Assembly (NCBI GenBank): GCA_947475685.1
Contig: CANJNC010000012.1
Location: 1-64,000 of the forward strand
DNA length: 64,000 nt
Direction: 5' to 3'
DNA from: Comamonadaceae bacterium
GTDB lineage: Bacteria; Pseudomonadota; Gammaproteobacteria; Burkholderiales; Burkholderiaceae_C
Shown: positions 1 to 64,000 of the stretch, piece by piece
How positions within the stretch are numbered: the stretch's first letter is position 1
Layout: the number at the start of each line of letters is the position of its first letter
Translations under genes and position numbers: made by a program
The notes under the pieces: generated by a model
Told to the model about the DNA's origin: nothing
Databases searched by the model: none
What the model saw: the letters and a program-made list of their open reading frames with translations, nothing else

Positions 1-922
1 ACATGTAGTTTATAAGTGTATCAAGACAATGTTGATTTTCATGCACGCCATAAGGCCAGGGATCTCCACCAAAAATATCCTCAATTTCATCAAGATCGTC
101 AGGTAACCAAGGGAGCATATACCTTAATGCAGCTAAATTTTTCATACGCCTTAGAGCAATATTCTTGGAATCACAAAAAGCATCGAATAATGATTTGCCA
201 ATAAATGGATATTTATCATAGATCGTTTTTTTAATCACAACTAAGTGCATTACAGGAAAGACTTTTGTTCTCTTGAAATACTCCTTTTCGATTTCTCTAA
301 AATTTGGGAAAAGTCTAACAATACGGTTATTCGTTTTGATGGAATTAGGAAGAGTTGTTCCAATAACTGCATCAAGTTTACCGCTACTTAATAAATCACT
401 TAGTGAAAAGCCTGTGTTATTTAGATTAATTGAAATGGGTTTATACATGGGCATCACAACGGGTTCTCCATGTGGTGAAGGTGAATTTATGGATCCCTGT
501 ATCCAAGTAACCTTTGATAAGTCGACATTAAAATCATGAATGAGATGGCCTCTAATCCATACTGCAGCAGTCATGGTATAAAGAGGGACTCCAATTCTTT
601 TGCCAGATAAATCTGTTGGTTTTTCTATTCCACTTTCCTTGTTTATAGCAATGAAACTATGCCTAAATGATCTTGATGGGAAAACAGGAAGAGCTACGAA
701 TGTAGTATCACCAGCGACTACTCTAGATATATATTCTGAGCAAGACATCTCACACAAGTCAAATGCATTTTCTGAAGCCATTCTGTCAAAAATAACTCGT
801 GGAGCTTCAATCCTTTCAAAGTGCAGGTCTATCCCACTGGGTTTAACTTCACCAGTAAAAAGAGGTTGCATGCGATCATAAAGTCCCGAGGCAAACGTGA
901 GTTTAATATTTGAGTTACTCAT
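1..922 (-). CDS. 4,5-dihydroxyphthalate decarboxylase-like / substrate-binding-fold protein (partial)
   Basis: The frame is open from an ATG at 920-922 to the left edge, so the C-terminus lies outside the window; about 307 residues are visible. The protein carries two stretches I associate with the 4,5-dihydroxyphthalate decarboxylase (Pht5-like) family: FPSRSFRH at residues 81-88 and MTAAVWIRG at 117-125. The fold is that of a periplasmic binding protein, but no signal peptide is seen, which fits a cytoplasmic enzyme. It is the last visible gene of a leftward operon, 7 bases after the class II aldolase gene, behind a Bug receptor and a flavin hydroxylase, which suggests decarboxylation of a hydroxylated aromatic acid. 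The true substrate is unknown, and many relatives are annotated only as ABC substrate-binding proteins. Confidence 0.75.
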   Translation of the reverse strand, partial: MSNSNIKLTFASGLYDRMQPLFTGEVKPSGIDLHFERIEAPRVIFDRMASENAFDLCEMSCSEYISRVVAGDTTFVALPVFPSRSFRHSFIAINKESGIEKPTDLSGKRIGVPLYTMTAAVWIRGHLIHDFNVDLSKVTWIQGSINSPSPHGEPVVMPMYKPISINLNNTGFSLSDLLSSGKLDAVIGTTLPNSIKTNNRIVRLFPNFREIEKEYFKRTKVFPVMHLVVIKKTIYDKYPFIGKSLFDAFCDSKNIALRRMKNLAALRYMLPWLPDDLDEIEDIFGGDPWPYGVHENQHCLDTLINYM

Positions 923-929
923 AAATATA

Positions 930-1661
930 TTATTTGCCAGGATTTACGCCTGCCTTAGAACACCAGTATTCCCATGCCCTAACCATTTGTGGAGCATGAG
1001 GTTCAACAAGAGATCTAATATCAATTTCACCTTTTGAAAGTGCTGTAAACTTCCCTAGCTTAGAAGCATGTAGTTGGATTTGAGCATTTTTAGGTAAATA
1101 GATTGCAACTTTAACTACTTCAATTAGCGAACGCCCAGCTGCAGTAAACCCATGCCCTCGCATTAAGATAACTTTGTTATCAGCCAATCCAATAGCTAGA
1201 TCATGTCCCTGCGCTTCGTTTGTAACAAGTAGATTTGTATCTCCAAAGTTATCTCTTATATCCCAGACCGGAACCCTATGCCCCATGTCACTTGCAGTAT
1301 GTATGACAGGTTGTAAGGGTGTTTCAGAGATGGTGAATGGGAGTACTTCATCAGCATGGCTATGAATAACAGCATTTATATCAGTTCGTAGATTATAAAT
1401 ACTTCCGTGTATAAATCTCTCTAAATAAGGGGTCGGTATATTACTTTCGACGGCATTGCCATCTAACGTAAATGCATAAATATCATCTTCAGTTACCAAT
1501 TCGGGACTTAAAGATCTTGATATTAAAAATTCATTTTTATTCAGAGGATTTCTAATGCTTACATGTCCGTATGCATCAACAATTCCTTCATTGGCCAAAA
1601 CTCTATTGGCCGCAACAAGTTTGATAATTTCATTGTGGATACTATTAAATTTGCTATTCAT
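930..1661 (-). CDS. Class II aldolase/adducin family protein
   Basis: This 243-residue protein has the metal site of class II (fuculose-phosphate type) aldolases: HSH at residues 100-102, a third His at 169 in MRGHG, and a Glu near residue 81 as a candidate catalytic acid. Family members perform zinc-dependent retro-aldol cleavage or, in some branches, decarboxylation of hydroxylated acids. There is no signal peptide, so it should be cytoplasmic. It sits third in a leftward operon (flavin hydroxylase, Bug receptor, this gene, decarboxylase-like gene) with 9 bases before it and 7 after. A role in cleaving a ring-derived or sugar-acid intermediate is inferred from context only. Confidence 0.85.
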   Translation of the reverse strand: MNSKFNSIHNEIIKLVAANRVLANEGIVDAYGHVSIRNPLNKNEFLISRSLSPELVTEDDIYAFTLDGNAVESNIPTPYLERFIHGSIYNLRTDINAVIHSHADEVLPFTISETPLQPVIHTASDMGHRVPVWDIRDNFGDTNLLVTNEAQGHDLAIGLADNKVILMRGHGFTAAGRSLIEVVKVAIYLPKNAQIQLHASKLGKFTALSKGEIDIRSLVEPHAPQMVRAWEYWCSKAGVNPGK

Positions 1662-1670
1662 TTGCGTTCC

Positions 1671-2639
1671 TTAGTTAATTTTTAGATCGCTGGATCTAAC
1701 TATATTTTCCCATCTAGAAATTTCATCTTGCATAAATGAAGCGAATTGATCCGTTGTCATATATTGTGTTTCCACGCCCGCTTGATCTAGACGAGTCTTA
1801 ATAGAGGGTGTGCTCAAAGCCTTTTTAGTTTCTAAATTGAGCAGTGAAATAATTTCTTTAGGCGTACCAGTTGGAGCAATGACGCCAAACCACGTAGGTG
1901 AATCAAACCCGGTATAACCAGATTCACTCATAGTAGGAACAGCTGGCAGGTAGTTTAGCTTCTGAGGTCCAGCCACCGCAAGTGCTTTGATAGTGCCTTT
2001 GGTGATATGAGGCATCAATTCTATGGGAGTACCAAATTGAATTTGAATTCTCCCTGAAACAACTTCCTGAATAGCCTCTCCACTAGATTTGAAAGGTATA
2101 TGCTGCATATCTATTCCGGCTTTACTTTTTAGCAATTCACCATATAAATGACCGGTATTTCCTATTCCAGAAGATCCATAGTTAAATAGATCTTGCTTAA
2201 GTTTAATCAGTGTTATTAATTCTTTAATATTTTCAGCTTTCACGTTTCGATTTATAACTAATACGAAGGGAACCCTTCCAATAAAAGCGATAGGAATGAA
2301 ATCCTTTAAAGTATCAAAAGGCAGAGATTGGTATACGAAACGATTGGTAATGAGCATATTAGCAGCTCCAATTCCAAGTGTATATCCGTCCTTCGGGGCT
2401 TTAGCAATCGCCGCAAGTCCAACATTTCCTCCAGCACCAGGTTTATTCTCGACAATAAATGATTTGCCAAGACTGATTGAAAAGGCTTGTGCAATTTCTC
2501 TTGCCAGTGTATCAACAGTTCCACCAGGAGCATAAGGAGCTATGATTTTCCCAATCCTGTTCGGATAATCTTGTATTTGTGCTTGAACAAAACTAATATT
2601 CAAAAAAAGTAGTGTAAAAAATAATAATTTATAAATCAT
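1671..2639 (-). CDS. Bug-family (tripartite tricarboxylate transporter) solute receptor 1
   Basis: This 322-residue protein starts with a hydrophobic signal peptide ending near residue 20 (SFVQAQ) and continues with the Bug hallmarks: YPNRIGKIIAPYAPGGTVD, then VENKPGAGGNVG, then PKDGYTLG. Family members bind carboxylates in the periplasm, usually for TctA/TctB permeases or as sensors. No permease genes are near. It lies between the flavin hydroxylase (21 bases upstream) and the aldolase (9 bases downstream), so it is probably co-transcribed and captures the substrate of this pathway. The ligand cannot be read from the sequence. Confidence 0.93.
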   Translation of the reverse strand: MIYKLLFFTLLFLNISFVQAQIQDYPNRIGKIIAPYAPGGTVDTLAREIAQAFSISLGKSFIVENKPGAGGNVGLAAIAKAPKDGYTLGIGAANMLITNRFVYQSLPFDTLKDFIPIAFIGRVPFVLVINRNVKAENIKELITLIKLKQDLFNYGSSGIGNTGHLYGELLKSKAGIDMQHIPFKSSGEAIQEVVSGRIQIQFGTPIELMPHITKGTIKALAVAGPQKLNYLPAVPTMSESGYTGFDSPTWFGVIAPTGTPKEIISLLNLETKKALSTPSIKTRLDQAGVETQYMTTDQFASFMQDEISRWENIVRSSDLKIN

Positions 2640-2660
2640 GGGAATTAGTGCTTATCCAAG

Positions 2661-4292
2661 TTATACATTTCCAGTTATCTTTGACCAAAAGTAAGAGGGT
2701 TCAATTTTACAATTATTGCCTCTCCATGCAATATGTCCATCTGGTCTAATCATTAAGTAATTAAACTCAAACAATAATTTTGTTTTAACTGAATCAATAA
2801 AAAATACAGTTATAGGAATTTTGAATTGATCAGCGTACTGGCATAGTAAATTTACTTCTTCACTAATATCAACAAAGCAAAAAAGGGAAAACTTCTTATT
2901 AATTAAATCCAGTGTAGATAATTCTTTGTCTAACCAAACGTGAGGAGCCCTACAACCAGGCCTAGTACTGGGAATATAGTTTATTGAATCTTCAAATTCA
3001 GACTTTTGTTTTACGGGATCTTCAAATTCTTCATATATGTTGATCGGTGAGTTGGTGTACCTATTCCCAAGATGCATATTTAGCGAAAACCACTCTCTCT
3101 TTAAACCTTCAGTCATTGCAAAGCCAACTTTTTCCCTAACCATCTGACCTTCATTTGAATCTTCATATATTGAATCATTGCTTGGTAATTTTTTCATGAT
3201 TTCTAAATTACCAGTAGAGAATTGAGTAATTCTTTCTGCGATTGGTTTTCTTTCAATTGTGTAGGAATCTAGTAATTGCTCGCCTCCCCATCCTTGAAGA
3301 AATCCAGATAATTTCCACGATAAATCAACAGCATCACCGATACCAGTATTCATTCCTAAACCTCCAGTAGGTGAAGTTAGGTGACAAGCATCACCGCAAA
3401 TAAATACATTTTTATCTCTATATCTATCAGCAACCAATTCCGCTCGTTGCCACGGTAGGATGCTTATAATTTTCATTTCGAAAGGTTTGCCAAGCGCTTT
3501 AAAAGCAAAAGCTTTGATTTCATCTTCAGTGTAGGTCTTTTTTTCTTCAGCGCTACCAATCAGTGACATCCGCCACTGATCTTTTCCATTGATAGCCACT
3601 ATAGTGCACCACGTACCATTTGGGCCTATGAACATGTACCTGTATCCAGGTGCCTTGTTATGAAGAGAATTAAATTCAATGCATTCAAAGATTACATTTG
3701 TAGTATAGGTGAGCAGTCCTTTACCACTCATTTTGATGTTTAAAGAATCTCTAATTAAACTTTTCGCACCATCACAACCAACTAGGAAGATAGCTTTGAT
3801 ATTTAAAACACGATTAGTTTTGATGTCCTTGGCTTGAATCTTGACTTGATTCTGGGATTGAGAAAATGCAATGCATTCAGTCTCATAATAGATTTGATTT
3901 GTAGATTGTGCTGTTGCAAATTTCCTTAGTATGGGGTCAAAATAATTTTGAGGACAACGCTCCCGTTTTTGAGGACTTTCATTCGGGGGTAGCTCATTAT
4001 TCATAGAAGGCATTTCTTGCCTCCCAAGTTCATACCCATTCAGCGATGTTAAATAAACATTGTCTTGAGGGTAATTTCTGTCGTAATCACTTTCTTCAAC
4101 ATCTCTAACGATTCCCCACTTTCTACAAAATTCCATTGTTCTAATGCCAACAAGGTCCATTTTGGGTTGATATATAGAGCCATCCCCTTTTTCAAGTAAT
4201 AAAACTTGGTGACCTCTCCAAGCCAAATCAGCTGATAAGGCTAAACCTACGGGTCCTCCACCTATAATTACGACGTCAACTGTTAAATTCAT
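2661..4292 (-). CDS. FAD-dependent aromatic monooxygenase (PheA/TfdB/MhpA-like)
   Basis: The 543-residue protein shows the three FAD/NAD(P)H signatures of group A flavoprotein hydroxylases: GGGPVG at residues 11-16 within the first Rossmann fold, a CDG motif near residue 172, and GDACHL near 298 followed by PTGGLGMNTG. The C-terminal 100 or so residues resemble the thioredoxin-like domain seen in phenol hydroxylase relatives. These enzymes hydroxylate phenolic or hydroxybenzoate rings in the cytosol using NAD(P)H and oxygen. It is the first gene of a leftward operon and is divergent from a second Bug gene at 4358. A paralogous hydroxylase lies at 56.4-58.0 kb. Confidence 0.9.
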   Translation of the reverse strand: MNLTVDVVIIGGGPVGLALSADLAWRGHQVLLLEKGDGSIYQPKMDLVGIRTMEFCRKWGIVRDVEESDYDRNYPQDNVYLTSLNGYELGRQEMPSMNNELPPNESPQKRERCPQNYFDPILRKFATAQSTNQIYYETECIAFSQSQNQVKIQAKDIKTNRVLNIKAIFLVGCDGAKSLIRDSLNIKMSGKGLLTYTTNVIFECIEFNSLHNKAPGYRYMFIGPNGTWCTIVAINGKDQWRMSLIGSAEEKKTYTEDEIKAFAFKALGKPFEMKIISILPWQRAELVADRYRDKNVFICGDACHLTSPTGGLGMNTGIGDAVDLSWKLSGFLQGWGGEQLLDSYTIERKPIAERITQFSTGNLEIMKKLPSNDSIYEDSNEGQMVREKVGFAMTEGLKREWFSLNMHLGNRYTNSPINIYEEFEDPVKQKSEFEDSINYIPSTRPGCRAPHVWLDKELSTLDLINKKFSLFCFVDISEEVNLLCQYADQFKIPITVFFIDSVKTKLLFEFNYLMIRPDGHIAWRGNNCKIEPSYFWSKITGNV

Positions 4293-4357
4293 AAGCGCTT
4301 GTTAATCTTAAAAACTATCTACAATCCGGTATACGATCTTACTGGGTAAATTCAATC

Positions 4358-5368
4358 ATGAAATCAGGGAATACATCAAATAGTATTTACTATTTTTGTC
4401 TGTTTTTTTTATATTTAAGTTTATATCCATGCCTTGGGGAAACACAAACAAAGATACCTAGCCTTTCTGATTGGCCAAGTAAAACTGTCAAGATTGTGGT
4501 TCCTTTTGCGCCAGGCGGTGGAACTGATTATGTGGCTAGGCTTACCGCTCAAAAGCTTACTGAGCGGTTTGGGCAGAATTTCATTATTGAAAATAAACCT
4601 GGGGCGGGTGGAATAACTGGAACAGATTTAGTGGCCAAATCTAAACCCGATGGGTATAACTTGGTTATTGTAAGTGGTAGCCACACGATTAATCCAAACC
4701 TTTATAAAACGCTCCCCTACGACACAAGGCATGATTTTTTAGCAGTAAGCAATCTTGTGATTGGACCGGCTATTTTGGTTGTTAATTCAAATCTAAAGGT
4801 TAATAATCTAAAGGATTTGATTGCCTTAGCTAAATTAAAACCCGGTGAGCTATCTTTTGCATCATCAGGTAATGGTTCGCCACCACATTTGGGCGGAGAG
4901 TTGTTTAAGGCAATGGCTGGCATAGATTTGGTGCATATTCCTTATAAAGGGAATGGCCCAGCCTACAATGATTTAATCGGAGGTCAAATTACTTTAATGT
5001 TTCCTAATATAGCTACTGCGCTTCCTTTTGTTAAATCGGGGAAACTTAAAGCGTTGGCCGTCACAAGCAAATTGAGAAGCAAAATCGCTCCTGAGCTACC
5101 AACAATGACGGAAGCAGGTCTGGAAGGGTATGAGTTATCTTCTTGGTTTGGTATGCTTGCGCCATTAGAAACATCACCGTTAGTAATTCAACAGTTACAT
5201 CAAGAAATATTCAAAATTTATCAATCGCCTGATATCAGGGAAAAGTTACTCTCACAAGGTGTTGAGCCGCTCGCAAGCTCGCCAAATGAATTTACGGAAC
5301 AAATAAATTCAGAGATAACTTATTGGTCAAAAACTTTCAAAACCAAGAATCTCAAGATTGATCCTTAA
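4358..5368 (+). CDS. Bug-family solute receptor 2
   Basis: This 336-residue protein has an N-terminal hydrophobic segment (about residues 8-27), then WPSKTVKIVVPFAPGGGTD, VENKPGAGG-like ENKPGAGGITG and PDGYNLV, the usual Bug lobe-1 motifs, and the VPYKG-type IPYKGNGPA of the ligand pocket. It should be a periplasmic carboxylate-binding protein. It is divergent from the flavin hydroxylase operon (65-base gap) and its end overlaps the convergent amidohydrolase gene by 4 bases. No TctAB permease lies nearby. Confidence 0.93.
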   Translation: MKSGNTSNSIYYFCLFFLYLSLYPCLGETQTKIPSLSDWPSKTVKIVVPFAPGGGTDYVARLTAQKLTERFGQNFIIENKPGAGGITGTDLVAKSKPDGYNLVIVSGSHTINPNLYKTLPYDTRHDFLAVSNLVIGPAILVVNSNLKVNNLKDLIALAKLKPGELSFASSGNGSPPHLGGELFKAMAGIDLVHIPYKGNGPAYNDLIGGQITLMFPNIATALPFVKSGKLKALAVTSKLRSKIAPELPTMTEAGLEGYELSSWFGMLAPLETSPLVIQQLHQEIFKIYQSPDIREKLLSQGVEPLASSPNEFTEQINSEITYWSKTFKTKNLKIDP

Positions 5369-6198
5369 TCCCATCGCAACCAATTTTTGAGTCCTTTTCC
5401 CATCACCCAAGTTAAATCTTCACCTTTGAGCCAACTTAGCCCATCTGTAAAGTGATCTACACACTCTGAATAAGATGAGGTAAGTCGCGATAAATCAGAT
5501 CCCCAGAACATTCGTTTAGGCCCAAAAGAATCAAAAACCATTTTAATGTAAGGATCCATAAGTGGGTAGGGCCAAGATTCTGTTGTATAGGTTGGTAAAC
5601 AGCTTGCTTTAACCGCAACATTTGGTCTGAGGGATAAATTTAAGATCGATTGAAAATTTTCAAAGGCTTCTTTATCCTTTTTCCCTGGTAGAAGCCCAAA
5701 ATGATCAATGATAAGTTTTAAGTTTGGGTATTTTTGTGCAATCTCATCTGTGATGTGCATTATTTCAAAAGGACAGGTCATCATTATTGGTATATTAAGC
5801 GACTCAGCCAACGGCCATAGCCAATTCACTTTTCCTTCAGTCAGTAAAGGCTGAAGGGAAGGACGATGAAAGGTAAATCTAAGTCCTAACAGTCCGTTTG
5901 AGGGGTGCCATTTTTTAACCATTTCAACGGACGGTATAGATAAGGGATCAAGTCGGCCCATAACGGCAAATTTATTAGGGTACTTTTTTGCAGCAGCAAC
6001 GCAAATATCGTTTCTTTCCCCTTCCCAAGAAGGGGGTACTAGTATTGCCTTGTCCACCCCAGCGTTATTCATATCTTTTAGTAAGACTTCAGCCGTAATA
6101 GGGTTGGGCTTATGAGGTGTGTGGCGGTCTGGCCAAGGTCTTTCAGGTGTACTTTTAGCCCAAATATGAACTTGTGAATCAATAATTTCTAAACTCAT
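5365..6198 (-). CDS. Amidohydrolase-2 family metal hydrolase (2-pyrone-4,6-dicarboxylate hydrolase-like)
   Basis: This 277-residue protein has the amidohydrolase-2 barrel pattern: IDSQVHIW at the N-terminus (the first His of the usual HxH pair is Gln, as in a subset of the family), LIIDHFG in the middle and FWGSDLSR near residue 235 with the metal-binding Asp. Relatives include 2-pyrone-4,6-dicarboxylate lactonase (LigI) and related decarboxylases acting after aromatic ring cleavage. No signal peptide is seen. It is transcribed towards the Bug 2 gene and overlaps it by 4 bases. Lactone hydrolysis is a reasonable but unproven role. Confidence 0.8.
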   Translation of the reverse strand: MSLEIIDSQVHIWAKSTPERPWPDRHTPHKPNPITAEVLLKDMNNAGVDKAILVPPSWEGERNDICVAAAKKYPNKFAVMGRLDPLSIPSVEMVKKWHPSNGLLGLRFTFHRPSLQPLLTEGKVNWLWPLAESLNIPIMMTCPFEIMHITDEIAQKYPNLKLIIDHFGLLPGKKDKEAFENFQSILNLSLRPNVAVKASCLPTYTTESWPYPLMDPYIKMVFDSFGPKRMFWGSDLSRLTSSYSECVDHFTDGLSWLKGEDLTWVMGKGLKNWLRWD

Positions 6199-6411
6199 GG
6201 TGATATTTTCTAGATAAATTGTTTTTATATTGAAAAAATTAACAAATACAGATCAAGTATAGATGATCGGATTGCTTCAAAAGAAAGCTTCACTAATCAA
6301 AATATTTATAGAATATCTAAAGCAGATTGTAAAATAAGAATAAGTAAAAGTGAAATCGTAGAGATATTACAAATCCTTAAAACTCGATAAATTAAGAAAT
6401 TGGAATAATAA
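6199..6411. other. Very AT-rich divergent intergenic region
   Basis: This 213-base spacer separates the leftward amidohydrolase gene from the rightward CapA-like gene and must carry both promoters. The + strand has a frame without a start codon, of about 55 codons, that ends with TAA at 6388-6390; its product would be rich in Ile, Lys and Ser. I cannot identify it, and such open frames are common in AT-rich DNA. Confidence 0.4.
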
Positions 6412-7455
6412 ATGACAATTAAGATTACTTTAACTGGTGACATTAATTTGATGAATGTGAAAGATGGATCTATTCCTTTTCGGTTGATTAAGGAGGAGTT
6501 AGATCAGTCAGATCTTGTATTTTCAAATCTAGAGTGCTGCCTTTATCAACCTGAATACAGTCACTCAGTAAATAACGAAGGTTTTTACGCTAATCCTAAG
6601 GTTGCAGTTGATGCTTTGAAAAATGGAAATATTTCAGTTGTAAGCTTGGCCAATAATGTAAATTATGGTCATGACGCGATATTAAACTCCATCAAAGAAC
6701 TTGATTCTGCCGGATTGATGCATACTGGTGCTGGCGAAACTAAAGCTCAAGCTATCAAACCTGTCATTATTGATCGTCAAGGCATACAAATTGGATTTTT
6801 AGCAAGAACTTCTGTTTATTGGAATACACATCACGAGGCACAAAAAGACTCATCCGGTGTTGCGGTCATTCGAGGTCATACGGCATATCAAGTACCCGCG
6901 TATAAAGTGAAGACTGAAATCCCGCCGTTCAATCGTCCTGGGATACCTCCAGTTGTTGTTACCTGGGCTGACAGGGTGTATTTGAAAGAATTAGTTGATC
7001 AAATTAAGGAGATCAAAAAATCATGTGATTTTGTTGTGATTTCTTGTCACTGGGGGCTTTGGAGTGAAGTATTAGAATATATGACTGAGATTGCACACGC
7101 TGTAATCGATGCAGGTGCTGATGTCGTTTTCGGGCATGGCCCTCATTTATCGCTTCCAGTTGAGATGTATGGTGGTAAGCCCATTTTTTATGGATTGGGA
7201 AGTTTTTCTTTCCATACTGGTCACAATGGACGGCAACATGGTGACTGGGTGGGTGAAATGCCCCAAATTAAAATAAGTAAAAGCAAAATAGAGGAGATTT
7301 CATTTAAATTGATCAGACACAATAATTTAAATGAAACATATTGCTGTGATTTAGACCAAGAGGCAGAAACAGTTGCTTATCTTATTGCCCAGAGTGCAGA
7401 AAAAAACTGTGAATTACGCGTTATAGATCAATCAATTGTTGTGACAATGATTTGA
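6412..7455 (+). CDS. CapA-family (PGA_cap) metallophosphatase-like protein
   Basis: The 347-residue protein matches the CapA/PgsA fold by GDINLM (residues 9-14), SNLE (38-41), SLANN (78-82), CHWG near 211 and GHGPH near 240. CapA proteins are linked to poly-gamma-glutamate capsules, but many family members in catabolic clusters have no known job. No signal peptide or transmembrane segment is visible, unlike true capsule proteins, so it is probably cytosolic. The usual LANNHxxDxG motif is altered here to LANNVNYG. It overlaps the next Bug gene by 4 bases, so the two should be translated together. Confidence 0.78.
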   Translation: MTIKITLTGDINLMNVKDGSIPFRLIKEELDQSDLVFSNLECCLYQPEYSHSVNNEGFYANPKVAVDALKNGNISVVSLANNVNYGHDAILNSIKELDSAGLMHTGAGETKAQAIKPVIIDRQGIQIGFLARTSVYWNTHHEAQKDSSGVAVIRGHTAYQVPAYKVKTEIPPFNRPGIPPVVVTWADRVYLKELVDQIKEIKKSCDFVVISCHWGLWSEVLEYMTEIAHAVIDAGADVVFGHGPHLSLPVEMYGGKPIFYGLGSFSFHTGHNGRQHGDWVGEMPQIKISKSKIEEISFKLIRHNNLNETYCCDLDQEAETVAYLIAQSAEKNCELRVIDQSIVVTMI

Positions 7456-8468
7456 ATTTGAAAGTAGGTACCAAATTGAATCAGTTCATCGCAAAGATCA
7501 TTTTTTCTATAGCAGTAGTAATTGCAAATAATGCTCTCACAGCCCAAACGCTTGACTCACCAGCAAGCATTAATTATCCTACGAAACCAATTCATTTAAT
7601 TGTCCCGTTCCCGCCCGGAGGTGGAAATGACTTTATTGCGAGATTTATTGCTCAGCGTCTATCTACTGGTTTGAAGCAATCTGTAATTGTGGAAAATAAA
7701 GCAGGAGCTGGGGGTTTATTGGGTGCTGAATTTGCAATCAAATCACCCCCTGACGGATACACCATCCTATTGATTTCTGCGTCATACACAGTAAATTCTG
7801 CGCTTTACCCTTTGAAATATGATCCTGAGGTAGATATTTCTGCCATTGGTCAAGTTTCCCAAGGAGCTTTTGTCTTGGTTGCAAATCCCAATTTGCCAGT
7901 AAATAGTTTAAGCGAGCTAATCAACTTGTCAAAATCGTCTTCTTCGATAATTAGCATTGCTTCTTCTGGGCATGGAAGCGTGTTGCACCTATCGGCAGAG
8001 TTATTGATGAGTAAGGCAGGCATAAAGCTTTTACATGTACCTTATAAAGGGGGTGGACCTGCTTTAAGCGATACGTTATCTGGGCAAACACAGTTATTTT
8101 TTAGTACACCTTCGATTGCTTTGCCATTTATAAAGGCTGGAAAATTAAAACCATTAGGAGTTACAACATTAAAAAGAACGCCAGTTTTGCCAGAAGTGCC
8201 AACGCTACAAGAGTCCGGGCTTAATGGATATGAAGTAAATGTTTGGCATGGTTTAATTGCACCCAAGGGGACTCCTTTGAGCATAGTCCAAAAAATTAAC
8301 CAAGAGCTAATCAAAGCATTTAACAGCAAAGAAGCAGTTGAGCTATTAGAAAAGGACGGCGTTTATCCTTTAGTTGGGTCACCACAGCAGTTTGATGCTT
8401 TAATCAAACGAGAAATTTCCAATTGGAAAGATTTGGTGAAGAAATCGAATATTAGTGCAGTGCCTTAG
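7452..8468 (+). CDS. Bug-family solute receptor 3
   Basis: This 338-residue product starts with TTG inside the end of the CapA-like gene (4-base TTGA overlap) and has an N-terminal hydrophobic signal (about residues 13-31, ending NALTAQ). The Bug motifs are YPTKPIHLIVPFPPGGGND, VENKAGAGG and PPDGYTI, then VPYKGGGPA in the pocket. The TTG start is favoured because it gives a full signal peptide and coupling to the upstream gene. It should be a periplasmic carboxylate receptor. Confidence 0.9.
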   Translation: MNLKVGTKLNQFIAKIIFSIAVVIANNALTAQTLDSPASINYPTKPIHLIVPFPPGGGNDFIARFIAQRLSTGLKQSVIVENKAGAGGLLGAEFAIKSPPDGYTILLISASYTVNSALYPLKYDPEVDISAIGQVSQGAFVLVANPNLPVNSLSELINLSKSSSSIISIASSGHGSVLHLSAELLMSKAGIKLLHVPYKGGGPALSDTLSGQTQLFFSTPSIALPFIKAGKLKPLGVTTLKRTPVLPEVPTLQESGLNGYEVNVWHGLIAPKGTPLSIVQKINQELIKAFNSKEAVELLEKDGVYPLVGSPQQFDALIKREISNWKDLVKKSNISAVP

Positions 8469-8480
8469 GTCAAGGAACAA

Positions 8481-8582
8481 TTAATGCAAATTTAAAGCAT
8501 CTTTACCAGCAGCGAGTCCAGTAATTTTCCCAACAACCGCACCAGAAAGTAAGCCTTTGCCAATCGGATAATTAAAGTTGGC
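8481..8582 (-). pseudogene. Possible remnant of the C-terminus of a FAD-dependent fumarate-reductase-like oxidoreductase
   Basis: Read on the minus strand, a frame without start codon ends at TTA 8481-8483 and encodes NYPIGKGLLSGAVVGKITG followed by LAAGKDAL. The GLxSGAVxGxIxG pattern resembles the FAD-binding C-terminal end of flavoprotein fumarate reductase-like dehydrogenases. A stop lies about 33 codons upstream and no further homologous sequence is seen, so this would be a decayed gene. The match is short and made by eye. Confidence 0.35.
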
Positions 8583-8648
8583 AATCACAGAAAGTGAATT
8601 GATTTACGTAGAACGTTTTTACGAGAATTCATCGCGTTAAATTTTGGG

Positions 8649-10010
8649 TCAATTTAAATCAGGTAAATAATTTAGACTAGTTAGATGCTCAAGATCAAGA
8701 AAAGCGTTAAACCAACTTTCTGCCTTTCCATTCTCGCAATGCTGTGTATGCTTTAAAAATCGTTGCTTCAACTGTTGTGTATCTAACGGATTTTCGGGCG
8801 AGCCAATAAAATGATCGGATTCAGTTGTAAATACTTTTCCATTTTTAAGCAATATTTTAAGAGTCGAAGTCCAGGAAGTTCTTTTAATTTTGTCGCTATA
8901 AGCGGACATATTAATTTTTTTACAATTATTCAGTACATTGATATTATTAACAATTGCATCATTAAAGATGTACGGATCGAGCACATCGTAATCCATAGCT
9001 ATTGCTAAGCAAAACGGAACACTGTATTGGGCTTGTTTAACGTCTTTGGGTTCTCGATTATCATGATGGCTTAGTACTTTTTCTGGTACAAGTAAGTCAC
9101 AACTCTGTATATCTTTTGAATTAAATGAATAGGTATTCATCATTTGATATAAAGAGTGAATTAGAGGATGAGCTGTGATGTGACAAGGGTATGTTTTAAG
9201 GCATATTTTTAAAGTTTCCCAGTCCACGCCTAAATTTTTAGTTAAAACCTCTGGATCACTCGATATACAAAATGCTTCAAAAAAACCAAATTTACCCTCA
9301 AAAATGGTCTCGGGGCCCTCAAAACCTTCAAGCGCCAAACGTGAGGCTAAAATTCCACTTTCACATGCTTTGCCTAGGTGTAATCTTTTAACTTCTGAGC
9401 CGCGTTTCGATTTGGTAAATGCCAATAAACCGCTCGACATAGATCCAGCTATTCCAAGGGCATTAGCTAGCTTACAAGAATTTAAATCTTGTACTAAACC
9501 ACTTGTAACAGCAGCACCAAATACACCGGTTAGACCAGGAGCATGAAAACCTAATTGTTCTGAGCTATGTTTACTTGCAGCACCAATTCGAAAAAGAACT
9601 TCGCATCCAGCAATAAAAGATTTTAGTAGAGTCTCACCACTGGCATTCAATTCTTGGCTTAAAGCAAAAGCAGATGGGAATAGTGTAGCTCCTGGATGAA
9701 CGCCAGCACCAGGTTTTCTTAAGCTGTCTTGTTCAAAAGCATGAGCAAATGCCCCATTAGCCAAAGCAGCGTGAGGTGCGTGCAAACGCGAGTTGGCGTA
9801 TCCGATAACTTGCGATTGACCACCACGGCCGTATGATTCGGCATAAGCATAAATTTTTTTACTCCATGGGAGCTGCGAACCAAAGACGCTAACACCGATT
9901 GTGTCAATAATACAAAATTTTGCCGCATTTATAACATTGATTGGGATATCTTCAAATCTAAGAGAAGTTGCAAAATCACATAAGATTTCACTTTGAGATG
10001 AGGCAGACAT
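8649..10010 (-). CDS. MmgE/PrpD family protein
   Basis: This 453-residue protein has the layout of the MmgE/PrpD family (2-methylcitrate dehydratase, cis-aconitate decarboxylase and related enzymes): an N-terminal helical half including DTIGVSVFG near residue 37 and HPGATLFPSAFAL near 103, then a smaller C-terminal lid with TYPCHITAHPLI near 274. Family members dehydrate or decarboxylate tricarboxylic acids in the cytosol. It is transcribed leftwards, about 100 bases downstream of the Rieske oxygenase genes. The substrate cannot be assigned; several MmgE/PrpD proteins travel with Bug receptors in Burkholderiales. Confidence 0.88.
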   Translation of the reverse strand: MSASSQSEILCDFATSLRFEDIPINVINAAKFCIIDTIGVSVFGSQLPWSKKIYAYAESYGRGGQSQVIGYANSRLHAPHAALANGAFAHAFEQDSLRKPGAGVHPGATLFPSAFALSQELNASGETLLKSFIAGCEVLFRIGAASKHSSEQLGFHAPGLTGVFGAAVTSGLVQDLNSCKLANALGIAGSMSSGLLAFTKSKRGSEVKRLHLGKACESGILASRLALEGFEGPETIFEGKFGFFEAFCISSDPEVLTKNLGVDWETLKICLKTYPCHITAHPLIHSLYQMMNTYSFNSKDIQSCDLLVPEKVLSHHDNREPKDVKQAQYSVPFCLAIAMDYDVLDPYIFNDAIVNNINVLNNCKKINMSAYSDKIKRTSWTSTLKILLKNGKVFTTESDHFIGSPENPLDTQQLKQRFLKHTQHCENGKAESWFNAFLDLEHLTSLNYLPDLN

Positions 10011-10113
10011 AAAAATATATAATAAATTAAAGTTAAGTGGATAATAAGTTGATTATGTAATAAAGAACTGAGTAAAAAACCACTATTAAAAATTTATAAA
10101 TATCTTTTTGACT

Positions 10114-10608
10114 TTAAATATGAAAAATATCAATCGGTCCAACTAACTTATCGTCAATTAAAATTATTTTCTTTTGAAGTATTTTGATTTGATCATTTGC
10201 GCTAACGAGTTGAAATTCATAAAATCCACCTCGGTTTTGAGACTCACGCATTCCGTAAGAGTGAACCAACCAATTTGATTTGACGCTAATTTGATGGGTA
10301 GATCTAGCATTGACACGAATATTGGTAATCAGGTGTGTAGTTCGATCCATAGGTACGGATGCAAATGAGTCTCCAGTTTCAATTCTATATATACGATCTA
10401 CTAAATGCTGTTTACCTTTAAGATAAAGTAAATTCAATTCCTCATCGGGATTCGATGTGTAAGTACTTTCATTGATCCATGCAGGCGCCCAAAAGACACA
10501 ATCATCAATATAAAAATCTAGCCATTGAGTCCAATTTTTATCATCTAAACACTCTGCCTCTTTATAAATAAATTCGGAGATTTGATCAAGGGTAAAATTA
10601 TTCATCAT
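10114..10608 (-). CDS. Aromatic-ring-hydroxylating dioxygenase, beta subunit
   Basis: This 164-residue protein has the NTF2-like fold of ring-hydroxylating oxygenase beta subunits, with EAECLDDKNWTQWLDFY near the N-terminus, the typical entry of BenB/AndAd-type subunits. It supports the hexamer of the alpha subunit and has no metal centre. Its ATG follows the alpha-subunit TAA with no gap, so the two are translated as a unit. A second ATG one codon downstream is an equally possible start. Confidence 0.9.
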   Translation of the reverse strand: MMNNFTLDQISEFIYKEAECLDDKNWTQWLDFYIDDCVFWAPAWINESTYTSNPDEELNLLYLKGKQHLVDRIYRIETGDSFASVPMDRTTHLITNIRVNARSTHQISVKSNWLVHSYGMRESQNRGGFYEFQLVSANDQIKILQKKIILIDDKLVGPIDIFHI

Positions 10609-11919
10609 TTAATCTTTAGAAATCAATTTTTGCCATGTTTTATAAAAACCTTTATATATAGATTCATGATCCCAGTTCTTAGTAGTTATCTGTGGAGGTA
10701 TATCACCTAAAGGATAATCCTCACCTTCAAAACCGTTTAGTGTTTCACTAGCTCCGCGTGCAAAATGATTCCATTTTGCATTTTTAGCTTGACTGCCTGT
10801 ATGAACAGCCTCTAGAGCTGCCAAGTCATCAGATGTAGCCATACCAGATGTCAAATAGAAGTCTTCGAATTTACGAATTCGAGCAGATCGTGCTTCTTTA
10901 GCTTCCCCAACAGGTGCAATACACCGAACCGTTACGTCACACATATCAGGTGAGATCGGTCGCATGGTGCGTATCTGTGTTGATGGGTTATCCATGATGA
11001 AAACATTTGGAAATAAGTATAAATTTCGAGTTCGATGAAGCATCCAATGTGCTTGAGCCTTGGAGTAGGAATTTTCAATTCTTTCCTTTTCATCCCAAAT
11101 AGGATGAGCGGTTGGTTTAGATCGCTCTGTCCAAATACCCATATGTCCATTTCCAAAACCATAAGAGCCAGATAAAACTTGGCCAGTTATGCGCCCAGCT
11201 TCTGTTTCCTTTAAGCCATTTAAATTTAATTTAGCCTCTCTGTTAGAAATAGTGTTAGCGAAGACTTTGTGAACTGTTGATACGTGATATCCATCTACAC
11301 CATTTTCAGCTTGTAATTTCCAGTTTCCATAAAGCCTATATGTGGATTGACCGTTGATAATTTCAAGGCCCTTGGGAGATTGATCAACTAAGCAATCTAT
11401 CCAAGACTTAGTCCCACAAAGCCAGTCATCAAGTTCGGATACATCGCTATTTAGACTTGCAAAAATAAAGCCTCTGTAATTTTCAAGTCTAGATACTGGC
11501 GTAAGAGATGACTTATTTTTGATTTCTGCGTCTAAGTAAGCGCCTGATTCTTCATTTTTAATAACAAGGCATTTCCCATCCGAATTAAAAGTCCATCCAT
11601 GGAAGCGGCATCTGAAAGCTTTTGAATTACCAGATTCAAGTGGCACCAAAGTTGACCCTCTATGGGAACAGGCATTAAGAAAAGCATTGATTGACCCGTC
11701 ACTTTTTCTTAAAAGAAATATAGGCTGGCGTCCTATGTGAGTGCTAAAGTAATCCCCAGGATTTTTAATCTGAGATTCGTGAGCAATATAATTCCATGTT
11801 GATTCAAAAATATTTTTAATTTCTAAATCAAATATTTTCTGGTCAGAATAGACAGACCGGTCAACTAAAAATTTTGAATCTTTGTTGACAATCAAATTAT
11901 TAAATATTTCAGGACTCAT
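10609..11919 (-). CDS. Aromatic-ring-hydroxylating dioxygenase, alpha subunit (Rieske)
   Basis: The 436-residue protein carries a Rieske [2Fe-2S] motif, C84-S-H86 and C104-x-x-H107, and the mononuclear iron site ENGVDGYHVSTVH, with Asp209, His212 and His217. It fits benzoate/anthranilate-type dioxygenase large subunits, which add oxygen to an aromatic acid and need electrons from a reductase. The beta subunit follows directly and a Bug receptor gene lies 11 bases upstream. No ferredoxin or reductase gene is adjacent; the nearest candidates are the rubredoxin at 33.3 kb and fpr at 55.4 kb. The substrate is not determined. Confidence 0.93.
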   Translation of the reverse strand: MSPEIFNNLIVNKDSKFLVDRSVYSDQKIFDLEIKNIFESTWNYIAHESQIKNPGDYFSTHIGRQPIFLLRKSDGSINAFLNACSHRGSTLVPLESGNSKAFRCRFHGWTFNSDGKCLVIKNEESGAYLDAEIKNKSSLTPVSRLENYRGFIFASLNSDVSELDDWLCGTKSWIDCLVDQSPKGLEIINGQSTYRLYGNWKLQAENGVDGYHVSTVHKVFANTISNREAKLNLNGLKETEAGRITGQVLSGSYGFGNGHMGIWTERSKPTAHPIWDEKERIENSYSKAQAHWMLHRTRNLYLFPNVFIMDNPSTQIRTMRPISPDMCDVTVRCIAPVGEAKEARSARIRKFEDFYLTSGMATSDDLAALEAVHTGSQAKNAKWNHFARGASETLNGFEGEDYPLGDIPPQITTKNWDHESIYKGFYKTWQKLISKD

Positions 11920-11930
11920 TTTTACTCTAT

Positions 11931-12914
11931 TTAATTTAAGGAAATATTTCTTTTGTTAATTAACTCGCCCATTTTTTCATTAGTAGTTCGAAGGATTGAA
12001 GAAAATTCAGCTGGGGAATTCATCACAATTTCAGCACCTAAGTCTTTAAAGCGATTCATCACATCAGGGGAGTGAATTGCTTTGGAAAATTCGTCATGTA
12101 TTCTTTGTGTTATTTGAGAGGGCGTATTGGCGGGAGAGAATAAGCCAGCCCAAGTATAGGCATTAAAGTCGGAATAACCCAATTCTACAAAAGTTTTAAT
12201 ATTCGGTAAAAGTAAAATTCGTTTATCACTCGAGACAGCTAAAGCTTTTATTGTGTTAGCACGAATCTGAGCATTCGCAAGCGTTACGGAAATAAGCATG
12301 GCTTCTACTTGCCCTCCAATAAGGTCTGTTAAAGCTGGATTGCCACCTTTATAGGGCACGTGAATCATCTCAACATTGGAAATACTTTTAAAGTATTCCA
12401 TATATAAATGATTGCTAGTTCCCGTTCCAGGACTAGCATATGCAAACTTTCCTTGCTTTGATTGGACGTATTTAATTAGTTCGCTTAAATTGGTTGCTTG
12501 TACGTTGTTATTGACAACCAATGCTAGGGGTACTCTGGCTAAAAGAGAAATAGCCTGAATATCTTTAAAAATATCATAGGTCGAATTTTTATAAATATAC
12601 GGATTTACTGGAACACTATCAACACCTATCATCAATGTGTATCCATCGGGTAATGATTTAGCTATCTGGGCTTCTGCGAGCGTTCCACCTGCGCCACCTT
12701 TATTTTCAATTAATACAGGTTGTCCTAAGCTGTCTGTTAATTTAGGTTGTAGTGCACGAATTATTGTGTCTGCAAGACCGCCAGGCGCAAAGCCAACTAT
12801 GATTTTGATCGGTTTATCAGGATAGCTTTGTGCAAATAGATGAGTGTGAGTAAAAAAGAAAAAAAGAAAATAACTTAAAAAAGTAAACTTGTTTTTTGTA
12901 CTCAATTTATTCAC
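11931..12914 (-). CDS. Bug-family solute receptor 4
   Basis: The 327-residue product has a signal peptide (hydrophobic about residues 10-28, ending HLFAQ), then YPDKPIKIIVGFAPGGLAD, IENKGGAGG and PDGYTLM, and VPYKGGNPA in the pocket. It is the first gene of the leftward unit with the Rieske oxygenase subunits (11 bases to the alpha gene). This pairing suggests that it binds the aromatic acid used by the oxygenase. It is divergent from Bug 5. Confidence 0.92.
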   Translation of the reverse strand: MNKLSTKNKFTFLSYFLFFFFTHTHLFAQSYPDKPIKIIVGFAPGGLADTIIRALQPKLTDSLGQPVLIENKGGAGGTLAEAQIAKSLPDGYTLMIGVDSVPVNPYIYKNSTYDIFKDIQAISLLARVPLALVVNNNVQATNLSELIKYVQSKQGKFAYASPGTGTSNHLYMEYFKSISNVEMIHVPYKGGNPALTDLIGGQVEAMLISVTLANAQIRANTIKALAVSSDKRILLLPNIKTFVELGYSDFNAYTWAGLFSPANTPSQITQRIHDEFSKAIHSPDVMNRFKDLGAEIVMNSPAEFSSILRTTNEKMGELINKRNISLN

Positions 12915-13145
12915 CTTGTTTCAACTTAAATCAACAGAAAATTAATGGATATTGTGACTAAAGTAATGGAAAAAATGAATTATTTTTATTTAATTGCAAT
13001 AAACATGAATCATAGAGCCTGTATTGACTTTAAAGGTAGGGAATTGCCCAATACCAAGCTCACAGGAAATATGTAATTCTAGAACATTGTAGATGATAGA
13101 AAAATAATTTTTCTTAGTGCGCAAAAATTACTATTTGGAAAAAAA
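12915..13145. promoter_or_regulatory. Divergent promoter region between two Bug genes
   Basis: This 231-base AT-rich spacer separates leftward Bug 4 from rightward Bug 5, so promoters for both must lie here, but I see no clean -35/-10 pair. On the minus strand, a frame without start codon ends at TTA 12990-12992 and reads about 45 codons, including GIGQFPTFKVNTGSM. It looks protein-like and could be a gene remnant, but I do not recognise it. Confidence 0.35.
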
Positions 13146-14126
13146 GTGAAATTACTAAATCGACTCCAACACTTTACAGCTTTACTAGCGTGTATGATAT
13201 TATTTCAATCTTCAAATGCGCAGAATCTTTATCCCAATAAACCCATCAGATTGGTAGTCGACAGTGTGCCTGGTGGAACAACCGATTTGCTAGGTAGGAT
13301 TGCCGCTGATGGAATGGCTCAGCAATTTGGAGGGTCCATTGTTGTAGATAACAAGGCAGGTGCAACAGGGAATTTAGCCATGGACTTCGTAATGAAGTCA
13401 AATCCCGATGGTTATACATTATTGATTTGTGCCAATGGAAATTTATTAATTAAGCCATTTTTAGAAGGCGGCGCTAACTTTAATCCAATGGCGGATATTT
13501 TGCCAGTATTTAATACTGCCGAATTGCCGCATCTGTTAGTTGTTCCATCTTCTTTATCCATAAAGGATATAAATGGCTTTATATCTTATGCAAAAGCAAA
13601 TTCTGGTAAGATTTTTTATGGATCAGCTGGTATTGGAAGCCAGCCACACATTTCCGGGAGTTTGTTTAGCCGTGTCACAGATATTAAGTCTGAGCACATT
13701 CCCTATAAGGGCATGGGATCTGCGATGACAGATATATTGGCTGGAAGACTTCAGTTTATGTCTGCTGCGTACGGAACAGTTCGTCCGTATGTCAAATCCG
13801 GTGACCTTAAGCCATTGGCCGTGGGATCAAAAAGAAGGCTATCTGCTCTTCCAGAAGTACCCACTGCTACAGAATTAGGTATTGCTAGTTGGGAGATGAG
13901 TGCTTGGTTTGGAATTTTTGCACCCAAAGGAACTAGCAATGAAATACTTAAAATTTTGAATGAGAGATTACAAATCGTATTTGATGATCCCAAAATTCGA
14001 TCAAAAATGAATGAAATTGGCGCAGAGCCCCTTGGCGGGTCAATAGCAACATTTGCAGATCGTATTAAATCTGACTATAAAATTTATGGGCAAGTCATTA
14101 AAGACTCAGGGATAACTTTTAATTGA
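13146..14126 (+). CDS. Bug-family solute receptor 5
   Basis: This 326-residue product starts with GTG and has a signal peptide ending near residue 25 (FQSSNAQ). Bug motifs are YPNKPIRLVVDSVPGGTTD, VDNKAGATG and PDGYTLL, then IPYKGMGSA. The variant DSVPGG, where most members have PFPPGG or PYAPGG, hints at a different pocket. It is followed after 19 bases by the VOC protein gene and then Bug 6, likely one rightward operon. Confidence 0.9.
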   Translation: MKLLNRLQHFTALLACMILFQSSNAQNLYPNKPIRLVVDSVPGGTTDLLGRIAADGMAQQFGGSIVVDNKAGATGNLAMDFVMKSNPDGYTLLICANGNLLIKPFLEGGANFNPMADILPVFNTAELPHLLVVPSSLSIKDINGFISYAKANSGKIFYGSAGIGSQPHISGSLFSRVTDIKSEHIPYKGMGSAMTDILAGRLQFMSAAYGTVRPYVKSGDLKPLAVGSKRRLSALPEVPTATELGIASWEMSAWFGIFAPKGTSNEILKILNERLQIVFDDPKIRSKMNEIGAEPLGGSIATFADRIKSDYKIYGQVIKDSGITFN

Positions 14127-14145
14127 ATAAAAAAGTGAGGGAATC

Positions 14146-14667
14146 ATGGAAATAAAAGAAATGAACAAAAATCTGCTAAAAGAAAAAACGACTTATGCTG
14201 GTATCAAGTCAAGGTTTTTATCACATGGAACTCTCGGTTCAAAAGATATTGATGAAACAAGAAAATTTTATGAGGAATTTTTAGGGCTCAATGTCGTCAG
14301 AACAAGCCCAATTTCTATGATGATTCAATTGGGGGGTAACCATGTATATGCAGTAGTGAAAACACCCAATAAAGAAAAAATGCCAAGATGCTATCACAAT
14401 GGATTAGATGTTCTAACAGATTCGGATGTAGATAACTCTTATCAATTGTGCATTGATAATGCAGATAGGTGGGGTTTATATGATATTTCTAAACCGAGCG
14501 AAAGGCATGGAACGTATAGTTTTTTATTCTGGGACCGTGATGACAATGCTTGGGAAATTCTTTCAAACCCGAAAGGTGGTTACGATTGGATATTTGAGCA
14601 AGGAGATCTTGAGGGAAAGGGACACTTTACATCTGGCTTTAGGCATAAGAGACCAGATAACGCATAA
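14146..14667 (+). CDS. VOC-superfamily (glyoxalase/extradiol dioxygenase-like) protein
   Basis: This 173-residue protein has the paired beta-alpha-beta-beta-beta modules of the vicinal oxygen chelate fold. Candidate metal ligands are His in FLSHGTLGS near residue 24, His in CYHNGLDV near 86 and Glu in NAWEIL near 143, the pattern of ring-cleaving dioxygenases and glyoxalases. It could be a ring-cleavage enzyme acting after the hydroxylases in this region, but an isomerase role is equally possible. It sits between two Bug genes transcribed the same way. Confidence 0.82.
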   Translation: MEIKEMNKNLLKEKTTYAGIKSRFLSHGTLGSKDIDETRKFYEEFLGLNVVRTSPISMMIQLGGNHVYAVVKTPNKEKMPRCYHNGLDVLTDSDVDNSYQLCIDNADRWGLYDISKPSERHGTYSFLFWDRDDNAWEILSNPKGGYDWIFEQGDLEGKGHFTSGFRHKRPDNA

Positions 14668-14693
14668 AAATTTAAATTGATGAAAATATTTAT

Positions 14694-15659
14694 ATGTTGA
14701 ATTTTCGCTTATTGGTTTTATTAATTTATATTTTCTTTCAGCATGCCTTAGCTCAAACTTATCCTTCTAAACCAATTCGGCTTATCGTCCCTTATCCTCC
14801 TGGTGGCTCAGTTGATTTGGTAGGTAGAACCCTTGCAAGAAAAATGACTGAATTATTAGGCCAACCTGTTGTCATTGACAATAAGGGGGGTGCAGGAGCT
14901 AGGCTAGGAGTGGACTTGGCAGCGAAGTCAAATCCTGATGGCTATACATTGGTTGTGGCAACTGTAACTTCAATGAGCATGGCAATCAATATGTTTCCAA
15001 AGTTGCCTTATGATCCGATTAAATCATTTGCACCAATTAGCTTATTGACAAAGGCACCTGGAATAGTAACAGTCAATGAATCTCTTCAAGTCAAAAATTT
15101 AAAAGAATTCATCGAATTACTTAAAAATAAACCAGGTCAAATAAACTACTCTTCACTGGGAAATGGTTCAATTCAGCACTTTACAGGTGAATATTTTCAA
15201 TCCATGACGGGAACGCAAATGCTCCATGTGCCCTATCAAGGTGCTGGACCTGAGCTTATTGCTATTTTAGGTAATCAAGTTCAGGTTGGATTTGAAGTTT
15301 TATCTTCTTTCCAATTACAAAACTATCAAAGTGGGAAGCTTAAGGCTCTTGCTGTGGCTTCTAAGGAAAGGATAAGTTCACTCCCTAGCGTACCAACTTC
15401 AGCAGAGGCTGGATTGCCTGGATTTGAATTCAGTTCCTGGTTTAGCCTCATGGCTCCAGCAGGAACATCTCCGCAAATTATAAAAAAATTGAATGAAGAG
15501 ACAAGAAAAGCTTTATCAGATAAAGATGTGCTTGAAGTCATAGGTTTGCAAGGGCAGGATCCGTCAGGCAATTCACCTGAAGAAATGGCTTTATTTCTAG
15601 AAGCAGATATTGCAAAGTGGTCTAGAGTAATGAAGTCAACCAATTTTAAAATTGAATAA
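14694..15659 (+). CDS. Bug-family solute receptor 6
   Basis: This 321-residue protein has a short signal peptide (hydrophobic about residues 4-20, ending HALAQ), then YPSKPIRLIVPYPPGGSVD, IDNKGGAGA, PDGYTLV and VPYQGAGPE. It should be a periplasmic carboxylate-binding receptor. It is the last gene of the rightward Bug 5-VOC-Bug 6 unit and converges on the thiolase gene across a 15-base gap. Confidence 0.92.
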   Translation: MLNFRLLVLLIYIFFQHALAQTYPSKPIRLIVPYPPGGSVDLVGRTLARKMTELLGQPVVIDNKGGAGARLGVDLAAKSNPDGYTLVVATVTSMSMAINMFPKLPYDPIKSFAPISLLTKAPGIVTVNESLQVKNLKEFIELLKNKPGQINYSSLGNGSIQHFTGEYFQSMTGTQMLHVPYQGAGPELIAILGNQVQVGFEVLSSFQLQNYQSGKLKALAVASKERISSLPSVPTSAEAGLPGFEFSSWFSLMAPAGTSPQIIKKLNEETRKALSDKDVLEVIGLQGQDPSGNSPEEMALFLEADIAKWSRVMKSTNFKIE

Positions 15660-15674
15660 TGCGCTATGACTAAA

Positions 15675-16850
15675 CTAAAGTATTTCTTGAGTGCATAAAA
15701 TGGAAGTGGATTGACTTGAGGCAGAAGTTCCACCATTTCCGTTTATCAGAGCAGTTTTTGCATTTGCTACTTGTCGTAGAGAACATTCTCCCCTAAGCTG
15801 TCTTACAGCTTCAATCGTAGCAAAAGCACCATACATATTGGGGTGTACGCATGACAGGCCTCCCCCGTTTGTATTTACGGGTAGTTTTCCACCGGGGGCA
15901 ATAGCACCGTTATTGACAAACTCTCCGCCCTCTCCCTTTTTACAAAAACCCAGGTCCTCGAGTGCCAAAATTGTATTGATCGTAAAAGCATCATAAACTT
16001 GCACCACATCAATGTCTCTGTGACTTATTTTTGCCGCATTAAATGCCCGTTCTCCAGATTCTTTTGAAGGAGTAATGGTCAGGTCTTTCATATTGGTGAC
16101 AGAGCGATGCCATACAGCTGTTTCATTGGATAAGATAAAAACTGGTTTTTTCTTTAAATCTTTTGCATTATCTGAAAGGGTTATGATGTAAGCGCCAGCG
16201 CCATCGGTAACTTGACAGCAGTCATAAATTGTAAATGGATCACTAATCATTCGAGCATTAAGAATAGTATCTAGATCAAGGGGATCTCGAGAAAATGCCT
16301 CTGGGTTTAACTGAGCCCATTTTCTTGCTGCAAGTGCCACTTCAGCTAAGTGTTTTCTGGTCGTGCCGTATTCATACATATGACGTGCTGCAATAAGTGC
16401 ATACGATGAAGGGGGATCAAAGGGATGATAGGGGTCCTCAAAAATACTTGGATCAAGCGAACTTCTTGCGATAGAGCGCTCTTTTCTACCAAATTTCGAT
16501 GTTCTTTGATTGCTTCCATAGCAAACAAGAACAGCATTGCACTGACCGCTTAAAAGAGCTAGGGTTGCTGGCTTTTGGTGAGCGATAAAAGAGGAGCCCC
16601 CTATATTTGTGCCTTCAACAAAAGTTGGATGTATACCTAAATATTCACTGACATTTAATGGCCACATGGCTATGTTTAAATTGGCTGTACATAAACCGTC
16701 AATATCCTTTATTTTTAATCCGGCATCCTCGAGTGCTGCATGTGTGGCAAGTCCCAAAAGCTCAAGCTCGCTCATTCCAGGAGCTTCCCCGCAACCAGCG
16801 GTTCCAATGCCAACAATAGCGGTTTTACCGCGAGTATCAATATGATTCAT
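15675..16850 (-). CDS. SCP2/lipid-transfer-type thiolase-superfamily protein without the usual nucleophilic Cys
   Basis: The 391-residue protein has the thiolase fold: a TAIVGIGTAG start, DIDVVQVYDAFT near residue 280 and GGGLSCVHPNMYG near 333-345. Where thiolases have the catalytic Cys, this one reads NIGGSSF at residues 82-88. The C-terminal HPNMYG holds a His and a Tyr. Members that pair with a DUF35 protein include the steroid side-chain aldolase Ltp2, which uses a rebuilt active site for retro-aldol cleavage of acyl-CoAs. The ATG overlaps the stop of the DUF35 gene (ATGA), which supports an obligate complex. An aldolase or retro-Claisen role on an acyl-CoA is inferred. Confidence 0.85.
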   Translation of the reverse strand: MNHIDTRGKTAIVGIGTAGCGEAPGMSELELLGLATHAALEDAGLKIKDIDGLCTANLNIAMWPLNVSEYLGIHPTFVEGTNIGGSSFIAHQKPATLALLSGQCNAVLVCYGSNQRTSKFGRKERSIARSSLDPSIFEDPYHPFDPPSSYALIAARHMYEYGTTRKHLAEVALAARKWAQLNPEAFSRDPLDLDTILNARMISDPFTIYDCCQVTDGAGAYIITLSDNAKDLKKKPVFILSNETAVWHRSVTNMKDLTITPSKESGERAFNAAKISHRDIDVVQVYDAFTINTILALEDLGFCKKGEGGEFVNNGAIAPGGKLPVNTNGGGLSCVHPNMYGAFATIEAVRQLRGECSLRQVANAKTALINGNGGTSASSQSTSILCTQEIL

Positions 16851-17242
16851 TTTTTGAGCTTACTTGATCTAAAAACAACTTTTTTTATGCCATCAATATG
16901 TTCAATGCATAAATCAACCTTTTGTCCAATGTAGACATCGTTTGAATTCAATTCAATTACATTTCCCATTACTCGAACACCTTCCTCTAAATCAACAAGG
17001 CAAACGTTATAGTCTCCACCTGAATCGATTTTTCTACGCACAGTTGTGGTTGAATAAATCACACCTCGTCCACATATCTCTAGCCATTCAAGGTTTAATC
17101 CACTGCATGTGATGCAAAAGGATCTGGGAAAGAATTGGTTGGCTAAGCAGTCGCTACACTTTTGAATTAAAAATTGGCCCTTTTCAATGGCTTGCTTATG
17201 GTGTTCAGAGGGACCAAGATTTGTGGGAGTGTTTATGTTCAT
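16847..17242 (-). CDS. Zn-ribbon OB-fold (DUF35) protein, partner of the thiolase-like protein
   Basis: This 131-residue protein has a rubredoxin-like zinc finger formed by Cys29, Cys32, Cys43 and Cys46 with FFPR between, followed by an OB-fold domain (GRGVIYSTTTVRR onward). DUF35 proteins bind acyl-CoA and stabilise SCP2-type thiolases or dehydratases. It is the first gene of a two-gene leftward operon and overlaps the thiolase start by 4 bases. Confidence 0.9.
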   Translation of the reverse strand: MNINTPTNLGPSEHHKQAIEKGQFLIQKCSDCLANQFFPRSFCITCSGLNLEWLEICGRGVIYSTTTVRRKIDSGGDYNVCLVDLEEGVRVMGNVIELNSNDVYIGQKVDLCIEHIDGIKKVVFRSSKLKK

Positions 17243-17467
17243 GAAAAATTACAAATAACGGTTTTAAATGTGATTCGATATAAAGTTTATCTATAAATGA
17301 AATATGCATATCCAATATTAGTAGAAGAAACCAACTAAAAAATGTATTTGTTAGTTACTTGGTAACTTGGCACAAAGGGTTATCCATAGGTTTTAACCTC
17401 GGTTGATTTCGTCTTTGGCTACTAAAATCTCAATTTATGTAACTTCTGCTATTTTAAGGGTATTTGT
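17243..17467. promoter_or_regulatory. Divergent spacer with inverted repeats upstream of the TPP/cytochrome genes
   Basis: This 225-base spacer should carry promoters for the leftward DUF35-thiolase pair and the rightward cytochrome-TPP enzyme genes. It contains an inverted repeat GTTAC-TTG-GTAAC at 17354-17366 and GGTTA/TAACC arms at 17378-17382 and 17394-17398. These could be operator sites, but I cannot name a regulator. No thiamine riboswitch (thi-box) is seen. Confidence 0.35.
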
Positions 17468-17785
17468 ATGTGTATATTTAATCAAGCGAAACGATGGATA
17501 TTTTTGTTTTTGATTGGGGTTGTTTCAATCACTATAAATGCTCAGAATCTAACAGAGTCCATTCAAAGTTCTGAAACTGGGCGTGAGCTTGTATTAAATA
17601 AGTGTTCGCAATGTCATACAGATTCCATATGGAGGGATCAGCGTCAAGATGAGAGGGCATGGGAAGCTACGATGTATCGAATGATGGGAAGAGGGGCTAT
17701 ATGGACTCGGGATGAAATCAAATCCATGTCAGCTTTTCTCGGAGTCGATTTTGGTAATCAATCGACAAAGTTAAAAGTTAAGTAA
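17468..17785 (+). CDS. Periplasmic c-type cytochrome, single heme (105 aa)
   Basis: The product has a hydrophobic signal peptide (about residues 9-25, ending TINAQ) and one heme-binding motif C46-S-Q-C49-H50, followed by RQDERAWEATMYRMMGRG, where a Met could be the distal heme ligand. It should carry electrons in the periplasm. It begins a rightward operon and is followed after 29 bases by the Tat-exported TPP enzyme, which makes it a candidate electron acceptor for that enzyme. It is not similar by eye to the second cytochrome at 19749. Confidence 0.85.
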   Translation: MCIFNQAKRWIFLFLIGVVSITINAQNLTESIQSSETGRELVLNKCSQCHTDSIWRDQRQDERAWEATMYRMMGRGAIWTRDEIKSMSAFLGVDFGNQSTKLKVK

Positions 17786-17814
17786 TAAATAGGTATATTT
17801 CAGGAGTTGTCCAA

Positions 17815-19746
17815 ATGCGTGATGCCGTAACTGGTTATTTGACCAAAACTATTTCAAGGCGTGGTTTTTTAGATAATTTAAAACTAGCTGGAATGACAGT
17901 CACAGCAGCTGAAGGTGTATTGTCTTCTTTGAACTCCGCGGCTCAAAACACGCCTTCTTTAAGTAATAACAACTCAACTGAGGTCCCACCAGTTAAAACA
18001 TTTCAAGGCTCGGGGGGGGCTTGCTTTGCTGAGCAACTTATGGCTTGCGGTGTTAAGTATGTTTTTGGTAATTCTGCGAGCGAAGACGCTCAGTTTTATG
18101 ATGCGTTGGTTGACAGACCTCAACTCAATTATATTTTAACGCCTCATGAGGGACCGGGTGCGGCTATGGCCGCTGGATATATCAAGGCTTCCCAGGAGCC
18201 AGCCATAGTGATGCAGGCTGGTGCAGTTGGTCTTATGAATGCAATGGGGCAGGTTTTTAATGCGTATAAAGAACAAACTCCATTGGTGATTTACTCCTAT
18301 CGAACTGATCAATCTAGACGAGCAGGTAGAGATGGTTTTGAAGAAATTGCAAACCAAGAACAGGTATTACAACCATTGACCAAATATTCATGGATGGCTC
18401 GAGGCCCATCCATGATTGCTGAAACCACTAGACATGCATTTAAATCTGCATGGACCCCACCCCATGGTCCTGCATATTTGACCTGGCATTCAGACCATAC
18501 AGATGAGAAAACCAGGACGGAAATTATTCAACAAAGTCATTTCGATACTCGAATGCGAGTAAGACCAAATCCTGTAGAAATTGAGCGAGCAGCAAGAATG
18601 TTGTTGGATGCCAAGATGCCTGTTTTGATAGTAGGAGATGAAATATATAAGGCAAAAGCTGTTGCGAAAGTTGTTAAATTGGCTGAAATGTTAGGGATGC
18701 CAGTGACTCAAATGCGTCAGATGTGGGTTAATTTTCCCGAGGCACACCCACTATGGGTTGGCAATGCTCCAGCTGGGACATTGTCTAGTATTACGTGGCC
18801 TAAAAATTATGACTTGGCTATCAATATCGGTAATAAGATGCAGCACAACGGAGTTCAACCAATTGTTGCGCGAAATGTAAAATTCATCGACATGAGAATT
18901 GATTACCAAAACATGGGTAAGGTAATGTCTACCGACGTACCTTTGGTTGGTGATGTGGCATTGGGATTGGATGATCTCATTGCCGCATTGGATCAACTGA
19001 TGAATGCAAGAAGTAAGGAAATAGCTACTCAACGCACTATCGAAGTCAAAAAGTTCACCGATCGAGCAAGACAAATATTTACAGGTATTGTTAATAATCC
19101 TGAGTGGAATAACGCTCCTTTGATCGCCGATAGAGTTACTTGGGAGGTTGCACAATTCGCTGATAAAGATGCAATTATTGTTCATGAGGCTGGCTCTGTA
19201 GCTATGCATTCATTCAATTTCAATCCTGTTGGAGGAAGAGAGCTATTTTTCTACTATGGAGGGCATTTGGGTTCTGGAGTAGGAACTTCTGCCGGTGTTA
19301 AATTGGCTCGTCCTCATCAACAAGTCATTTGTTTGGTCGGAGATGGTTCGTTTTTATTTGGTCCTCATGCTTTGTGGAACATGGCCAGACTAGAGCTTCC
19401 AGTCATTACAATTGTCTACAACAATCACGCCTACGGGGGTCCTCATACGCGTGCCATAGCAAATGTACCTTCGGGACGAATGGTTGAGACAGGCCAGTTT
19501 GTTGCAAGTTATTTGGGTAATCCTGATATGAATATGGCGCAAATCGCACAAGGTTTTGGTGTCAAGGCAGAAGTAGTAAGTAATTCATTGGAATTAAAGC
19601 AAGCTCTTTCCCGAGCTAAGCTTTCTACCATGGATGGGAAACCATATTTGATTGATGTTCAAGTTGTTCGCCGTGGAGTTGGATGGACTGAACAACCTTG
19701 GGTACCTAATATTAAGGGAAGTAAACAAAAAGCGAAAAAAACCTAA
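17815..19746 (+). CDS. Tat-exported thiamine-diphosphate-dependent enzyme (acetolactate synthase/benzoylformate decarboxylase-like)
   Basis: The 643-residue protein begins with a twin-arginine signal (ISRRGFL at residues 13-19, then a weakly hydrophobic stretch). The mature part has three TPP-enzyme domains: an N-terminal Pyr domain with the activating Glu112 in HEGPGAAMAAGY, a central domain, and a C-terminal PP domain with GDGSF at 509-513 and VYNNHAYG around 534-541, the two ends of the TPP/Mg motif. Cytosolic relatives decarboxylate or ligate 2-oxo acids. Tat export implies cofactor loading before secretion and work in the periplasm. Cytochrome genes lie 29 bases before and 2 bases after, which suggests oxidation of a 2-oxo acid with electrons passed to heme. 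That reaction is inferred. Confidence 0.85.
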   Translation: MRDAVTGYLTKTISRRGFLDNLKLAGMTVTAAEGVLSSLNSAAQNTPSLSNNNSTEVPPVKTFQGSGGACFAEQLMACGVKYVFGNSASEDAQFYDALVDRPQLNYILTPHEGPGAAMAAGYIKASQEPAIVMQAGAVGLMNAMGQVFNAYKEQTPLVIYSYRTDQSRRAGRDGFEEIANQEQVLQPLTKYSWMARGPSMIAETTRHAFKSAWTPPHGPAYLTWHSDHTDEKTRTEIIQQSHFDTRMRVRPNPVEIERAARMLLDAKMPVLIVGDEIYKAKAVAKVVKLAEMLGMPVTQMRQMWVNFPEAHPLWVGNAPAGTLSSITWPKNYDLAINIGNKMQHNGVQPIVARNVKFIDMRIDYQNMGKVMSTDVPLVGDVALGLDDLIAALDQLMNARSKEIATQRTIEVKKFTDRARQIFTGIVNNPEWNNAPLIADRVTWEVAQFADKDAIIVHEAGSVAMHSFNFNPVGGRELFFYYGGHLGSGVGTSAGVKLARPHQQVICLVGDGSFLFGPHALWNMARLELPVITIVYNNHAYGGPHTRAIANVPSGRMVETGQFVASYLGNPDMNMAQIAQGFGVKAEVVSNSLELKQALSRAKLSTMDGKPYLIDVQVVRRGVGWTEQPWVPNIKGSKQKAKKT

Positions 19747-19748
19747 AC

Positions 19749-20045
19749 GTGATTCAATTTTTATTTTTATTATTTTTTGTTAGTATTTCAGACGTGGTGC
19801 TTGCTGATGACGCTGAAATTGGGCGTGAAATATATCATGAAAACTGTAGCTCATGTCATGGAAAAGAAATGCTCAAGCCAGGCCTTGCTTTTGATCTAAA
19901 AAAATTTCCAAAAGATGATTTTCAACGTTTTCAAAGCGCCGTACTTAACGGCAAAGGGAGTGGTATGCCGGCTTGGAAATTAAAGCTCTCTGCTGAAGAT
20001 GTGAAGTTAATTTGGATCTATGTCAAAACCGAATCAGATCATTAG
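19749..20045 (+). CDS. Periplasmic c-type cytochrome, single heme (98 aa)
   Basis: GTG start 2 bases after the stop of the TPP enzyme gene, so translation is probably coupled. The protein has a signal peptide (about residues 3-19, ending VVLAD) and a class I cytochrome c pattern: C33-S-S-C36-H37, then GSGMPAW near residue 76 with the distal Met, and LIWIYVKTES at the end. It should be a soluble electron carrier for the TPP enzyme or a link to a terminal oxidase. Confidence 0.88.
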   Translation: MIQFLFLLFFVSISDVVLADDAEIGREIYHENCSSCHGKEMLKPGLAFDLKKFPKDDFQRFQSAVLNGKGSGMPAWKLKLSAEDVKLIWIYVKTESDH

Positions 20046-20188
20046 CTAAATAAAAGCGCTAACATTGCTGCATCATCGATTAAATTAATTGTTGCATAGA
20101 CTGCTACTTTATAAAGATAAAACTGACATCTCATTAAAAAGCCCATCGTCATTGCATCAACTGACAAAATTTCATACCGATTCATTAT

Positions 20189-20779
20189 TTATTTTCGGCC
20201 TTTACCTCTACCGCCTGAAGAGTGAGTACGTTGTCCGTGATTCAAATAAAATCGACCTGGTAGTCTTTGATAATATCCACCGCTCAAATAAACAGGAAAT
20301 CCAGTAAAGAAACCAAAGCTGGAAGTTGGATAAGGAATCATGCCTGTGGGAGCTAAAATATAAACATCATTATTAGAGTAAGTGAGATTGTTTGGTGTAT
20401 TGGCTCGATTGATTTGCTCATTTTGAATTTGAGGTGGGGATGCTTGTATGAGTAAAGTCGCACCGGGATCAAAAGGGAGTTGAGTTGAGTAGGTTTGCTC
20501 TTTGTACTTAAATATCACTTGAAATTCTTGACCACTGCTGGAGCTTTCATTACGTGTATTAAGTTCTAAATTGGCAACTGCTTGATCACCATTGGTAAGG
20601 CCAGATGATTTCTTAAGCGGGGTAACGCTGATAACATTAACTACAACTGGATCAGCAGTGGCGCTAAGAGTTTGAACATTTGAGCTTGAAATTGATTGAG
20701 AAGAATTTTCTAAATTGGCACAATTAGAAAGTGCTAAAAAGAATGAAGCGCAAGTCAATAGCTTAAATTTAGAAATCAT
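20189..20779 (-). CDS. Predicted lipoprotein of unknown function (196 aa)
   Basis: The frame is open further upstream, but the ATG at 20777-20779 is chosen because it gives a clean lipoprotein signal (MISKFKLL..LALSNC, lipid Cys near residue 20) and avoids overlap with the enoyl-CoA hydratase gene. The mature part has a Ser/Asn-rich linker, a beta-rich middle (VVNVISVTPLKK, FQVIFKYKEQTYS) and a basic, Gly-rich C-terminus. I do not recognise a family. It lies 4 bases downstream of the hydratase gene and is probably co-transcribed. Confidence 0.75.
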   Translation of the reverse strand: MISKFKLLTCASFFLALSNCANLENSSQSISSSNVQTLSATADPVVVNVISVTPLKKSSGLTNGDQAVANLELNTRNESSSSGQEFQVIFKYKEQTYSTQLPFDPGATLLIQASPPQIQNEQINRANTPNNLTYSNNDVYILAPTGMIPYPTSSFGFFTGFPVYLSGGYYQRLPGRFYLNHGQRTHSSGGRGKGRK

Positions 20780-20783
20780 GACT

Positions 20784-21563
20784 TTATTTATTTTTAAATA
20801 AGGGTGAGCGTTTATTGATAAAGGCATCCATCCCTTCTTTTTGATCATAAGTGGAAAAAAGAGAATGAAAAAGTCGTCTTTCGTACATGACCCCATCCGA
20901 TAAGTTGCTTTCAAAAGATCTCTGCACAGATTCCTTTGCTGCTAAAACTGCAAGCCTTGGGTATGCACATATTGTTAAAGCAGCTTCAATTGTTTCAATC
21001 ATTAATTTGTCTAAAGGGACGACTCTAGAAACCAAGCCGCATTGCTCAGCCTCTTGGGCACTCATCATCCTTGCAGTAAGGATCATGTCCATTGCTTTAG
21101 ATTTGCCCACTGACCTTGGCAATCTTTGTGTACCACCAGCGCCAGGAATTATGCCCAATTTGATTTCTGGTTGACCAAATTTGGCATTGTCTGCGGCAAT
21201 AATGAAATCACACATCATGGCCAGTTCACAGCCACCACCGAGGGCAAAACCGCTAACTGCAGCTATAACAGGTTTTCTTATTTGTCGGATAATTTCCCAG
21301 TCTTTGGTGATGAAATCAGTAGCATAAACATCAGCAAAATCATAATTTTTCATTGCGGCAATATCAGCGCCTGCAGCAAATGCTTTTTCATTTCCAGTAA
21401 TGATGATGCAGCCAATATGAATGTCTGCGTCGTAGTCTTTCAAGGCCTGACCTAATTCAATCATCAAGTCAGTATTAAGTGCATTTAATTGTTTGGGGCG
21501 GTCAAGGGTAATGATCGCAACTTTATCATTTTCGATTCTTGTTTTAATAAATTCAAAGGTCAA
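20784..21563 (-). CDS. Enoyl-CoA hydratase
   Basis: The 259-residue length and motifs fit the crotonase family: ITLDRPKQLNALN at the N-terminus, AAGADIAAM (oxyanion hole, near residue 65), GGGCELAMMCD near 107 with the first catalytic Glu, and GIIPGAGGTQRLPR near 131-144 with the second. It hydrates trans-2-enoyl-CoAs in fatty-acid or phenylacetyl-CoA-type beta-oxidation. It lies between the M61 peptidase gene and the lipoprotein gene, both leftward. Confidence 0.93.
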   Translation of the reverse strand: MTFEFIKTRIENDKVAIITLDRPKQLNALNTDLMIELGQALKDYDADIHIGCIIITGNEKAFAAGADIAAMKNYDFADVYATDFITKDWEIIRQIRKPVIAAVSGFALGGGCELAMMCDFIIAADNAKFGQPEIKLGIIPGAGGTQRLPRSVGKSKAMDMILTARMMSAQEAEQCGLVSRVVPLDKLMIETIEAALTICAYPRLAVLAAKESVQRSFESNLSDGVMYERRLFHSLFSTYDQKEGMDAFINKRSPLFKNK

Positions 21564-21588
21564 TTTAATTGCTCCAAAATCATGAAAG

Positions 21589-23421
21589 TTAAGTTGATTC
21601 TGTTAACCACGTGGACAAGTGTACTGGATCTGTTTGTATCAGTCGCAGTGTTTTAATATTGTATAAATCTTTTAAATCAACTCTAACGAGATTAATTTTT
21701 TTATCGCGGCTAATTAAAGCATTAATAAAACGCTGATCTCCTGCATAAAGTTGAATGTCTTCTAATTTATTGATTCTCCAAGATTGATTTTTCCCACCTT
21801 TTTTTCTTGAAATAATCTCTATGCCAAGCCATTCATCGCCTTCGCATAGGCCAGCTTTATGTGCAATTCCGCCATCAAGCACTTGTTTGATTACAAGAGT
21901 AGCGTTGATCGACTCAGAGATTCTCAATCCCAATTTTTGAGCCCATTGTGCTGGTTCTAATTTAGCTTCAACTCCAAATTTACTCAAAAGCTCCAGCGTT
22001 GGTAGTTCAGTTGTACTATGAACCCAAGCATCAATTTCATAGTTTAAGTTTTCTTGGGTTAATTCTTTAATTGCATTCAATAAAATCAATTCAGACATCA
22101 ATCCATCTTTGCAAGACGTCCATAATTTTCGCATTACATCGTCTAACGTATAGCCCATATTTACTTTATCAGGGGATTTATTTTTACTGGTTTTGATGGT
22201 CCCATTTTGTTTTTTAGTAATTTGTCTTAGCGTTAAATCTAAACAAAGTGCAATTAATGCACCTTTGGTGTAATAACTAACGGTCACATTCGCTGTGTTG
22301 GGTTGCGGTCTGTAATACTTTGTCCAGGCTTCGAAAGAGGATTGGGCTGCAGAGTGTATTTTTCTACCTGGTGTTTGTAAAACCTGGTTAATCGTTTTGG
22401 ACAATAACTTCAAATAATCTGAAACCTCTATGAGGCCACACCTTACAAGAACTAAGTCATCAAAATAACTGGTGAAACCTTCAAAAAACCACAAAAGTTC
22501 GGTATAGTTTTCTTGAGAAAGATCTAAAGAATTGAACTCTACAGGTCTGAGTCTTTTGACGTTCCAGGTATGGAAGTATTCATGAGAAAATAAACCTAGT
22601 AGTTGAATGTATCCATCATTTGGTTTTCCTTGATTCAATCTTGGTAAATCTGATCGATTGGCAATGAGAGCAGTGCTATTTTTATGCTCTAACCCTCCAT
22701 AACCTTCGCTGACAGCCCAAAGTATAAAAAGATAATTTTTAATGATGGGTTTTTGCTTACCATGCCAAAACTGTATTTGATATTCGCAAATTCTTTTAAC
22801 ATCATCCAAAAGCCTTGAGCCATCGAACGTGACGGGTGCTCCCGACACTACAATGCGGTGTTTGACACCAATGGCAATAAATTGACCTGTCCAGAAATCC
22901 CCAATTTCAACTGGGCAATCGATAAGTTCTTGATAATTTTCAGCTTGAAATAGACCAAATCCCTTGATGTCAACCTTCAAGGCAATGAGCGAGGTTGCAA
23001 GCTTCCAGTTTTCATTGAATGAAGGTTTATTGATTGCAACAGTGTGCATTTCGTTTTCAAAACCATCTGCACTCAGAAAAATACTGCTTCCATTAAAGAA
23101 GCATCTATCTAAGTCAAGCCAAGCCGTTCTGACTGATGCGTCCCTTGCAAATATAGAGTAAGTTATTTTTAATTCAAATTCTTCTTTGCAGTCTACCAAC
23201 CAAGAATTTTTATTCAACTGCGTAATTTTTCTTGATTTACCGTTTTGCAGTGCTGAAATTTTAATAATTTCTTTTGAAAATTCTCTTATAAGATAGCTCC
23301 CAGGAATCCAAGACGGCAGCCTGAATACTTGTAATTCTTTGGGCTTAAGGAGCAAAGCGGTCACTTCGATGATGTGATCTTTTGCATTCTCAATATTTAT
23401 GTCGTAGTGAATTAAGCCCAT
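21589..23421 (-). CDS. M61 family metallopeptidase with PDZ domain
   Basis: An upstream ATG exists at 23478, but the start at 23419-23421 (MGLIHYDI) matches the usual N-terminus of M61 peptidases and avoids overlap with the next gene. The product (610 residues) has an N-terminal beta domain, the zinc site HEYFH near residues 276-280 followed by WNVKRLRP, a distal Glu in LLWFFEGF about 40 residues later, and a C-terminal PDZ-like domain (GIAHKAGLCEGDEW). Family enzymes are glycyl aminopeptidases. No signal peptide is seen, so it is probably cytosolic. Confidence 0.9.
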   Translation of the reverse strand: MGLIHYDINIENAKDHIIEVTALLLKPKELQVFRLPSWIPGSYLIREFSKEIIKISALQNGKSRKITQLNKNSWLVDCKEEFELKITYSIFARDASVRTAWLDLDRCFFNGSSIFLSADGFENEMHTVAINKPSFNENWKLATSLIALKVDIKGFGLFQAENYQELIDCPVEIGDFWTGQFIAIGVKHRIVVSGAPVTFDGSRLLDDVKRICEYQIQFWHGKQKPIIKNYLFILWAVSEGYGGLEHKNSTALIANRSDLPRLNQGKPNDGYIQLLGLFSHEYFHTWNVKRLRPVEFNSLDLSQENYTELLWFFEGFTSYFDDLVLVRCGLIEVSDYLKLLSKTINQVLQTPGRKIHSAAQSSFEAWTKYYRPQPNTANVTVSYYTKGALIALCLDLTLRQITKKQNGTIKTSKNKSPDKVNMGYTLDDVMRKLWTSCKDGLMSELILLNAIKELTQENLNYEIDAWVHSTTELPTLELLSKFGVEAKLEPAQWAQKLGLRISESINATLVIKQVLDGGIAHKAGLCEGDEWLGIEIISRKKGGKNQSWRINKLEDIQLYAGDQRFINALISRDKKINLVRVDLKDLYNIKTLRLIQTDPVHLSTWLTEST

Positions 23422-23450
23422 ATTTAGGAAACAAGTTAATTTGTTATTTA

Positions 23451-23906
23451 TTAAGTTGCACCAGCTGCAATGAAACACGCAATGCTAGAGATGATGGTTA
23501 ATCTAAAGCGAAGAGTCAACCAATGCTTAATTCCCGCGTTAGGATAAAATTTTCTGTCGACCAAGTAAGCTGTAATAAGCAAGAAGCCCAGAAAAGGCAG
23601 ACCAGAAAATGCAGGCATCAGAACTGCTAGACAAGCGAGCATTGATAAAGTGATGCCCCAAATTAAATGCAGCCTTTGGTATTCTGTATTCTTTATAAAA
23701 GCGATGCCCCAATGAATTCCCCCAAGGAAAGAGACAATCACAGCGCCATAAGCTGCTAAAGCGATTGATACAAAGGGGTGCAATTCTTCGTCTACCAACC
23801 ACAAAAGAATTGCCAATAGAACAAAAGGCAACCCGCCAGCATAGGCAAGTCTTTCTATCAGTTCTTCGTTGTGATGCTCGGTTGTGCTTGTCATTGGTTG
23901 ATTCAT
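23451..23906 (-). CDS. DUF3429 family inner-membrane protein
   Basis: The 151-residue protein has four or five hydrophobic segments (about residues 25-42, 47-66, 82-100, 103-117 and 133-150) and the conserved SFLGGIHWGIAF stretch of DUF3429. Function is unknown. It lies just upstream of the M61 gene and about 55 bases downstream of dsbC, all leftward. Confidence 0.85.
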   Translation of the reverse strand: MNQPMTSTTEHHNEELIERLAYAGGLPFVLLAILLWLVDEELHPFVSIALAAYGAVIVSFLGGIHWGIAFIKNTEYQRLHLIWGITLSMLACLAVLMPAFSGLPFLGFLLITAYLVDRKFYPNAGIKHWLTLRFRLTIISSIACFIAAGAT

Positions 23907-23961
23907 TGAATTGAAGGGTTTTCTTTTTTTAGGTTAGTCGTCTTAGAAAATCAATTTAAAA

Positions 23962-24726
23962 TTAAAATTTACCCTCGGTCAATAGTTTTTCAATCTGAGC
24001 TGTATTGATGGCTCCCGGAACCCGTGTTCCATCCGATGTGATGATGGTTGGTGTTCCATTGATTTTACGTTTTCTTCCATATTCAACAGTTCTGGTCAAG
24101 GCTTGAGTGTCACAATTGCCGAAAGCTTGTGCGGGTAAAATTTCTTTTTGCATCCAATCTTTCCATGCTTTTACTTGATCTTTTGAGCACCAAATTTTTT
24201 TGGATTTTTCAATCGAATCTTGTCCAAGTACAGGGTACAGAAATAAGTGTATGGTCAAGTTTTCTACTTTTTGTAAATCTTTTTCAAATCTCTTGCAGTA
24301 GCCACAGTTGGGATCTTCAAAAACTGCAATATGTCTTTTACCATTGCCTTGAATAATTTTGATGGAGTCTTTAAAAGGCAGAGCTTGAAAATCAATTGCT
24401 GTTAATTTTTCGATTCTTTCTTCAGTTATATTTTTTCTTGTTCTTGTATCGATTAGATTGCCCTGGATTAAGAAATTTGCATCTGCGTCGCTGTAATAAA
24501 TTTCATCACCATCGACTCTTATTTCATAAAGTCCATTCATAGGAGAGCGGGTAATTTCTTCAATTTTTGGAAACTGTGGAATTCTTTCTGCCAATATCTT
24601 TTTAATATTCGCTTCTTGACCTTGTGCGACCGCATTGAATTGATACGTTGCAGTCAAGCATGCGATAAGGCATAAGCCAATGAAATGGAAAGAGATAGAT
24701 TTATTTTTTAAAAGTGAATTGAGCAT
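23962..24726 (-). CDS. dsbC: Thiol:disulfide interchange protein DsbC
   Basis: This 254-residue periplasmic protein has a signal peptide (hydrophobic about residues 11-33), the DsbC/G N-terminal dimerisation domain (residues about 40-110, with GLYEIRVDGDEIYY) and a thioredoxin domain with the active site CGYC at about 139-142 in EDPNCGYCKRFE. Near the C-terminus, INGTPTIIT contains the cis-Pro. It isomerises wrong disulfides in exported proteins. It is 8 bases downstream of the UbiH-family gene on the same strand. Confidence 0.93.
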   Translation of the reverse strand: MLNSLLKNKSISFHFIGLCLIACLTATYQFNAVAQGQEANIKKILAERIPQFPKIEEITRSPMNGLYEIRVDGDEIYYSDADANFLIQGNLIDTRTRKNITEERIEKLTAIDFQALPFKDSIKIIQGNGKRHIAVFEDPNCGYCKRFEKDLQKVENLTIHLFLYPVLGQDSIEKSKKIWCSKDQVKAWKDWMQKEILPAQAFGNCDTQALTRTVEYGRKRKINGTPTIITSDGTRVPGAINTAQIEKLLTEGKF

Positions 24727-24734
24727 TTTTTTCT

Positions 24735-25886
24735 TTATGAGCCTGCATGTTTCATGAAAAAAGATTTTAAAAAGTTTAAGTTTTGAATACCGTTTAAACC
24801 GTGATTTCTGGCTGTTTTGATCAATCTGTTTGGATGAGAAAATAATCTTTGCATCGCATTACAAAAAAACCATGAACTTAAAATATCTGTTTTGCGTGTC
24901 CGTTCATATTTTCGAAGTAAGTAAGGATCTCCTAACTTTCTCCAGTATTCCACCTCGTCGCGCAAGTCCATGATGTTGATCATTTCAGCCACATCACCAA
25001 GGCCTAAGTTTAGACCCATTCCTGCAAGTGGATGAATGGTGTGTGCAGAATCTCCAACAAGCGCCCAATATCGATCCGGTCCAAGTTTGCCGACCCATTG
25101 CCTTGCTTTGCTGGCACTCAAAGCCCATGTAGCTGATGGCCCGATGATTTTGATTTCAGGGTATCTGTGTTTTGTTAGAAGTGACAGGGATTCACCAATT
25201 TCATCATTGCTTTTTTCTTGCATTCCCATGGCCATTTGACTTGGCATTGACCAAACGACGGACATTTTGGTCGAAGCATTCCCCTCACATGGAAGCAGGC
25301 CTAAGATTTCTGGGCCACTTTCTTTTTCTATAAACCACTGTAAAGCTTTTCCGTGGTGGTCAATCCCGGTTTCGATTAAAGTTGCAAATGCGTGCTGGTG
25401 ATAGGGTTGGACGTCGAAATTCACACCTAACTTTTGTCGCATTTCACTGTGCTTGCCTTCGCAAATTAAAGTCAAAGGTGCTTGCATATCGTCTTGGTCG
25501 TTGTTGACTAAAACAATATTTTGCTGCTTCTTTATATTTTGTCGAAGTCTAGCATCTAGCGCTGAGGCTTTCACAATCCAAGCGAGTGGTGTGGTTTTTT
25601 CATGGGGGGTAAAACTTAACTCACTTTCATGGTCGCCATAGATTTGTATATCTTGCAAATCTGTGACGTCATCGTTGTTTGGCCAAGCTTCAATTCTTTC
25701 TAATAGTTCTTTTGATTTTTTATTCAAAGCGAAATATCTTGCGTCTTGCTTAGATGTCAGTTCGGTGTTTTTATGTTCTAAAGTCAAACCGACATTCAGT
25801 CTCCTTTGCGACAAATAAAGTGCCAAAGTCATCCCAACCACGCCATGGCCCTTAATCAAAACATCTATTTTCTTTTCCATGTGCAC
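24735..25886 (-). CDS. UbiH/UbiF/COQ6-family FAD-dependent hydroxylase
   Basis: The 383-residue flavoprotein has an N-terminal Rossmann fold (VLIKGHGVVGMTLALYLS, in which the first Gly position is Lys-Gly-His) and the FAD motif ALVGDSAHTIHPLAGMGLNLG near residue 270. Family members hydroxylate the ubiquinone ring. It is co-oriented with dsbC and divergent from ychF. Which ring position it modifies cannot be read from the sequence. Confidence 0.87.
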   Translation of the reverse strand: MHMEKKIDVLIKGHGVVGMTLALYLSQRRLNVGLTLEHKNTELTSKQDARYFALNKKSKELLERIEAWPNNDDVTDLQDIQIYGDHESELSFTPHEKTTPLAWIVKASALDARLRQNIKKQQNIVLVNNDQDDMQAPLTLICEGKHSEMRQKLGVNFDVQPYHQHAFATLIETGIDHHGKALQWFIEKESGPEILGLLPCEGNASTKMSVVWSMPSQMAMGMQEKSNDEIGESLSLLTKHRYPEIKIIGPSATWALSASKARQWVGKLGPDRYWALVGDSAHTIHPLAGMGLNLGLGDVAEMINIMDLRDEVEYWRKLGDPYLLRKYERTRKTDILSSWFFCNAMQRLFSHPNRLIKTARNHGLNGIQNLNFLKSFFMKHAGS

Positions 25887-26059
25887 AATTGTAGGTTCAA
25901 GCCATGGGTTTGGGGTCTGCTCAATTTACAATCAACTCTTGTGGTAAAAAGTGTTGCAACCACTGCATGCTTTTAGGTGTGAGACAGAAGCTTATATTTG
26001 GATACTTAAGTAGTAATATAGATTTACCCTTAAAAATCCGCTCAATAAAAGGAATCGTT

Positions 26060-27154
26060 ATGAGTTTGAAGTGTGGAATTGTTGGTTTGCCAAATGTGGG
26101 TAAATCTACCCTTTTCAACGCATTGACAAAAGCGGGTATTGCTGCAGAAAACTATCCTTTTTGTACGATTGAGCCCAATATAGGAATCGTTGAAGTGCCT
26201 GATCCCAGGCTTGCGCAGCTCTCAGCGCTGATATCGCCTGAACGGGTGGTTTCTGCCATTGTTGAATTTGTAGATATTGCGGGTTTAGTGGCGGGTGCAA
26301 GTCAAGGCGAGGGCTTAGGTAATCAGTTTTTGGCTCACATCAGAGAAACCGATGCCATTGTGAATGTTGTTAGGTGTTTTGAAGATGACAACGTCATCCA
26401 TGTGGCTGGGAAAGTAGATCCAGTAGCAGATATAGAAGTCATTCAAACGGAGTTGTGCCTAGCGGACCTCTCAACTGTAGAAAAGGGCATTCAACGCTAC
26501 ACCAAATCTTCTCGATCTGGTGCAGATAAGGAGGCGTCTAAAATTCTGGATGTCCTCAGCAAGTGCCAGTTGGTTCTCAATCAAGCCAAGCCCATTCGAA
26601 CCATGCATTTAACGCCTGAGGAGTGGCTCCTTATCAAGCCTTTTTGTCTGATTACAGCCAAGCAAGCCATGTTTGTTGGCAATGTCAGTGAAGAGGGTTT
26701 TGAGGGCAACCCGTTGTTAGAACGGTTGCAGGCATTCGCTTCAGCACAAGGTTCGCCAGTTGTTGCCATTTGCGCAAAAATGGAGGCCGAAATGGCTGAT
26801 ATGACAGATGAGGATCGCTTGATGTTTTTAAACGAAATGGGGCAAGCTGAGCCTGGTTTGAATAGATTGATCCGAGCTGCGTTCAAGTTGCTGGGACTTC
26901 AAACGTATTTTACGGCTGGTGTCAAAGAGGTCCGAGCTTGGACCATTCAAATTGGCGATACAGCGCCGCAAGCGGCTGGCGTCATTCATGGTGATTTTGA
27001 GCGCGGTTTTATCAGAGCCCAGACCATCGCTTTTGATGACTTTATCGCCTTTAAAGGTGAAGCTGGATCGAAAGAAAATGGCAAGATGCGCTCCGAAGGT
27101 AAAGAATATGTTGTAAAAGATGGTGATGTGATGAACTTTTTGTTCAATGTTTAA
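26060..27154 (+). CDS. ychF: Redox-regulated ATPase YchF (Obg-like)
   Basis: An open frame extends upstream, but the ATG at 26060 gives the standard start [17 protein letters not shown], with the P-loop at residues 9-17, and the standard length of 364 residues. It has the switch motif [12 protein letters not shown], where NKxD is replaced by the family's usual variant, and a C-terminal TGS domain ([13 protein letters not shown], then HGDFERGFI). It binds ATP and ribosomes in the cytosol. Confidence 0.97.
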
Positions 27155-27209
27155 AATATCAAACAGCTTAACGAAGGCGATGTCTTTTTGTTGAATGCAG
27201 CGCCCGAGA

Positions 27210-27713
27210 CTAAATTTTAAGCAAGTCATTTAAATAGGGCGCGATGCTTATAAATCCCGTGGAGAGGACAAGGTAGCGAGAAAACTTTCCTAAGGCCATA
27301 TAAGTCAAGCATTTTTTGAGCGGGAGTTCTAGCAAGCCTGCAACAAAACACATGGGATCTCCCACCATGGGTATCCAACTCAAGAGTAAAAGTTTTGGGC
27401 CTGATTGTTGTAGTTTTAAGGCAATCTTTCTTTGTCTCTCCATCATGAACGGGCTACGTTTAGATTTTTCCAAAACTTTGAGAGATTTAAGACCAAGCCA
27501 ATAATTGAATGCTCCTCCTATGGTATTTCCAATGCCAGCCAAAACAATAGCAAGCCAAAAATTTTCAGGGTATAGAGCCAAATATGCAACCAAGACTGGC
27601 TCTGAGCTTAAGGGTAAAAGCGTTGCAGATAAAAAACATACGAGCAGCAAACCACCCATTCCCCATTGAGGTGCGGACATGAGTGTGTGTAGATCACCAA
27701 AGCTTTCAATCAT
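27210..27713 (-). CDS. yqaA: YqaA-family inner-membrane protein (DedA/VTT fold)
   Basis: This 167-residue protein matches YqaA by LPLSSEPVLVAYLAL near residue 32, IGNTIGGAFNYWLG near 61 and WIPMVGDPMCFVAGLL near 112, with four hydrophobic segments. It belongs to the SNARE-associated/VTT superfamily of membrane proteins, with unknown transport or lipid function. It converges on ychF. Confidence 0.88.
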   Translation of the reverse strand: MIESFGDLHTLMSAPQWGMGGLLLVCFLSATLLPLSSEPVLVAYLALYPENFWLAIVLAGIGNTIGGAFNYWLGLKSLKVLEKSKRSPFMMERQRKIALKLQQSGPKLLLLSWIPMVGDPMCFVAGLLELPLKKCLTYMALGKFSRYLVLSTGFISIAPYLNDLLKI

Positions 27714-27917
27714 CTTCGCAGTATAAGTAAGAACTTAAGTCCTTGGAGATTAGAACTTAAGTGAGTAAAAATGATGCCTTGACAGGCTAGGCTTTAAATT
27801 ATTTCTTCAAAAGCGTAACTTTAGATAGGAAATTGATCGCTACAATGGTGCTTTATTTTTAAGCAATTGAATGTTTGTAAAAGTTTGTTCTTTTGGAAAT
27901 TATTGCGCTTTAATTTC
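27714..27917. promoter_or_regulatory. Divergent spacer with two ACTTAAGT palindromes
   Basis: The 204-base spacer between yqaA and dusB-fis contains GAACTTAAGT as a direct repeat at 27731-27740 and 27753-27762, 22 bases apart (about two helical turns), each with the palindrome ACTTAAGT. The repeats lie just upstream of yqaA. Two half-sites on the same face of DNA suggest an operator, but no known regulator site is recognised. Confidence 0.35.
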
Positions 27918-28958
27918 ATGATAAAGATTGGCTCTTTTGACTTGCCCAACCAGCTCTTTGTTGCCCCAATGGCGGGCGTAACGGATCGTCCATTTAGGAC
28001 GCTTTCTAAACGATTGGGTGCTGGTTATGCTGTCAGTGAGATGGTGACGTCTAGGCTTGATTTAATGCAAACACTCAAGACCTCCAGAAGACTCAATCAC
28101 CAGGGTGAAAAGGGGCCTATTGCCGTTCAAATTGCAGGAACCGACCCCGAAATGATGTCCGATGCAGCTCTCTATAATCTTCAAAGAGGGGCACAAATTA
28201 TAGACATCAACATGGGTTGCCCCGCTAAAAAAGTTTGTCAAAAATGGGCTGGATCGGGATTGATGAAGGATGAGGCTTTGGCCCTCTCCATCATCGATGC
28301 AGTGGTTAGAGTTTGTAAGCCCTTTGAAGTACCAGTGACTCTTAAAATGAGGACAGGCTGGAGCGAGTCGACCAAAAATGCAGTGTCCATTGCCAAAGCT
28401 GCAGAATCAGCTGGCATTCAAATGATCACGGTGCATGGTAGAACGCGTGAGCAAGGGTTTGGTGGTTTTGCAGAGTATCAAACGATCAAAGAAATTAAGA
28501 GTGCGATTGCCATCCCCGTTGTGGCCAACGGAGATATTGATTCGCCTCAAAAAGCCAAAGAGGTTTTAGATTTTACAAATGCAGATGCACTCATGATTGG
28601 ACGAGCAGCGCAGGGACGGCCTTGGATTTTCCGTGAAATCTCTCACTACCTTGCAACGTGCAAGGAATTGGCTCCTCCCCGCATTGAGGAGGTGAGGGGC
28701 TTACTGATAGAACACTTGCATGAGCACTACCAATTGTATGGCTCATTCATCGGTGTTCGCTCAGCGCGAAAACACATTGCTTGGTACACCAAAGGACTTC
28801 AAGGATCGATGGAGTTCATGCATGAGCTCAATAAAATTGAAAATACAAATGATCAAATGAATCAAGTGAGCCTATATCTAGATGCTTTGGGGCAAAAATC
28901 TGATCGTTGGCCAAGTCAAGAAACAGTGAATATGAAAAAAATGGAATTGGTCCAATGA
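27918..28958 (+). CDS. dusB: tRNA-dihydrouridine synthase DusB
   Basis: The ATG at 27918 gives the family start MIKIGSFDLPNQLFVAPMAG; the frame extends 17 codons further upstream without support. The 346-residue product has the FMN-barrel motifs APMAGVTDRPFR, INMGCPAKKVC near residue 98 with the catalytic Cys, and VVANGDI near 204. DusB reduces a uridine in the D-loop of tRNAs using FMN and NADPH. Its stop overlaps the fis start, the classic dusB-fis operon. Confidence 0.95.
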   Translation: MIKIGSFDLPNQLFVAPMAGVTDRPFRTLSKRLGAGYAVSEMVTSRLDLMQTLKTSRRLNHQGEKGPIAVQIAGTDPEMMSDAALYNLQRGAQIIDINMGCPAKKVCQKWAGSGLMKDEALALSIIDAVVRVCKPFEVPVTLKMRTGWSESTKNAVSIAKAAESAGIQMITVHGRTREQGFGGFAEYQTIKEIKSAIAIPVVANGDIDSPQKAKEVLDFTNADALMIGRAAQGRPWIFREISHYLATCKELAPPRIEEVRGLLIEHLHEHYQLYGSFIGVRSARKHIAWYTKGLQGSMEFMHELNKIENTNDQMNQVSLYLDALGQKSDRWPSQETVNMKKMELVQ

Positions 28959-29188
28959 GCAAGAAAAACATACAAGACATCGTGCGTCAAAGCATGGAGG
29001 TTTATTTCAAGGATTTAAAAGGGACGGAGCCAGACAACTTGCATGAAATGCTGGTCGAGGTGGTTGAAAAGCCACTGCTCGAAATAGTGATGCGCCAAGC
29101 TCAAGGAAATCAATCAAAGGCAGCGATGTGGTTGGGATTGAATCGAAATACCCTTAGGAAAAAATTATTGGCGCACAAGCTGATTTAA
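28955..29188 (+). CDS. fis: Fis family DNA-binding protein
   Basis: The ATG at 28955 overlaps the dusB stop by 4 bases (ATGA). The 77-residue product has the Fis C-terminal helix-turn-helix GNQSKAAMWLGLNRNTLRKKL. This is the short form usual in Burkholderiales; the enteric protein is 98 residues. It bends DNA and helps control growth-rate-dependent genes. purH follows after about 70 bases. Confidence 0.95.
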   Translation: MSKKNIQDIVRQSMEVYFKDLKGTEPDNLHEMLVEVVEKPLLEIVMRQAQGNQSKAAMWLGLNRNTLRKKLLAHKLI

Positions 29189-29257
29189 ATCAGCTTATTC
29201 AGAGCGTCCATTTTTTGGGATTGCAAATACAAAAATTAATTCAAATGGAATTTTCAA

Positions 29258-30835
29258 ATGAACGCATTGTTGTCCGTATCAGATAAGACGGGTCTTTTAG
29301 AATTTGCCAAAGGCTTGATTGAATGTGGTGTTGGATTGATCTCTACTGGCGGAACAGCTAAACTGCTTGTTGACCACGGCCTGCCTGTGAGGGAAATATT
29401 TGATTTAACTGGGTTTCCAGAAATGCTGGATGGCCGCGTCAAAACGCTTCATCCCAAAGTCCATGCAGGTCTGTTGGCTAGGAGAGACCTCCCCGTTCAC
29501 ATGCAAACGCTCAAGGATCATGGCATTGAGACCATTGATATTTTGGTGGTCAATCTCTACCCCTTTGAAAAAACGGTTGCCAAGCCTGATTGCTCACTTG
29601 AAGTGGCTGTTGAGCAAATTGACATTGGAGGACCGGCAATGGTTCGTTCTGCATCTAAGAACTGGAAGGATGTAGCGGTACTCACCGACCCGGGGCAATA
29701 TCAGAGTTTTTTAAAAGAGTTCCAAGTCAGTAAGCAGGTTTCAAAGAAGACGCATTTTGCTTTGGCTGTCAGCGCATTCAATCAAATCAGTCAATACGAT
29801 GGTGCCATCAGTAATTATTTGTCCTCATTTGACGAAGGCTTTCAGCGAGAGACATTTCCTAAACAATTCAATGCACAATTTTTAAAAGTGCAAGAAATGC
29901 GTTATGGAGAAAATCCTCATCAGAGAGCGGCTTTTTACAAGGACATTGAACCTCAATTGGGTTCTTTGGTCAGCAGTGAGCAACTTCAGGGCAAAGAGTT
30001 GTCTTTCAATAACATTGCCGATTCTGATGCTGCTTGGGAGTGTGTGAAATGTTTTGATGAGCCTGCTTGTGTCATTGTCAAGCATGCCAATCCGTGTGGC
30101 GTGGCCATTGCAGAGTCAGCATTGGGGGCCTATGAAAAGGCGTTCAAAACCGATCCGACTTCTGCATTTGGCGGGATCATTGCCTTGAACCGGGAAGTGG
30201 ATGCGCAGTTGGCCAATGCTTTGATGAAGCAATTCATGGAGGTACTCATGGCTCCTAAGTTTACGGCGCAAGCACTTGAAATTTTGGCCAGCAAGCCCAA
30301 TGTCAGAGTCTTGCAAATGCATCTTTCTGACTCAAGCAATCCGCTGCATATGGATCAAATGGGACGAAATGAGTTTGACTTTAAGCGAGTAGGCTCGGGC
30401 CTGTTGGTTCAATCTTCAGATCACCATGTACTGACAGAAAATGACTTAAAAATTGTGACCCACAAACCACCGACAAAAGAGCAAATCAAGGACATGCTAT
30501 TTGCTTGGAGAGTTGCACACTATGTCAAAAGCAATGCAATCGTTTTTTGCAGCAACGGCATGACGATGGGTGTGGGGGCCGGCCAAATGAGTCGATTGGA
30601 CTCGGCAAGAATAGCCAGTATCAAGGCCAAGGAAGCGGGTTTAAGCTTGCTTGGGTCGGTGGTCGCAAGCGATGCATTTTTCCCGTTTAGGGATGGTTTG
30701 GATGTCGTGGTCTGCGCTGGGGCTAGCGCAGTGATTCACCCAGGTGGCTCAATGAGAGATCAAGAAGTGATTGACGCAGCCAATGAACATGGCATTGCCA
30801 TGGTCTTTACGGGTGTCAGGCACTTTAGGCATTGA
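29258..30835 (+). CDS. purH: Bifunctional AICAR formyltransferase/IMP cyclohydrolase PurH
   Basis: The 525-residue protein has the N-terminal cyclohydrolase (MGS-like) domain, with [15 protein letters not shown] and [11 protein letters not shown], and the C-terminal formyltransferase domain with [28 protein letters not shown] near residue 272 (KH pair) and [10 protein letters not shown] near 474. It performs the last two steps of IMP synthesis in the cytosol. It follows fis, as in many Burkholderiales, and converges on hemL. Confidence 0.98.
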
Positions 30836-30891
30836 GCAATGCTTTGTCTTTGGGGTGACTCCCTTGCCATTGAGAACCATGTCGATGGCTC

Positions 30892-32187
30892 TTAGAGCGA
30901 CTTAAACACCTTGTCTGCCGTGTCTAGCGTCTCTTGGATGTCGGTGCTCGAATGCGCTGCACTCACAAACCCCGCTTCATAAAGTGCAGGCGCAAAATAC
31001 ACCCCGCGGCTGAGCATGCCATGGAAGTACCGATTGAACTGTTCTCCATTGCTTTTCATCACTTCTGTGTAGTTCTTTGGCAATTGGGGCAGCAAGAAGA
31101 AACCAAACATACCACCTTCACAATCCGCACTAAGGGCTACGCCATTGCTTTTGGCAACTTTCATCAAGCCTTCTGTAAGCGACTTTGTTGATGCATGCAA
31201 TGACTCAAAGAATCCAGGCTCAGAAATGGCTTTCAGCGTGGCAATGCCACACGCGGTGGCCACGGGGTTGCCGCTCAAGGTGCCAGCTTGATAGACGGGC
31301 CCCATGGGGGCGAGTTGTTCCATGATGGTTTTTTTCCCACCAAAGGCAGCCAAAGGCATGCCCCCACCAATGACTTTGCCCATGACGGTCATATCGGGTT
31401 CAAACCCAGGGATGGATTTTTGGTAAACACTTTGTGCGCTGCCTAAAGCGACTCGGCATCCACTCATGACTTCATCAAAGACCAAGAGTGTCTGATGTTT
31501 GGTGCACAGTTCTCTGCAAAGCGACATGAAGGGCACGCTTGCGCGAACAAAATTCATATTTCCGGCAATGGGTTCAATCATGATGCAGGCAATCTCTTTG
31601 CCATGAAGCTCGAAGGCTTCTTTCAATTGTTCAAGATTGTTGTATTCCAAGACCAAGGTATCTTTGACCACTTCGGGGGGCACACCTGCGCTCGTGGGGT
31701 TTCCAAATGTGGCCAAGCCAGAGCCCGCCTTGACCAGCAAAGCATCGGCATGACCGTGGTAGCAACCCTCGAATTTAATGAGTTTTTGTCGACCGGTGGC
31801 GCCTCTGGCCAAACGAATGGCAGACATGGCCGCTTCTGTGCCCGAACTGACCAGACGCACCATTTCCATTGAGGGCGTCAAAGCAATCAGCATTTCTGCC
31901 AGTTCAATTTCTCTTTCGGTTGGCGCTCCAAATGAAAAACCTTCTAGAGCCGCTTTTTGAACAGCCTCTAAAACACGTGGGTCACCATGTCCCAAAATCA
32001 TGGGTCCCCAAGAGCCAATGTAATCAATGAACTTTTGATGGTTGGCATCCCAAAAATAAGCCCCCTTGGCGCGGGTGACGAATTTAGGCGTGCCGCCTAC
32101 CGCTTTGAAAGCCCTGACCGGCGAATTCACGCCACCTGGAATGACCTGTCTGGCTCGGTCAAATAAGGACTGATTCTTGTCAATCAT
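30892..32187 (-). CDS. hemL: Glutamate-1-semialdehyde 2,1-aminomutase HemL
   Basis: Start at 32185-32187 (MIDKNQSL) is chosen because GAGGAAT lies 7 bases before it and the earlier in-frame ATG is part of that ribosome-binding site. The 431-residue protein has [21 protein letters not shown] near 120, the PLP Lys in [11 protein letters not shown] near residue 266, and a class III aminotransferase fold. It makes 5-aminolevulinate for heme. thiD lies 21 bases upstream on the same strand. Confidence 0.97.
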
Positions 32188-32208
32188 GGTTAAATTCCTC
32201 AAAAAAAC

Positions 32209-33135
32209 TCAATGACGTGTTTCATGCCCAGGCAGAGGAAAATCACCCAGTCCCTTGCCATGCTCTGGGGCGTTGTCTAGGGAAGTTTCATTTTCTTCAG
32301 ATTGCGCCCAAAACAACCGATCTGCAATCACGTGACCCATGCCTGGTCTAAAGCCAGAGTCAAGTGCGCGATCTAAAAAGCTCAAGCTCTCCTTGGTGGC
32401 CGCTTCCAAATCTGTCCCTGTTGCAACAAGCGCTGCCAAAGCAGCGCTTAGGGTGTCGCCCGCTCCGGAAAAGACGGCATCAAATTTCTCAAATTTCTCG
32501 CTCACAAGCACGCTGTTGGGAGAGGCCAAAGTGTTTTCTATGAATTGATCGGGCATTTGAATGCCCGTCACCAACACATAGGGCGTGCCCATTTCGTAGG
32601 CTGCACGCGCGAGGTCTCTTGGGCCGGGCGCGCGCTCACTCGACCAATCGGGCAGCAGCCATCTCCAAAGCGTGTTGTGGTTTCCAACCAAAACAGTACT
32701 TTGAGGCAAGATGAGTTCTTTAAAGGCATCTAGGTAGGAGTCGATTTGATCTTCGCTCCACCAAGAAAGATTGGGCATGTAGGCAATCACAGGGACATTG
32801 GCATAGTCTGTACTGATTTGTGCAATGGCACTTAGGTTTTCTGGGCTGCCGCAAAAGCCCACTTTAATCACGCAAACAGCAATGTCTTCCAAGACCGCAC
32901 GAGCTTGTTCACTCACGGCCTCTTCATCAAAAGCGATGTGATCAAAAATTTCTGCAGTGTCGCGCATATAAGCGCCTGTAACCACTGGCAGGGCATGAGC
33001 GCCTATGGATGCAATGCTTAGTGTATCCGCGCTCAACCCCCCCGAGCCAGAGGGGTCGCTTGCATTAAACACCAAAACACAAGCGGGGGACTCTTCTAAA
33101 GCCTCTAAATCAATCGGATCAATTTCTTCTGTCAT
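32209..33135 (-). CDS. thiD: Phosphomethylpyrimidine kinase (ThiD-like)
   Basis: The ATG at 33133-33135 (MTEEIDP) is preferred to the upstream one, which would place 26 odd residues before the conserved core. The 308-residue protein matches ThiD by VFNASDPSGSGGLSADTLS near the N-terminus and SGAGDTLSAALAAL near residue 243. In enteric ThiD the corresponding anion-hole motif is GTGC with a catalytic Cys; here it is GAGD as in PfkB-type and pyridoxal kinases. It phosphorylates HMP or HMP-P for thiamine synthesis, but a changed substrate is possible. It is divergent from the rubredoxin gene. Confidence 0.85.
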   Translation of the reverse strand: MTEEIDPIDLEALEESPACVLVFNASDPSGSGGLSADTLSIASIGAHALPVVTGAYMRDTAEIFDHIAFDEEAVSEQARAVLEDIAVCVIKVGFCGSPENLSAIAQISTDYANVPVIAYMPNLSWWSEDQIDSYLDAFKELILPQSTVLVGNHNTLWRWLLPDWSSERAPGPRDLARAAYEMGTPYVLVTGIQMPDQFIENTLASPNSVLVSEKFEKFDAVFSGAGDTLSAALAALVATGTDLEAATKESLSFLDRALDSGFRPGMGHVIADRLFWAQSEENETSLDNAPEHGKGLGDFPLPGHETRH

Positions 33136-33251
33136 GGCAATCTGTACAATAGACTCTATTCTAAGCGAGCTAAAACAGGATTGAGCTTTTTTTATCAATC
33201 CAGATGGATGCAAGCACTAAAAAAATTGATTGAATTGGGGATAAAGAGTTT

Positions 33252-33422
33252 ATGGCCAGTATCACTTGGATGTGTTTGATTTGTGGTTGGATTTATGACG
33301 AGACCTTGGGTGCTCCTGATCACGGTATTGAACCAGGCACGCCTTGGTCTGAGGTACCGATGAATTGGACTTGTCCCGAGTGCGGCGCGAGAAAGGATGA
33401 CTTTGAAATGGTGCCCCTTTAG
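33252..33422 (+). CDS. Rubredoxin
   Basis: This small gene encodes 56 residues. The single-iron site is formed by MCLICGW (Cys8 and Cys11) and WTCPECG (Cys41 and Cys44), with the conserved Tyr15 and a DDFEMVPL end. The length and spacing fit classic rubredoxins. It passes single electrons to oxygenases or hydroxylases. It lies divergent from thiD in the arrangement common in Burkholderiales. It is a candidate electron donor for oxygenases elsewhere in this genome, but there is no direct evidence for that. Confidence 0.95.
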   Translation: MASITWMCLICGWIYDETLGAPDHGIEPGTPWSEVPMNWTCPECGARKDDFEMVPL

Positions 33423-33425
33423 AGT

Positions 33426-33439
33426 CCGCCATCAGGCGG
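33426..33439. terminator. Short hairpin between rubredoxin and photolyase genes
   Basis: CCGCC-ATCA-GGCGG forms a five-pair stem just after the rubredoxin stop, with only a short T stretch (GGATTTTTG) about 17 bases beyond. It lies in the 23-base gap between two convergent genes. A weak terminator is possible. Confidence 0.35.
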
Positions 33440-33445
33440 TGCCCT

Positions 33446-34927
33446 TCAACTTGGATTTTTGATCACGGAATACCGTTTAAGTGTGCTCTCTCTTGCCTGA
33501 GCGTGATCAATGATGGGCATGGGATAGTCCTTTCCCAATTGCACGCCTGCTAGGGTTTCCCCCTTGGGGACTGCTTGCCAAGGGGCGTGCAACGCTTTGC
33601 TTGGCCAATCTTTGAACGCGGGCAGATACTTTTTAATGAATTTTGCATCTGGATCAAATTTTTCACTTTGCGTGATGGGATTGAAGATCCGAAAGTAAGG
33701 CTGAGCATCGCAACCGCTCGAACTTGCCCACTGCCAACCCCCATTGTTCGCAGCCAAATCGAAGTCATTGAGGTGGGTGGCAAAGTAAGCCTCGCCCCAT
33801 TTCCAGTCAATTCCCAAATCTTTGACCAAAAAACTGGCGACGACCATTCTTAAGCGGTTGTGCATATAGCCAGTTTGATTGATTTGTTTCATGGCCGCAT
33901 CAACCAACGGGTACCCCGTTTCTCCTAAACACCATGCTTGAAAGAGTTTTTTAGCTTTTGGGCCACTCTCCCAAAGAATTCGATCGTATTCTGGTTTGAA
34001 TGCGCCGTGGACGACTCTGGGGTGGTGATGAAGAATTTGGTGGTAAAAATCTCGCCAGATCAGCTCAGACAACCAGGTGCTGGCTCCCAAATTGTCCTCT
34101 TGACTGGCCTGCCATGAAAGAGATACCAGTTGGCGTATCGAAACAGTGCCAAACCTCAAGTGTGTGCTCAGATAACTAGGCCCTTTGATGGCTGGAAAAT
34201 CCCGTGTATCTTTGTACAGACTCAATCGAGGTTTAAAGTCCTTGATCAGTTTTTGGGCGCCTTTTTCTCCCGTGGGAAAAAGAAGTTCGCTCAAATTGGT
34301 CTTTTGAAACCCCATGCTGTCTAGGGATGGAATGGGGGTGCACAATGAAGGCGGGCGAGCTGAAAAGCGCGAGTGGTGTGCACTGGCATCATGGTTTTGG
34401 AAGTCTTTGGATTGAATTTTTTTGAGCCACGCATTTTTATAAGGTGTAAAAACACCGTAGGGCGTGCCCATCAACGTCATCACCTCAGAGCGCTCAAAGA
34501 GGACGTGGTCTTTGTGGGTTTCAAAATGAATGCCTTTTTGTGCCAATTCACCCCTGATCTTGGCGTCGCGTTGGAGGCTTTGTGGTTCATCGTCATGGTT
34601 CGCAAACACGGCATCCACGCCCAATTCAATGGCCAAGCGGGGAATGGCCTCAATGGCGCTAGCAAACTGCACAATGAGCCCACTTTGCTTTTCATTTGAA
34701 GCGCCTTTGATCGCCTCGTCCAAGGCTTCTAGAGACTTTAAAATGAACTCCACCCTGCGGTCATAAGTGGGCAATGCACTTAAGATATTGGTGTCTAAGA
34801 TGAAGACGGCGTGAAGTTTTTTGCACTTTTGAAGAGCAAAATACAAGGCTTTGTTGTCTTGAAGCCTTAAATCTCTTCTAAACCACATCATTCCACTCGC
34901 AAATTGAGGGTCACTTGGAATTGTCAT
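33446..34927 (-). CDS. phrB: Deoxyribodipyrimidine photolyase
   Basis: The 493-residue protein has an N-terminal antenna-binding domain (MMWFRRDLRLQDNKALY) and a C-terminal FAD domain with LIWRDFYHQIL, TGYPLVDAAMKQINQTGYMHNR and NNGGWQWASSSGCDAQPYFRIFNP. It repairs cyclobutane pyrimidine dimers with blue light. Presence suits a sunlit habitat. It is divergent from yqgE and converges on rubredoxin. Confidence 0.95.
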   Translation of the reverse strand: MTIPSDPQFASGMMWFRRDLRLQDNKALYFALQKCKKLHAVFILDTNILSALPTYDRRVEFILKSLEALDEAIKGASNEKQSGLIVQFASAIEAIPRLAIELGVDAVFANHDDEPQSLQRDAKIRGELAQKGIHFETHKDHVLFERSEVMTLMGTPYGVFTPYKNAWLKKIQSKDFQNHDASAHHSRFSARPPSLCTPIPSLDSMGFQKTNLSELLFPTGEKGAQKLIKDFKPRLSLYKDTRDFPAIKGPSYLSTHLRFGTVSIRQLVSLSWQASQEDNLGASTWLSELIWRDFYHQILHHHPRVVHGAFKPEYDRILWESGPKAKKLFQAWCLGETGYPLVDAAMKQINQTGYMHNRLRMVVASFLVKDLGIDWKWGEAYFATHLNDFDLAANNGGWQWASSSGCDAQPYFRIFNPITQSEKFDPDAKFIKKYLPAFKDWPSKALHAPWQAVPKGETLAGVQLGKDYPMPIIDHAQARESTLKRYSVIKNPS

Positions 34928-34952
34928 ATGGCACCTTTGCTAAAATTGCTCA

Positions 34953-35555
34953 ATGAACACTGAAACACCATCTATCAACTTGACGCATCATTTTTTGATT
35001 GCGATGCCTGGTATGCAAGATGGAACGTTCAACAAGAGTGTAGTTTACATGTGCGAGCACAGTGAGCGTGGCGCCCTGGGGTTGGTGATCAATAAGCCCA
35101 GTGAGATGACCATGAAGGGTTTATTTGAAAAGGTTGACTTGCCCCTTGGGCGTTTGGATTTGACTTTGTGCCCGGTTTTTCAAGGCGGTCCCGTGCACAC
35201 CGAGCGTGGTTTTGTGCTTCATGAGTCCATTGTCTTGGAGGAGCCACTCAAGCCCAACGACCCTATTTACGCCTCGACGTTGAGTATTCCAGGGGGCTTG
35301 GAGATGACCACCTCTAGAGATGTATTGGAAGCGCTCTCTACGGGCGCGGGACCTAAAAAGGTGTTGATTTCTTTGGGTTATGCGGCCTGGGCTCAGGGTC
35401 AATTGGAGTCAGAAATTGCGGAGAACGCTTGGCTTACAGTCGATGCGGATTTGCAGGTCATCTTTGACACCCCTGTAGCCCAAAGGTATGACAAAGCACT
35501 GTCTTTATTGGGCTTGGAGTCTTGGATGATTTCTCCTGACGCAGGTCATGCATGA
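34953..35555 (+). CDS. yqgE: YqgE/AlgH family protein
   Basis: The 200-residue protein shows FLIAMPGMQDGTFNKSVVYMCEH at the N-terminus and GALGLVINKPSEMTMKGLF, both typical of YqgE, and ends with WMISPDAGHA. Function is unknown, though it travels with ruvX in nearly all proteobacteria. It begins the rightward yqgE-ruvX-pyrR-pyrB-pyrC-plsC block. Confidence 0.94.
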   Translation: MNTETPSINLTHHFLIAMPGMQDGTFNKSVVYMCEHSERGALGLVINKPSEMTMKGLFEKVDLPLGRLDLTLCPVFQGGPVHTERGFVLHESIVLEEPLKPNDPIYASTLSIPGGLEMTTSRDVLEALSTGAGPKKVLISLGYAAWAQGQLESEIAENAWLTVDADLQVIFDTPVAQRYDKALSLLGLESWMISPDAGHA

Positions 35556-35558
35556 ACC

Positions 35559-36017
35559 ATGGGGTCGGTTCAATTGAATAACCCCCCCAACTCATTTTTA
35601 GCCTTTGATTTGGGGCACAAAAGGACCGGCCTAGCCTATGGCACAATGATTTTGTCTCAAGCCAGTCCTGTGGGTGTTGTTCAGGCTGAGGGCGAGAAGC
35701 GCTTTGAGGCGTTTTCCTCTTACATTCAAACTTGGCAGCCCGATGCCTTGGTGGTGGGAATCCCTTATCATCCTGATGGTGTCGCCCACGAAAATACCCA
35801 ATTCGCAAAAAAAATAGCAAAACTGTTGAAAGCAAAATTCAAGTTGAGTGTTTTTGAAATTGACGAGAGGTACAGCACCACTGAGGCGATCAGTCTCAAT
35901 CAGAGCAATCGACTTAAGTCCAACAAAGCCCCTCAGGACGTGGACGCTTTGTCGGCTTGCATCATTTTGAATCAATTTTTCTCGCAATGGAGTGCGGGTT
36001 CTCTGGAGTCCATATGA
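35559..36017 (+). CDS. ruvX: Holliday junction resolvase-like protein RuvX (YqgF)
   Basis: The 152-residue RNase H-fold protein carries AFDLGHKRTGLAYG with the first acidic metal ligand, FEIDERYSTTEA with the second, and DVDALSACIILNQF with the third. Family members process pre-16S rRNA ends. It follows yqgE by 3 bases. Confidence 0.95.
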   Translation: MGSVQLNNPPNSFLAFDLGHKRTGLAYGTMILSQASPVGVVQAEGEKRFEAFSSYIQTWQPDALVVGIPYHPDGVAHENTQFAKKIAKLLKAKFKLSVFEIDERYSTTEAISLNQSNRLKSNKAPQDVDALSACIILNQFFSQWSAGSLESI

Positions 36018-36059
36018 TCGAAATTGTTGCCCAGCCCTTGGGTCCTTTAGGATGAAAAA

Positions 36060-36560
36060 ATGAAACTTGGACAAGTCTCGCTCGATGCAGAAGCTCTTTA
36101 TTTGAACTTGTTAAAAGGAGTCGATGGTTTGATGGTAGAAAATACCCGCTTGGTAGGCATCACCTCCGGTGGGGCTTGGTTGGCCAAAAGACTGGCGCAG
36201 GACTTGCCACAAAAGCCCATGGTGGGCGTCATCTCTTCTGCCATGCATCGAGACGATTTTGACAAACGTGGCTTGTCTGATGGAGGGCAAACTGTTTTAC
36301 CCTTTGAGATCGAGGGGGCGGACATTGTGCTCATTGATGATGTACTTTTTACCGGTCGCACCATACGTGCAGTGATCAATGAGCTCTTTGATTACGGTCG
36401 ACCTGCTCGAGTGAGGTTGGCGGTCTTGGTGGACCGTGGTGAGCGAGAGTTACCCATACAGGCCAATTTCTCTGCCGCAAGCTTGGCGCTTGGAAAAGAG
36501 CAGTCCTTGGCCTTGGCCTTGAATGACAAGGGCAACTTTCACTTTTCTTTGGAGAACTGA
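36060..36560 (+). CDS. pyrR: Bifunctional pyr operon regulator/uracil phosphoribosyltransferase PyrR
   Basis: The 166-residue protein has the PRPP motif [15 protein letters not shown] near residue 93 of the type I phosphoribosyltransferase fold. In Gram-positive bacteria PyrR binds pyr mRNA; here the leader between ruvX and pyrR is only about 40 bases, so I see no attenuator. It precedes pyrB by one base. Confidence 0.93.
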
Positions 36561-36561
36561 A

Positions 36562-37530
36562 TTGCTTCTTAAAAGAAACCCGCAACTCAATCAACACGGT
36601 GAGTTGATCCATTTGTTGTCAACTGAGGGCTTGCCCAAAAGTATTTTGACGCATGTTTTGGACACGGCCAAAAACTTTGTCTCTGTCAATGATCGTGAAG
36701 TTAAAAAAGTACCTCTTCTAAGAGGAAAAAGTGTCTTCAATCTTTTTTTTGAAAACAGCACCAGAACCAGGACCACATTTGAAATTGCGGGTACCCGCTT
36801 GAGTGCCGATGTGATCAATTTAGACATCGCACGTTCATCCACCGCCAAAGGCGAATCTTTGTTGGACACGATTGCAAATCTAAGTGCCATGGCCGCTGAT
36901 ATTTTTGTGGTTCGCCACAGTGAGTCTGGCGCCCCTTACTTGATTGCACAACATGTGCAACCGCACATTCATGTGATCAATGCTGGAGATGGGCGCCATG
37001 CACACCCAACGCAAGGTCTGTTGGACATGTACACGATTCGCCATTACAAGGGAGACTTTACACAATTAAAGGTTGCCATTGTGGGCGATGTCCTTCATTC
37101 CAGGGTGGCAAGAAGCGATATTCATGCCTTGACCACCTTGGGTTGTCCTGAAGTGCGGGTGGTAGGACCTAAAACTTTGGTGCCAGCCGATCTTTCGCAC
37201 ATGGGTGTGAGAGTTTTTCATGACCTGCAAGAAGGCATCAAAGATTGTGATGTGGTCATTGCTTTGCGACTTCAAAATGAAAGAATGAGCGGTGCATTGT
37301 TGCCCTCAAGCCATGAGTATTTCAATGCATTTGGCTTGACCCAAGAGACACTGAGTTATGCCAAAAAGGATGCAATCGTGATGCATCCCGGTCCAATTAA
37401 TCGTGGCGTAGAAATTGATTCTCAAGTGGTCGATGGCTCTCAAAGTGTGATTTTGCCTCAAGTCACCTTTGGGATTGCCATTCGAATGGCTGTGATGTCA
37501 ATCGTGGCTGGCAATGAGGGAGGGGCCTGA
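36562..37530 (+). CDS. pyrB: Aspartate carbamoyltransferase catalytic subunit PyrB
   Basis: A TTG start at 36562 is chosen: it begins [18 protein letters not shown], the usual start of this family, and has GGAGAA 5 bases upstream; the ATG further upstream lies inside pyrR. The 322-residue product has the carbamoyl-phosphate motif [11 protein letters not shown] near residue 63, [11 protein letters not shown] near 149 and HPGPINRG near 278. It catalyses the first committed step of pyrimidine synthesis. No PyrI regulatory gene is present; the adjacent dihydroorotase-like protein may fill a structural role. Confidence 0.96.
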
Positions 37531-37543
37531 GGGCTCGCAGATC

Positions 37544-38863
37544 ATGAAAATATGCATAAAAAATGGCCGCATCATCGACCCACAGTCTGGCATGGATGGG
37601 GTGGGTGATATTTGTATCAATGGCGCACTTATAGAGTCCATAGGACAAAGCAACGGGGCTTTTGCGGCCGACTTGACGGTGGATGCCCAAACACATTGGG
37701 TGCTGCCTGGATTGGTGGATTTGAGTGTTCGAGTCATGGAGCCTGGCTTAGAGCATGAAGGGATGCTCGCTTCTGAGATGTTGGCTTGTGTGGCGGGTGG
37801 AGTGACAAGCTTGGTTTGTCCGCCAGATACGGACCCAACCTTGGACGAACCAGGTTTGGTGGAAATGCTCAAGTTCAGAGCGGATCAATTGCAACTCTCA
37901 AGGCTTTTTCCTCTGGGCGCCTTGACCAAGTCCTTGGCTGGTGAGACGCTCTCAGAGATGCTGGCTTTGACACAAGCCGGTTGTGTGGGTTTTTCACAAG
38001 CTGATCAAGTGGTCAAGGATACGCATGTTTTGCAAAGAGCTTTTACGTATGCCAGTACCTTTGGCTACACGGTATGGCTTCATCCCAGTGATTACTACTT
38101 GGGCCGGGGGGTGGCAGCCAGCGGTGCCTTGGCCCTCAGAATGGGGTTGTCAACCGTGCCCGCTGCATCTGAGACCATTTCTTTGAACACGATCATGGCT
38201 TTGATGAGGGGCAGTGGTGCCAGAGTTCATTTGTCAAGGTTATCAAGCGCGCATGGCGTGGAATTGGTGCAGGCTGCTAAGGCAGAAGGCTTGCCCTTGA
38301 CGTGCGATGTGAGCATCAACTCCCTTCACTTGACCGAGATGGACATGGGTTACTTTGATTCCCGAGCGCGAGTAACGCCTGCCTTGAGGCAAAGCAAGGA
38401 CCGAGACGCTTTAAGACTGGGCTTGCTCAATGGGGTCATTGACGCTTTGGTATCTGATCACAACCCCGTGCCAGGTGACTTAAAAACCTTGCCATTTGCC
38501 CAGTCAACGCCTGGCGCAAGCGGCGTGGAGTTGCTGTTGAGTTTGACTTACAAGTGGTGCAAAGAGATGGGTTTTGATGAGGTTCAAGGCTTGCAGGTGG
38601 TGACCTCAAAACCGGGTTCGATTTTGAATCAAGCGTTGACACTCCATCAAGAGCACACGCCAAATTTTGCGCCAGGCGAATTAAAAGTGGGAGCCTTGGC
38701 TGACATTTGTATTTTTGATCCTCATGAAACGTGGTCGGTGTCACCCTCAGAGCTCAAAAGCCAAGGCAAGCACACACCGTTTGATTTTGAGATGAGTGGA
38801 TCGGCCATGACTGGGCGTGTCAAGAAAACCTTCGTCAAAGGTCGCTTGGTCTACAGTGATTGA
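37544..38863 (+). CDS. pyrX: Non-catalytic dihydroorotase-like protein (PyrC'/PyrX type)
   Basis: Start at ATG 37544 (MKICIKNGRI), 13 bases after pyrB. The 439-residue protein has the dihydroorotase fold (LPGLVDL, MEPG, VAGGVTSLVCPPDT), but the metal-binding HxH of active enzymes is SVR at residues 61-63, and a further His is Arg in VHLSRLSS near residue 232; a late SDHNPVP near 305 is kept. In pseudomonads and relatives such inactive DHOases bind PyrB and are needed for its activity. I therefore infer a structural role; an active dihydroorotase should be encoded elsewhere. Confidence 0.85.
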   Translation: MKICIKNGRIIDPQSGMDGVGDICINGALIESIGQSNGAFAADLTVDAQTHWVLPGLVDLSVRVMEPGLEHEGMLASEMLACVAGGVTSLVCPPDTDPTLDEPGLVEMLKFRADQLQLSRLFPLGALTKSLAGETLSEMLALTQAGCVGFSQADQVVKDTHVLQRAFTYASTFGYTVWLHPSDYYLGRGVAASGALALRMGLSTVPAASETISLNTIMALMRGSGARVHLSRLSSAHGVELVQAAKAEGLPLTCDVSINSLHLTEMDMGYFDSRARVTPALRQSKDRDALRLGLLNGVIDALVSDHNPVPGDLKTLPFAQSTPGASGVELLLSLTYKWCKEMGFDEVQGLQVVTSKPGSILNQALTLHQEHTPNFAPGELKVGALADICIFDPHETWSVSPSELKSQGKHTPFDFEMSGSAMTGRVKKTFVKGRLVYSD

Positions 38864-38902
38864 GACAAGAGAGGTTGACCCCATGGAAAATTGGTTTTAA
38901 AA

Positions 38903-39682
38903 ATGAAAATGCTGTTTTGGAGAGCTTTCAAGCTCATGCGCTTGTTGGGGCACTTGTTTAGCGGCTATATCAAGGTACGTTGGGGTTGGCACGGCCTGAG
39001 CCCTGAGCAAGCACAAATGGAGGTGTTGACTTGGTCCAAAACCACATTGAATGTGCTTGGTGTTGAGGTCAAAGTGTATGGCGATATGGCCCAAGCGGGT
39101 CCGTTGTTGCTGGTCTCCAATCATATTTCTTGGCTGGATATTTTGCTGTTTTTGTCTTTAAGGCCTGTTCGATTTGTCTCAAAAGCGGAGGTTGAATCAT
39201 GGCCCATTGTGGGTCATTATGCACATGCCTGTCGCACACTTTTCATCAAAAGAACGATCAAAAGAGATGCGCTAAAGTTGGTGCAGATCATGAGTGAAGC
39301 TCTGAGCATGGGGGACATGGTTGCGATCTTTCCTGAAGGAACGACCACCACGGGTGTTGAAGTCTTGCCTTTTCATGCCAATTTGTTTGAGTCCGCTAGG
39401 GCGTCCAATGCGTCGATACAAGCGGCAAGTATTTTGTATGTTTCAAGCTCAAAACATGAGCCCATCGCGACTCCAAGTTTTACCGGTTCAGATACACTGG
39501 TGGGATCCATTTGGCGCATATTGGGGCTTAAGGAATTTGAGGTCTGGGTCAATTGGGGAGATGTACAAGAGCCAATCCTAGGTCAAGACAGAAGGACCTT
39601 GGCCAAACAGTCTTGGTCAGAGGTACAGCGCTTGCACGCGCAACTCAAATCTCAAGCTGTGTCTGCATCAAGCGAAGATTGA
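38903..39682 (+). CDS. plsC: 1-acyl-sn-glycerol-3-phosphate acyltransferase PlsC
   Basis: The 259-residue protein, starting at ATG 38903 (a TTG 4 codons earlier is possible), carries the acyltransferase motifs NHISWLD (H74 and D79, HX4D) and FPEGTTTTG near residue 145. It converts lysophosphatidate to phosphatidate at the inner membrane. It ends the pyrimidine block and converges on fccB/soxF. Confidence 0.93.
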   Translation: MKMLFWRAFKLMRLLGHLFSGYIKVRWGWHGLSPEQAQMEVLTWSKTTLNVLGVEVKVYGDMAQAGPLLLVSNHISWLDILLFLSLRPVRFVSKAEVESWPIVGHYAHACRTLFIKRTIKRDALKLVQIMSEALSMGDMVAIFPEGTTTTGVEVLPFHANLFESARASNASIQAASILYVSSSKHEPIATPSFTGSDTLVGSIWRILGLKEFEVWVNWGDVQEPILGQDRRTLAKQSWSEVQRLHAQLKSQAVSASSED

Positions 39683-39706
39683 TCCTAAGGCGTCACTCTA
39701 AAATCT

Positions 39707-40990
39707 CTAATTGAGCATATCGGCCCAAATATGTCTGGCCCAAGCTTTGGCCTCGTTGCCCTCTTCTGGACTTGGCTTTAAAGAGATGCCACTGGACTGA
39801 GGGACGACCTTATACGTTTTTTCAAGAGGATCATATTGGTGAACTGAGGCGATGTGAAGCGCGTTTTGGTCATCTAAAAAACTGTAACAAGTGTTCGTTA
39901 AAAAGGGAGCTGTGTCTTGGGGGAGCCCCAAGAATTCTGCGGTGAGGGCGGCAGCAAGCACTTTGGCTTGCGCATTGGCCATATGGCCTGATTTTGGCAT
40001 CAAAGGGGCGCCTTGAATCGCATCTCCAAGGAGGTGTACATCTTTGGCTTTTTGACTCTCAAAGTTTGAAAAATCAACGCCACACCACTTGTTGTTGATG
40101 TTGGTCAGGCCACTTTGATGTGCGATATCGCCTGCTCGCATGGGGGGCAAGATATTGGCCACATCATAGGACAAGTCTTCTTGGATTTCAAACCCAATGA
40201 CTCTCTTTTGTGCATCCACTGAGGTCACCATGTGCTGAGGCCGGTAGTCAATGATGGATGCAAAATTTTCTGACCAAAACCGTTTGAAAGATGCGCTATT
40301 GGACAAGATATCTTGATTCGCATCCAAGAGGAGTACTTTGCATTGGGGCTTGTGTTTTTTAAAAAAACTAGCGACCTGTGACGCGCGCTCATAAGGTCCT
40401 GGTGGGCATTTGAATGGTGACTCTGGAACCGACAACACAAATGTTTGGCCATTTTGCATGGAGGCAATTTGAGCCTGCAATTTCAAGATGTCATGAGAGC
40501 CGTCCCAGGCTTGAAAAATCTGCTGATTTTGGCGAGCTTCTTGAAGGCCATCGACCTCACTCAAGATCATTTGCATACCGGGCGCCAAAATGAGTTTGTC
40601 GTAAGAGATGTTCTTTTGTGAACGGCAGTGGATTTTTTTCTTCGTAAAATCAATCTCTATGGCGCGATCTTGAATCAACTCAATGCCGTACCGATCCTTG
40701 AGGCTTGCATAGGAGAACTCAATGTCCTTCATTTGCGCATTTCCACCCAGAATTAAATTGGACATGGGGCTAGAGATGAAAGATTTCTCGCTCTCAATCA
40801 AGGTGACTTGAAGGTGTTGTTTGGAGAAAATTTTCAAATATTTAGCAGCAGTCGCTCCCCCAAAGCCCCCTCCTATGATCACCACTTTTGCGGCCCTTAC
40901 ACCCCACGCTTTTTGGACCCCGGCGCACGAAGCCCAAGCGCTCAGTCCCAGGCCCCAAGACATGCGGTTTTGAAATTGCCGTCGGTTCAT
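39707..40990 (-). CDS. soxF: Sulfide dehydrogenase flavoprotein subunit (FccB/SoxF-like)
   Basis: The 427-residue protein begins with a twin-arginine-like signal (NRRQFQNRM, then a hydrophobic run to about 29). The mature part has the FAD fold VVIIGGGFGGATAAKYL near residue 36, and two Cys, one in KCPPGPYERAS near 192 and one in NTCYSFLDD near 378, matching the redox disulfide of flavocytochrome c sulfide dehydrogenase. The flavin would be loaded before Tat export. The cytochrome gene overlaps it by 4 bases upstream. It oxidises sulfide in the periplasm. Confidence 0.88.
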   Translation of the reverse strand: MNRRQFQNRMSWGLGLSAWASCAGVQKAWGVRAAKVVIIGGGFGGATAAKYLKIFSKQHLQVTLIESEKSFISSPMSNLILGGNAQMKDIEFSYASLKDRYGIELIQDRAIEIDFTKKKIHCRSQKNISYDKLILAPGMQMILSEVDGLQEARQNQQIFQAWDGSHDILKLQAQIASMQNGQTFVLSVPESPFKCPPGPYERASQVASFFKKHKPQCKVLLLDANQDILSNSASFKRFWSENFASIIDYRPQHMVTSVDAQKRVIGFEIQEDLSYDVANILPPMRAGDIAHQSGLTNINNKWCGVDFSNFESQKAKDVHLLGDAIQGAPLMPKSGHMANAQAKVLAAALTAEFLGLPQDTAPFLTNTCYSFLDDQNALHIASVHQYDPLEKTYKVVPQSSGISLKPSPEEGNEAKAWARHIWADMLN

Positions 40991-41319
40991 AAATCTGGGC
41001 CTTCTTGTTGGGTAAAGAAATTGGCCAATTCAGTCAGTTGAGCATTGCTCAAGCCTCTGGCAATTTGAGACATCACGCGGTCTTTTCTGGGGTTGTTTTG
41101 AAAGGCGATCAATTGGTTGATAAACACCTCTTTGTTGCGCACTTTGCTTAAGGACGTAAGGGTGTGACAAGATAGGCAAATGCTTGCATGGGAGCGTTGA
41201 TAAAGCGCTTGTGCGTTGGGTGTTTCTTCAGCGGCACAATGCAAGCTTGATAAAGAAAAAACCAGGCACACCCAAGACCAATTTTTGGGCTTCAATAATT
41301 GAAAACAGATCCAATTCAT
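40987..41319 (-). CDS. soxE: Single-heme cytochrome c subunit (SoxE/FccA-like)
   Basis: This 110-residue protein has a signal peptide (hydrophobic about residues 16-30) and one heme motif C48-L-S-C51-H52, with a candidate distal Met in RVMSQIARGLS. It overlaps the flavoprotein gene by 4 bases, so it should be the electron-accepting subunit of the sulfide dehydrogenase. Single-heme length separates it from the diheme FccA of purple sulfur bacteria and favours SoxE. Confidence 0.87.
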   Translation of the reverse strand: MNWICFQLLKPKNWSWVCLVFSLSSLHCAAEETPNAQALYQRSHASICLSCHTLTSLSKVRNKEVFINQLIAFQNNPRKDRVMSQIARGLSNAQLTELANFFTQQEGPDL

Positions 41320-41533
41320 ACGGGGGAGATCGAAGTGAGAAGATGATCAAAGAAAGCGGCGTCTCAGCCAGGGCGGCAATCACTACTTGATCATACTTGA
41401 CGACCGCCTGCAATGGCCAGAGGAAAATAGTGGTTTTCTCTATCAAGGGATCTTCCGAGGCGACTTTTCAGCTTATGATAGGCTTTTGTAGGCGGGATTG
41501 GCCACGCTGCTGATACTTATTGAGGAGATATGA
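41320..41533. promoter_or_regulatory. Divergent region between soxEF and soxYZAXB
   Basis: The 214-base spacer should carry both sox promoters. TATGAT at 41474-41479 is a possible -10 box for soxY, but no convincing -35 lies at 17 bases. GGAG at 41522-41525 lies 8 bases before the soxY ATG as a ribosome-binding site. No known SoxR site is recognised with confidence. Confidence 0.35.
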
Positions 41534-41989
41534 ATGACTCAAAGAAGAGACACGCTGAAATGGGGTGCATTGCTGCCCACCACAATCGGCATTGGTGCAT
41601 TGTTTACACAAGAGGCTCAAGCATTTGAGAAAACCGCGTTTGAAGCAAAAACGTGGACCGATGCCTTAAAGGCATTGGGGGTGAGTTCGCCAACAGAGAG
41701 CAAGGACTTGGTGTTGAATTGTCCTGACATTGCTGAAAATGGTGCAGTGGTTCCAATTGCCGCTTCTTGTGTAAGCCCGGGTGTGAAGAAAATCATATTT
41801 TTGGTGGATAAAAACCCCTCCCCCTTGGTTGCGATCTTCAACGTCAGTGAGGACATATTGGTCAACTTCTCCACACGTACCAAAATGAGTCAAACTTCGG
41901 ATGTGATGGCTGTGGCGGTGATGCAAGACGGTCGTGCGTTGGTGTCCAAAAAAGAGATCAAAGTGACGCTGGGTGGTTGTGGCGGCTGA
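41534..41989 (+). CDS. soxY: Thiosulfate oxidation carrier protein SoxY
   Basis: This 151-residue protein has a Tat-type start (TQRRDTLKWGA) and ends with the diagnostic swinging-arm GGCGG, whose Cys149 carries the sulfur substrate in the periplasm. The core SCVSPGVKKIIFLVDKNPSPLVAIF fits SoxY. It is first in a rightward soxYZAXB operon; soxZ follows after 45 bases. Confidence 0.96.
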   Translation: MTQRRDTLKWGALLPTTIGIGALFTQEAQAFEKTAFEAKTWTDALKALGVSSPTESKDLVLNCPDIAENGAVVPIAASCVSPGVKKIIFLVDKNPSPLVAIFNVSEDILVNFSTRTKMSQTSDVMAVAVMQDGRALVSKKEIKVTLGGCGG

Positions 41990-42034
41990 GATAGATGCTT
42001 AGAAGAAATCATATGAAAACCAAAGGAGATTGCA

Positions 42035-42346
42035 GTGTCTGATCCTATGAGAATTAGAGCCCAAAGCAGCGCTGGTCAAACGACAGTGAGGGTGTTGATG
42101 AGCCATGAGATGGAGACGGGTTTGAGAAAAGATGCGGCCGGTAAAACCATACCTGCTTGGCATATTCAAGAGGTGGTGGCCTCACTCAATGGCAAGCAAG
42201 TCTTTAGCGCAGAATGGGGAACGGCTGTCTCCAAGAACCCCTATCTGCAATTCATCATCAAGGGGGGCAAGGCGGGAGACAAAGTCAGTGTGACTTGGCG
42301 AGATACCAAGGGTGAACAGCGAACCGATGAAGCCACCGTGAATTAA
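42035..42346 (+). CDS. soxZ: Thiosulfate oxidation carrier complex protein SoxZ
   Basis: GTG start preceded by AAAGGAGA. The 103-residue protein matches SoxZ by VRVLMSHEMETGLRKDAAG and VSVTWRDTKGEQRTDEATV. It has no signal peptide and is exported as a complex with SoxY. soxA follows after 17 bases. Confidence 0.95.
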   Translation: MSDPMRIRAQSSAGQTTVRVLMSHEMETGLRKDAAGKTIPAWHIQEVVASLNGKQVFSAEWGTAVSKNPYLQFIIKGGKAGDKVSVTWRDTKGEQRTDEATVN

Positions 42347-42363
42347 ATCAATGGAGTTGAGTT

Positions 42364-43194
42364 TTGAAGTCTTTTGCAATTGCATTCGAGCTTGGCAGGT
42401 GTCTTAGATTTCTGTCGATTTGCGCATACATGTGGACAATGTGCTCATTTGTCTATGCCCAATCAACGGCCGATGCCATTGCTCAGTACAGAGCGATGCT
42501 TCAAGACGGCAATCCTGCAGACCTCTTTGTTGACAAGGGAGAATTGCTTTGGAAAGCGGCACGGGGCCCTAAAAATATCTCTCTGCAAGCGTGTGATTTG
42601 GGTCTAGGGCCGGGTATATTGGCAGGTGCTTGGGTTCAGTTGCCTCGGTATTTTCAAGACACCCAACGCGTGCAAGATTTGGAATCCCGTTTGCTCACAT
42701 GCATGCAAACTCTTCAAGGCTTTGATGCCAGTGCGATTGCCCAAACGCCATTTGGTGTAGGCGAGCAAATCAATGTGAGTGCCTTGGCGGCTTTTGTATC
42801 GAGTCAATCCATGGGTCAAGCGTTTCAATTGCCTCAATCGCATCCTGAGGAGAGGCGTTTTTATGAGCTAGGCAAACGGCTTTTCTTTACCCGAGCCGGC
42901 CCTTATGATTTTTCTTGTTCGACTTGTCATGCGCAAGACGCCAAACGAATTCGACTGCAAGATCTGCCCAACATCACGGGCAAAGAGGGGGCAGCGGCCG
43001 GCTTTGGCGCTTGGCCCGCTTACCGAGTCTCTAATGGACAAATGTGGTCTATGCAGCAAAGACTCAATGACTGCTTGCGTCAGCAACGGTTTCCTTATCC
43101 TCTTTTTGGTAGCGATTTCACGATCGCATTGGGTGTTTATATGGGTGTCAACTCCAAAGGTGGGCAATCGATTGCACCTGCTTTGAAGCGTTGA
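42364..43194 (+). CDS. soxA: Sulfur oxidation c-type cytochrome SoxA
   Basis: TTG start gives a complete signal peptide (hydrophobic about residues 15-32, ending FVYAQ). The 276-residue protein has one CXXCH heme motif (C185-S-T-C188-H189), then a Cys at 237 in RLNDCLRQ, the place of the heme-ligating cysteine in SoxA; earlier Cys residues may form a disulfide where diheme members bind a second heme. SoxAX joins thiosulfate to SoxY. Its stop is followed by a long soxX frame. Confidence 0.93.
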   Translation: MKSFAIAFELGRCLRFLSICAYMWTMCSFVYAQSTADAIAQYRAMLQDGNPADLFVDKGELLWKAARGPKNISLQACDLGLGPGILAGAWVQLPRYFQDTQRVQDLESRLLTCMQTLQGFDASAIAQTPFGVGEQINVSALAAFVSSQSMGQAFQLPQSHPEERRFYELGKRLFFTRAGPYDFSCSTCHAQDAKRIRLQDLPNITGKEGAAAGFGAWPAYRVSNGQMWSMQQRLNDCLRQQRFPYPLFGSDFTIALGVYMGVNSKGGQSIAPALKR

Positions 43195-43256
43195 CAGGTT
43201 TTAAGCGGTTCATTTTTGAATTAAACCATGGTTTTTTTTCTATCACTTTGTATCCG

Positions 43257-43928
43257 ATGCGTCACATGATTTCAAAATTTTTATGTTCAATCTTGGGTTT
43301 GCTGCTGGTGGCTCTTTTGAGTGCTTGTGCAGACATGAAGCCCGAGTTTGCTGCCCAAGACCTTGATCGCTGGACACAGGAGGTCTTGAGGCGCTCCTTT
43401 AGGGATGAAAAAGCGGTCAAAGTGAGTATCCTTCAGCAAGACGCCTCCAATAAAGAATGCTCCACTGCCCAGTCTAGAGGTATCGAATTGTCAGAGCAAA
43501 AAAGAAAAGAGATCGAAGATGAAAACTTCAAGACGGTGGTCTCTCCCGAAGATGGTCAATACTTTGGCGACTTTAAGTTGGGCGAGGTCTTGGCCCAAGA
43601 CGGGCGAGGCCTGACTTGGAGCGATGCGATTGGACAACCCAATGGGGGACAGTGTTACAACTGTCATCAATTGAGTGCCAAGGAGTTGTCATACGGAACC
43701 TTGGGTCCAAGCTTGTATCAATATGGAAAAAAGAGAGGTGTGACGGACCTCAAGAGTGAAGTGTCAAAGCCCGTGATTGAATACACGTGGGCCAAGTTGT
43801 GGAACTCCAAATCCTTCAATGCCTGTTCTGCAATGCCACGCTATGGAGACCATGGAATTTTGAGTCAAGTGCAAATCAAACATCTGATGTCATTGCTGTT
43901 GGATCCTCGCTCGCCTGTCAATCAATGA
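43257..43928 (+). CDS. soxX: Sulfur oxidation c-type cytochrome SoxX
   Basis: The frame is open from a TTG overlapping the soxA stop, but ATG 43257 (MRHMISKFL) gives a compact signal ending LLVALLSAC, which is a lipobox, so SoxX may be lipid-anchored. The 223-residue protein has a heme motif C133-Y-N-C136-H137 and a distal Met in CSAMPRYG near 194. It forms the SoxAX complex. The stop overlaps the soxB start (ATGA). The start remains uncertain between 43191, 43257 and 43266. Confidence 0.87.
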   Translation: MRHMISKFLCSILGLLLVALLSACADMKPEFAAQDLDRWTQEVLRRSFRDEKAVKVSILQQDASNKECSTAQSRGIELSEQKRKEIEDENFKTVVSPEDGQYFGDFKLGEVLAQDGRGLTWSDAIGQPNGGQCYNCHQLSAKELSYGTLGPSLYQYGKKRGVTDLKSEVSKPVIEYTWAKLWNSKSFNACSAMPRYGDHGILSQVQIKHLMSLLLDPRSPVNQ

Positions 43929-45673
43929 GCATGGACTGCTCTAGGCGCGAGTGGCTTTCTGTCTTGGGTGCGGGGTGGCTGGCCCATATGCCTTTGGCCC
44001 AAGCCTTGGAGTGGAATGAGCCCAAAGCGTTTTCAAAGTTTTACGACATCCCAAGGCTTGGGCAAGTCTCCTTCCTTCACATGACCGATTGTCATGCGCA
44101 GCTCTTACCCAATCACTTTAGAGAGCCCAGTATCAACATTGGCGTGGGCGAAAGGACCAATCAGTTGCCCCATGTGGTGGGGCCCCACCTTTTAAAGGCA
44201 TTGGGTGTGGACCGTGGAACGAGAGACGCTTATGCATTCACGCATTTGGATTTCTCAAGTGCAGCAAAGCGATATGGGGCCACCGGTGGTTTCTCGCATC
44301 TGATGACCTTGGTCAAGCACTTAAAGGCATCCCGTCCTGGCGCAATGCTGCTTGATGGGGGCGACTCTTGGCAGGGTTCGGCCACCGCACTATGGACCCA
44401 AGGCGAGGACATGGCGCGCGCATGTCAACTGTTGGGCGTGGATGTCATGACCGGGCATTGGGAGTTCACGCTTGGGGCCCAAAGGGTCCAAGCGTTGATT
44501 CAAACCCACTTGAAGCCCCAAATTGAATTCATCGCGCAAAATGTCAAGACCACTGATTTTGAGGATCCGGTGTTCAAGCCCTATGTATTGAGAGAGCAAA
44601 ATGGAGTGTTGTGTGCGGTCATCGGTCAAGCCTTTCCATACACACCCATCGCGCACCCGAAGTATATGGTGCCTGGTTGGACATTTGGTATTCAAGAAAA
44701 AGCCCTGCAAGACATCATCGAGGAGGTGAAAGAAAAGGGGGCCAAGGTGGTGATTTTGCTCAGCCACAATGGCCTAGATGTGGATTTGAAGCTTGCATCT
44801 CGAGTGCAGGGCTTGCATGCAATTTTAGGTGGACACACGCACGATGCCTTGCCAAAACCCGTGTGGGTCAACAACAGCAGTGGGCAGACCTTGGTGACCA
44901 ATGCGGGGTGCAATGGCAAGTTCATAGGGCTCTTGGACGTTGCGGTGAATGCATCAGGGGTGCACAAACTGTCATACCATTTGTTGCCAGTTTTTTCTAA
45001 CTTGATCAAGCCAGACCCAGAAATGGATCAATTGATCAAAGAGATCAGAGCGCCTTTTTTAGAGCAGTTGCAAGTCTCCTTTGGCGTGTCTGAGGGGCTT
45101 TTGTACAGAAGAGGCAATTTCAACGGTTCGGCCGATCAGTTGATTTTGAATGCGCTGATGCAAGAACTTGATGCCCCCATTGCCTTCTCCCCAGGCTTTC
45201 GATGGGGGTCCACCTTGTTGGCTGGGGAGTCGCTTACCCGTGAGTGGTTGATGGGGCAGATGGCCACGACCTACTCCAACCACAACTTGAGCTATTTGAA
45301 AGGCTCAGAGATCAAGGCCATTTTAGAGGATGTGGGTGATAACTTGTTTCACCCCGACCCTTACTACCAGCAGGGGGGAGACATGGTTCGAGTAGGTGGT
45401 TTGCGTTACACGTGTGAACCCCACGCGAGGAGCGGACACCGAATTCACAATCTGAGTTTGAAGGGCAAAGGCATTGATCCCTCCAAGGTCTACAAAGTAG
45501 CCGGCTGGGCCTCGGTCAATGAACCCCAAAGCACGCAAGGCGAGAGACCTGTTTGGCGCTTGGTTGAGAACTATCTCACCGGTCACCTGTCGCGGCAAGG
45601 TCAACTGGCGACTCCGGTTCCTCAATTGCCTCTTTTGCGGGGCGTTCAATCGAACCATGGGTTGATCACGTGA
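43925..45673 (+). CDS. soxB: Thiosulfohydrolase SoxB
   Basis: The frame extends upstream into soxX, but ATG 43925 overlaps the soxX stop by 4 bases and starts a twin-arginine-type signal (CSRREWLSVLGAG). The 582-residue protein has the 5'-nucleotidase-like dimanganese motifs: MTDCHAQLLP near residue 55, LDGGDSWQGS near 144, VILLSHNGLD near 279 and ILGGHTHDALP near 303. SoxB hydrolyses the sulfone from the SoxY-bound substrate in the periplasm. It ends the operon. Confidence 0.96.
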   Translation: MSMDCSRREWLSVLGAGWLAHMPLAQALEWNEPKAFSKFYDIPRLGQVSFLHMTDCHAQLLPNHFREPSINIGVGERTNQLPHVVGPHLLKALGVDRGTRDAYAFTHLDFSSAAKRYGATGGFSHLMTLVKHLKASRPGAMLLDGGDSWQGSATALWTQGEDMARACQLLGVDVMTGHWEFTLGAQRVQALIQTHLKPQIEFIAQNVKTTDFEDPVFKPYVLREQNGVLCAVIGQAFPYTPIAHPKYMVPGWTFGIQEKALQDIIEEVKEKGAKVVILLSHNGLDVDLKLASRVQGLHAILGGHTHDALPKPVWVNNSSGQTLVTNAGCNGKFIGLLDVAVNASGVHKLSYHLLPVFSNLIKPDPEMDQLIKEIRAPFLEQLQVSFGVSEGLLYRRGNFNGSADQLILNALMQELDAPIAFSPGFRWGSTLLAGESLTREWLMGQMATTYSNHNLSYLKGSEIKAILEDVGDNLFHPDPYYQQGGDMVRVGGLRYTCEPHARSGHRIHNLSLKGKGIDPSKVYKVAGWASVNEPQSTQGERPVWRLVENYLTGHLSRQGQLATPVPQLPLLRGVQSNHGLIT

Positions 45674-45694
45674 GCTGTGTTTTGAGTCTGTACC

Positions 45695-45712
45695 TGAGCT
45701 TGAGCTTGAGCT
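45695..45712. repeat. Three tandem TGAGCT hexamers
   Basis: TGAGCT occurs three times head to tail in the spacer between soxB and the tRNA gene. It is a short slippage-type repeat with no visible function. Confidence 0.6.
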
Positions 45713-45834
45713 TGCAATACGTCCAGTCGATTGTCTTGAGACATGCAATGGACAGCAGACTGAGTTTTTTGTGTCGGTGAAGCTTCAAGAAAGTCGGTCC
45801 TTGATTGAGCGCCTTCTTTAAGATGGATTCAATC

Positions 45835-45909
45835 TGGTCTCCCCGGCAGGAATCGAACCTGCATCTCAGCCTTAGGAGGGCCGCGTTCTATCCATTGAAC
45901 TACGGAGAG
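45835..45909 (-). tRNA. tRNA-Arg (CCT anticodon)
   Basis: The 75-base gene folds into a full cloverleaf. The acceptor stem CTCTCCG pairs with CGGGGAG, the D-arm is GTTC/GAAC, the anticodon loop CTCCTAA holds anticodon CCT, and the T-arm GCAGG-TTCGATT-CCTGC is perfect. CCA is encoded at the 3' end (TGG at 45835-45837 on the + strand). It reads AGG codons. Confidence 0.95.
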
Positions 45910-46029
45910 CATTTTGTAATCACCTCAAAGAGTGGGCTTGTCATGCAAGGTGAGTAAGCCCGCTTGAGCGCTTATTCTAATGCCACTCCAACTAGCTGGC
46001 GATGGGGATTGAAATCGATTGCTGCGAGA

Positions 46030-47214
46030 TTATTTGCTGAGCATTCTCATGGTCTCTTCCAGGCCCTTTAGATTCAAGGGGAACATGCGGTCCGACATTA
46101 GTTGCTGCATGATGGAAATACTTTGTCTGTATTTCCAAACACCCCCTGGTTCTGGGTTGATCCAAGCAAATTTTGGATAGGCGTGGGTCAGTCTTTGTAG
46201 CCAAATGGCACCCGCTTCCTCGTTGTTGTATTCAACGCTCCCGCCTGGCTGAAGAATTTCATAGGGGCTCATGGTGGCATCTCCTACAAAGATCAATTTA
46301 TAGTCCTTGTTGTATTTCCTGATGATGTCCCAGGTCGGAAACTTCTCAGCGTAACGCCGGCGGTTGTTTTTCCATAGAAAATCGTAGACGCAATTGTGGA
46401 AATAAAAAAATTCCAAGTGTTTGAATTCTGACTTGACGGCAGAAAATAGCTCGGTGACACGCTGCACATGATCATCCATGGTGCCTCCCACATCCATCAA
46501 AAGCAGCACTTTGACGTTGTTGTGACGCTCGGGCACCATTTTGATGTCCAAATAGCCAGCATTGGCTGCAGTGCTTTTGATGGTGTCTTCCAAGTCCAGT
46601 TCATCGGGGGAGCCTTCACGAGCGAATTTTCTAAGCCTTCGCAAAGCGACTTTGATGTTTCTGGTACCAAGCTCTTGTGTGTCGTCGTAATCTTGGTAGG
46701 CCCTTTGCTCCCAAACTTTAAGGGCGCTTTTTTGCTGACCCTTACCGCCAATGCGAATGCCTTGAGGGTTGTATCCTGAGTGCCCAAAGGGGGAGGTGCC
46801 ACCGGTTCCAATCCATTTGGAGCCGCCTTCGTGCCTTTCCTTTTGCTCATCAAGGCGCTGTTTTAAGGTGTCCATGAGCTCTTGCCAATCCATTTTTTGA
46901 ATGGCCGCTTTTTGTTCTGGCGTCAACTCTTTATCTAAGAGCTGCGTCAACCAATCGAGTGGAATGTCTTTGGTGAGCTCGCCAAGCAGCTCAATGCCTT
47001 TAAAATAAGCGGCAAAGGCGCGGTCAAATTTATCGAATAATTTTTCATCTTTGACCAAAATCAAGCGCGAGAGATAGTAAAAATCTTCGATGCGATAGTA
47101 CGCCGAGTGAGGCCCCACCACTTGCGCTTGCAAGGCTTCTAAAAGCGTCAGGTACTCCTTGATAGAAACAGGGAGCTGGGCGTGTCTGAGCGTGTAGAAA
47201 AAGTCATTGAGCAT
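46030..47214 (-). CDS. VWA-domain protein (CoxE-like)
   Basis: This 394-residue protein has an N-terminal helical region (FFYTLRHAQLPVSIKEYL) and a C-terminal von Willebrand A fold with a metal site variant DVGGTMDD near residues 239-246, where most VWA domains have DxSxS. Such CoxE-like proteins work with MoxR ATPases in maturing or inserting metal into enzymes. The MoxR gene lies upstream in the same leftward operon, separated by a small membrane protein gene. Confidence 0.88.
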   Translation of the reverse strand: MLNDFFYTLRHAQLPVSIKEYLTLLEALQAQVVGPHSAYYRIEDFYYLSRLILVKDEKLFDKFDRAFAAYFKGIELLGELTKDIPLDWLTQLLDKELTPEQKAAIQKMDWQELMDTLKQRLDEQKERHEGGSKWIGTGGTSPFGHSGYNPQGIRIGGKGQQKSALKVWEQRAYQDYDDTQELGTRNIKVALRRLRKFAREGSPDELDLEDTIKSTAANAGYLDIKMVPERHNNVKVLLLMDVGGTMDDHVQRVTELFSAVKSEFKHLEFFYFHNCVYDFLWKNNRRRYAEKFPTWDIIRKYNKDYKLIFVGDATMSPYEILQPGGSVEYNNEEAGAIWLQRLTHAYPKFAWINPEPGGVWKYRQSISIMQQLMSDRMFPLNLKGLEETMRMLSK

Positions 47215-47227
47215 GGCTTAAAGCTCT

Positions 47228-47449
47228 TTAAGTTTCAGACTTATTTTCTTTTTGCAGCAAAAATCTGCTGGCTTGTAGCCCCATTCCGCCGCCAATGCCA
47301 ATGAAGGCAATGCCAAGCATGCTCATCATGCTGTAGCCGGGTGCAAAAAGGTCAATTGACAAAAGTTGACCTGCGCCATAACCCAAGGCGGTGCCTATTA
47401 AAAATCCAATGGCATCAAACAGCCCTTGTTTTAACAGTTGAGCAAACAT
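47228..47449 (-). CDS. Small two-helix membrane protein (73 aa)
   Basis: The ATG at 47447-47449 is preceded by AAGGAGTTCAG, a strong ribosome-binding site; the longer frame upstream overlaps the MoxR gene and is not supported. The protein starts MFAQLLKQGLFD and has two Gly-rich hydrophobic segments (about residues 11-25 and 36-58). No family is recognised. It sits between the MoxR and VWA genes and may link their products to the membrane. Confidence 0.7.
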   Translation of the reverse strand: MFAQLLKQGLFDAIGFLIGTALGYGAGQLLSIDLFAPGYSMMSMLGIAFIGIGGGMGLQASRFLLQKENKSET

Positions 47450-47480
47450 CTGAACTCCTTTTTGACATTGGCCGCAGAGG

Positions 47481-48323
47481 TCAACGGTTTTTGCTTTGCA
47501 TGTAAACCAATTTTTCAAATAGGGTGATGTCTTGCTCATTTTTGAGCAAGGCACCAACCAATGGGGGCACAGACACTTTTTCATCTACGCTTTGCAAGGC
47601 GGATAAAGGAATGTCTTCAGAGACCAACAATTTGATCCAATCCAGCAACTCACTGGTGCTTGGTTTTTTCTTCAATCCAGGAAGATTTCTGACGTCGTAA
47701 AAAGCTTTGAGCGCAGCACTCAGCAGCTCTCCCTTTAAATTTGGAAAGTGCACCTTGATGATGTCTTGCATCGTTTCACTCTCAGGGAATTTGATGTAGT
47801 GAAAAAAGCACCTTCTTAAAAAGGCATCGGGCAATTCTTTTTCGTTGTTAGAGGTGATGAAGACCAAGGGGCGCACAGTGGCTTTGACGAGTTCCTTGGT
47901 TTCATAGCAGTAAAACTCCATGCGATCGAGTTCTCTGAGCAAGTCATTGGGAAACTCTATATCCGCTTTGTCAATCTCATCAATGAGCAAAGCCACGGGC
48001 TCTTGAGCGGTGAAAGCCCTCCACAAAACGCCCTTGATGATGTAGTTTTGGATGTCCTTGACTCTGGAGTCTCCAAGTTGAGAGTCTCTAAGTCGGCTCA
48101 CCGCATCGTATTCATAAAGCCCTTGTTGCGCCTTGGTGGTGGATTTGATGTGCCACTCCATGAGGGGGATACCCAATGTGCGGGCCACCTCTTCTGCGAG
48201 CATGGTTTTACCCGTTCCGGGCTCTCCTTTGATTAAAAGGGGTCTCTTAAGCGTGCTTGCTGCGTTGACGGCCAACATCAGGTCTGGTGTGGCAATATAG
48301 TTGCTGGAGCCTTGAAATTTCAT
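47481..48323 (-). CDS. MoxR-family AAA+ ATPase
   Basis: The 280-residue protein has Walker A GEPGTGKT at residues 33-40, Walker B ALLIDEIDKAD near 113 and the sensor ITSNNEKELPDAFLRRC near 153, typical of MoxR/RavA-like ATPases (CoxD branch). It is a chaperone-like ATPase acting with the downstream VWA protein. It is the first gene of the leftward operon and is divergent from cytochrome c4. Confidence 0.92.
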   Translation of the reverse strand: MKFQGSSNYIATPDLMLAVNAASTLKRPLLIKGEPGTGKTMLAEEVARTLGIPLMEWHIKSTTKAQQGLYEYDAVSRLRDSQLGDSRVKDIQNYIIKGVLWRAFTAQEPVALLIDEIDKADIEFPNDLLRELDRMEFYCYETKELVKATVRPLVFITSNNEKELPDAFLRRCFFHYIKFPESETMQDIIKVHFPNLKGELLSAALKAFYDVRNLPGLKKKPSTSELLDWIKLLVSEDIPLSALQSVDEKVSVPPLVGALLKNEQDITLFEKLVYMQSKNR

Positions 48324-48378
48324 ATTGGAAAATGGGTTTATCTAAATGAATCTTACAGAAGAAAGCATTTTAGATCGA

Positions 48379-48384
48379 TATAAT
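48379..48384 (+). promoter_or_regulatory. Candidate -10 box (TATAAT) for the cytochrome c4 gene
   Basis: A perfect TATAAT lies 44 bases before the ATG at 48428, in the short divergent gap after the MoxR gene start. The only -35-like hexamer nearby (TTACAG at 48353-48358) has a 20-base spacing, longer than ideal. Confidence 0.4.
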
Positions 48385-48427
48385 ACCTCTTATCTTTTTT
48401 CAATGCGCTTTTAATTGTCTACCTAAA

Positions 48428-49087
48428 ATGATTAAGTTTTTCACAATTTTTCTACTCTCTGCCCTGTCCTTGCAGCAATTGGCCTATTCTGAGGAACTTA
48501 AAGGGGATGTCCAAGCTGGCGAGAAGAAAATCGCCATGTGCATTGGTTGTCACGGCATCCATGGCTACCAAGCCAGTTTTCCAGTGGTCTACAAGGTGCC
48601 TAAAATTTCGGGTCAAACGGCCAGCTACATTGTGAGTGCTTTAAATGCATACAAAAAAGGTGAGCGTCGCCATCCCTCTATGAGAGCCGTTGCAACAACT
48701 TTGACGGACCAAGACATGGCCGATCTCGCAGCCTATTATCAGCAACACGGCCACAAGGACAATGTCACCGTGCCTGCTCAAGCCACTCAAGCCCCAGATC
48801 AAGTTGCTGCCTTGGTTCAAAAAGGCGCTTGTACATCTTGCCACGGCCCCAATTTGAACTCGCCCATTGTTGCGACCTATCCAAAAATTGCCGGTCAACA
48901 CCAAGATTATGTCTTGGTGGCCTTGCGCTCGTACCAAGCCGATGCCCGCAATGTTTGGGGAAGAAACAATGCGATCATGGCCGGCGTTGCCAAGCAGTTC
49001 ACAACGGATGAGTTGAAGTTGTTGTCCAAGTATGTGAGTGAGCAACAAGGCGAACTTCTCACTGTGCCGCAGTCAAAATTCAGATAA
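48428..49087 (+). CDS. Diheme cytochrome c4
   Basis: The 219-residue protein has a signal peptide (hydrophobic about residues 4-21), and two similar cytochrome c domains, with C38-I-G-C41-H42 and C135-T-S-C138-H139. Each is followed by the PKI-(A/S)GQ segment and a Met ligand (HPSMRAVA, NAIMAGVA). It transfers electrons to terminal oxidases in the periplasm and could serve the sulfur oxidation or TPP modules. A strong hairpin follows. Confidence 0.94.
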   Translation: MIKFFTIFLLSALSLQQLAYSEELKGDVQAGEKKIAMCIGCHGIHGYQASFPVVYKVPKISGQTASYIVSALNAYKKGERRHPSMRAVATTLTDQDMADLAAYYQQHGHKDNVTVPAQATQAPDQVAALVQKGACTSCHGPNLNSPIVATYPKIAGQHQDYVLVALRSYQADARNVWGRNNAIMAGVAKQFTTDELKLLSKYVSEQQGELLTVPQSKFR

Positions 49088-49108
49088 GAGATCTACACTG
49101 AAATCAAA

Positions 49109-49132
49109 CGCCCAAGGCTTTGAGCTTGGGCG
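49109..49132. terminator. Hairpin terminator between convergent cytochrome c4 and DUF1841 genes
   Basis: CGCCCAAG and CTTGGGCG form a perfect eight-pair stem around an eight-base loop, 22 bases after the cytochrome c4 stop. It is followed by TCTGGTTTG, which is only partly T-rich. Its place between two convergent genes fits a bidirectional terminator. Confidence 0.6.
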
Positions 49133-49164
49133 TCTGGTTTGTAGGAGTTGGTGGTTTTGTGGAT

Positions 49165-49602
49165 TCAGTGCCTTTGAGTGGCTCTTTTTTTGAGGGATTC
49201 AAGATACTGGTGACCATCTGGGGGTAAACCACTTCGCTGGCTTTCCCATAGCATCACACCCAAGCATTCCATGGCAGCGTGGTGGGCCAAATGCAAGGAG
49301 TCAAGTTCTTTGGCCAGCTGTTCAATGGCTCCTCGAACCCCTTTGGGTTGATCAATGGAGCATTGTTCTTGAATGCTTAAATGCATGGACAAATGAAGAA
49401 AGGGGTTCTCTTTGCCGCCATCCATGGGATAGGTTTTATGGATGGCTTGCTCCACGTCCAATAAGTCCTGATCGTATTCAGGATGGTCCTCAACCCAGTG
49501 TGAAGCCATGGCTTCCATGCTGTCAAGGGGTTGGTGGAGTTTCAATTTGGCGTGAACTTGACAAAAAAACCGCCGAACATCGTTTTGGGAGGGGGTAAAC
49601 AT
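49165..49602 (-). CDS. DUF1841 family protein
   Basis: The 145-residue cytosolic protein matches the DUF1841 pattern with HPEYD near residue 55, ENPFLHLSMHLSIQEQ near 85 and a helical C-terminus (HHAAMECLGVMLWESQRSG). Its function is unknown. It converges on cytochrome c4. Confidence 0.87.
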   Translation of the reverse strand: MFTPSQNDVRRFFCQVHAKLKLHQPLDSMEAMASHWVEDHPEYDQDLLDVEQAIHKTYPMDGGKENPFLHLSMHLSIQEQCSIDQPKGVRGAIEQLAKELDSLHLAHHAAMECLGVMLWESQRSGLPPDGHQYLESLKKRATQRH

Positions 49603-49782
49603 GAATGTATTTTCTCTGTTTGTGCTTCATTTCGGGGGCAAAATGGCGTCCTGGCTTGTTAAGTGGGGTTAAGATTTACTCTTTTTTATGAGCACGTGTT
49701 TCATTTTTGAGCATTGACTGGTTAAGGTGGCGCCAAAAATGAGCTTTCTTTTGAATAAATGGATAACAAAGTTCTTTAATTC

Positions 49783-50487
49783 ATGATTAATAAAATTGCA
49801 AATTCTATCGCGCACGCTTTGGAGGGCGTACGCGATGGGTCGACCGTTTTGGTGGGTGGCTTTGGGACAGCAGGTATTCCTGCTGAATTGTTGGATGGTT
49901 TGATTGCTCAAGGGGCCAAGGACCTGACGGTGGTCAACAACAATGCGGGCAATGGCGATCATGGAATGGCCGCACTCCTCAAAGCTGCACGTGTTAAAAA
50001 AATGATCTGCAGTTTTCCAAGGCAGGCCGACTCCTATGTGTTTGACGAGTTGTACAGAAATAAAAAAATTGAGCTTGAATTGGTCCCTCAAGGCAACTTG
50101 GCCGAACGCATTCGAGCCGCTGGTGCGGGCATTGGAGGCTTCTTTTGTCAAACCGGATACGGTACCGAGTTGGCCAAAAAGCCCAATGGCGAACCCAAAG
50201 AAACTCGCCTTATCAACGGCAAGTATTACGTTTATGAGGAGCCCATTTATGCCGATTTGGCCTTGATCAAGGCTGAAAAAGGAGACCGATGGGGCAATTT
50301 GACCTACCGAAAAGCCGCTAGAAATTTTGGGCCTGTCATGGCCATGGGGGCGAAAAAAACGGTTGCCAGTGTTCACGAGGTGGTGGAGTTGGGTGACTTG
50401 GATCCAGAGAGCATTGTGACGCCTGGTATTTTTGTCAACCAAGTGGTGTTGATTGATAGAGTGGTCACAAAAGGCGGGGGATTTTAA
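49783..50487 (+). CDS. pcaI: 3-oxoadipate CoA-transferase subunit A (PcaI)
   Basis: The 234-residue protein has VLVGGFGTAGIPAELLDGL and VVNNNAGNGDHGMAALL, hallmarks of family I CoA-transferase alpha subunits. The pcaJ and pcaF genes directly downstream favour 3-oxoadipate over acetoacetate as substrate. The enzyme activates 3-oxoadipate with succinyl-CoA at the end of the beta-ketoadipate pathway. The downstream gene starts 2 bases after its stop. Confidence 0.92.
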   Translation: MINKIANSIAHALEGVRDGSTVLVGGFGTAGIPAELLDGLIAQGAKDLTVVNNNAGNGDHGMAALLKAARVKKMICSFPRQADSYVFDELYRNKKIELELVPQGNLAERIRAAGAGIGGFFCQTGYGTELAKKPNGEPKETRLINGKYYVYEEPIYADLALIKAEKGDRWGNLTYRKAARNFGPVMAMGAKKTVASVHEVVELGDLDPESIVTPGIFVNQVVLIDRVVTKGGGF

Positions 50488-50489
50488 AA

Positions 50490-51131
50490 ATGGCGGATCA
50501 CTTAAAGCGAAACAAAAATGAGTTGGCCCAACGAGTCGCTCAAGATATTCATGAAGGCGTCACCGTCAATTTAGGCATCGGTATGCCAACGCTGGTGGCC
50601 AACTTTATTGCTGCAGATCGAGAGGTGTTGCTGCACAGTGAGAACGGTATTTTGGGCATGGGCCCAGCACCCACCGCTGGTCAAGAAGACTTTGATTTGA
50701 TCAATGCGGGCAAGCAGCCTGTGACACTGAAAAAAGGCGGTGCTTTTTTTCACCATGCCGACAGCTTTGCCATGATGAGAGGGGGTCACTTGGATATTTG
50801 TGTCTTGGGTGCCTTTCAAGTCAGTGAGACGGGGGACTTGGCCAATTGGCATACAGGAGAGCCCACTGCCATTCCTGCTGTGGGTGGAGCGATGGATTTG
50901 GCCATTGGGGCCAAACAAACTTGGGTCATGATGGACGCATTGACCAAGCAAGGGGTGAGCAAAATTGTGAAAACGTGTTCCTATCCCTTAACGGGGATTG
51001 CTTGCGTCAAGCGCATTTATACAGACTTGGGCACTTTGGAGTGCACCCCTCAAGGGCTTCGATTGATTGACACGGTTCAAGGCTTGAGTGCACAAGCTTT
51101 CAGTGAGATTTTGGGATTGAAGTTCATTTAA
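50490..51131 (+). CDS. pcaJ: 3-oxoadipate CoA-transferase subunit B (PcaJ)
   Basis: The 213-residue protein has the active-site Glu in HSENGILGMGP near residue 52, the hallmark of the beta subunit, and GAFQVSETGDLANW. It forms the transferase with PcaI; pcaF follows after 123 bases that contain a hairpin. Confidence 0.93.
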   Translation: MADHLKRNKNELAQRVAQDIHEGVTVNLGIGMPTLVANFIAADREVLLHSENGILGMGPAPTAGQEDFDLINAGKQPVTLKKGGAFFHHADSFAMMRGGHLDICVLGAFQVSETGDLANWHTGEPTAIPAVGGAMDLAIGAKQTWVMMDALTKQGVSKIVKTCSYPLTGIACVKRIYTDLGTLECTPQGLRLIDTVQGLSAQAFSEILGLKFI

Positions 51132-51153
51132 CGCTTTGGATGCTTGAGCGTTA
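51129..51153 (+). terminator. Hairpin at the end of pcaJ
   Basis: TAACGCT and AGCGTTA form a seven-pair stem with an eleven-base loop, starting at the pcaJ stop codon. There is no T-run, so it may attenuate or stabilise mRNA rather than stop transcription before pcaF. Confidence 0.35.
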
Positions 51154-51254
51154 CAAGTTGCCGGCGCACGCACTTCAAATGAGGTGTGACTGAGCTCCAA
51201 GCGCATCTTCTAAAAAAAATAGTTTTTTAATTTTTACGACAAAGGACAAACGAC

Positions 51255-52457
51255 ATGACACAGGCCTACATTTGTGATGCGATCAGAACGCCCATCGGTC
51301 GATATGGTGGATCGTTGAGTTCCATTCGAACGGATGACTTGGCCTCCCTTCCCCTGAAAGCGTTGATGGCAAGAAATCCCAATGTTGACTGGACGCGTGT
51401 CGCCGATGTGATTTATGGATGCGCCAATCAAGCGGGCGAGGACAACCGAAATGTGGCCCACATGGCCAGCTTGTTGGCGGGCTTGCCCATAGAGGTGCCG
51501 GGTGCGACCTTGAACCGCTTATGTGGCTCGGGCTTGGACGCTGTGGGCACCTCGGCCAGAGCGATCAAATCAGGTGAAGCACATCTGATGATTGCAGGTG
51601 GCGTTGAGAGCATGAGCCGTGCACCCTTTGTCATGCCCAAAGCGCATTCTGCATTCAGTCGAAGCAATGCTGTGTATGACACCACCATTGGATGGCGTTT
51701 TGTCAATGACTTGATGAAGAAAATGTATGGTGTCGACTCCATGCCAGAGACGGCTGAGAATGTGGCCGATGATTTCAAGATTGAACGTGAAGCCCAAGAC
51801 AAAATGGCTTACGCCAGTCAAGTCAAAGCGGCAGCGGCCCAAAAGGCCGGTTACTTTGACAGCGAGATTGTGCCAGTCGCCTTGCCACAGAAAAAAGGCG
51901 ACCCCATTGTGTTTGCAAAGGATGAGTACCCAAGAGAGACGAGTCTAGAGACTCTAGCGAAACTTAAAGGCGTGGTGCGTGCCGATGGCACAGTCACCGC
52001 TGGCAATGCAAGTGGCGTGAACGACGGCTCGTGTGCTTTGCTCTTGGCCAGTGAGCAAGGCGTCAAAGATCACGGCCTCACGCCCAAAGCGCGCGTGGTC
52101 GGCATGGCCACAGCGGGTGTGCCACCTCGCATCATGGGCATTGGCCCAGCGCCTGCCACCTTGAAGGTGCTTGAGCTCACGGGCATGAGTTTGTCCCAGA
52201 TCGATGTGATTGAACTCAATGAGGCGTTTGCTGCGCAAGGATTGGCTGTTTTGCGTCAATTGGGTTTGCAAGACGATGACCCAAGAGTCAACCCCTATGG
52301 GGGTGCCATTGCTTTAGGGCATCCTTTGGGTGCCAGTGGGGCTCGCTTGGTCACCACCGCTGTCAATCAATTGCATCGCAGTGCAAAGCGATTTGCTCTT
52401 TGCACCATGTGCATAGGTGTAGGCCAAGGCATTGCTGTGATCATAGAAAGAGTTTGA
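51255..52457 (+). CDS. pcaF: 3-oxoadipyl-CoA thiolase (PcaF)
   Basis: The 400-residue protein has the nucleophilic Cys90 in LNRLCGSGLDAVG, the His in GGAIALGHPLGASGARL near 350 and the second Cys in CTMCIGVGQG near 387. GCANQAGEDNRNVAHM and the context with pcaIJ fit PcaF. It splits 3-oxoadipyl-CoA into succinyl-CoA and acetyl-CoA. Confidence 0.95.
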   Translation: MTQAYICDAIRTPIGRYGGSLSSIRTDDLASLPLKALMARNPNVDWTRVADVIYGCANQAGEDNRNVAHMASLLAGLPIEVPGATLNRLCGSGLDAVGTSARAIKSGEAHLMIAGGVESMSRAPFVMPKAHSAFSRSNAVYDTTIGWRFVNDLMKKMYGVDSMPETAENVADDFKIEREAQDKMAYASQVKAAAAQKAGYFDSEIVPVALPQKKGDPIVFAKDEYPRETSLETLAKLKGVVRADGTVTAGNASGVNDGSCALLLASEQGVKDHGLTPKARVVGMATAGVPPRIMGIGPAPATLKVLELTGMSLSQIDVIELNEAFAAQGLAVLRQLGLQDDDPRVNPYGGAIALGHPLGASGARLVTTAVNQLHRSAKRFALCTMCIGVGQGIAVIIERV

Positions 52458-52483
52458 AAAAAAGTTTAAAGGAATTGAGAAAA

Positions 52484-53407
52484 ATGTCGCACACAATAGG
52501 ATGGATTGGTCTGGGTCGCATGGGTGAGGCCATGGTCAAGCGCTTGACAAAAGCAGGCCACGGCGTTCAGGTCTGGAACCGCACAAGAAGCAAAGCTGAG
52601 CCGCTTGTAGAGTATGGTGCAACCTTGGTGGACCATAAAACAGATTTGGCGCGCTGTGATGTGGTGTTCACCATGGTGTCCACCACGGAGGATTTGAAGG
52701 AGGTCTTGTTTGGCAGCGGTGGATTGGTCAGCACCCAACAATTGCCCAAAGTGGTGGTGGACAGTTCCTCCATTTCGCAAGAAGGCTCGCAAGAGATCCG
52801 GCATCGATTGGAGGCCATGGGCGTGGCCTATTTGTGTGCACCTGTCTCCGGAAACGCCAAAGTGGCCAAGGCTGGCAAGTTGCTCTTGGTGGCCTCCGGC
52901 CCCAAAGCGTTGTACGACATGGTGGAGCCTTATTTGCTGGCCATGGCCAAAAAGACCATGTGGGTGGGTGAAGGTGAGTTGGCACGGGTTTGGAAAATTG
53001 CGCACAACACGATGTTTGGCGTGATCATTCAAAACTTATGTGAGATCACGGTCATGGCGGAAAAAGCCGGCATTGCCCGGCATGTGTTTTTACAAAGTAT
53101 CAATGACTCTGTTTTAGGTTCAATGTACACACGTTATAAAACACCCGTATTGAGCAATTTGACCTTTGATCAAGTCACCTTTACGCCCAAGTTGCTTTTG
53201 AAAGACATGGACTTGGGGATGTCTGCTGCAAAGACCTATGGTGTTGCCATGCCTGCTGCCGCTGCCACAAGAGAGTCAATCTCTAGAATGGTGGGACGTG
53301 GATATGACAATGTGGATTTTGCAATTTTATTAAAAGAAGTGGCCATGGACGCGGGACTGGACTTGGTGTCTGAGAACGTTCAAGTGACCGATGGCTTAGA
53401 GTCTTGA
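52484..53407 (+). CDS. NAD(P)-dependent beta-hydroxyacid dehydrogenase (3-hydroxyisobutyrate dehydrogenase family) 1
   Basis: The ATG at 52484 (MSHTIGWIGLGRMG) is chosen because the upstream frame lies inside pcaF. The 307-residue protein has the Rossmann motif GLGRMG, the substrate motif VSGNAKVAKAG near residue 119 (most members have SGGxxGA) and the catalytic Lys in VWKIAHN near 167. It oxidises a small beta-hydroxy acid. It lies between pcaF and a Bug gene; a paralog follows. Confidence 0.87.
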   Translation: MSHTIGWIGLGRMGEAMVKRLTKAGHGVQVWNRTRSKAEPLVEYGATLVDHKTDLARCDVVFTMVSTTEDLKEVLFGSGGLVSTQQLPKVVVDSSSISQEGSQEIRHRLEAMGVAYLCAPVSGNAKVAKAGKLLLVASGPKALYDMVEPYLLAMAKKTMWVGEGELARVWKIAHNTMFGVIIQNLCEITVMAEKAGIARHVFLQSINDSVLGSMYTRYKTPVLSNLTFDQVTFTPKLLLKDMDLGMSAAKTYGVAMPAAAATRESISRMVGRGYDNVDFAILLKEVAMDAGLDLVSENVQVTDGLES

Positions 53408-53463
53408 ACCAAGTCCCCTGGGCCCATCTATTTAAAAATATCAATCATCAAGGAGGCCATCAG

Positions 53464-54459
53464 ATGCTTATAAAACCGTCTTGCAACTTCGTTCAACGCT
53501 TGGCATTGATTTGCCTAGGCATAGGGATGTTCACTGCTGCATTGCATGCCCTTGCGCAAGCAACGTATCCCAATAAACCGGTGCGTTTTTTCGTGCCTTT
53601 TACGGCTGGGAGTGGCACCGATATTGTGGCAAGAACGGTTGCCGATGTCATCAGTAAGAGCTTGGGGCAACCCGTTTTGATTGAAAACCGCCCTGGTGCT
53701 GGCGGCACCATTGCTGCGTCTCAAGTGGCCAAATCCGATCCCGATGGGTACACCATTTTGGTCCATTCATCGGGCCATGCGCTCAATCCATCCATTTATC
53801 CCAATCTACCCTACGACACCGTCAAAGACCTTTGGGGTGTGACACCGATTGCGGCTTTGCCCAATGTGTTGGTGGTCTCGCCTGCAAGGGGGTGGAAGAG
53901 TGTGAGTGATATGTTGGCCGCTGCAAAAGCGGCCCCTGGGCAATTGAACTATGCCTCTGCGGGCATGGGCAGTGCCACCCATTTGAATGCTGAGAAGTTC
54001 AAATTGCAAGCTGGCATTGACGCGGTGCATGTGCCTTTTAAGGGCACACCAGAGGCTTTGTCGGATGTCATTGGTGGAAGAAACGACTGGTTCTTTGCGC
54101 CCTTGTCTTCTGCCTTGCCCTTGATCAAAGACGGCAAGCTCCAAGCCTTGGCGGTCAGCACGGCACAACGCTCACAAGCCTTGCCTCAAGTGCCCACGAC
54201 CATTGAAGCGGGTGTAAGTGGATCGGATTATGTCTTTTGGGTGGGAATGCTTGTGCCCAGTGCAACACCGTCTCCCATTGTCAAGCGACTGCATGACGAA
54301 GTGATCAAAGCCTTGGCCTTGGCAGAGGTCAAGGATAAATTAAATCGTTTAGGTGCAGAGCCCATGCCCATGAGCCCTGAGGCTTTCAACGCGTTTATCA
54401 AAGTCGAGATGGACGCTGCTGCAAAAATTGCCAAAGCAGCGGGTCTAAAGGGCAGTTGA
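53464..54459 (+). CDS. Bug-family solute receptor 7
   Basis: Start at ATG 53464, with AGGAGG about 8 bases upstream. The 331-residue protein has a signal peptide (hydrophobic about residues 12-28, ending HALAQ), YPNKPVRFFVPFTAGSGTD, IENRPGAGG and PDGYTIL, and VPFKGTPEA in the pocket. It is between two related dehydrogenase genes, all rightward, so it may import their hydroxyacid. Confidence 0.94.
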   Translation: MLIKPSCNFVQRLALICLGIGMFTAALHALAQATYPNKPVRFFVPFTAGSGTDIVARTVADVISKSLGQPVLIENRPGAGGTIAASQVAKSDPDGYTILVHSSGHALNPSIYPNLPYDTVKDLWGVTPIAALPNVLVVSPARGWKSVSDMLAAAKAAPGQLNYASAGMGSATHLNAEKFKLQAGIDAVHVPFKGTPEALSDVIGGRNDWFFAPLSSALPLIKDGKLQALAVSTAQRSQALPQVPTTIEAGVSGSDYVFWVGMLVPSATPSPIVKRLHDEVIKALALAEVKDKLNRLGAEPMPMSPEAFNAFIKVEMDAAAKIAKAAGLKGS

Positions 54460-54490
54460 TTTTCCCAGTGCATTCAAAAGGCCACGGCAG

Positions 54491-55381
54491 ATGAAGCAAA
54501 TCGTATTTTTAGGCATGGGAAAAATGGGTTTGCCCATGGCCATGCATCTTAAAAAAAATGCTGGCGTCTCGCATGTAATGGTTTTTGATGTGGATGCATC
54601 TAGACTTCGCTTGGCCGAGCAAGAGGGGTTGAGCGCAGTTGTTGATTTGCCCAAAGAGTTGTCTCAAGCCCAGTTGATTTTCTCTTCCCTTCCAAATGAT
54701 GCAGCGCTGTTGAGTGTTGCCAATGAGGTGCTCTTGAACGCTTTACCAGGCACTGTTTTCATCGACACCAGCACGGTGTCCGTGCGTGCATCAGCCCAGG
54801 TCAACACCATCCTTCAAGCAAAAGGCATTGACTATTTACGTGTGACGGTCTCTGGCAACAACCATATGGCAAAAGCTGCACAATTGACCCTGATGGCCTC
54901 GGGCCCGAGGTCTTCTTTTGACGAATGTGGGGCCTTGCTGTCTTCTTGGGGTACAAAGATATTTTATCTGGGAGACGCCGAGCAAAGTCGTTTGATGAAA
55001 CTGGTGGTCAATTTAATGATCGTGCAAACCTCTGCGATGCTGGCAGAAGGTTTGACCTTGGGGCGTGCTGGCGGCTTGGATTGGTCTCAGATGTGGCAAG
55101 TCATTTCCGAGAGCGCTGTGGGCTCTCCCATCATCAAAGCCAAATCAGCTCAATTGGGCTTGCCTTTGGGCCAAAGAGACTTTACACCGACCTTTACAGT
55201 GCCGCAAATGCAAAAGGATTTGTCCTTGATGCTAGAGGCTGCCGATCAATTGAATGTGCCCCTGGTTCAAACAGCCACGACCTTTGAGTGGATGAAGTCT
55301 GCGGTGGCTCAAGGGGATGCACAGCTCGATTACGCTGCAGTGATCAAGGTCATCGAACGAATGAGTGGCCTAAAGGACTGA
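54491..55381 (+). CDS. NAD(P)-dependent beta-hydroxyacid dehydrogenase (3-hydroxyisobutyrate dehydrogenase family) 2
   Basis: The 296-residue protein has FLGMGKMGLPMA at the N-terminus, DTSTVSV near residue 97, VSGNNHMAKAAQ near 119 and the catalytic Lys in LMKLVVNLM near 170. It shares the unusual SGN-x-AKA signature with the gene at 52484 and is probably an ancient duplicate. It ends a rightward block and converges on fpr. Confidence 0.88.
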   Translation: MKQIVFLGMGKMGLPMAMHLKKNAGVSHVMVFDVDASRLRLAEQEGLSAVVDLPKELSQAQLIFSSLPNDAALLSVANEVLLNALPGTVFIDTSTVSVRASAQVNTILQAKGIDYLRVTVSGNNHMAKAAQLTLMASGPRSSFDECGALLSSWGTKIFYLGDAEQSRLMKLVVNLMIVQTSAMLAEGLTLGRAGGLDWSQMWQVISESAVGSPIIKAKSAQLGLPLGQRDFTPTFTVPQMQKDLSLMLEAADQLNVPLVQTATTFEWMKSAVAQGDAQLDYAAVIKVIERMSGLKD

Positions 55382-55398
55382 TCGAGATGGATCAAAGA

Positions 55399-56172
55399 TC
55401 ATTGTTCAACAAAAGCGCGTTCAACCACGAATTGTCCAGGTTTGCTGGTATTGCCTTCAATGAATTGGCGACTTTCTAAAATGTTCTTTAAGTCTTTAAG
55501 CATTTGAGGACTGCCACAGAGCATCACGCGATCGGTCAGTGGGTTTAGATCGGGAAGATTTAAATCTGTTGCCAATTTACCTGTTGTGATCAAGTCAGTG
55601 CTTCGGCCTTGGTTTCTAAAGGGCTCTCGTGTGACGGTCGGGTAATACATCAACTGCTCGGTGACCATCTCACCCAGCAACTCGTGTCGGGGCAGCTCTT
55701 GAGTGAGGTAGTCGTGGTAAGCGAGTTCTTTGACTTCTCGCACTCCGTGGATCAAAATGACCTTTTCAAACTTCTCGTACGTTTCAGGGTCTCTGATGAT
55801 GCTTAAATAGGGTGCAACTCCTGTTCCAGATCCAATCAGGTATAAATTTTTAGCCGGCAAGAGATAATCGATGAGCAAGGTGCCGGTGGGCTTTCTGCCC
55901 ACAATGATCATGTCTCCCACTTGGATGTGTTGCAATTTGGATGTCAAAGGACCATCGGGCACTTTGATGCTCAAAAATTCAAGGTGCTCCTCGTAATTGG
56001 CACTGACGACGCTATAAGCACGCAACAAAGGTTTGTTGTTGACCATGAGACCAATCATGGTGAAGTGTCCATTGGAGAAACGAAGTGCCATGTCTCTTGT
56101 GGTGGTAAAGCTAAAGAGACGATCTGTCCAATGGTGGACAGACAAAACCTTTTCTTGATGCATGGCGCTCAT
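55399..56172 (-). CDS. fpr: Ferredoxin-NADP reductase Fpr
   Basis: The 257-residue protein has the FAD motif RAYSVVSANYE near residue 50 and the NADP motif LIGSGTGVAPYLSIIRDPE near 111, with GSPQMLKDL near 216. It moves electrons between NADPH and ferredoxin or flavodoxin and could feed the Rieske oxygenase of this region. It is transcribed leftwards, alone. Confidence 0.93.
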   Translation of the reverse strand: MSAMHQEKVLSVHHWTDRLFSFTTTRDMALRFSNGHFTMIGLMVNNKPLLRAYSVVSANYEEHLEFLSIKVPDGPLTSKLQHIQVGDMIIVGRKPTGTLLIDYLLPAKNLYLIGSGTGVAPYLSIIRDPETYEKFEKVILIHGVREVKELAYHDYLTQELPRHELLGEMVTEQLMYYPTVTREPFRNQGRSTDLITTGKLATDLNLPDLNPLTDRVMLCGSPQMLKDLKNILESRQFIEGNTSKPGQFVVERAFVEQ

Positions 56173-56357
56173 GATGATGTTGGGGCTAGATGAGAGGGGA
56201 GATTAGACAGGCCCTCACTTTTGTGACCATAAGAGAGGGCCGATGTACTTATTTTAGCAGGCAAGACGGCAATGACTAAGAAAAAAACGCATAAGCTTAA
56301 ACCTCCCGGTTGGCCGCCTCTCTTGTTTTTTCATTGAAGGTCGTTGTGAAGGAGGGG
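56173..56357. other. Spacer with inverted repeat and a tiny ORF
   Basis: GGCCCTC at 56210-56216 pairs with GAGGGCC at 56235-56241 around an 18-base loop. On the + strand an ATG at 56272 opens a 21-codon frame to TGA 56335-56337 (MTKKKTHKLKPPGWPPLLFFH); I see no strong ribosome-binding site. Neither element is assigned a function. Confidence 0.35.
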
Positions 56358-58034
56358 TCAAATAAAAAGAGGCTTTTTGCCCAAAAGTTGATCAAAGAGG
56401 TCTTCCATATTTTCAAGTGTTGGACTCTCTCCTCTCCAGCCTACCATTTGATCCGGGCGAATAAGTGCCATGGGTTGAATGTAGAGCTCTTGCAACTCTT
56501 TGAGGGGCAGGTGCAGACACTTGAGTTCAAGGCCTTTTTTCTTTGCAGCGGCAACCCAATTGGAAAAATCGACTTCACCTGACTGATTGCACAGCAGCGT
56601 CCACTCTGCTCCAAACACGTCGTACAAAGAGCGACCATCTTCAAGCCAAATGTGCGGTGGACGCCCTCCTGGGCATGCGCTTGGTTGGTAATGGTTGGCC
56701 TCATCTTTGGGCGCAGAAGTGCCGTCCTTGACGACGATGGGGGAGTGGTCATAGCGTCCCCCAAAAGTCACGCCTGGAATATTGAACTCAAGCCTGACGT
56801 GGGCGTTAAAGTGAACGCTTGCTTGAGCCCGCTCAACTTGAGCCTCTTTGGTATCCAGTTCAAACTCGTCGCTCACTGGGTACAGTCCAACAGAGTCGGC
56901 AAATTGTCTTGCATAGGTGGTGTTTCTAAGTGCAAGGGGGCGACGCTCGAGCGCATAACTATTTAAAAGTTCAGCGGGTGCGAGGCCTTTGACCACATGT
57001 GCCAATTTCCATCCTAAATTGACCGCATCTTCCACGGCCGTGTTGTAGCCCAAGCCTCCGGTTGGCGTGAACAAGTGGGCAGCGTCACCCATCAAAAAAA
57101 CACGTTCTTTGGAGAAATATTCTGCAACCAAGGAGTGCCCGGCAATCCAAGTCTGCATGGACAAAACCTCAAAGGCCACATCACAGCCCATGAGTTCTCC
57201 AAGTCTTGTTTTGACTTCATCTAAGCCCCAGTGTTCTGCGCTTTCGCCTTCGTGAAGTGCGCAGTGAAAGGCAAATTGTTCGTGGCCATCAACGGCGGCT
57301 AAAAAGCAGCGCCGCTGTTTGTTGACCGTGACATACATCCACGCCCTTGGATGTGGGATGTGTTTGTACAGGTCACTTGAGCTCAAGTACACGGCAAACA
57401 TCTCGCCTCCCATGTAATTTCTTTTAACGCCTGTTTCTCCAGTGAACGATATCCCCAGTTGGTGACGAATGGTGCTTCTCGGTCCGTCTGCGCCCACCAA
57501 GTATTTGCATTTGAATGTCTCTGTGGGACCGATCTGGTCTTTTGAGCAAGGTGCGGCATGAACGGTGACGTGATCCGCATGCATTTCAAAGTCAAGGACC
57601 TTCCAGCTGAACCTGATGTCATTGAAAGCATGACTGGCCGCGTGTTTTTTTAGGACAGTTTCAACAAATTTTTGTGAGACACGGTGCGGCAACTCTGCAG
57701 CACTCCAAGAGCCTTTGAGGTCTTTGATTTTTTTCACCGCCTGTGCTGCCGTGGGCAAAGAGAGTCTTGCCAATTCATGTCGAGACAGCCTGGTGAAATA
57801 AGCAATGTCAGTGGGGTGATCACTTGGCAAGCCCAAAGCGCGAATTTCTTGCGCAAAACCTAGACGCCTGTAATGCTCCATCGTTCTGGCTTGCGTGGCA
57901 TTGGCTTGAGGATTGAAGGCCGTTGAGGGTTTCATGTCCAAAAGAAGGCAAGACACGCCTTTGCGGCCAAGTTCGCAGGCCAAAATCAGGCCACTGGGCC
58001 CGCCTCCAGCAATGATGACGTCAAATTCTGTCAT
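56358..58034 (-). CDS. FAD-dependent aromatic monooxygenase 2 (PheA/TfdB family)
   Basis: The 558-residue protein has GGGPSGLILACEL near residue 10, VGADGPRSTIRH near 186 and MGDAAHLFTPTGGLGYNTAVED near 315, the FAD signatures of aromatic hydroxylases, followed by a thioredoxin-like C-terminal domain (DVFGAEWTLLC). It is divergent from an NTF2-like protein and Bug 8 genes. It would hydroxylate a phenolic acid. It is clearly distinct from the 2661-4292 paralog. Confidence 0.9.
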   Translation of the reverse strand: MTEFDVIIAGGGPSGLILACELGRKGVSCLLLDMKPSTAFNPQANATQARTMEHYRRLGFAQEIRALGLPSDHPTDIAYFTRLSRHELARLSLPTAAQAVKKIKDLKGSWSAAELPHRVSQKFVETVLKKHAASHAFNDIRFSWKVLDFEMHADHVTVHAAPCSKDQIGPTETFKCKYLVGADGPRSTIRHQLGISFTGETGVKRNYMGGEMFAVYLSSSDLYKHIPHPRAWMYVTVNKQRRCFLAAVDGHEQFAFHCALHEGESAEHWGLDEVKTRLGELMGCDVAFEVLSMQTWIAGHSLVAEYFSKERVFLMGDAAHLFTPTGGLGYNTAVEDAVNLGWKLAHVVKGLAPAELLNSYALERRPLALRNTTYARQFADSVGLYPVSDEFELDTKEAQVERAQASVHFNAHVRLEFNIPGVTFGGRYDHSPIVVKDGTSAPKDEANHYQPSACPGGRPPHIWLEDGRSLYDVFGAEWTLLCNQSGEVDFSNWVAAAKKKGLELKCLHLPLKELQELYIQPMALIRPDQMVGWRGESPTLENMEDLFDQLLGKKPLFI

Positions 58035-58240
58035 GATTCGAATGTAAGGTGGATGGGTAAATCAAAGCCGTCAATTCTCTCATGTCTTGGGTCTTTTAAG
58101 GGTAACTCAGTTGAACTTATTGGAAAATCGGTTGTAATATCTAGGGTTTGTTCAAGGCCTGTGACGCGGTCGTTAGGCGCAGGTTCCTTGAGAGGGTGCT
58201 TTTATATTTTTTTTATTCAACGCAAAAGGCAGTGTGCATT

Positions 58241-58846
58241 ATGGATTCGACTATGGTTCAACAGTTAAAGATTCGGCAGTTGGTTGAAAACTGGGCAGTG
58301 TGGAGAGATGCAGGAGACTGGGACCGTTTCAGAACTGTTTGGCATTCGGATGGCGTCATGATGGCGACCTGGTTTCAGGGGCACTTTGAGGAATTCATCA
58401 ACGTCACGATTGAGGGCTGGAACAAGGGCGTGAGTATTTTGCACTTTTTAGGAGGTTCCTCCATTGAGGTTTTGGGTACGCGCGCAATTGCACAAACGAA
58501 AATGACCATCTCTCAACGCGGTTTGGTTCAAGATGTTTTATGCGACGTGGTTTGCACAGGACGCTTTTACGATTTTTTTGAAGAAAGAAATGGGCAGTGG
58601 GGCTTGGTGCATCGCCAGCCCATTTATGAAAAAGATCGAATCGATCCCGTTGACCCCAGTGCCAAACTGGTTTTGGATTCACAAGCCTTGTTGGCATATC
58701 CCGAAGGTTATCGTCACTTGGCTTATATCCAAACGAACATAGGATACACCGTGAAGATGGACATGCCCATGCTCAAAGGGGAAGTGGTTCAAACTCTTTA
58801 CCAACGAGGCGCAGATTGGTTGTCTGGAAAACCATTGGTGCGTTGA
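58241..58846 (+). CDS. NTF2-like (SnoaL-type) protein
   Basis: ATG 58241 (MDSTMVQQLKIRQLV) begins the recognisable fold; the longer frame upstream lacks support. The 201-residue protein has the NTF2-like pattern ENWAVWRDAGDWDRFRTVW and VCTGRFYDFFEERNGQW. Relatives are isomerases, dehydratases or oxygenase beta subunits. It precedes Bug 8 closely and is divergent from the hydroxylase, so a role in the same pathway is likely. Confidence 0.8.
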   Translation: MDSTMVQQLKIRQLVENWAVWRDAGDWDRFRTVWHSDGVMMATWFQGHFEEFINVTIEGWNKGVSILHFLGGSSIEVLGTRAIAQTKMTISQRGLVQDVLCDVVCTGRFYDFFEERNGQWGLVHRQPIYEKDRIDPVDPSAKLVLDSQALLAYPEGYRHLAYIQTNIGYTVKMDMPMLKGEVVQTLYQRGADWLSGKPLVR

Positions 58847-58891
58847 GTGTGAATGACCTCGCCAACTTCCAAGTCACAATTAGGACGCAGC

Positions 58892-59887
58892 ATGGATAGA
58901 AGACAACTCATTAAAACGATGGCCCTGAGCAATGCAAGCGCCTTGCTTGGCCTCTCAAGCCTAGACGTCAGTGCCCAAAGTGCAGATGCATTTCCCTCTA
59001 AGGCGATTCGAGTGGTGGTGCCTCAACCTGCGGGTGGTGGGTTTGATTTCGTCGCCCGCGTGATGGCCGACAAGTTGGCGCAGCGTTTCACCCATGGTGT
59101 GGTGGTCGAGAACAGAACCGGTTCAGGGACCTTGGTGGGCACAGATATGGCGGCCAAAGCGCCAGCCGACGGCTACACCTTGCTTTTGGGCTCTGTCTCC
59201 AACATGGTCCTCAATGCGGGGCTTTATAAGAATCTGTCCTACGACCCCGTTCGGGACTTTGAGCCTTTGGGCTTGGCCGTGGGTTACAGCTACACCTTGG
59301 TGGCGAGAAAAGAGGCGGCTCAAAAAACCTTGCTGGATTGGATCGAGTTGGCTCGTGCCAAGCCTGGTCAAGTGACCTATGCTTCTGCAGGCAATGGTTC
59401 TGGGCAACACGTCCTGGCGGCCGCCTTGTGGCACTTGGCCGGTGTGCAACTCACACACGTGCCTTACAAGGGTGCTCAGGCAGCGTATACAGATTTGATG
59501 GGCTCCCGAGTGGATTTGTTCTTTGATTTGTCATCAACGGCGCGCGTTCATGTGGACTCGGGCCAACTCAAAGCAGTTGCTGTTTCTGGCCCGCAGCGCT
59601 TGGGCATGCATGCGCAAGTGCCCACATTAAAAGAAAGTGGTATTCAAAATCTGGAGTTGGAGTCATGGTTTGGCTTGTTCGTGTCAGCCAAAACGCCCGC
59701 TAAAGAGTTGAGCGTTCTAAAAGCAAGCGTCTTGGAGGCCATGGCGGCACCCGAGATCAAGGATCGCTTTGAAAAGCAAGGTGGACGATTTTTAGGCTTG
59801 GGTTCAGACGAGAGCAAGGCGATTTTAAAAAGAGATTTGGCCCGTTGGGTGCCGTTGATTCACTCCCTTGGCATCCTGCCTGAGTAA
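58892..59887 (+). CDS. Bug-family solute receptor 8 with Tat-like signal
   Basis: ATG 58892 (MDRRQLIKT) is chosen over ATG 58853 because it puts a twin-arginine near the N-terminus; either is possible. The product (331 residues from this start) has signal DRRQLIKTMALSN..SAQSAD, then FPSKAIRVVVPQPAGGGFD, VENRTGSGTLVG, ADGYTLL and VPYKGAQAA. Most Bug proteins use Sec signals, so the RR motif is notable. It follows the NTF2-like gene. Confidence 0.88.
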   Translation: MDRRQLIKTMALSNASALLGLSSLDVSAQSADAFPSKAIRVVVPQPAGGGFDFVARVMADKLAQRFTHGVVVENRTGSGTLVGTDMAAKAPADGYTLLLGSVSNMVLNAGLYKNLSYDPVRDFEPLGLAVGYSYTLVARKEAAQKTLLDWIELARAKPGQVTYASAGNGSGQHVLAAALWHLAGVQLTHVPYKGAQAAYTDLMGSRVDLFFDLSSTARVHVDSGQLKAVAVSGPQRLGMHAQVPTLKESGIQNLELESWFGLFVSAKTPAKELSVLKASVLEAMAAPEIKDRFEKQGGRFLGLGSDESKAILKRDLARWVPLIHSLGILPE

Positions 59888-60159
59888 ATCCATGATAAAC
59901 GATCAAGCCCCAAAAGCTTAAAAGTGCCTTGGAATCCCTCAGGGTAAAATACCAGGCTTGGTGCAAGTGGACAGGGGTCAGCGCACAATCATTGACGCGT
60001 GCGATGTACTTTTGTTCACGACAGATCAGGCCCCAAGCGGATTTGGATGCGGATGCCACGCACCTTGAGCATTTAAAGTTGAGAGATGCTTTGAATGTGT
60101 TGAGGTTGGTTGGGCATCAAGTGAAGAATGTTGTTTAATTAATCAAAAGGAAAATCAGT
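59888..60159. other. Intergenic region without a supported gene
   Basis: This 272-base stretch holds only short frames (for example about 69 codons at 59929-60138 on the + strand and an antisense one) that look like noise: no family motif and poor ribosome-binding sites. The end should carry the promoter for the RutE-like gene; AAAAGGAAAA at 60146-60155 is its ribosome-binding site. Confidence 0.5.
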
Positions 60160-60747
60160 ATGACGATCGATCAAAATGCAATGAATGCACTCTTTAATGA
60201 TGCGAGAACAGCCAACGGATTTATTGACAAAGCGGTACCCGCCGATTTGTTGCATAAAGTCTATGACCTGGCGAAGATGGGTTCGACCTCAATGAATTGC
60301 CAGCCTGCAAGGTATATCTTTTTGACCTCAACTGCTGCCAGAGAGCGTTTGTTGCCTGCCATGAGTCCAGGAAACTTGGATAAAACCAAAAGTGCGCCCG
60401 TCACCGTGATCATTGCCACTGACAACCGCTTTTATGAAAACATGCCCAAGGTGTTTCCCAATAAGCCCGATGCCAAAGAGATGTTTGCTGGCAATGCGGG
60501 TTTGGCTGCGGGCACGGCCAGCAGAAACGGTACATTGGGGGGCGCTTATTTCATGATCGCAGCCAAAGCCTGTGGCTTGGACTGTGGTCCCATGAGTGGT
60601 TTTGATGCGGCCAAAGTGAACCAAGAGTTCTTCCCTGACGGTCGTTTTTCAGCGAACTTCATTGTCAACTTGGGCTACATCGATTCGTCTAAATTGTTCC
60701 CACGCAATCCAAGGTTGAGTTTTGACGAAGCTTGTCAAGTTCTCTAA
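60160..60747 (+). CDS. rutE: Malonic semialdehyde reductase (RutE/HadB-type nitroreductase family)
   Basis: The 195-residue protein fits the RutE branch of the nitroreductase fold: NALFNDARTANGFIDKAV, STSMNCQPARYIF near residue 46 (FMN contact), TLGGAYFMIAAKACGLDCGPMSGFD near 125-149. It reduces malonic semialdehyde to 3-hydroxypropionate. It is next to the TauE/SafE gene. No other rut genes are visible, so a general semialdehyde role is likely. Confidence 0.85.
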   Translation: MTIDQNAMNALFNDARTANGFIDKAVPADLLHKVYDLAKMGSTSMNCQPARYIFLTSTAARERLLPAMSPGNLDKTKSAPVTVIIATDNRFYENMPKVFPNKPDAKEMFAGNAGLAAGTASRNGTLGGAYFMIAAKACGLDCGPMSGFDAAKVNQEFFPDGRFSANFIVNLGYIDSSKLFPRNPRLSFDEACQVL

Positions 60748-60771
60748 GCTGATATTTTGATAGCTTGGCCC

Positions 60772-61515
60772 ATGGTCGACCCCTGGTTTTACGGGGTGGC
60801 CATTCCTGCGGTCATTGTTTTGGGCATCAGCAAGAGTGGCTTTGGCTCAGGCTTGGGTTCGATTGCTGTGCCTTTGATGGCGATGGTGGTGAGCGTGCCA
60901 GCGGCCGCAGCCATTTTGATGCCTGTTTTACTGGTTCTGGATCTTTTGAGCATCCATGCCTTTAGAAAAGACTATGACAAAGACCTCTTGAAGTGGTTGA
61001 TCCCTTGGTCAATCTTTGGTGTGTTCATTGGCTATTTATCCTTTAAAACATTGGACTCCAGGTGGGTGTCTGGCATTGTGGGTGTTTGTACGTTGTTGTT
61101 TTTGGTGCAACGTATTTTTTTCCCCAAGTCTAGATTGTTCTCCTCTCCCAGTAAGCGCACTGGTATTATGCTCACCATCACCTCCGGGTTCACGAGTTTT
61201 TTAGCGCACGCTGGAGGCCCTCCCATCAACGCCTTCATGCTGCCCTTGAACTTGGCACCCATGAGATTTGCAGCCACATTGGCTGTACTTTTTACGTGCG
61301 TGAATTTGTCAAAATGGGTGCCTTATTCCTTGCTGGGGCTGCTCGATACGCAAAACATGATGACGTCCTTGACCTTGCTGCCTTTTGCACCCATTGGGGT
61401 GTGGCTTGGCATTCGGTGGGCAAAGAAAATGAAACCTGATTTGTTTTTTAAGTTGGTCCACGTGGGGATGTTTGTCACGGGCTGTAAGCTCATTTGGGAT
61501 GCCTTTGGTTCATGA
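60772..61515 (+). CDS. TauE/SafE-family sulfite/sulfoacetate exporter-like permease
   Basis: The 247-residue protein (ATG 60772; a TTG at 60757 is possible) has about eight hydrophobic segments and the family repeats ISKSGFGSGLGSIAVPLMA near residue 22 and TSGFTSFLAHAGGPPINAFML near 138. It could export sulfite, which would suit the sox genes 15 kb upstream, but the family also moves organic sulfonates and acids. Confidence 0.87.
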   Translation: MVDPWFYGVAIPAVIVLGISKSGFGSGLGSIAVPLMAMVVSVPAAAAILMPVLLVLDLLSIHAFRKDYDKDLLKWLIPWSIFGVFIGYLSFKTLDSRWVSGIVGVCTLLFLVQRIFFPKSRLFSSPSKRTGIMLTITSGFTSFLAHAGGPPINAFMLPLNLAPMRFAATLAVLFTCVNLSKWVPYSLLGLLDTQNMMTSLTLLPFAPIGVWLGIRWAKKMKPDLFFKLVHVGMFVTGCKLIWDAFGS

Positions 61516-61538
61516 TGGGTTCATTGAGCGTGTGATTC

Positions 61539-62012
61539 ATGGGGGGATTAAAAGTGCGTGTTTTTGAAACTTTGGAATCGGTGTTGACCCATGTGGGGCA
61601 AGAGGTTGCCCAAAGCGATTGGGTTCAGATCTCGCAAGAGCGCATCGACGGGTTTGCAAACGCGACCGAAGACCATCAGTGGATCCACACAGATCCCGTT
61701 AGAGCATTCCATGGGCCCTTTAAAACCACCATTGCACATGGTTTTCTCACCTTGTCGATGATTCCTACACTCTTTGATCAATCCATTGAGTTTCAGTGGC
61801 GTTCGATGGGGATCAATTATGGATTGAACAAGGTGAGGTTCACCGGGACCGTGCCCGTGGACAGTCGAATCAGGGCCACGTTTACACTTCTCAGTGCCAT
61901 CATCGTTGAAGAGCCAAGAGGCTTACAAACAACGTGGCACGTTGAATTGACAAGAGAAGGTGTCGACAAGCCAGTGTGCGTTGCAGAAAGCGTGTTGCGG
62001 CACTATGTTTAA
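61539..62012 (+). CDS. MaoC family (R)-specific enoyl-CoA hydratase-like dehydratase
   Basis: The 157-residue hot-dog-fold protein has the hydratase motif FANATEDHQWIHTDPVRA near residue 40-57, with catalytic Asp and His, and TIAHGFLTLSMIP near 67. It hydrates enoyl-CoA in the R-configuration. It is followed by convergent trmL. Confidence 0.88.
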   Translation: MGGLKVRVFETLESVLTHVGQEVAQSDWVQISQERIDGFANATEDHQWIHTDPVRAFHGPFKTTIAHGFLTLSMIPTLFDQSIEFQWRSMGINYGLNKVRFTGTVPVDSRIRATFTLLSAIIVEEPRGLQTTWHVELTREGVDKPVCVAESVLRHYV

Positions 62013-62026
62013 GCGCTAAACTTATT

Positions 62027-62497
62027 TTAATTTGCCCCAGCAAAGTGATGCTGCCTCCATGCCTCATACAAAACAATGGCCACGGTGTTGGAGAGGTTCA
62101 GGCTTCTTTGCCCTTCTATCATTTTGAGTCTCAGTAAATGGGACGCATCGAATTGCTCTCTGAGCTCCAGGGGCAAACCACGTGTCTCTTGTCCAAAAAG
62201 AAACCAATCCCCGGGTAGAAAATTCGTTTCATGCGCATAAGACACGCCTTTGGTGCTGAGAGCGAACAGGCGAGATGCATTGGGTGCTTGTGTTTGAAGG
62301 AAAGTTTCCCAGTTGGGGTACTTTTGCACATCTGCATATTCGTGATAATCAAGACCTGCCCGTCTCATCAATTTATCTTGCATGGTGAACCCGAGGGGTT
62401 CAATGAGGTGAAGTTTTGAGCCGGTATTGGCAGCAAGACGAATGATATTGCCCGTGTTGGGCGGGATCTCGGGTTGGTAGAGGATAATTTGAAACAT
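62027..62497 (-). CDS. trmL: tRNA (cytidine/uridine-2'-O)-methyltransferase TrmL
   Basis: ATG at 62495-62497 (MFQIILYQPEIPPNTGNIIRL) is the standard start; upstream in-frame residues are not part of the family. The 156-residue SPOUT protein has the knot motif LFGQETRGLP near residue 98 and RSLNLSNTVAIVLYEA near 129. It methylates wobble position 34 of tRNA-Leu isoacceptors. Confidence 0.96.
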   Translation of the reverse strand: MFQIILYQPEIPPNTGNIIRLAANTGSKLHLIEPLGFTMQDKLMRRAGLDYHEYADVQKYPNWETFLQTQAPNASRLFALSTKGVSYAHETNFLPGDWFLFGQETRGLPLELREQFDASHLLRLKMIEGQRSLNLSNTVAIVLYEAWRQHHFAGAN

Positions 62498-62567
62498 AGA
62501 ACCCAATGATAACCTTCGCTTATCCACCATTTGCGCGGAACACAGCTTGGGATGGGTTTAACTTTGA

Positions 62568-63503
62568 GTGAGAAATGTATTGAACCCCAACGAACGCATT
62601 GACCCTGTTGCCTCAAGACTTTGGCTGGAAGTTAAAAGCCGGGCGCAATTCAACAAAGCGCACCCTTTGCGAGATGAGGTGACCTCTCGTCTTTTGGAGC
62701 ATCTTCACGCCATGATTTTAGATCCCAAGGACTGGCTAGTTTGGCGTCCTTTGTCAGGGGGCTGCATGTCGATGCGCGAATTGAGCCTCAAGTTTCCAAA
62801 GTCAAAAAGTCATTTCTGGCAGGAAAGTCCTCTCGCTAGGAAAACGGTGCTTGAAGACCAAAAGCCCCAAAGTCTCTTGCAGTGGGTCCAGCAATTTTTG
62901 GCACTCCATCGTGGACCAGGCGCCATGCCAATGCAAGCGTTCACTCCCAATTCAATGGATTTGATTTGGTCCAATTTAGGGATGCACAATGAGCACGATC
63001 CCATTGAGGTCATCAAAATTTGGGCCAGTCTATTAAGACCTCAAGGTGTGGCCGTGTTTTCTTGTTGGGGACCAGACACATTAAAAGAGTTGAGGTCTAT
63101 GTATGCCAACTTGGGTTGGCCTGTCCCCATGCACCCCTTGGTTGACATGCACGATTGGGGGGATTTGCTGGTGCAAAACGGCTTGTCTGACCCCGTCATG
63201 GACATGGAGTATGTGAGTTTGACCTATGACAAGGTGGAGGTGTTGTTGTCCGATTTGAGGCTTTTAGGAAGAAATTTAAGCCCTGTTCGCATGGGGTCTT
63301 TGCGTTCCAAAACATGGGCAAACGACTTGCATCATGCGCTAGAGCAAGAGCGCGTGAAGGCAGGTGGGCGTTTGAAATTAAGCTTTGAGATCATCTACGG
63401 ACATGCATTCAAAGCAAAGCCCAAAGCCTTGGTGGCCAAGGAGGTGCAAGTGTCTCTAAACGACATGAAGTTGCAGCTTAAAAATAAGCCTCTGCGGAAT
63501 TGA
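62568..63503 (+). CDS. BioC-like class I methyltransferase fold with degenerate SAM motif
   Basis: GTG start; 311 residues. The N-terminus (NPNERIDPVASRLWLEVKSR) and C-terminal parts (SNLGMHNEHDP, LLRPQGVAVFSCWGPDTLKELR) match the BioC-like methyltransferases often found upstream of coxB in Burkholderiales. The expected glycine-rich motif I is not seen; that place reads WRPLSGGCMSMREL near residue 62. It may have lost activity or changed function. coxB follows. Confidence 0.78.
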   Translation: MRNVLNPNERIDPVASRLWLEVKSRAQFNKAHPLRDEVTSRLLEHLHAMILDPKDWLVWRPLSGGCMSMRELSLKFPKSKSHFWQESPLARKTVLEDQKPQSLLQWVQQFLALHRGPGAMPMQAFTPNSMDLIWSNLGMHNEHDPIEVIKIWASLLRPQGVAVFSCWGPDTLKELRSMYANLGWPVPMHPLVDMHDWGDLLVQNGLSDPVMDMEYVSLTYDKVEVLLSDLRLLGRNLSPVRMGSLRSKTWANDLHHALEQERVKAGGRLKLSFEIIYGHAFKAKPKALVAKEVQVSLNDMKLQLKNKPLRN

Positions 63504-63714
63504 GAGGAGTAGGTAAATTGCTTATTTTTTAAGCAGAGTTAGGCCAATATTTACACAAAAGAGTTCAAAGTGGGGTTTTAGGGCGAATGTGTCAGCATCA
63601 TTTCAGCATTGGTTTGTTACAATGAAGGTTAGGGTTTTGGAGCACACGGGTGGAAAGTGGCGCTCCTCAGATGAATGGTTTGCCGTACGGTCGTTTTTTT
63701 TAAGCAATTTAAAG
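63504..63714 (+). promoter_or_regulatory. Leader/promoter region of coxB
   Basis: The 211-base spacer before coxB should contain its promoter. TACAAT at about 63618-63623 is a possible -10 box, but a matching -35 is not clear. No hairpin or riboswitch is recognised. Confidence 0.35.
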
Positions 63715-63720
63715 ATGAAG

Positions 63721-64000
63721 ATGAAAAATTTGATTCAAAAACTCAGCATGGCTGGGCTCGTTTCTGGTGCATGGCTCAGCCAAGCGGCTTGGGCCGTGAA
63801 TGACTTGGCGGGTGGGCCCGCTGTGTTGCAGTTGAATTTACAACCTGCGGCGACCAAAATTGCTGCCGAGCAGGCTTGGCTTCATTGGTTCATGTTGATC
63901 ATCTGTACAGTCATCTTTTTGGCGGTTTTTGGCGTGATGTTTTATTCCATTTTGAAGCACAGAAAGTCCTTGGGACATCCTGCCGCGTCCTTTCATGAAT
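63721..64000 (+). CDS. coxB: Cytochrome c oxidase subunit II (partial, right edge)
   Basis: ATG at 63721 or 63715, same frame; the frame stays open to the window edge, with about 93 residues visible. It has a signal segment (LVSGAWLSQAAWA), then LQLNLQPAATKIAAEQAWLHWFM and a transmembrane helix (MLIICTVIFLAVFGVMFYSI) followed by KHRKSLGH, as in CoxB. The Cu-A domain lies outside the window. It should start a cox operon. Confidence 0.87.
   Translation, partial: MKNLIQKLSMAGLVSGAWLSQAAWAVNDLAGGPAVLQLNLQPAATKIAAEQAWLHWFMLIICTVIFLAVFGVMFYSILKHRKSLGHPAASFHE

Follow-up and report, generated by a model that had tools for sequence, protein, structure and literature searches.

The window analyzed here spans 64,000 nucleotides of contig CANJNC010000012.1 (assembly GCA_947475685.1) from a Comamonadaceae bacterium and contains a compact run of three genes on the forward strand. 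The first, cyt1 (17468 to 17785), encodes a mono-haem c-type cytochrome of 105 amino acids with an N-terminal hydrophobic signal and the haem site CSQCH (17603 to 17617). It is followed after 29 bases by TPP-A (17815 to 19746), which encodes a benzoylformate decarboxylase-like thiamine diphosphate (ThDP) enzyme of 643 residues with a Tat-type N terminus, and after 2 more bases by cyt2 (19749 to 20045), which encodes a second mono-haem c-type cytochrome (98 amino acids, GTG start, haem site CSSCH at 19845 to 19859). Each cytochrome frame holds a single CXXCH motif. Pfam recognizes cyt2 as Cytochrome_CBB3, and the Pfam scan returned no match for cyt1, which weakly matches the SorB-type NCBIfam model NF052246 (E 7e-4; 19.5 bits, below the cut-off of 93).

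The enzyme and its twin-arginine segment

Three domains of TPP-A exceed their Pfam cut-offs: TPP_enzyme_N (PF02776; residues 67 to 181, positions 18013 to 18357), TPP_enzyme_M, the central domain (PF00205; residues 256 to 388, positions 18580 to 18978), and TPP_enzyme_C, the ThDP-binding domain (PF02775; residues 460 to 615, positions 19192 to 19659). The N-terminal domain carries Glu112 within HEGPG, and the C-terminal domain carries GDG at residues 509 to 511 and NN at 536 to 537, the usual spacing of the ThDP-binding motif. The original prediction, made from the sequence of the window, had described a three-domain ThDP enzyme with Glu112 in HEGPG and an N-terminal SRRGFL, flanked on the same strand by cytochrome genes at 29 and 2 bases. 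The domains, residues, coordinates, and gaps all agree with this description.

Benzoylformate decarboxylases (BFDs) are the nearest enzymes to TPP-A in both sequence and fold. Cyclohexane-1,2-dione hydrolase and benzaldehyde lyase also appear among the sequence matches, and the former among the fold matches, both ranking below the BFDs. A structure model built with a more diverse alignment reached a pLDDT of 84 (an earlier, poor model had 61) and aligned with PDB entry 6qsi_B over 515 residues at 26% identity. Each of the 25 NCBIfam matches listed, out of 63, falls under its own cut-off; the best scoring among those listed is NF006203, “thiamine pyrophosphate-requiring protein” (243 against 456), and the BFD model NF005485 scores 240 bits against 493. 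The catalytic Glu and the position of BFD Ser26 are both kept in TPP-A. The position of His70, an active-site residue of BFD, is Ala in TPP-A and Ser in one of the 13 TPP-A rows aligned. The central-domain loop of TPP-A that presumably corresponds to the FAD-contacting loop reads VGDE, against TGGG in the acetolactate synthase encoded elsewhere in this genome.

The twin-arginine signal-like segment of TPP-A occupies positions 17815 to 17949 (3′ end estimated), with SRRGFL at residues 14 to 19 and the RR codons at 17857 to 17862. The RR pair is present in all 22 intact TPP-A N termini and also in three proteins 34 to 36% identical to TPP-A. By eye, A-x-A-Q closes the segment in many orthologs and is a plausible cleavage site. 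The window N terminus matches neither TIGR01409 nor PF10518, and charged residues sit in its hydrophobic stretch. Among 10 N termini scanned from TPP-A and the second family described below, TIGR01409 (cut-off, 16.7 bits) was passed by two, L075 with 22.6 bits and L056, a 64% homolog of TPP-A, with 25.5 bits; PF10518 was passed by none of the 10. Positions 17815 to 17994 also weakly match NF038009, “twin-arginine translocation system-associated protein” (E 0.016, and 0.002 in L024), far below its cut-off. The source genome encodes tatC and cytochrome c assembly genes. The predicted export of the enzyme is favored by the invariant RR pair and the L056 match, and weakened by the failure of the Tat models to match the window segment itself.

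Conservation and spread of the unit

We scanned genome_contigs, which represents 84,980 species by one genome each, with a peptide pattern that picks up close relatives alone. The scan found 20 TPP-A loci at 78 to 94% identity, all in metagenome-assembled genomes; 16 titles name Burkholderiales or Comamonadaceae, two Rhizobiales, one Betaproteobacteria, and one Sterolibacterium. By tblastn, a cyt1 homolog lies upstream in 19 of the 19 loci with upstream DNA (L028, which starts inside the gene, was set aside) and a cyt2 homolog lies downstream in 19 of the 19 with room for one (L023 has 63 bases downstream). A cyt1 gene is also present in two homologs at 64 to 66% identity (L056 and L057) and beside the broken copy of L059, and a cyt2 match was found in none of these three loci. 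With the window included, cyt1 precedes TPP-A in 23/23 loci with upstream DNA, and cyt2 follows it in 20/20 loci at 78% identity or more and in 0/3 at 64 to 66%. Among these loci, the expectation that homologs keep the flanking cytochromes stands for cyt1 and fails for cyt2 in the three more diverged ones. The copy in L059 (positions 5400 to 6900, genome G1101) matches TPP-A in separated pieces with the middle partly gone; SRRDFL and cyt1 remain.

Three still more distant homologs, at 34 to 36% identity, differ in their surroundings. L058 has a di-haem cytochrome gene 2 bases after the TPP-A-like gene; its product matches cyt1 at 34% and resembles SorB somewhat better than cyt1 does, still below the curated cut-off. 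The other two have no CXXCH frame within 2 kb: L038 has none in 9.9 kb, and the nearest one in L039 lies 2.1 kb away on the other strand and is probably not a gene. L038 and L039, like the cyt2 gaps at 64 to 66% identity, count against the original prediction under its own refuting condition, homologs that lack the flanking cytochromes. Beside the TPP-A-like gene of L038 lies a flavin amine oxidase-like frame (8 to 1549) with the twin-arginine-like motif TRREML.

The TPP-A gene is rare. Counting the source genome each time, it occurs in 7 of 61 near relatives (E 1e-80), 3 of 369 genomes of the class (E 1e-70), and 4 of 399 genomes of the order (E 1e-60), and the source genome is alone among 398 genomes of the phylum (E 1e-60); in the large genome samples, the best few first-look candidates per genome were scored. 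Among plasmids, TPP-A had no match at E 1e-60.

The window neighborhood is largely common to several loci, most fully L009, L011, L019, and L027. Under the rough, greedy choice of frames used to cluster neighbors, which missed some genes in GC-rich loci (TPP-A in L022, for example), no other neighbor cluster is common to the window and L012, L014, L015, L020, L021, L023, and L024, and the cytochromes are the only neighbors that recur in all contexts. Chance adjacency of the cytochrome genes and TPP-A is ruled out because orthologs with differing surroundings retain both the gene set and the RR motif, barring cyt2 at 64 to 66% identity.

A second enzyme family with a cytochrome partner

The same genome encodes a second Tat-type ThDP enzyme, TPP-B (L037, 7694 to 9733 or slightly longer; motif ARRQFL), which is about 25% identical to TPP-A. 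Its gene precedes that of a cytochrome c, cyt3 (L037, 9764 to 10126; CWQCH). Directly after this pair, on contig C20, lies a further, Tat-less ThDP enzyme gene (L037, 10333 to 12006). TPP-B at 75% identity or more is found in 6 of the 7 near relatives with TPP-A and in none of the 54 without it (Fisher p 1.3e-7 for the 61 genomes and 3.0e-6 for 37 genus members, kinship being ignored); 2 of the 54 hold Tat-less TPP-B relatives at 31 to 33%. Among 20 named genomes with TPP-A, which overlap partly with these near relatives, 18 encode a member of the TPP-B family (47% identity or more), again with kinship ignored: 14 have the close type and 4 the more distant type alone, and the family was not found in the genomes of L018 and L025. 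Its background frequency, again from the best few first-look candidates per genome, is 1 of 349 genomes of the phylum at E 1e-110, the one being the source genome, and 6 of 300 genomes of the order at E 1e-100 with a Caballeronia protein as query. Three of these six order genomes (G865, G897, and G1021) did not appear when the order sample was searched for TPP-A.

One genome, at L022, joins both systems in a five-gene cluster on one strand, in the order cyt1, TPP-A, cyt2, TPP-B, cyt3. The TPP-B type also occurs in cultured organisms: on plasmid p3 of Caballeronia zhejiangensis, a Tat-type ThDP enzyme gene is followed by a di-haem cytochrome gene, the two products being annotated as an adjoining “thiamine pyrophosphate-binding protein” and “c-type cytochrome” (WP_244808613 and WP_244808614), and in Novosphingobium sp. 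KACC 22771, a TPP-B-type gene is followed by two frames with CXXCH. The original prediction covered the first system and missed both the second and the five-gene cluster.

In the 33 TPP-B-family loci examined, the RR pair is present in 30 of 30 intact N termini, and a cyt3-family frame lies within 1 kb in 31 loci, four times on the opposite strand; L081 and L084 have none within that distance. This count takes both strands, including inverted or frame-overlapped cytochrome genes, and because the cyt3 profile was built from 11 cyt3 proteins that come mostly from the counted loci or copies of them, it records presence rather than independent detection. Tat-less relatives at 28 to 37% identity have neither feature (RR, 0/16; cyt3-family frame within 1 kb, 0/16), a cytochrome contrast with a Fisher p of 4.6e-11, kinship being ignored. 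The 33 loci do not include L086, where a contig end cuts TPP-B down to an N-terminal fragment. Two TPP-B-family matches in genome G1164 (at 51% and 49% identity) lie outside the examination, as do Tat-less matches for which no locus was fetched, and 6 of 18 plasmid records (H1, H2, H3, H6, H7, and H8) are covered. The aligned TPP-B-family rows have His at the BFD His70 position (18 rows), and in 14 of the 18 the GDG cofactor motif begins with Ser or Pro in place of its first Gly (SDGD, PDGD).

A phylogeny of 54 rows, with the signal region excluded and 6 fragments and 8 near-copies left out, separates TPP-A and its distant kin from TPP-B and its kin, and each of the two groups has Tat-less enzymes attached to it. 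The AU test rejects a tree constrained to a single Tat clade (p-AU 7.5e-5; 3.5e-4 once two long-branch rows are removed), and with it the origin of every Tat-type ThDP enzyme from one event on this tree; since the tree was built quickly and has long branches, the rejection is not final. Because a single Tat clade is rejected, export and haem partners were probably gained together twice, and the TPP-B line probably evolved separately from that of TPP-A.

Proposed function and its alternatives

Several neighbors bear on the possible substrate. In the window, a gene assigned by eye to the alpha subunit of a Rieske-type ring-hydroxylating oxygenase lies on the reverse strand (10609 to 11919), and in four further loci, L009, L011, L019, and L027, relatives of this gene lie close to TPP-A. 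Near the L022 cluster are genes for a Rieske oxygenase alpha subunit, an FAA hydrolase, and an amidohydrolase, and Caballeronia has genes for Rieske oxygenase subunits roughly 7 kb upstream; these neighbors point to aromatic catabolism at those loci, without pinpointing a substrate. The hint is absent at other loci, such as L012 and L015, with sulfatases. An aroyl-formate, as originally suggested, suits the fold and some of these ring-hydroxylating neighbors and remains a candidate. Six genes for TctC-type periplasmic binding proteins, recognized by eye in about 14 kb of the window (1671 to 2639, 4358 to 5368, 7452 to 8468, 11931 to 12914, 13146 to 14126, and 14694 to 15659), suggest specialized uptake of carboxylic acids. 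Beside cyt1, on the reverse strand, is a Pfam-confirmed pair of thiolase-like and ChsH2-like OB-fold genes (15675 to 17242), which recurs in L009, L011, L019, and L027; the thiolase gene alone is also found in L016.

We consider the likeliest function of the unit to be that of a periplasmic ThDP-dependent 2-oxo-acid:cytochrome c oxidoreductase, at a probability of about 0.5. TPP-A would fold in the cytoplasm with ThDP and Mg and cross to the periplasm, folded, through the Tat system. There its substrate, a 2-oxo acid that is most likely aromatic, would lose CO2 and leave the enamine (Breslow) intermediate, which, instead of being protonated to an aldehyde, would be oxidized by the dedicated cytochromes in two one-electron steps. 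Hydrolysis of the resulting acyl-ThDP would release a carboxylic acid, so that TPP-A probably catalyzes the oxidative decarboxylation of an aromatic 2-oxo acid, and the cytochromes would pass the electrons to the respiratory chain. TPP-B and cyt3 may belong to the same pathway. The gene order, the RR pairs, the co-occurrence with TPP-B, and the lack of cytochromes beside the Tat-less relatives support the view that the ThDP enzyme is exported and cooperates with c-type cytochromes. The cytochrome-linked periplasmic oxidation originally proposed gains from the gene order, the RR pairs, and the TPP-B family, and loses from the cyt2 gaps and from L038 and L039. More tentatively, flavin-free periplasmic ThDP oxidoreductases, in which c-type haems would take electrons directly from the Breslow intermediate, may have arisen two or more times from different cytosolic ThDP enzymes, and the order cyt1-TPP-A-cyt2-TPP-B-cyt3 may mark the two types as partners in one periplasmic pathway for the oxidation of aromatic acids.

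Against the preferred reading stand the unmatched N terminus of the window, the cyt2 gaps, the lack of a CXXCH frame within 2 kb at L038 and L039 and of a related cytochrome within 1 kb at L081 and L084, and the aldehyde dehydrogenase genes near 3 of the 26 Tat-type loci listed (L024, L037, and L093). BFDs, the nearest in fold, are non-oxidative enzymes, and the cytochromes could serve another enzyme. TPP-A might accordingly be a periplasmic non-oxidative decarboxylase or carboligase whose cytochromes accept electrons from a separate exported, aldehyde-oxidizing dehydrogenase. This is unlikely, even with its footing in the BFD resemblance, in a molybdopterin-domain protein with an RRDF segment encoded about 3.5 kb before TPP-A in L057, and in the aldehyde dehydrogenase genes near 6 of 17 Tat-less genes (in one case at 1.6 kb): in the rough frame clusters, no neighbor other than the cytochromes turns up in every context, and the His70 position is Ala or Ser in TPP-A. 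That the cytochromes substitute for an aldehyde dehydrogenase is weakly supported by the gene neighborhoods. Somewhat less probable again is a cytochrome c-linked enzyme resembling cyclohexane-1,2-dione hydrolase, which would act via acyl-ThDP on a substrate other than a 2-oxo acid, oxidizing an aldehyde, alpha-hydroxyketone, or 1,2-diketone; the sequence matches to that hydrolase and to benzaldehyde lyase and the fold match to the former accord with it, but these matches rank under the BFDs.

Two further alternatives are improbable. TPP-A could be cytoplasmic, with an N-terminal extension that is no export signal and cytochromes that are unrelated neighbors, as the lack of a Tat-model match and the charged residues in the hydrophobic stretch of the window protein might indicate; against this speak the universal RR pair, the L056 homolog above the TIGR01409 cut-off, the kept gene order with cytochromes that bear N-terminal hydrophobic signals, and the parallel combination of Tat motif and cytochrome in the TPP-B family. 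A pyruvate-oxidase-like flavoenzyme, passing electrons through bound FAD to the cytochromes, is at least as improbable, given a central loop of VGDE rather than the TGGG of acetolactate synthase.

Known systems each resemble the proposed oxidoreductase in part. Escherichia coli PoxB, the pyruvate oxidase also called “pyruvate dehydrogenase [cytochrome],” likewise links ThDP-dependent oxidation of a 2-oxo acid to the respiratory chain; it is an FAD enzyme that works at the membrane on the cytoplasmic side and has quinone as its acceptor, whereas TPP-A has a Tat-type signal, neighboring genes for c-type cytochromes, and another sequence in the central-domain loop. Sulfite dehydrogenases of the SorAB type pair an exported cofactor enzyme with an adjacent mono-haem cytochrome, as the TPP-A unit would, but their catalytic partner is a molybdenum enzyme in place of a ThDP enzyme, and the likeness of SorB to cyt1 is weak and below the curated cut-off. 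Cyclohexane-1,2-dione hydrolase, of the same ThDP superfamily, uses FAD and NAD, and we know of no haem partner for it. To our knowledge, no characterized member of this superfamily resides in the bacterial periplasm or has dedicated c-type cytochromes as electron acceptors. The BFDs (that of Pseudomonas putida and the 4-hydroxybenzoylformate decarboxylase of P. fluorescens, 6qsi) share the three-domain ThDP fold, the catalytic Glu, and the Ser26 position with TPP-A, which does not keep the His70 position. The BFD of P. stutzeri is described as intracellular and lacking a signal peptide (PMC10384211), unlike TPP-A with its Tat-type segment. In the titles and abstract openings returned by a literature search, no exported ThDP enzyme with cytochromes is described.

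The novelty lies in the combination and in the likelihood that it evolved more than once, TPP-A itself belonging to a known superfamily. The arrangement suggests an undescribed way of oxidizing small acids outside the cytoplasm. If the proposal is correct, ThDP oxidation chemistry would be located beyond the cytoplasm, its hosts could capture energy from 2-oxo acids without importing them, and a natural system would exist in which a ThDP enamine or radical meets haem. Genes annotated “thiamine pyrophosphate-binding protein” that lie beside “c-type cytochrome” genes would then have a testable function.
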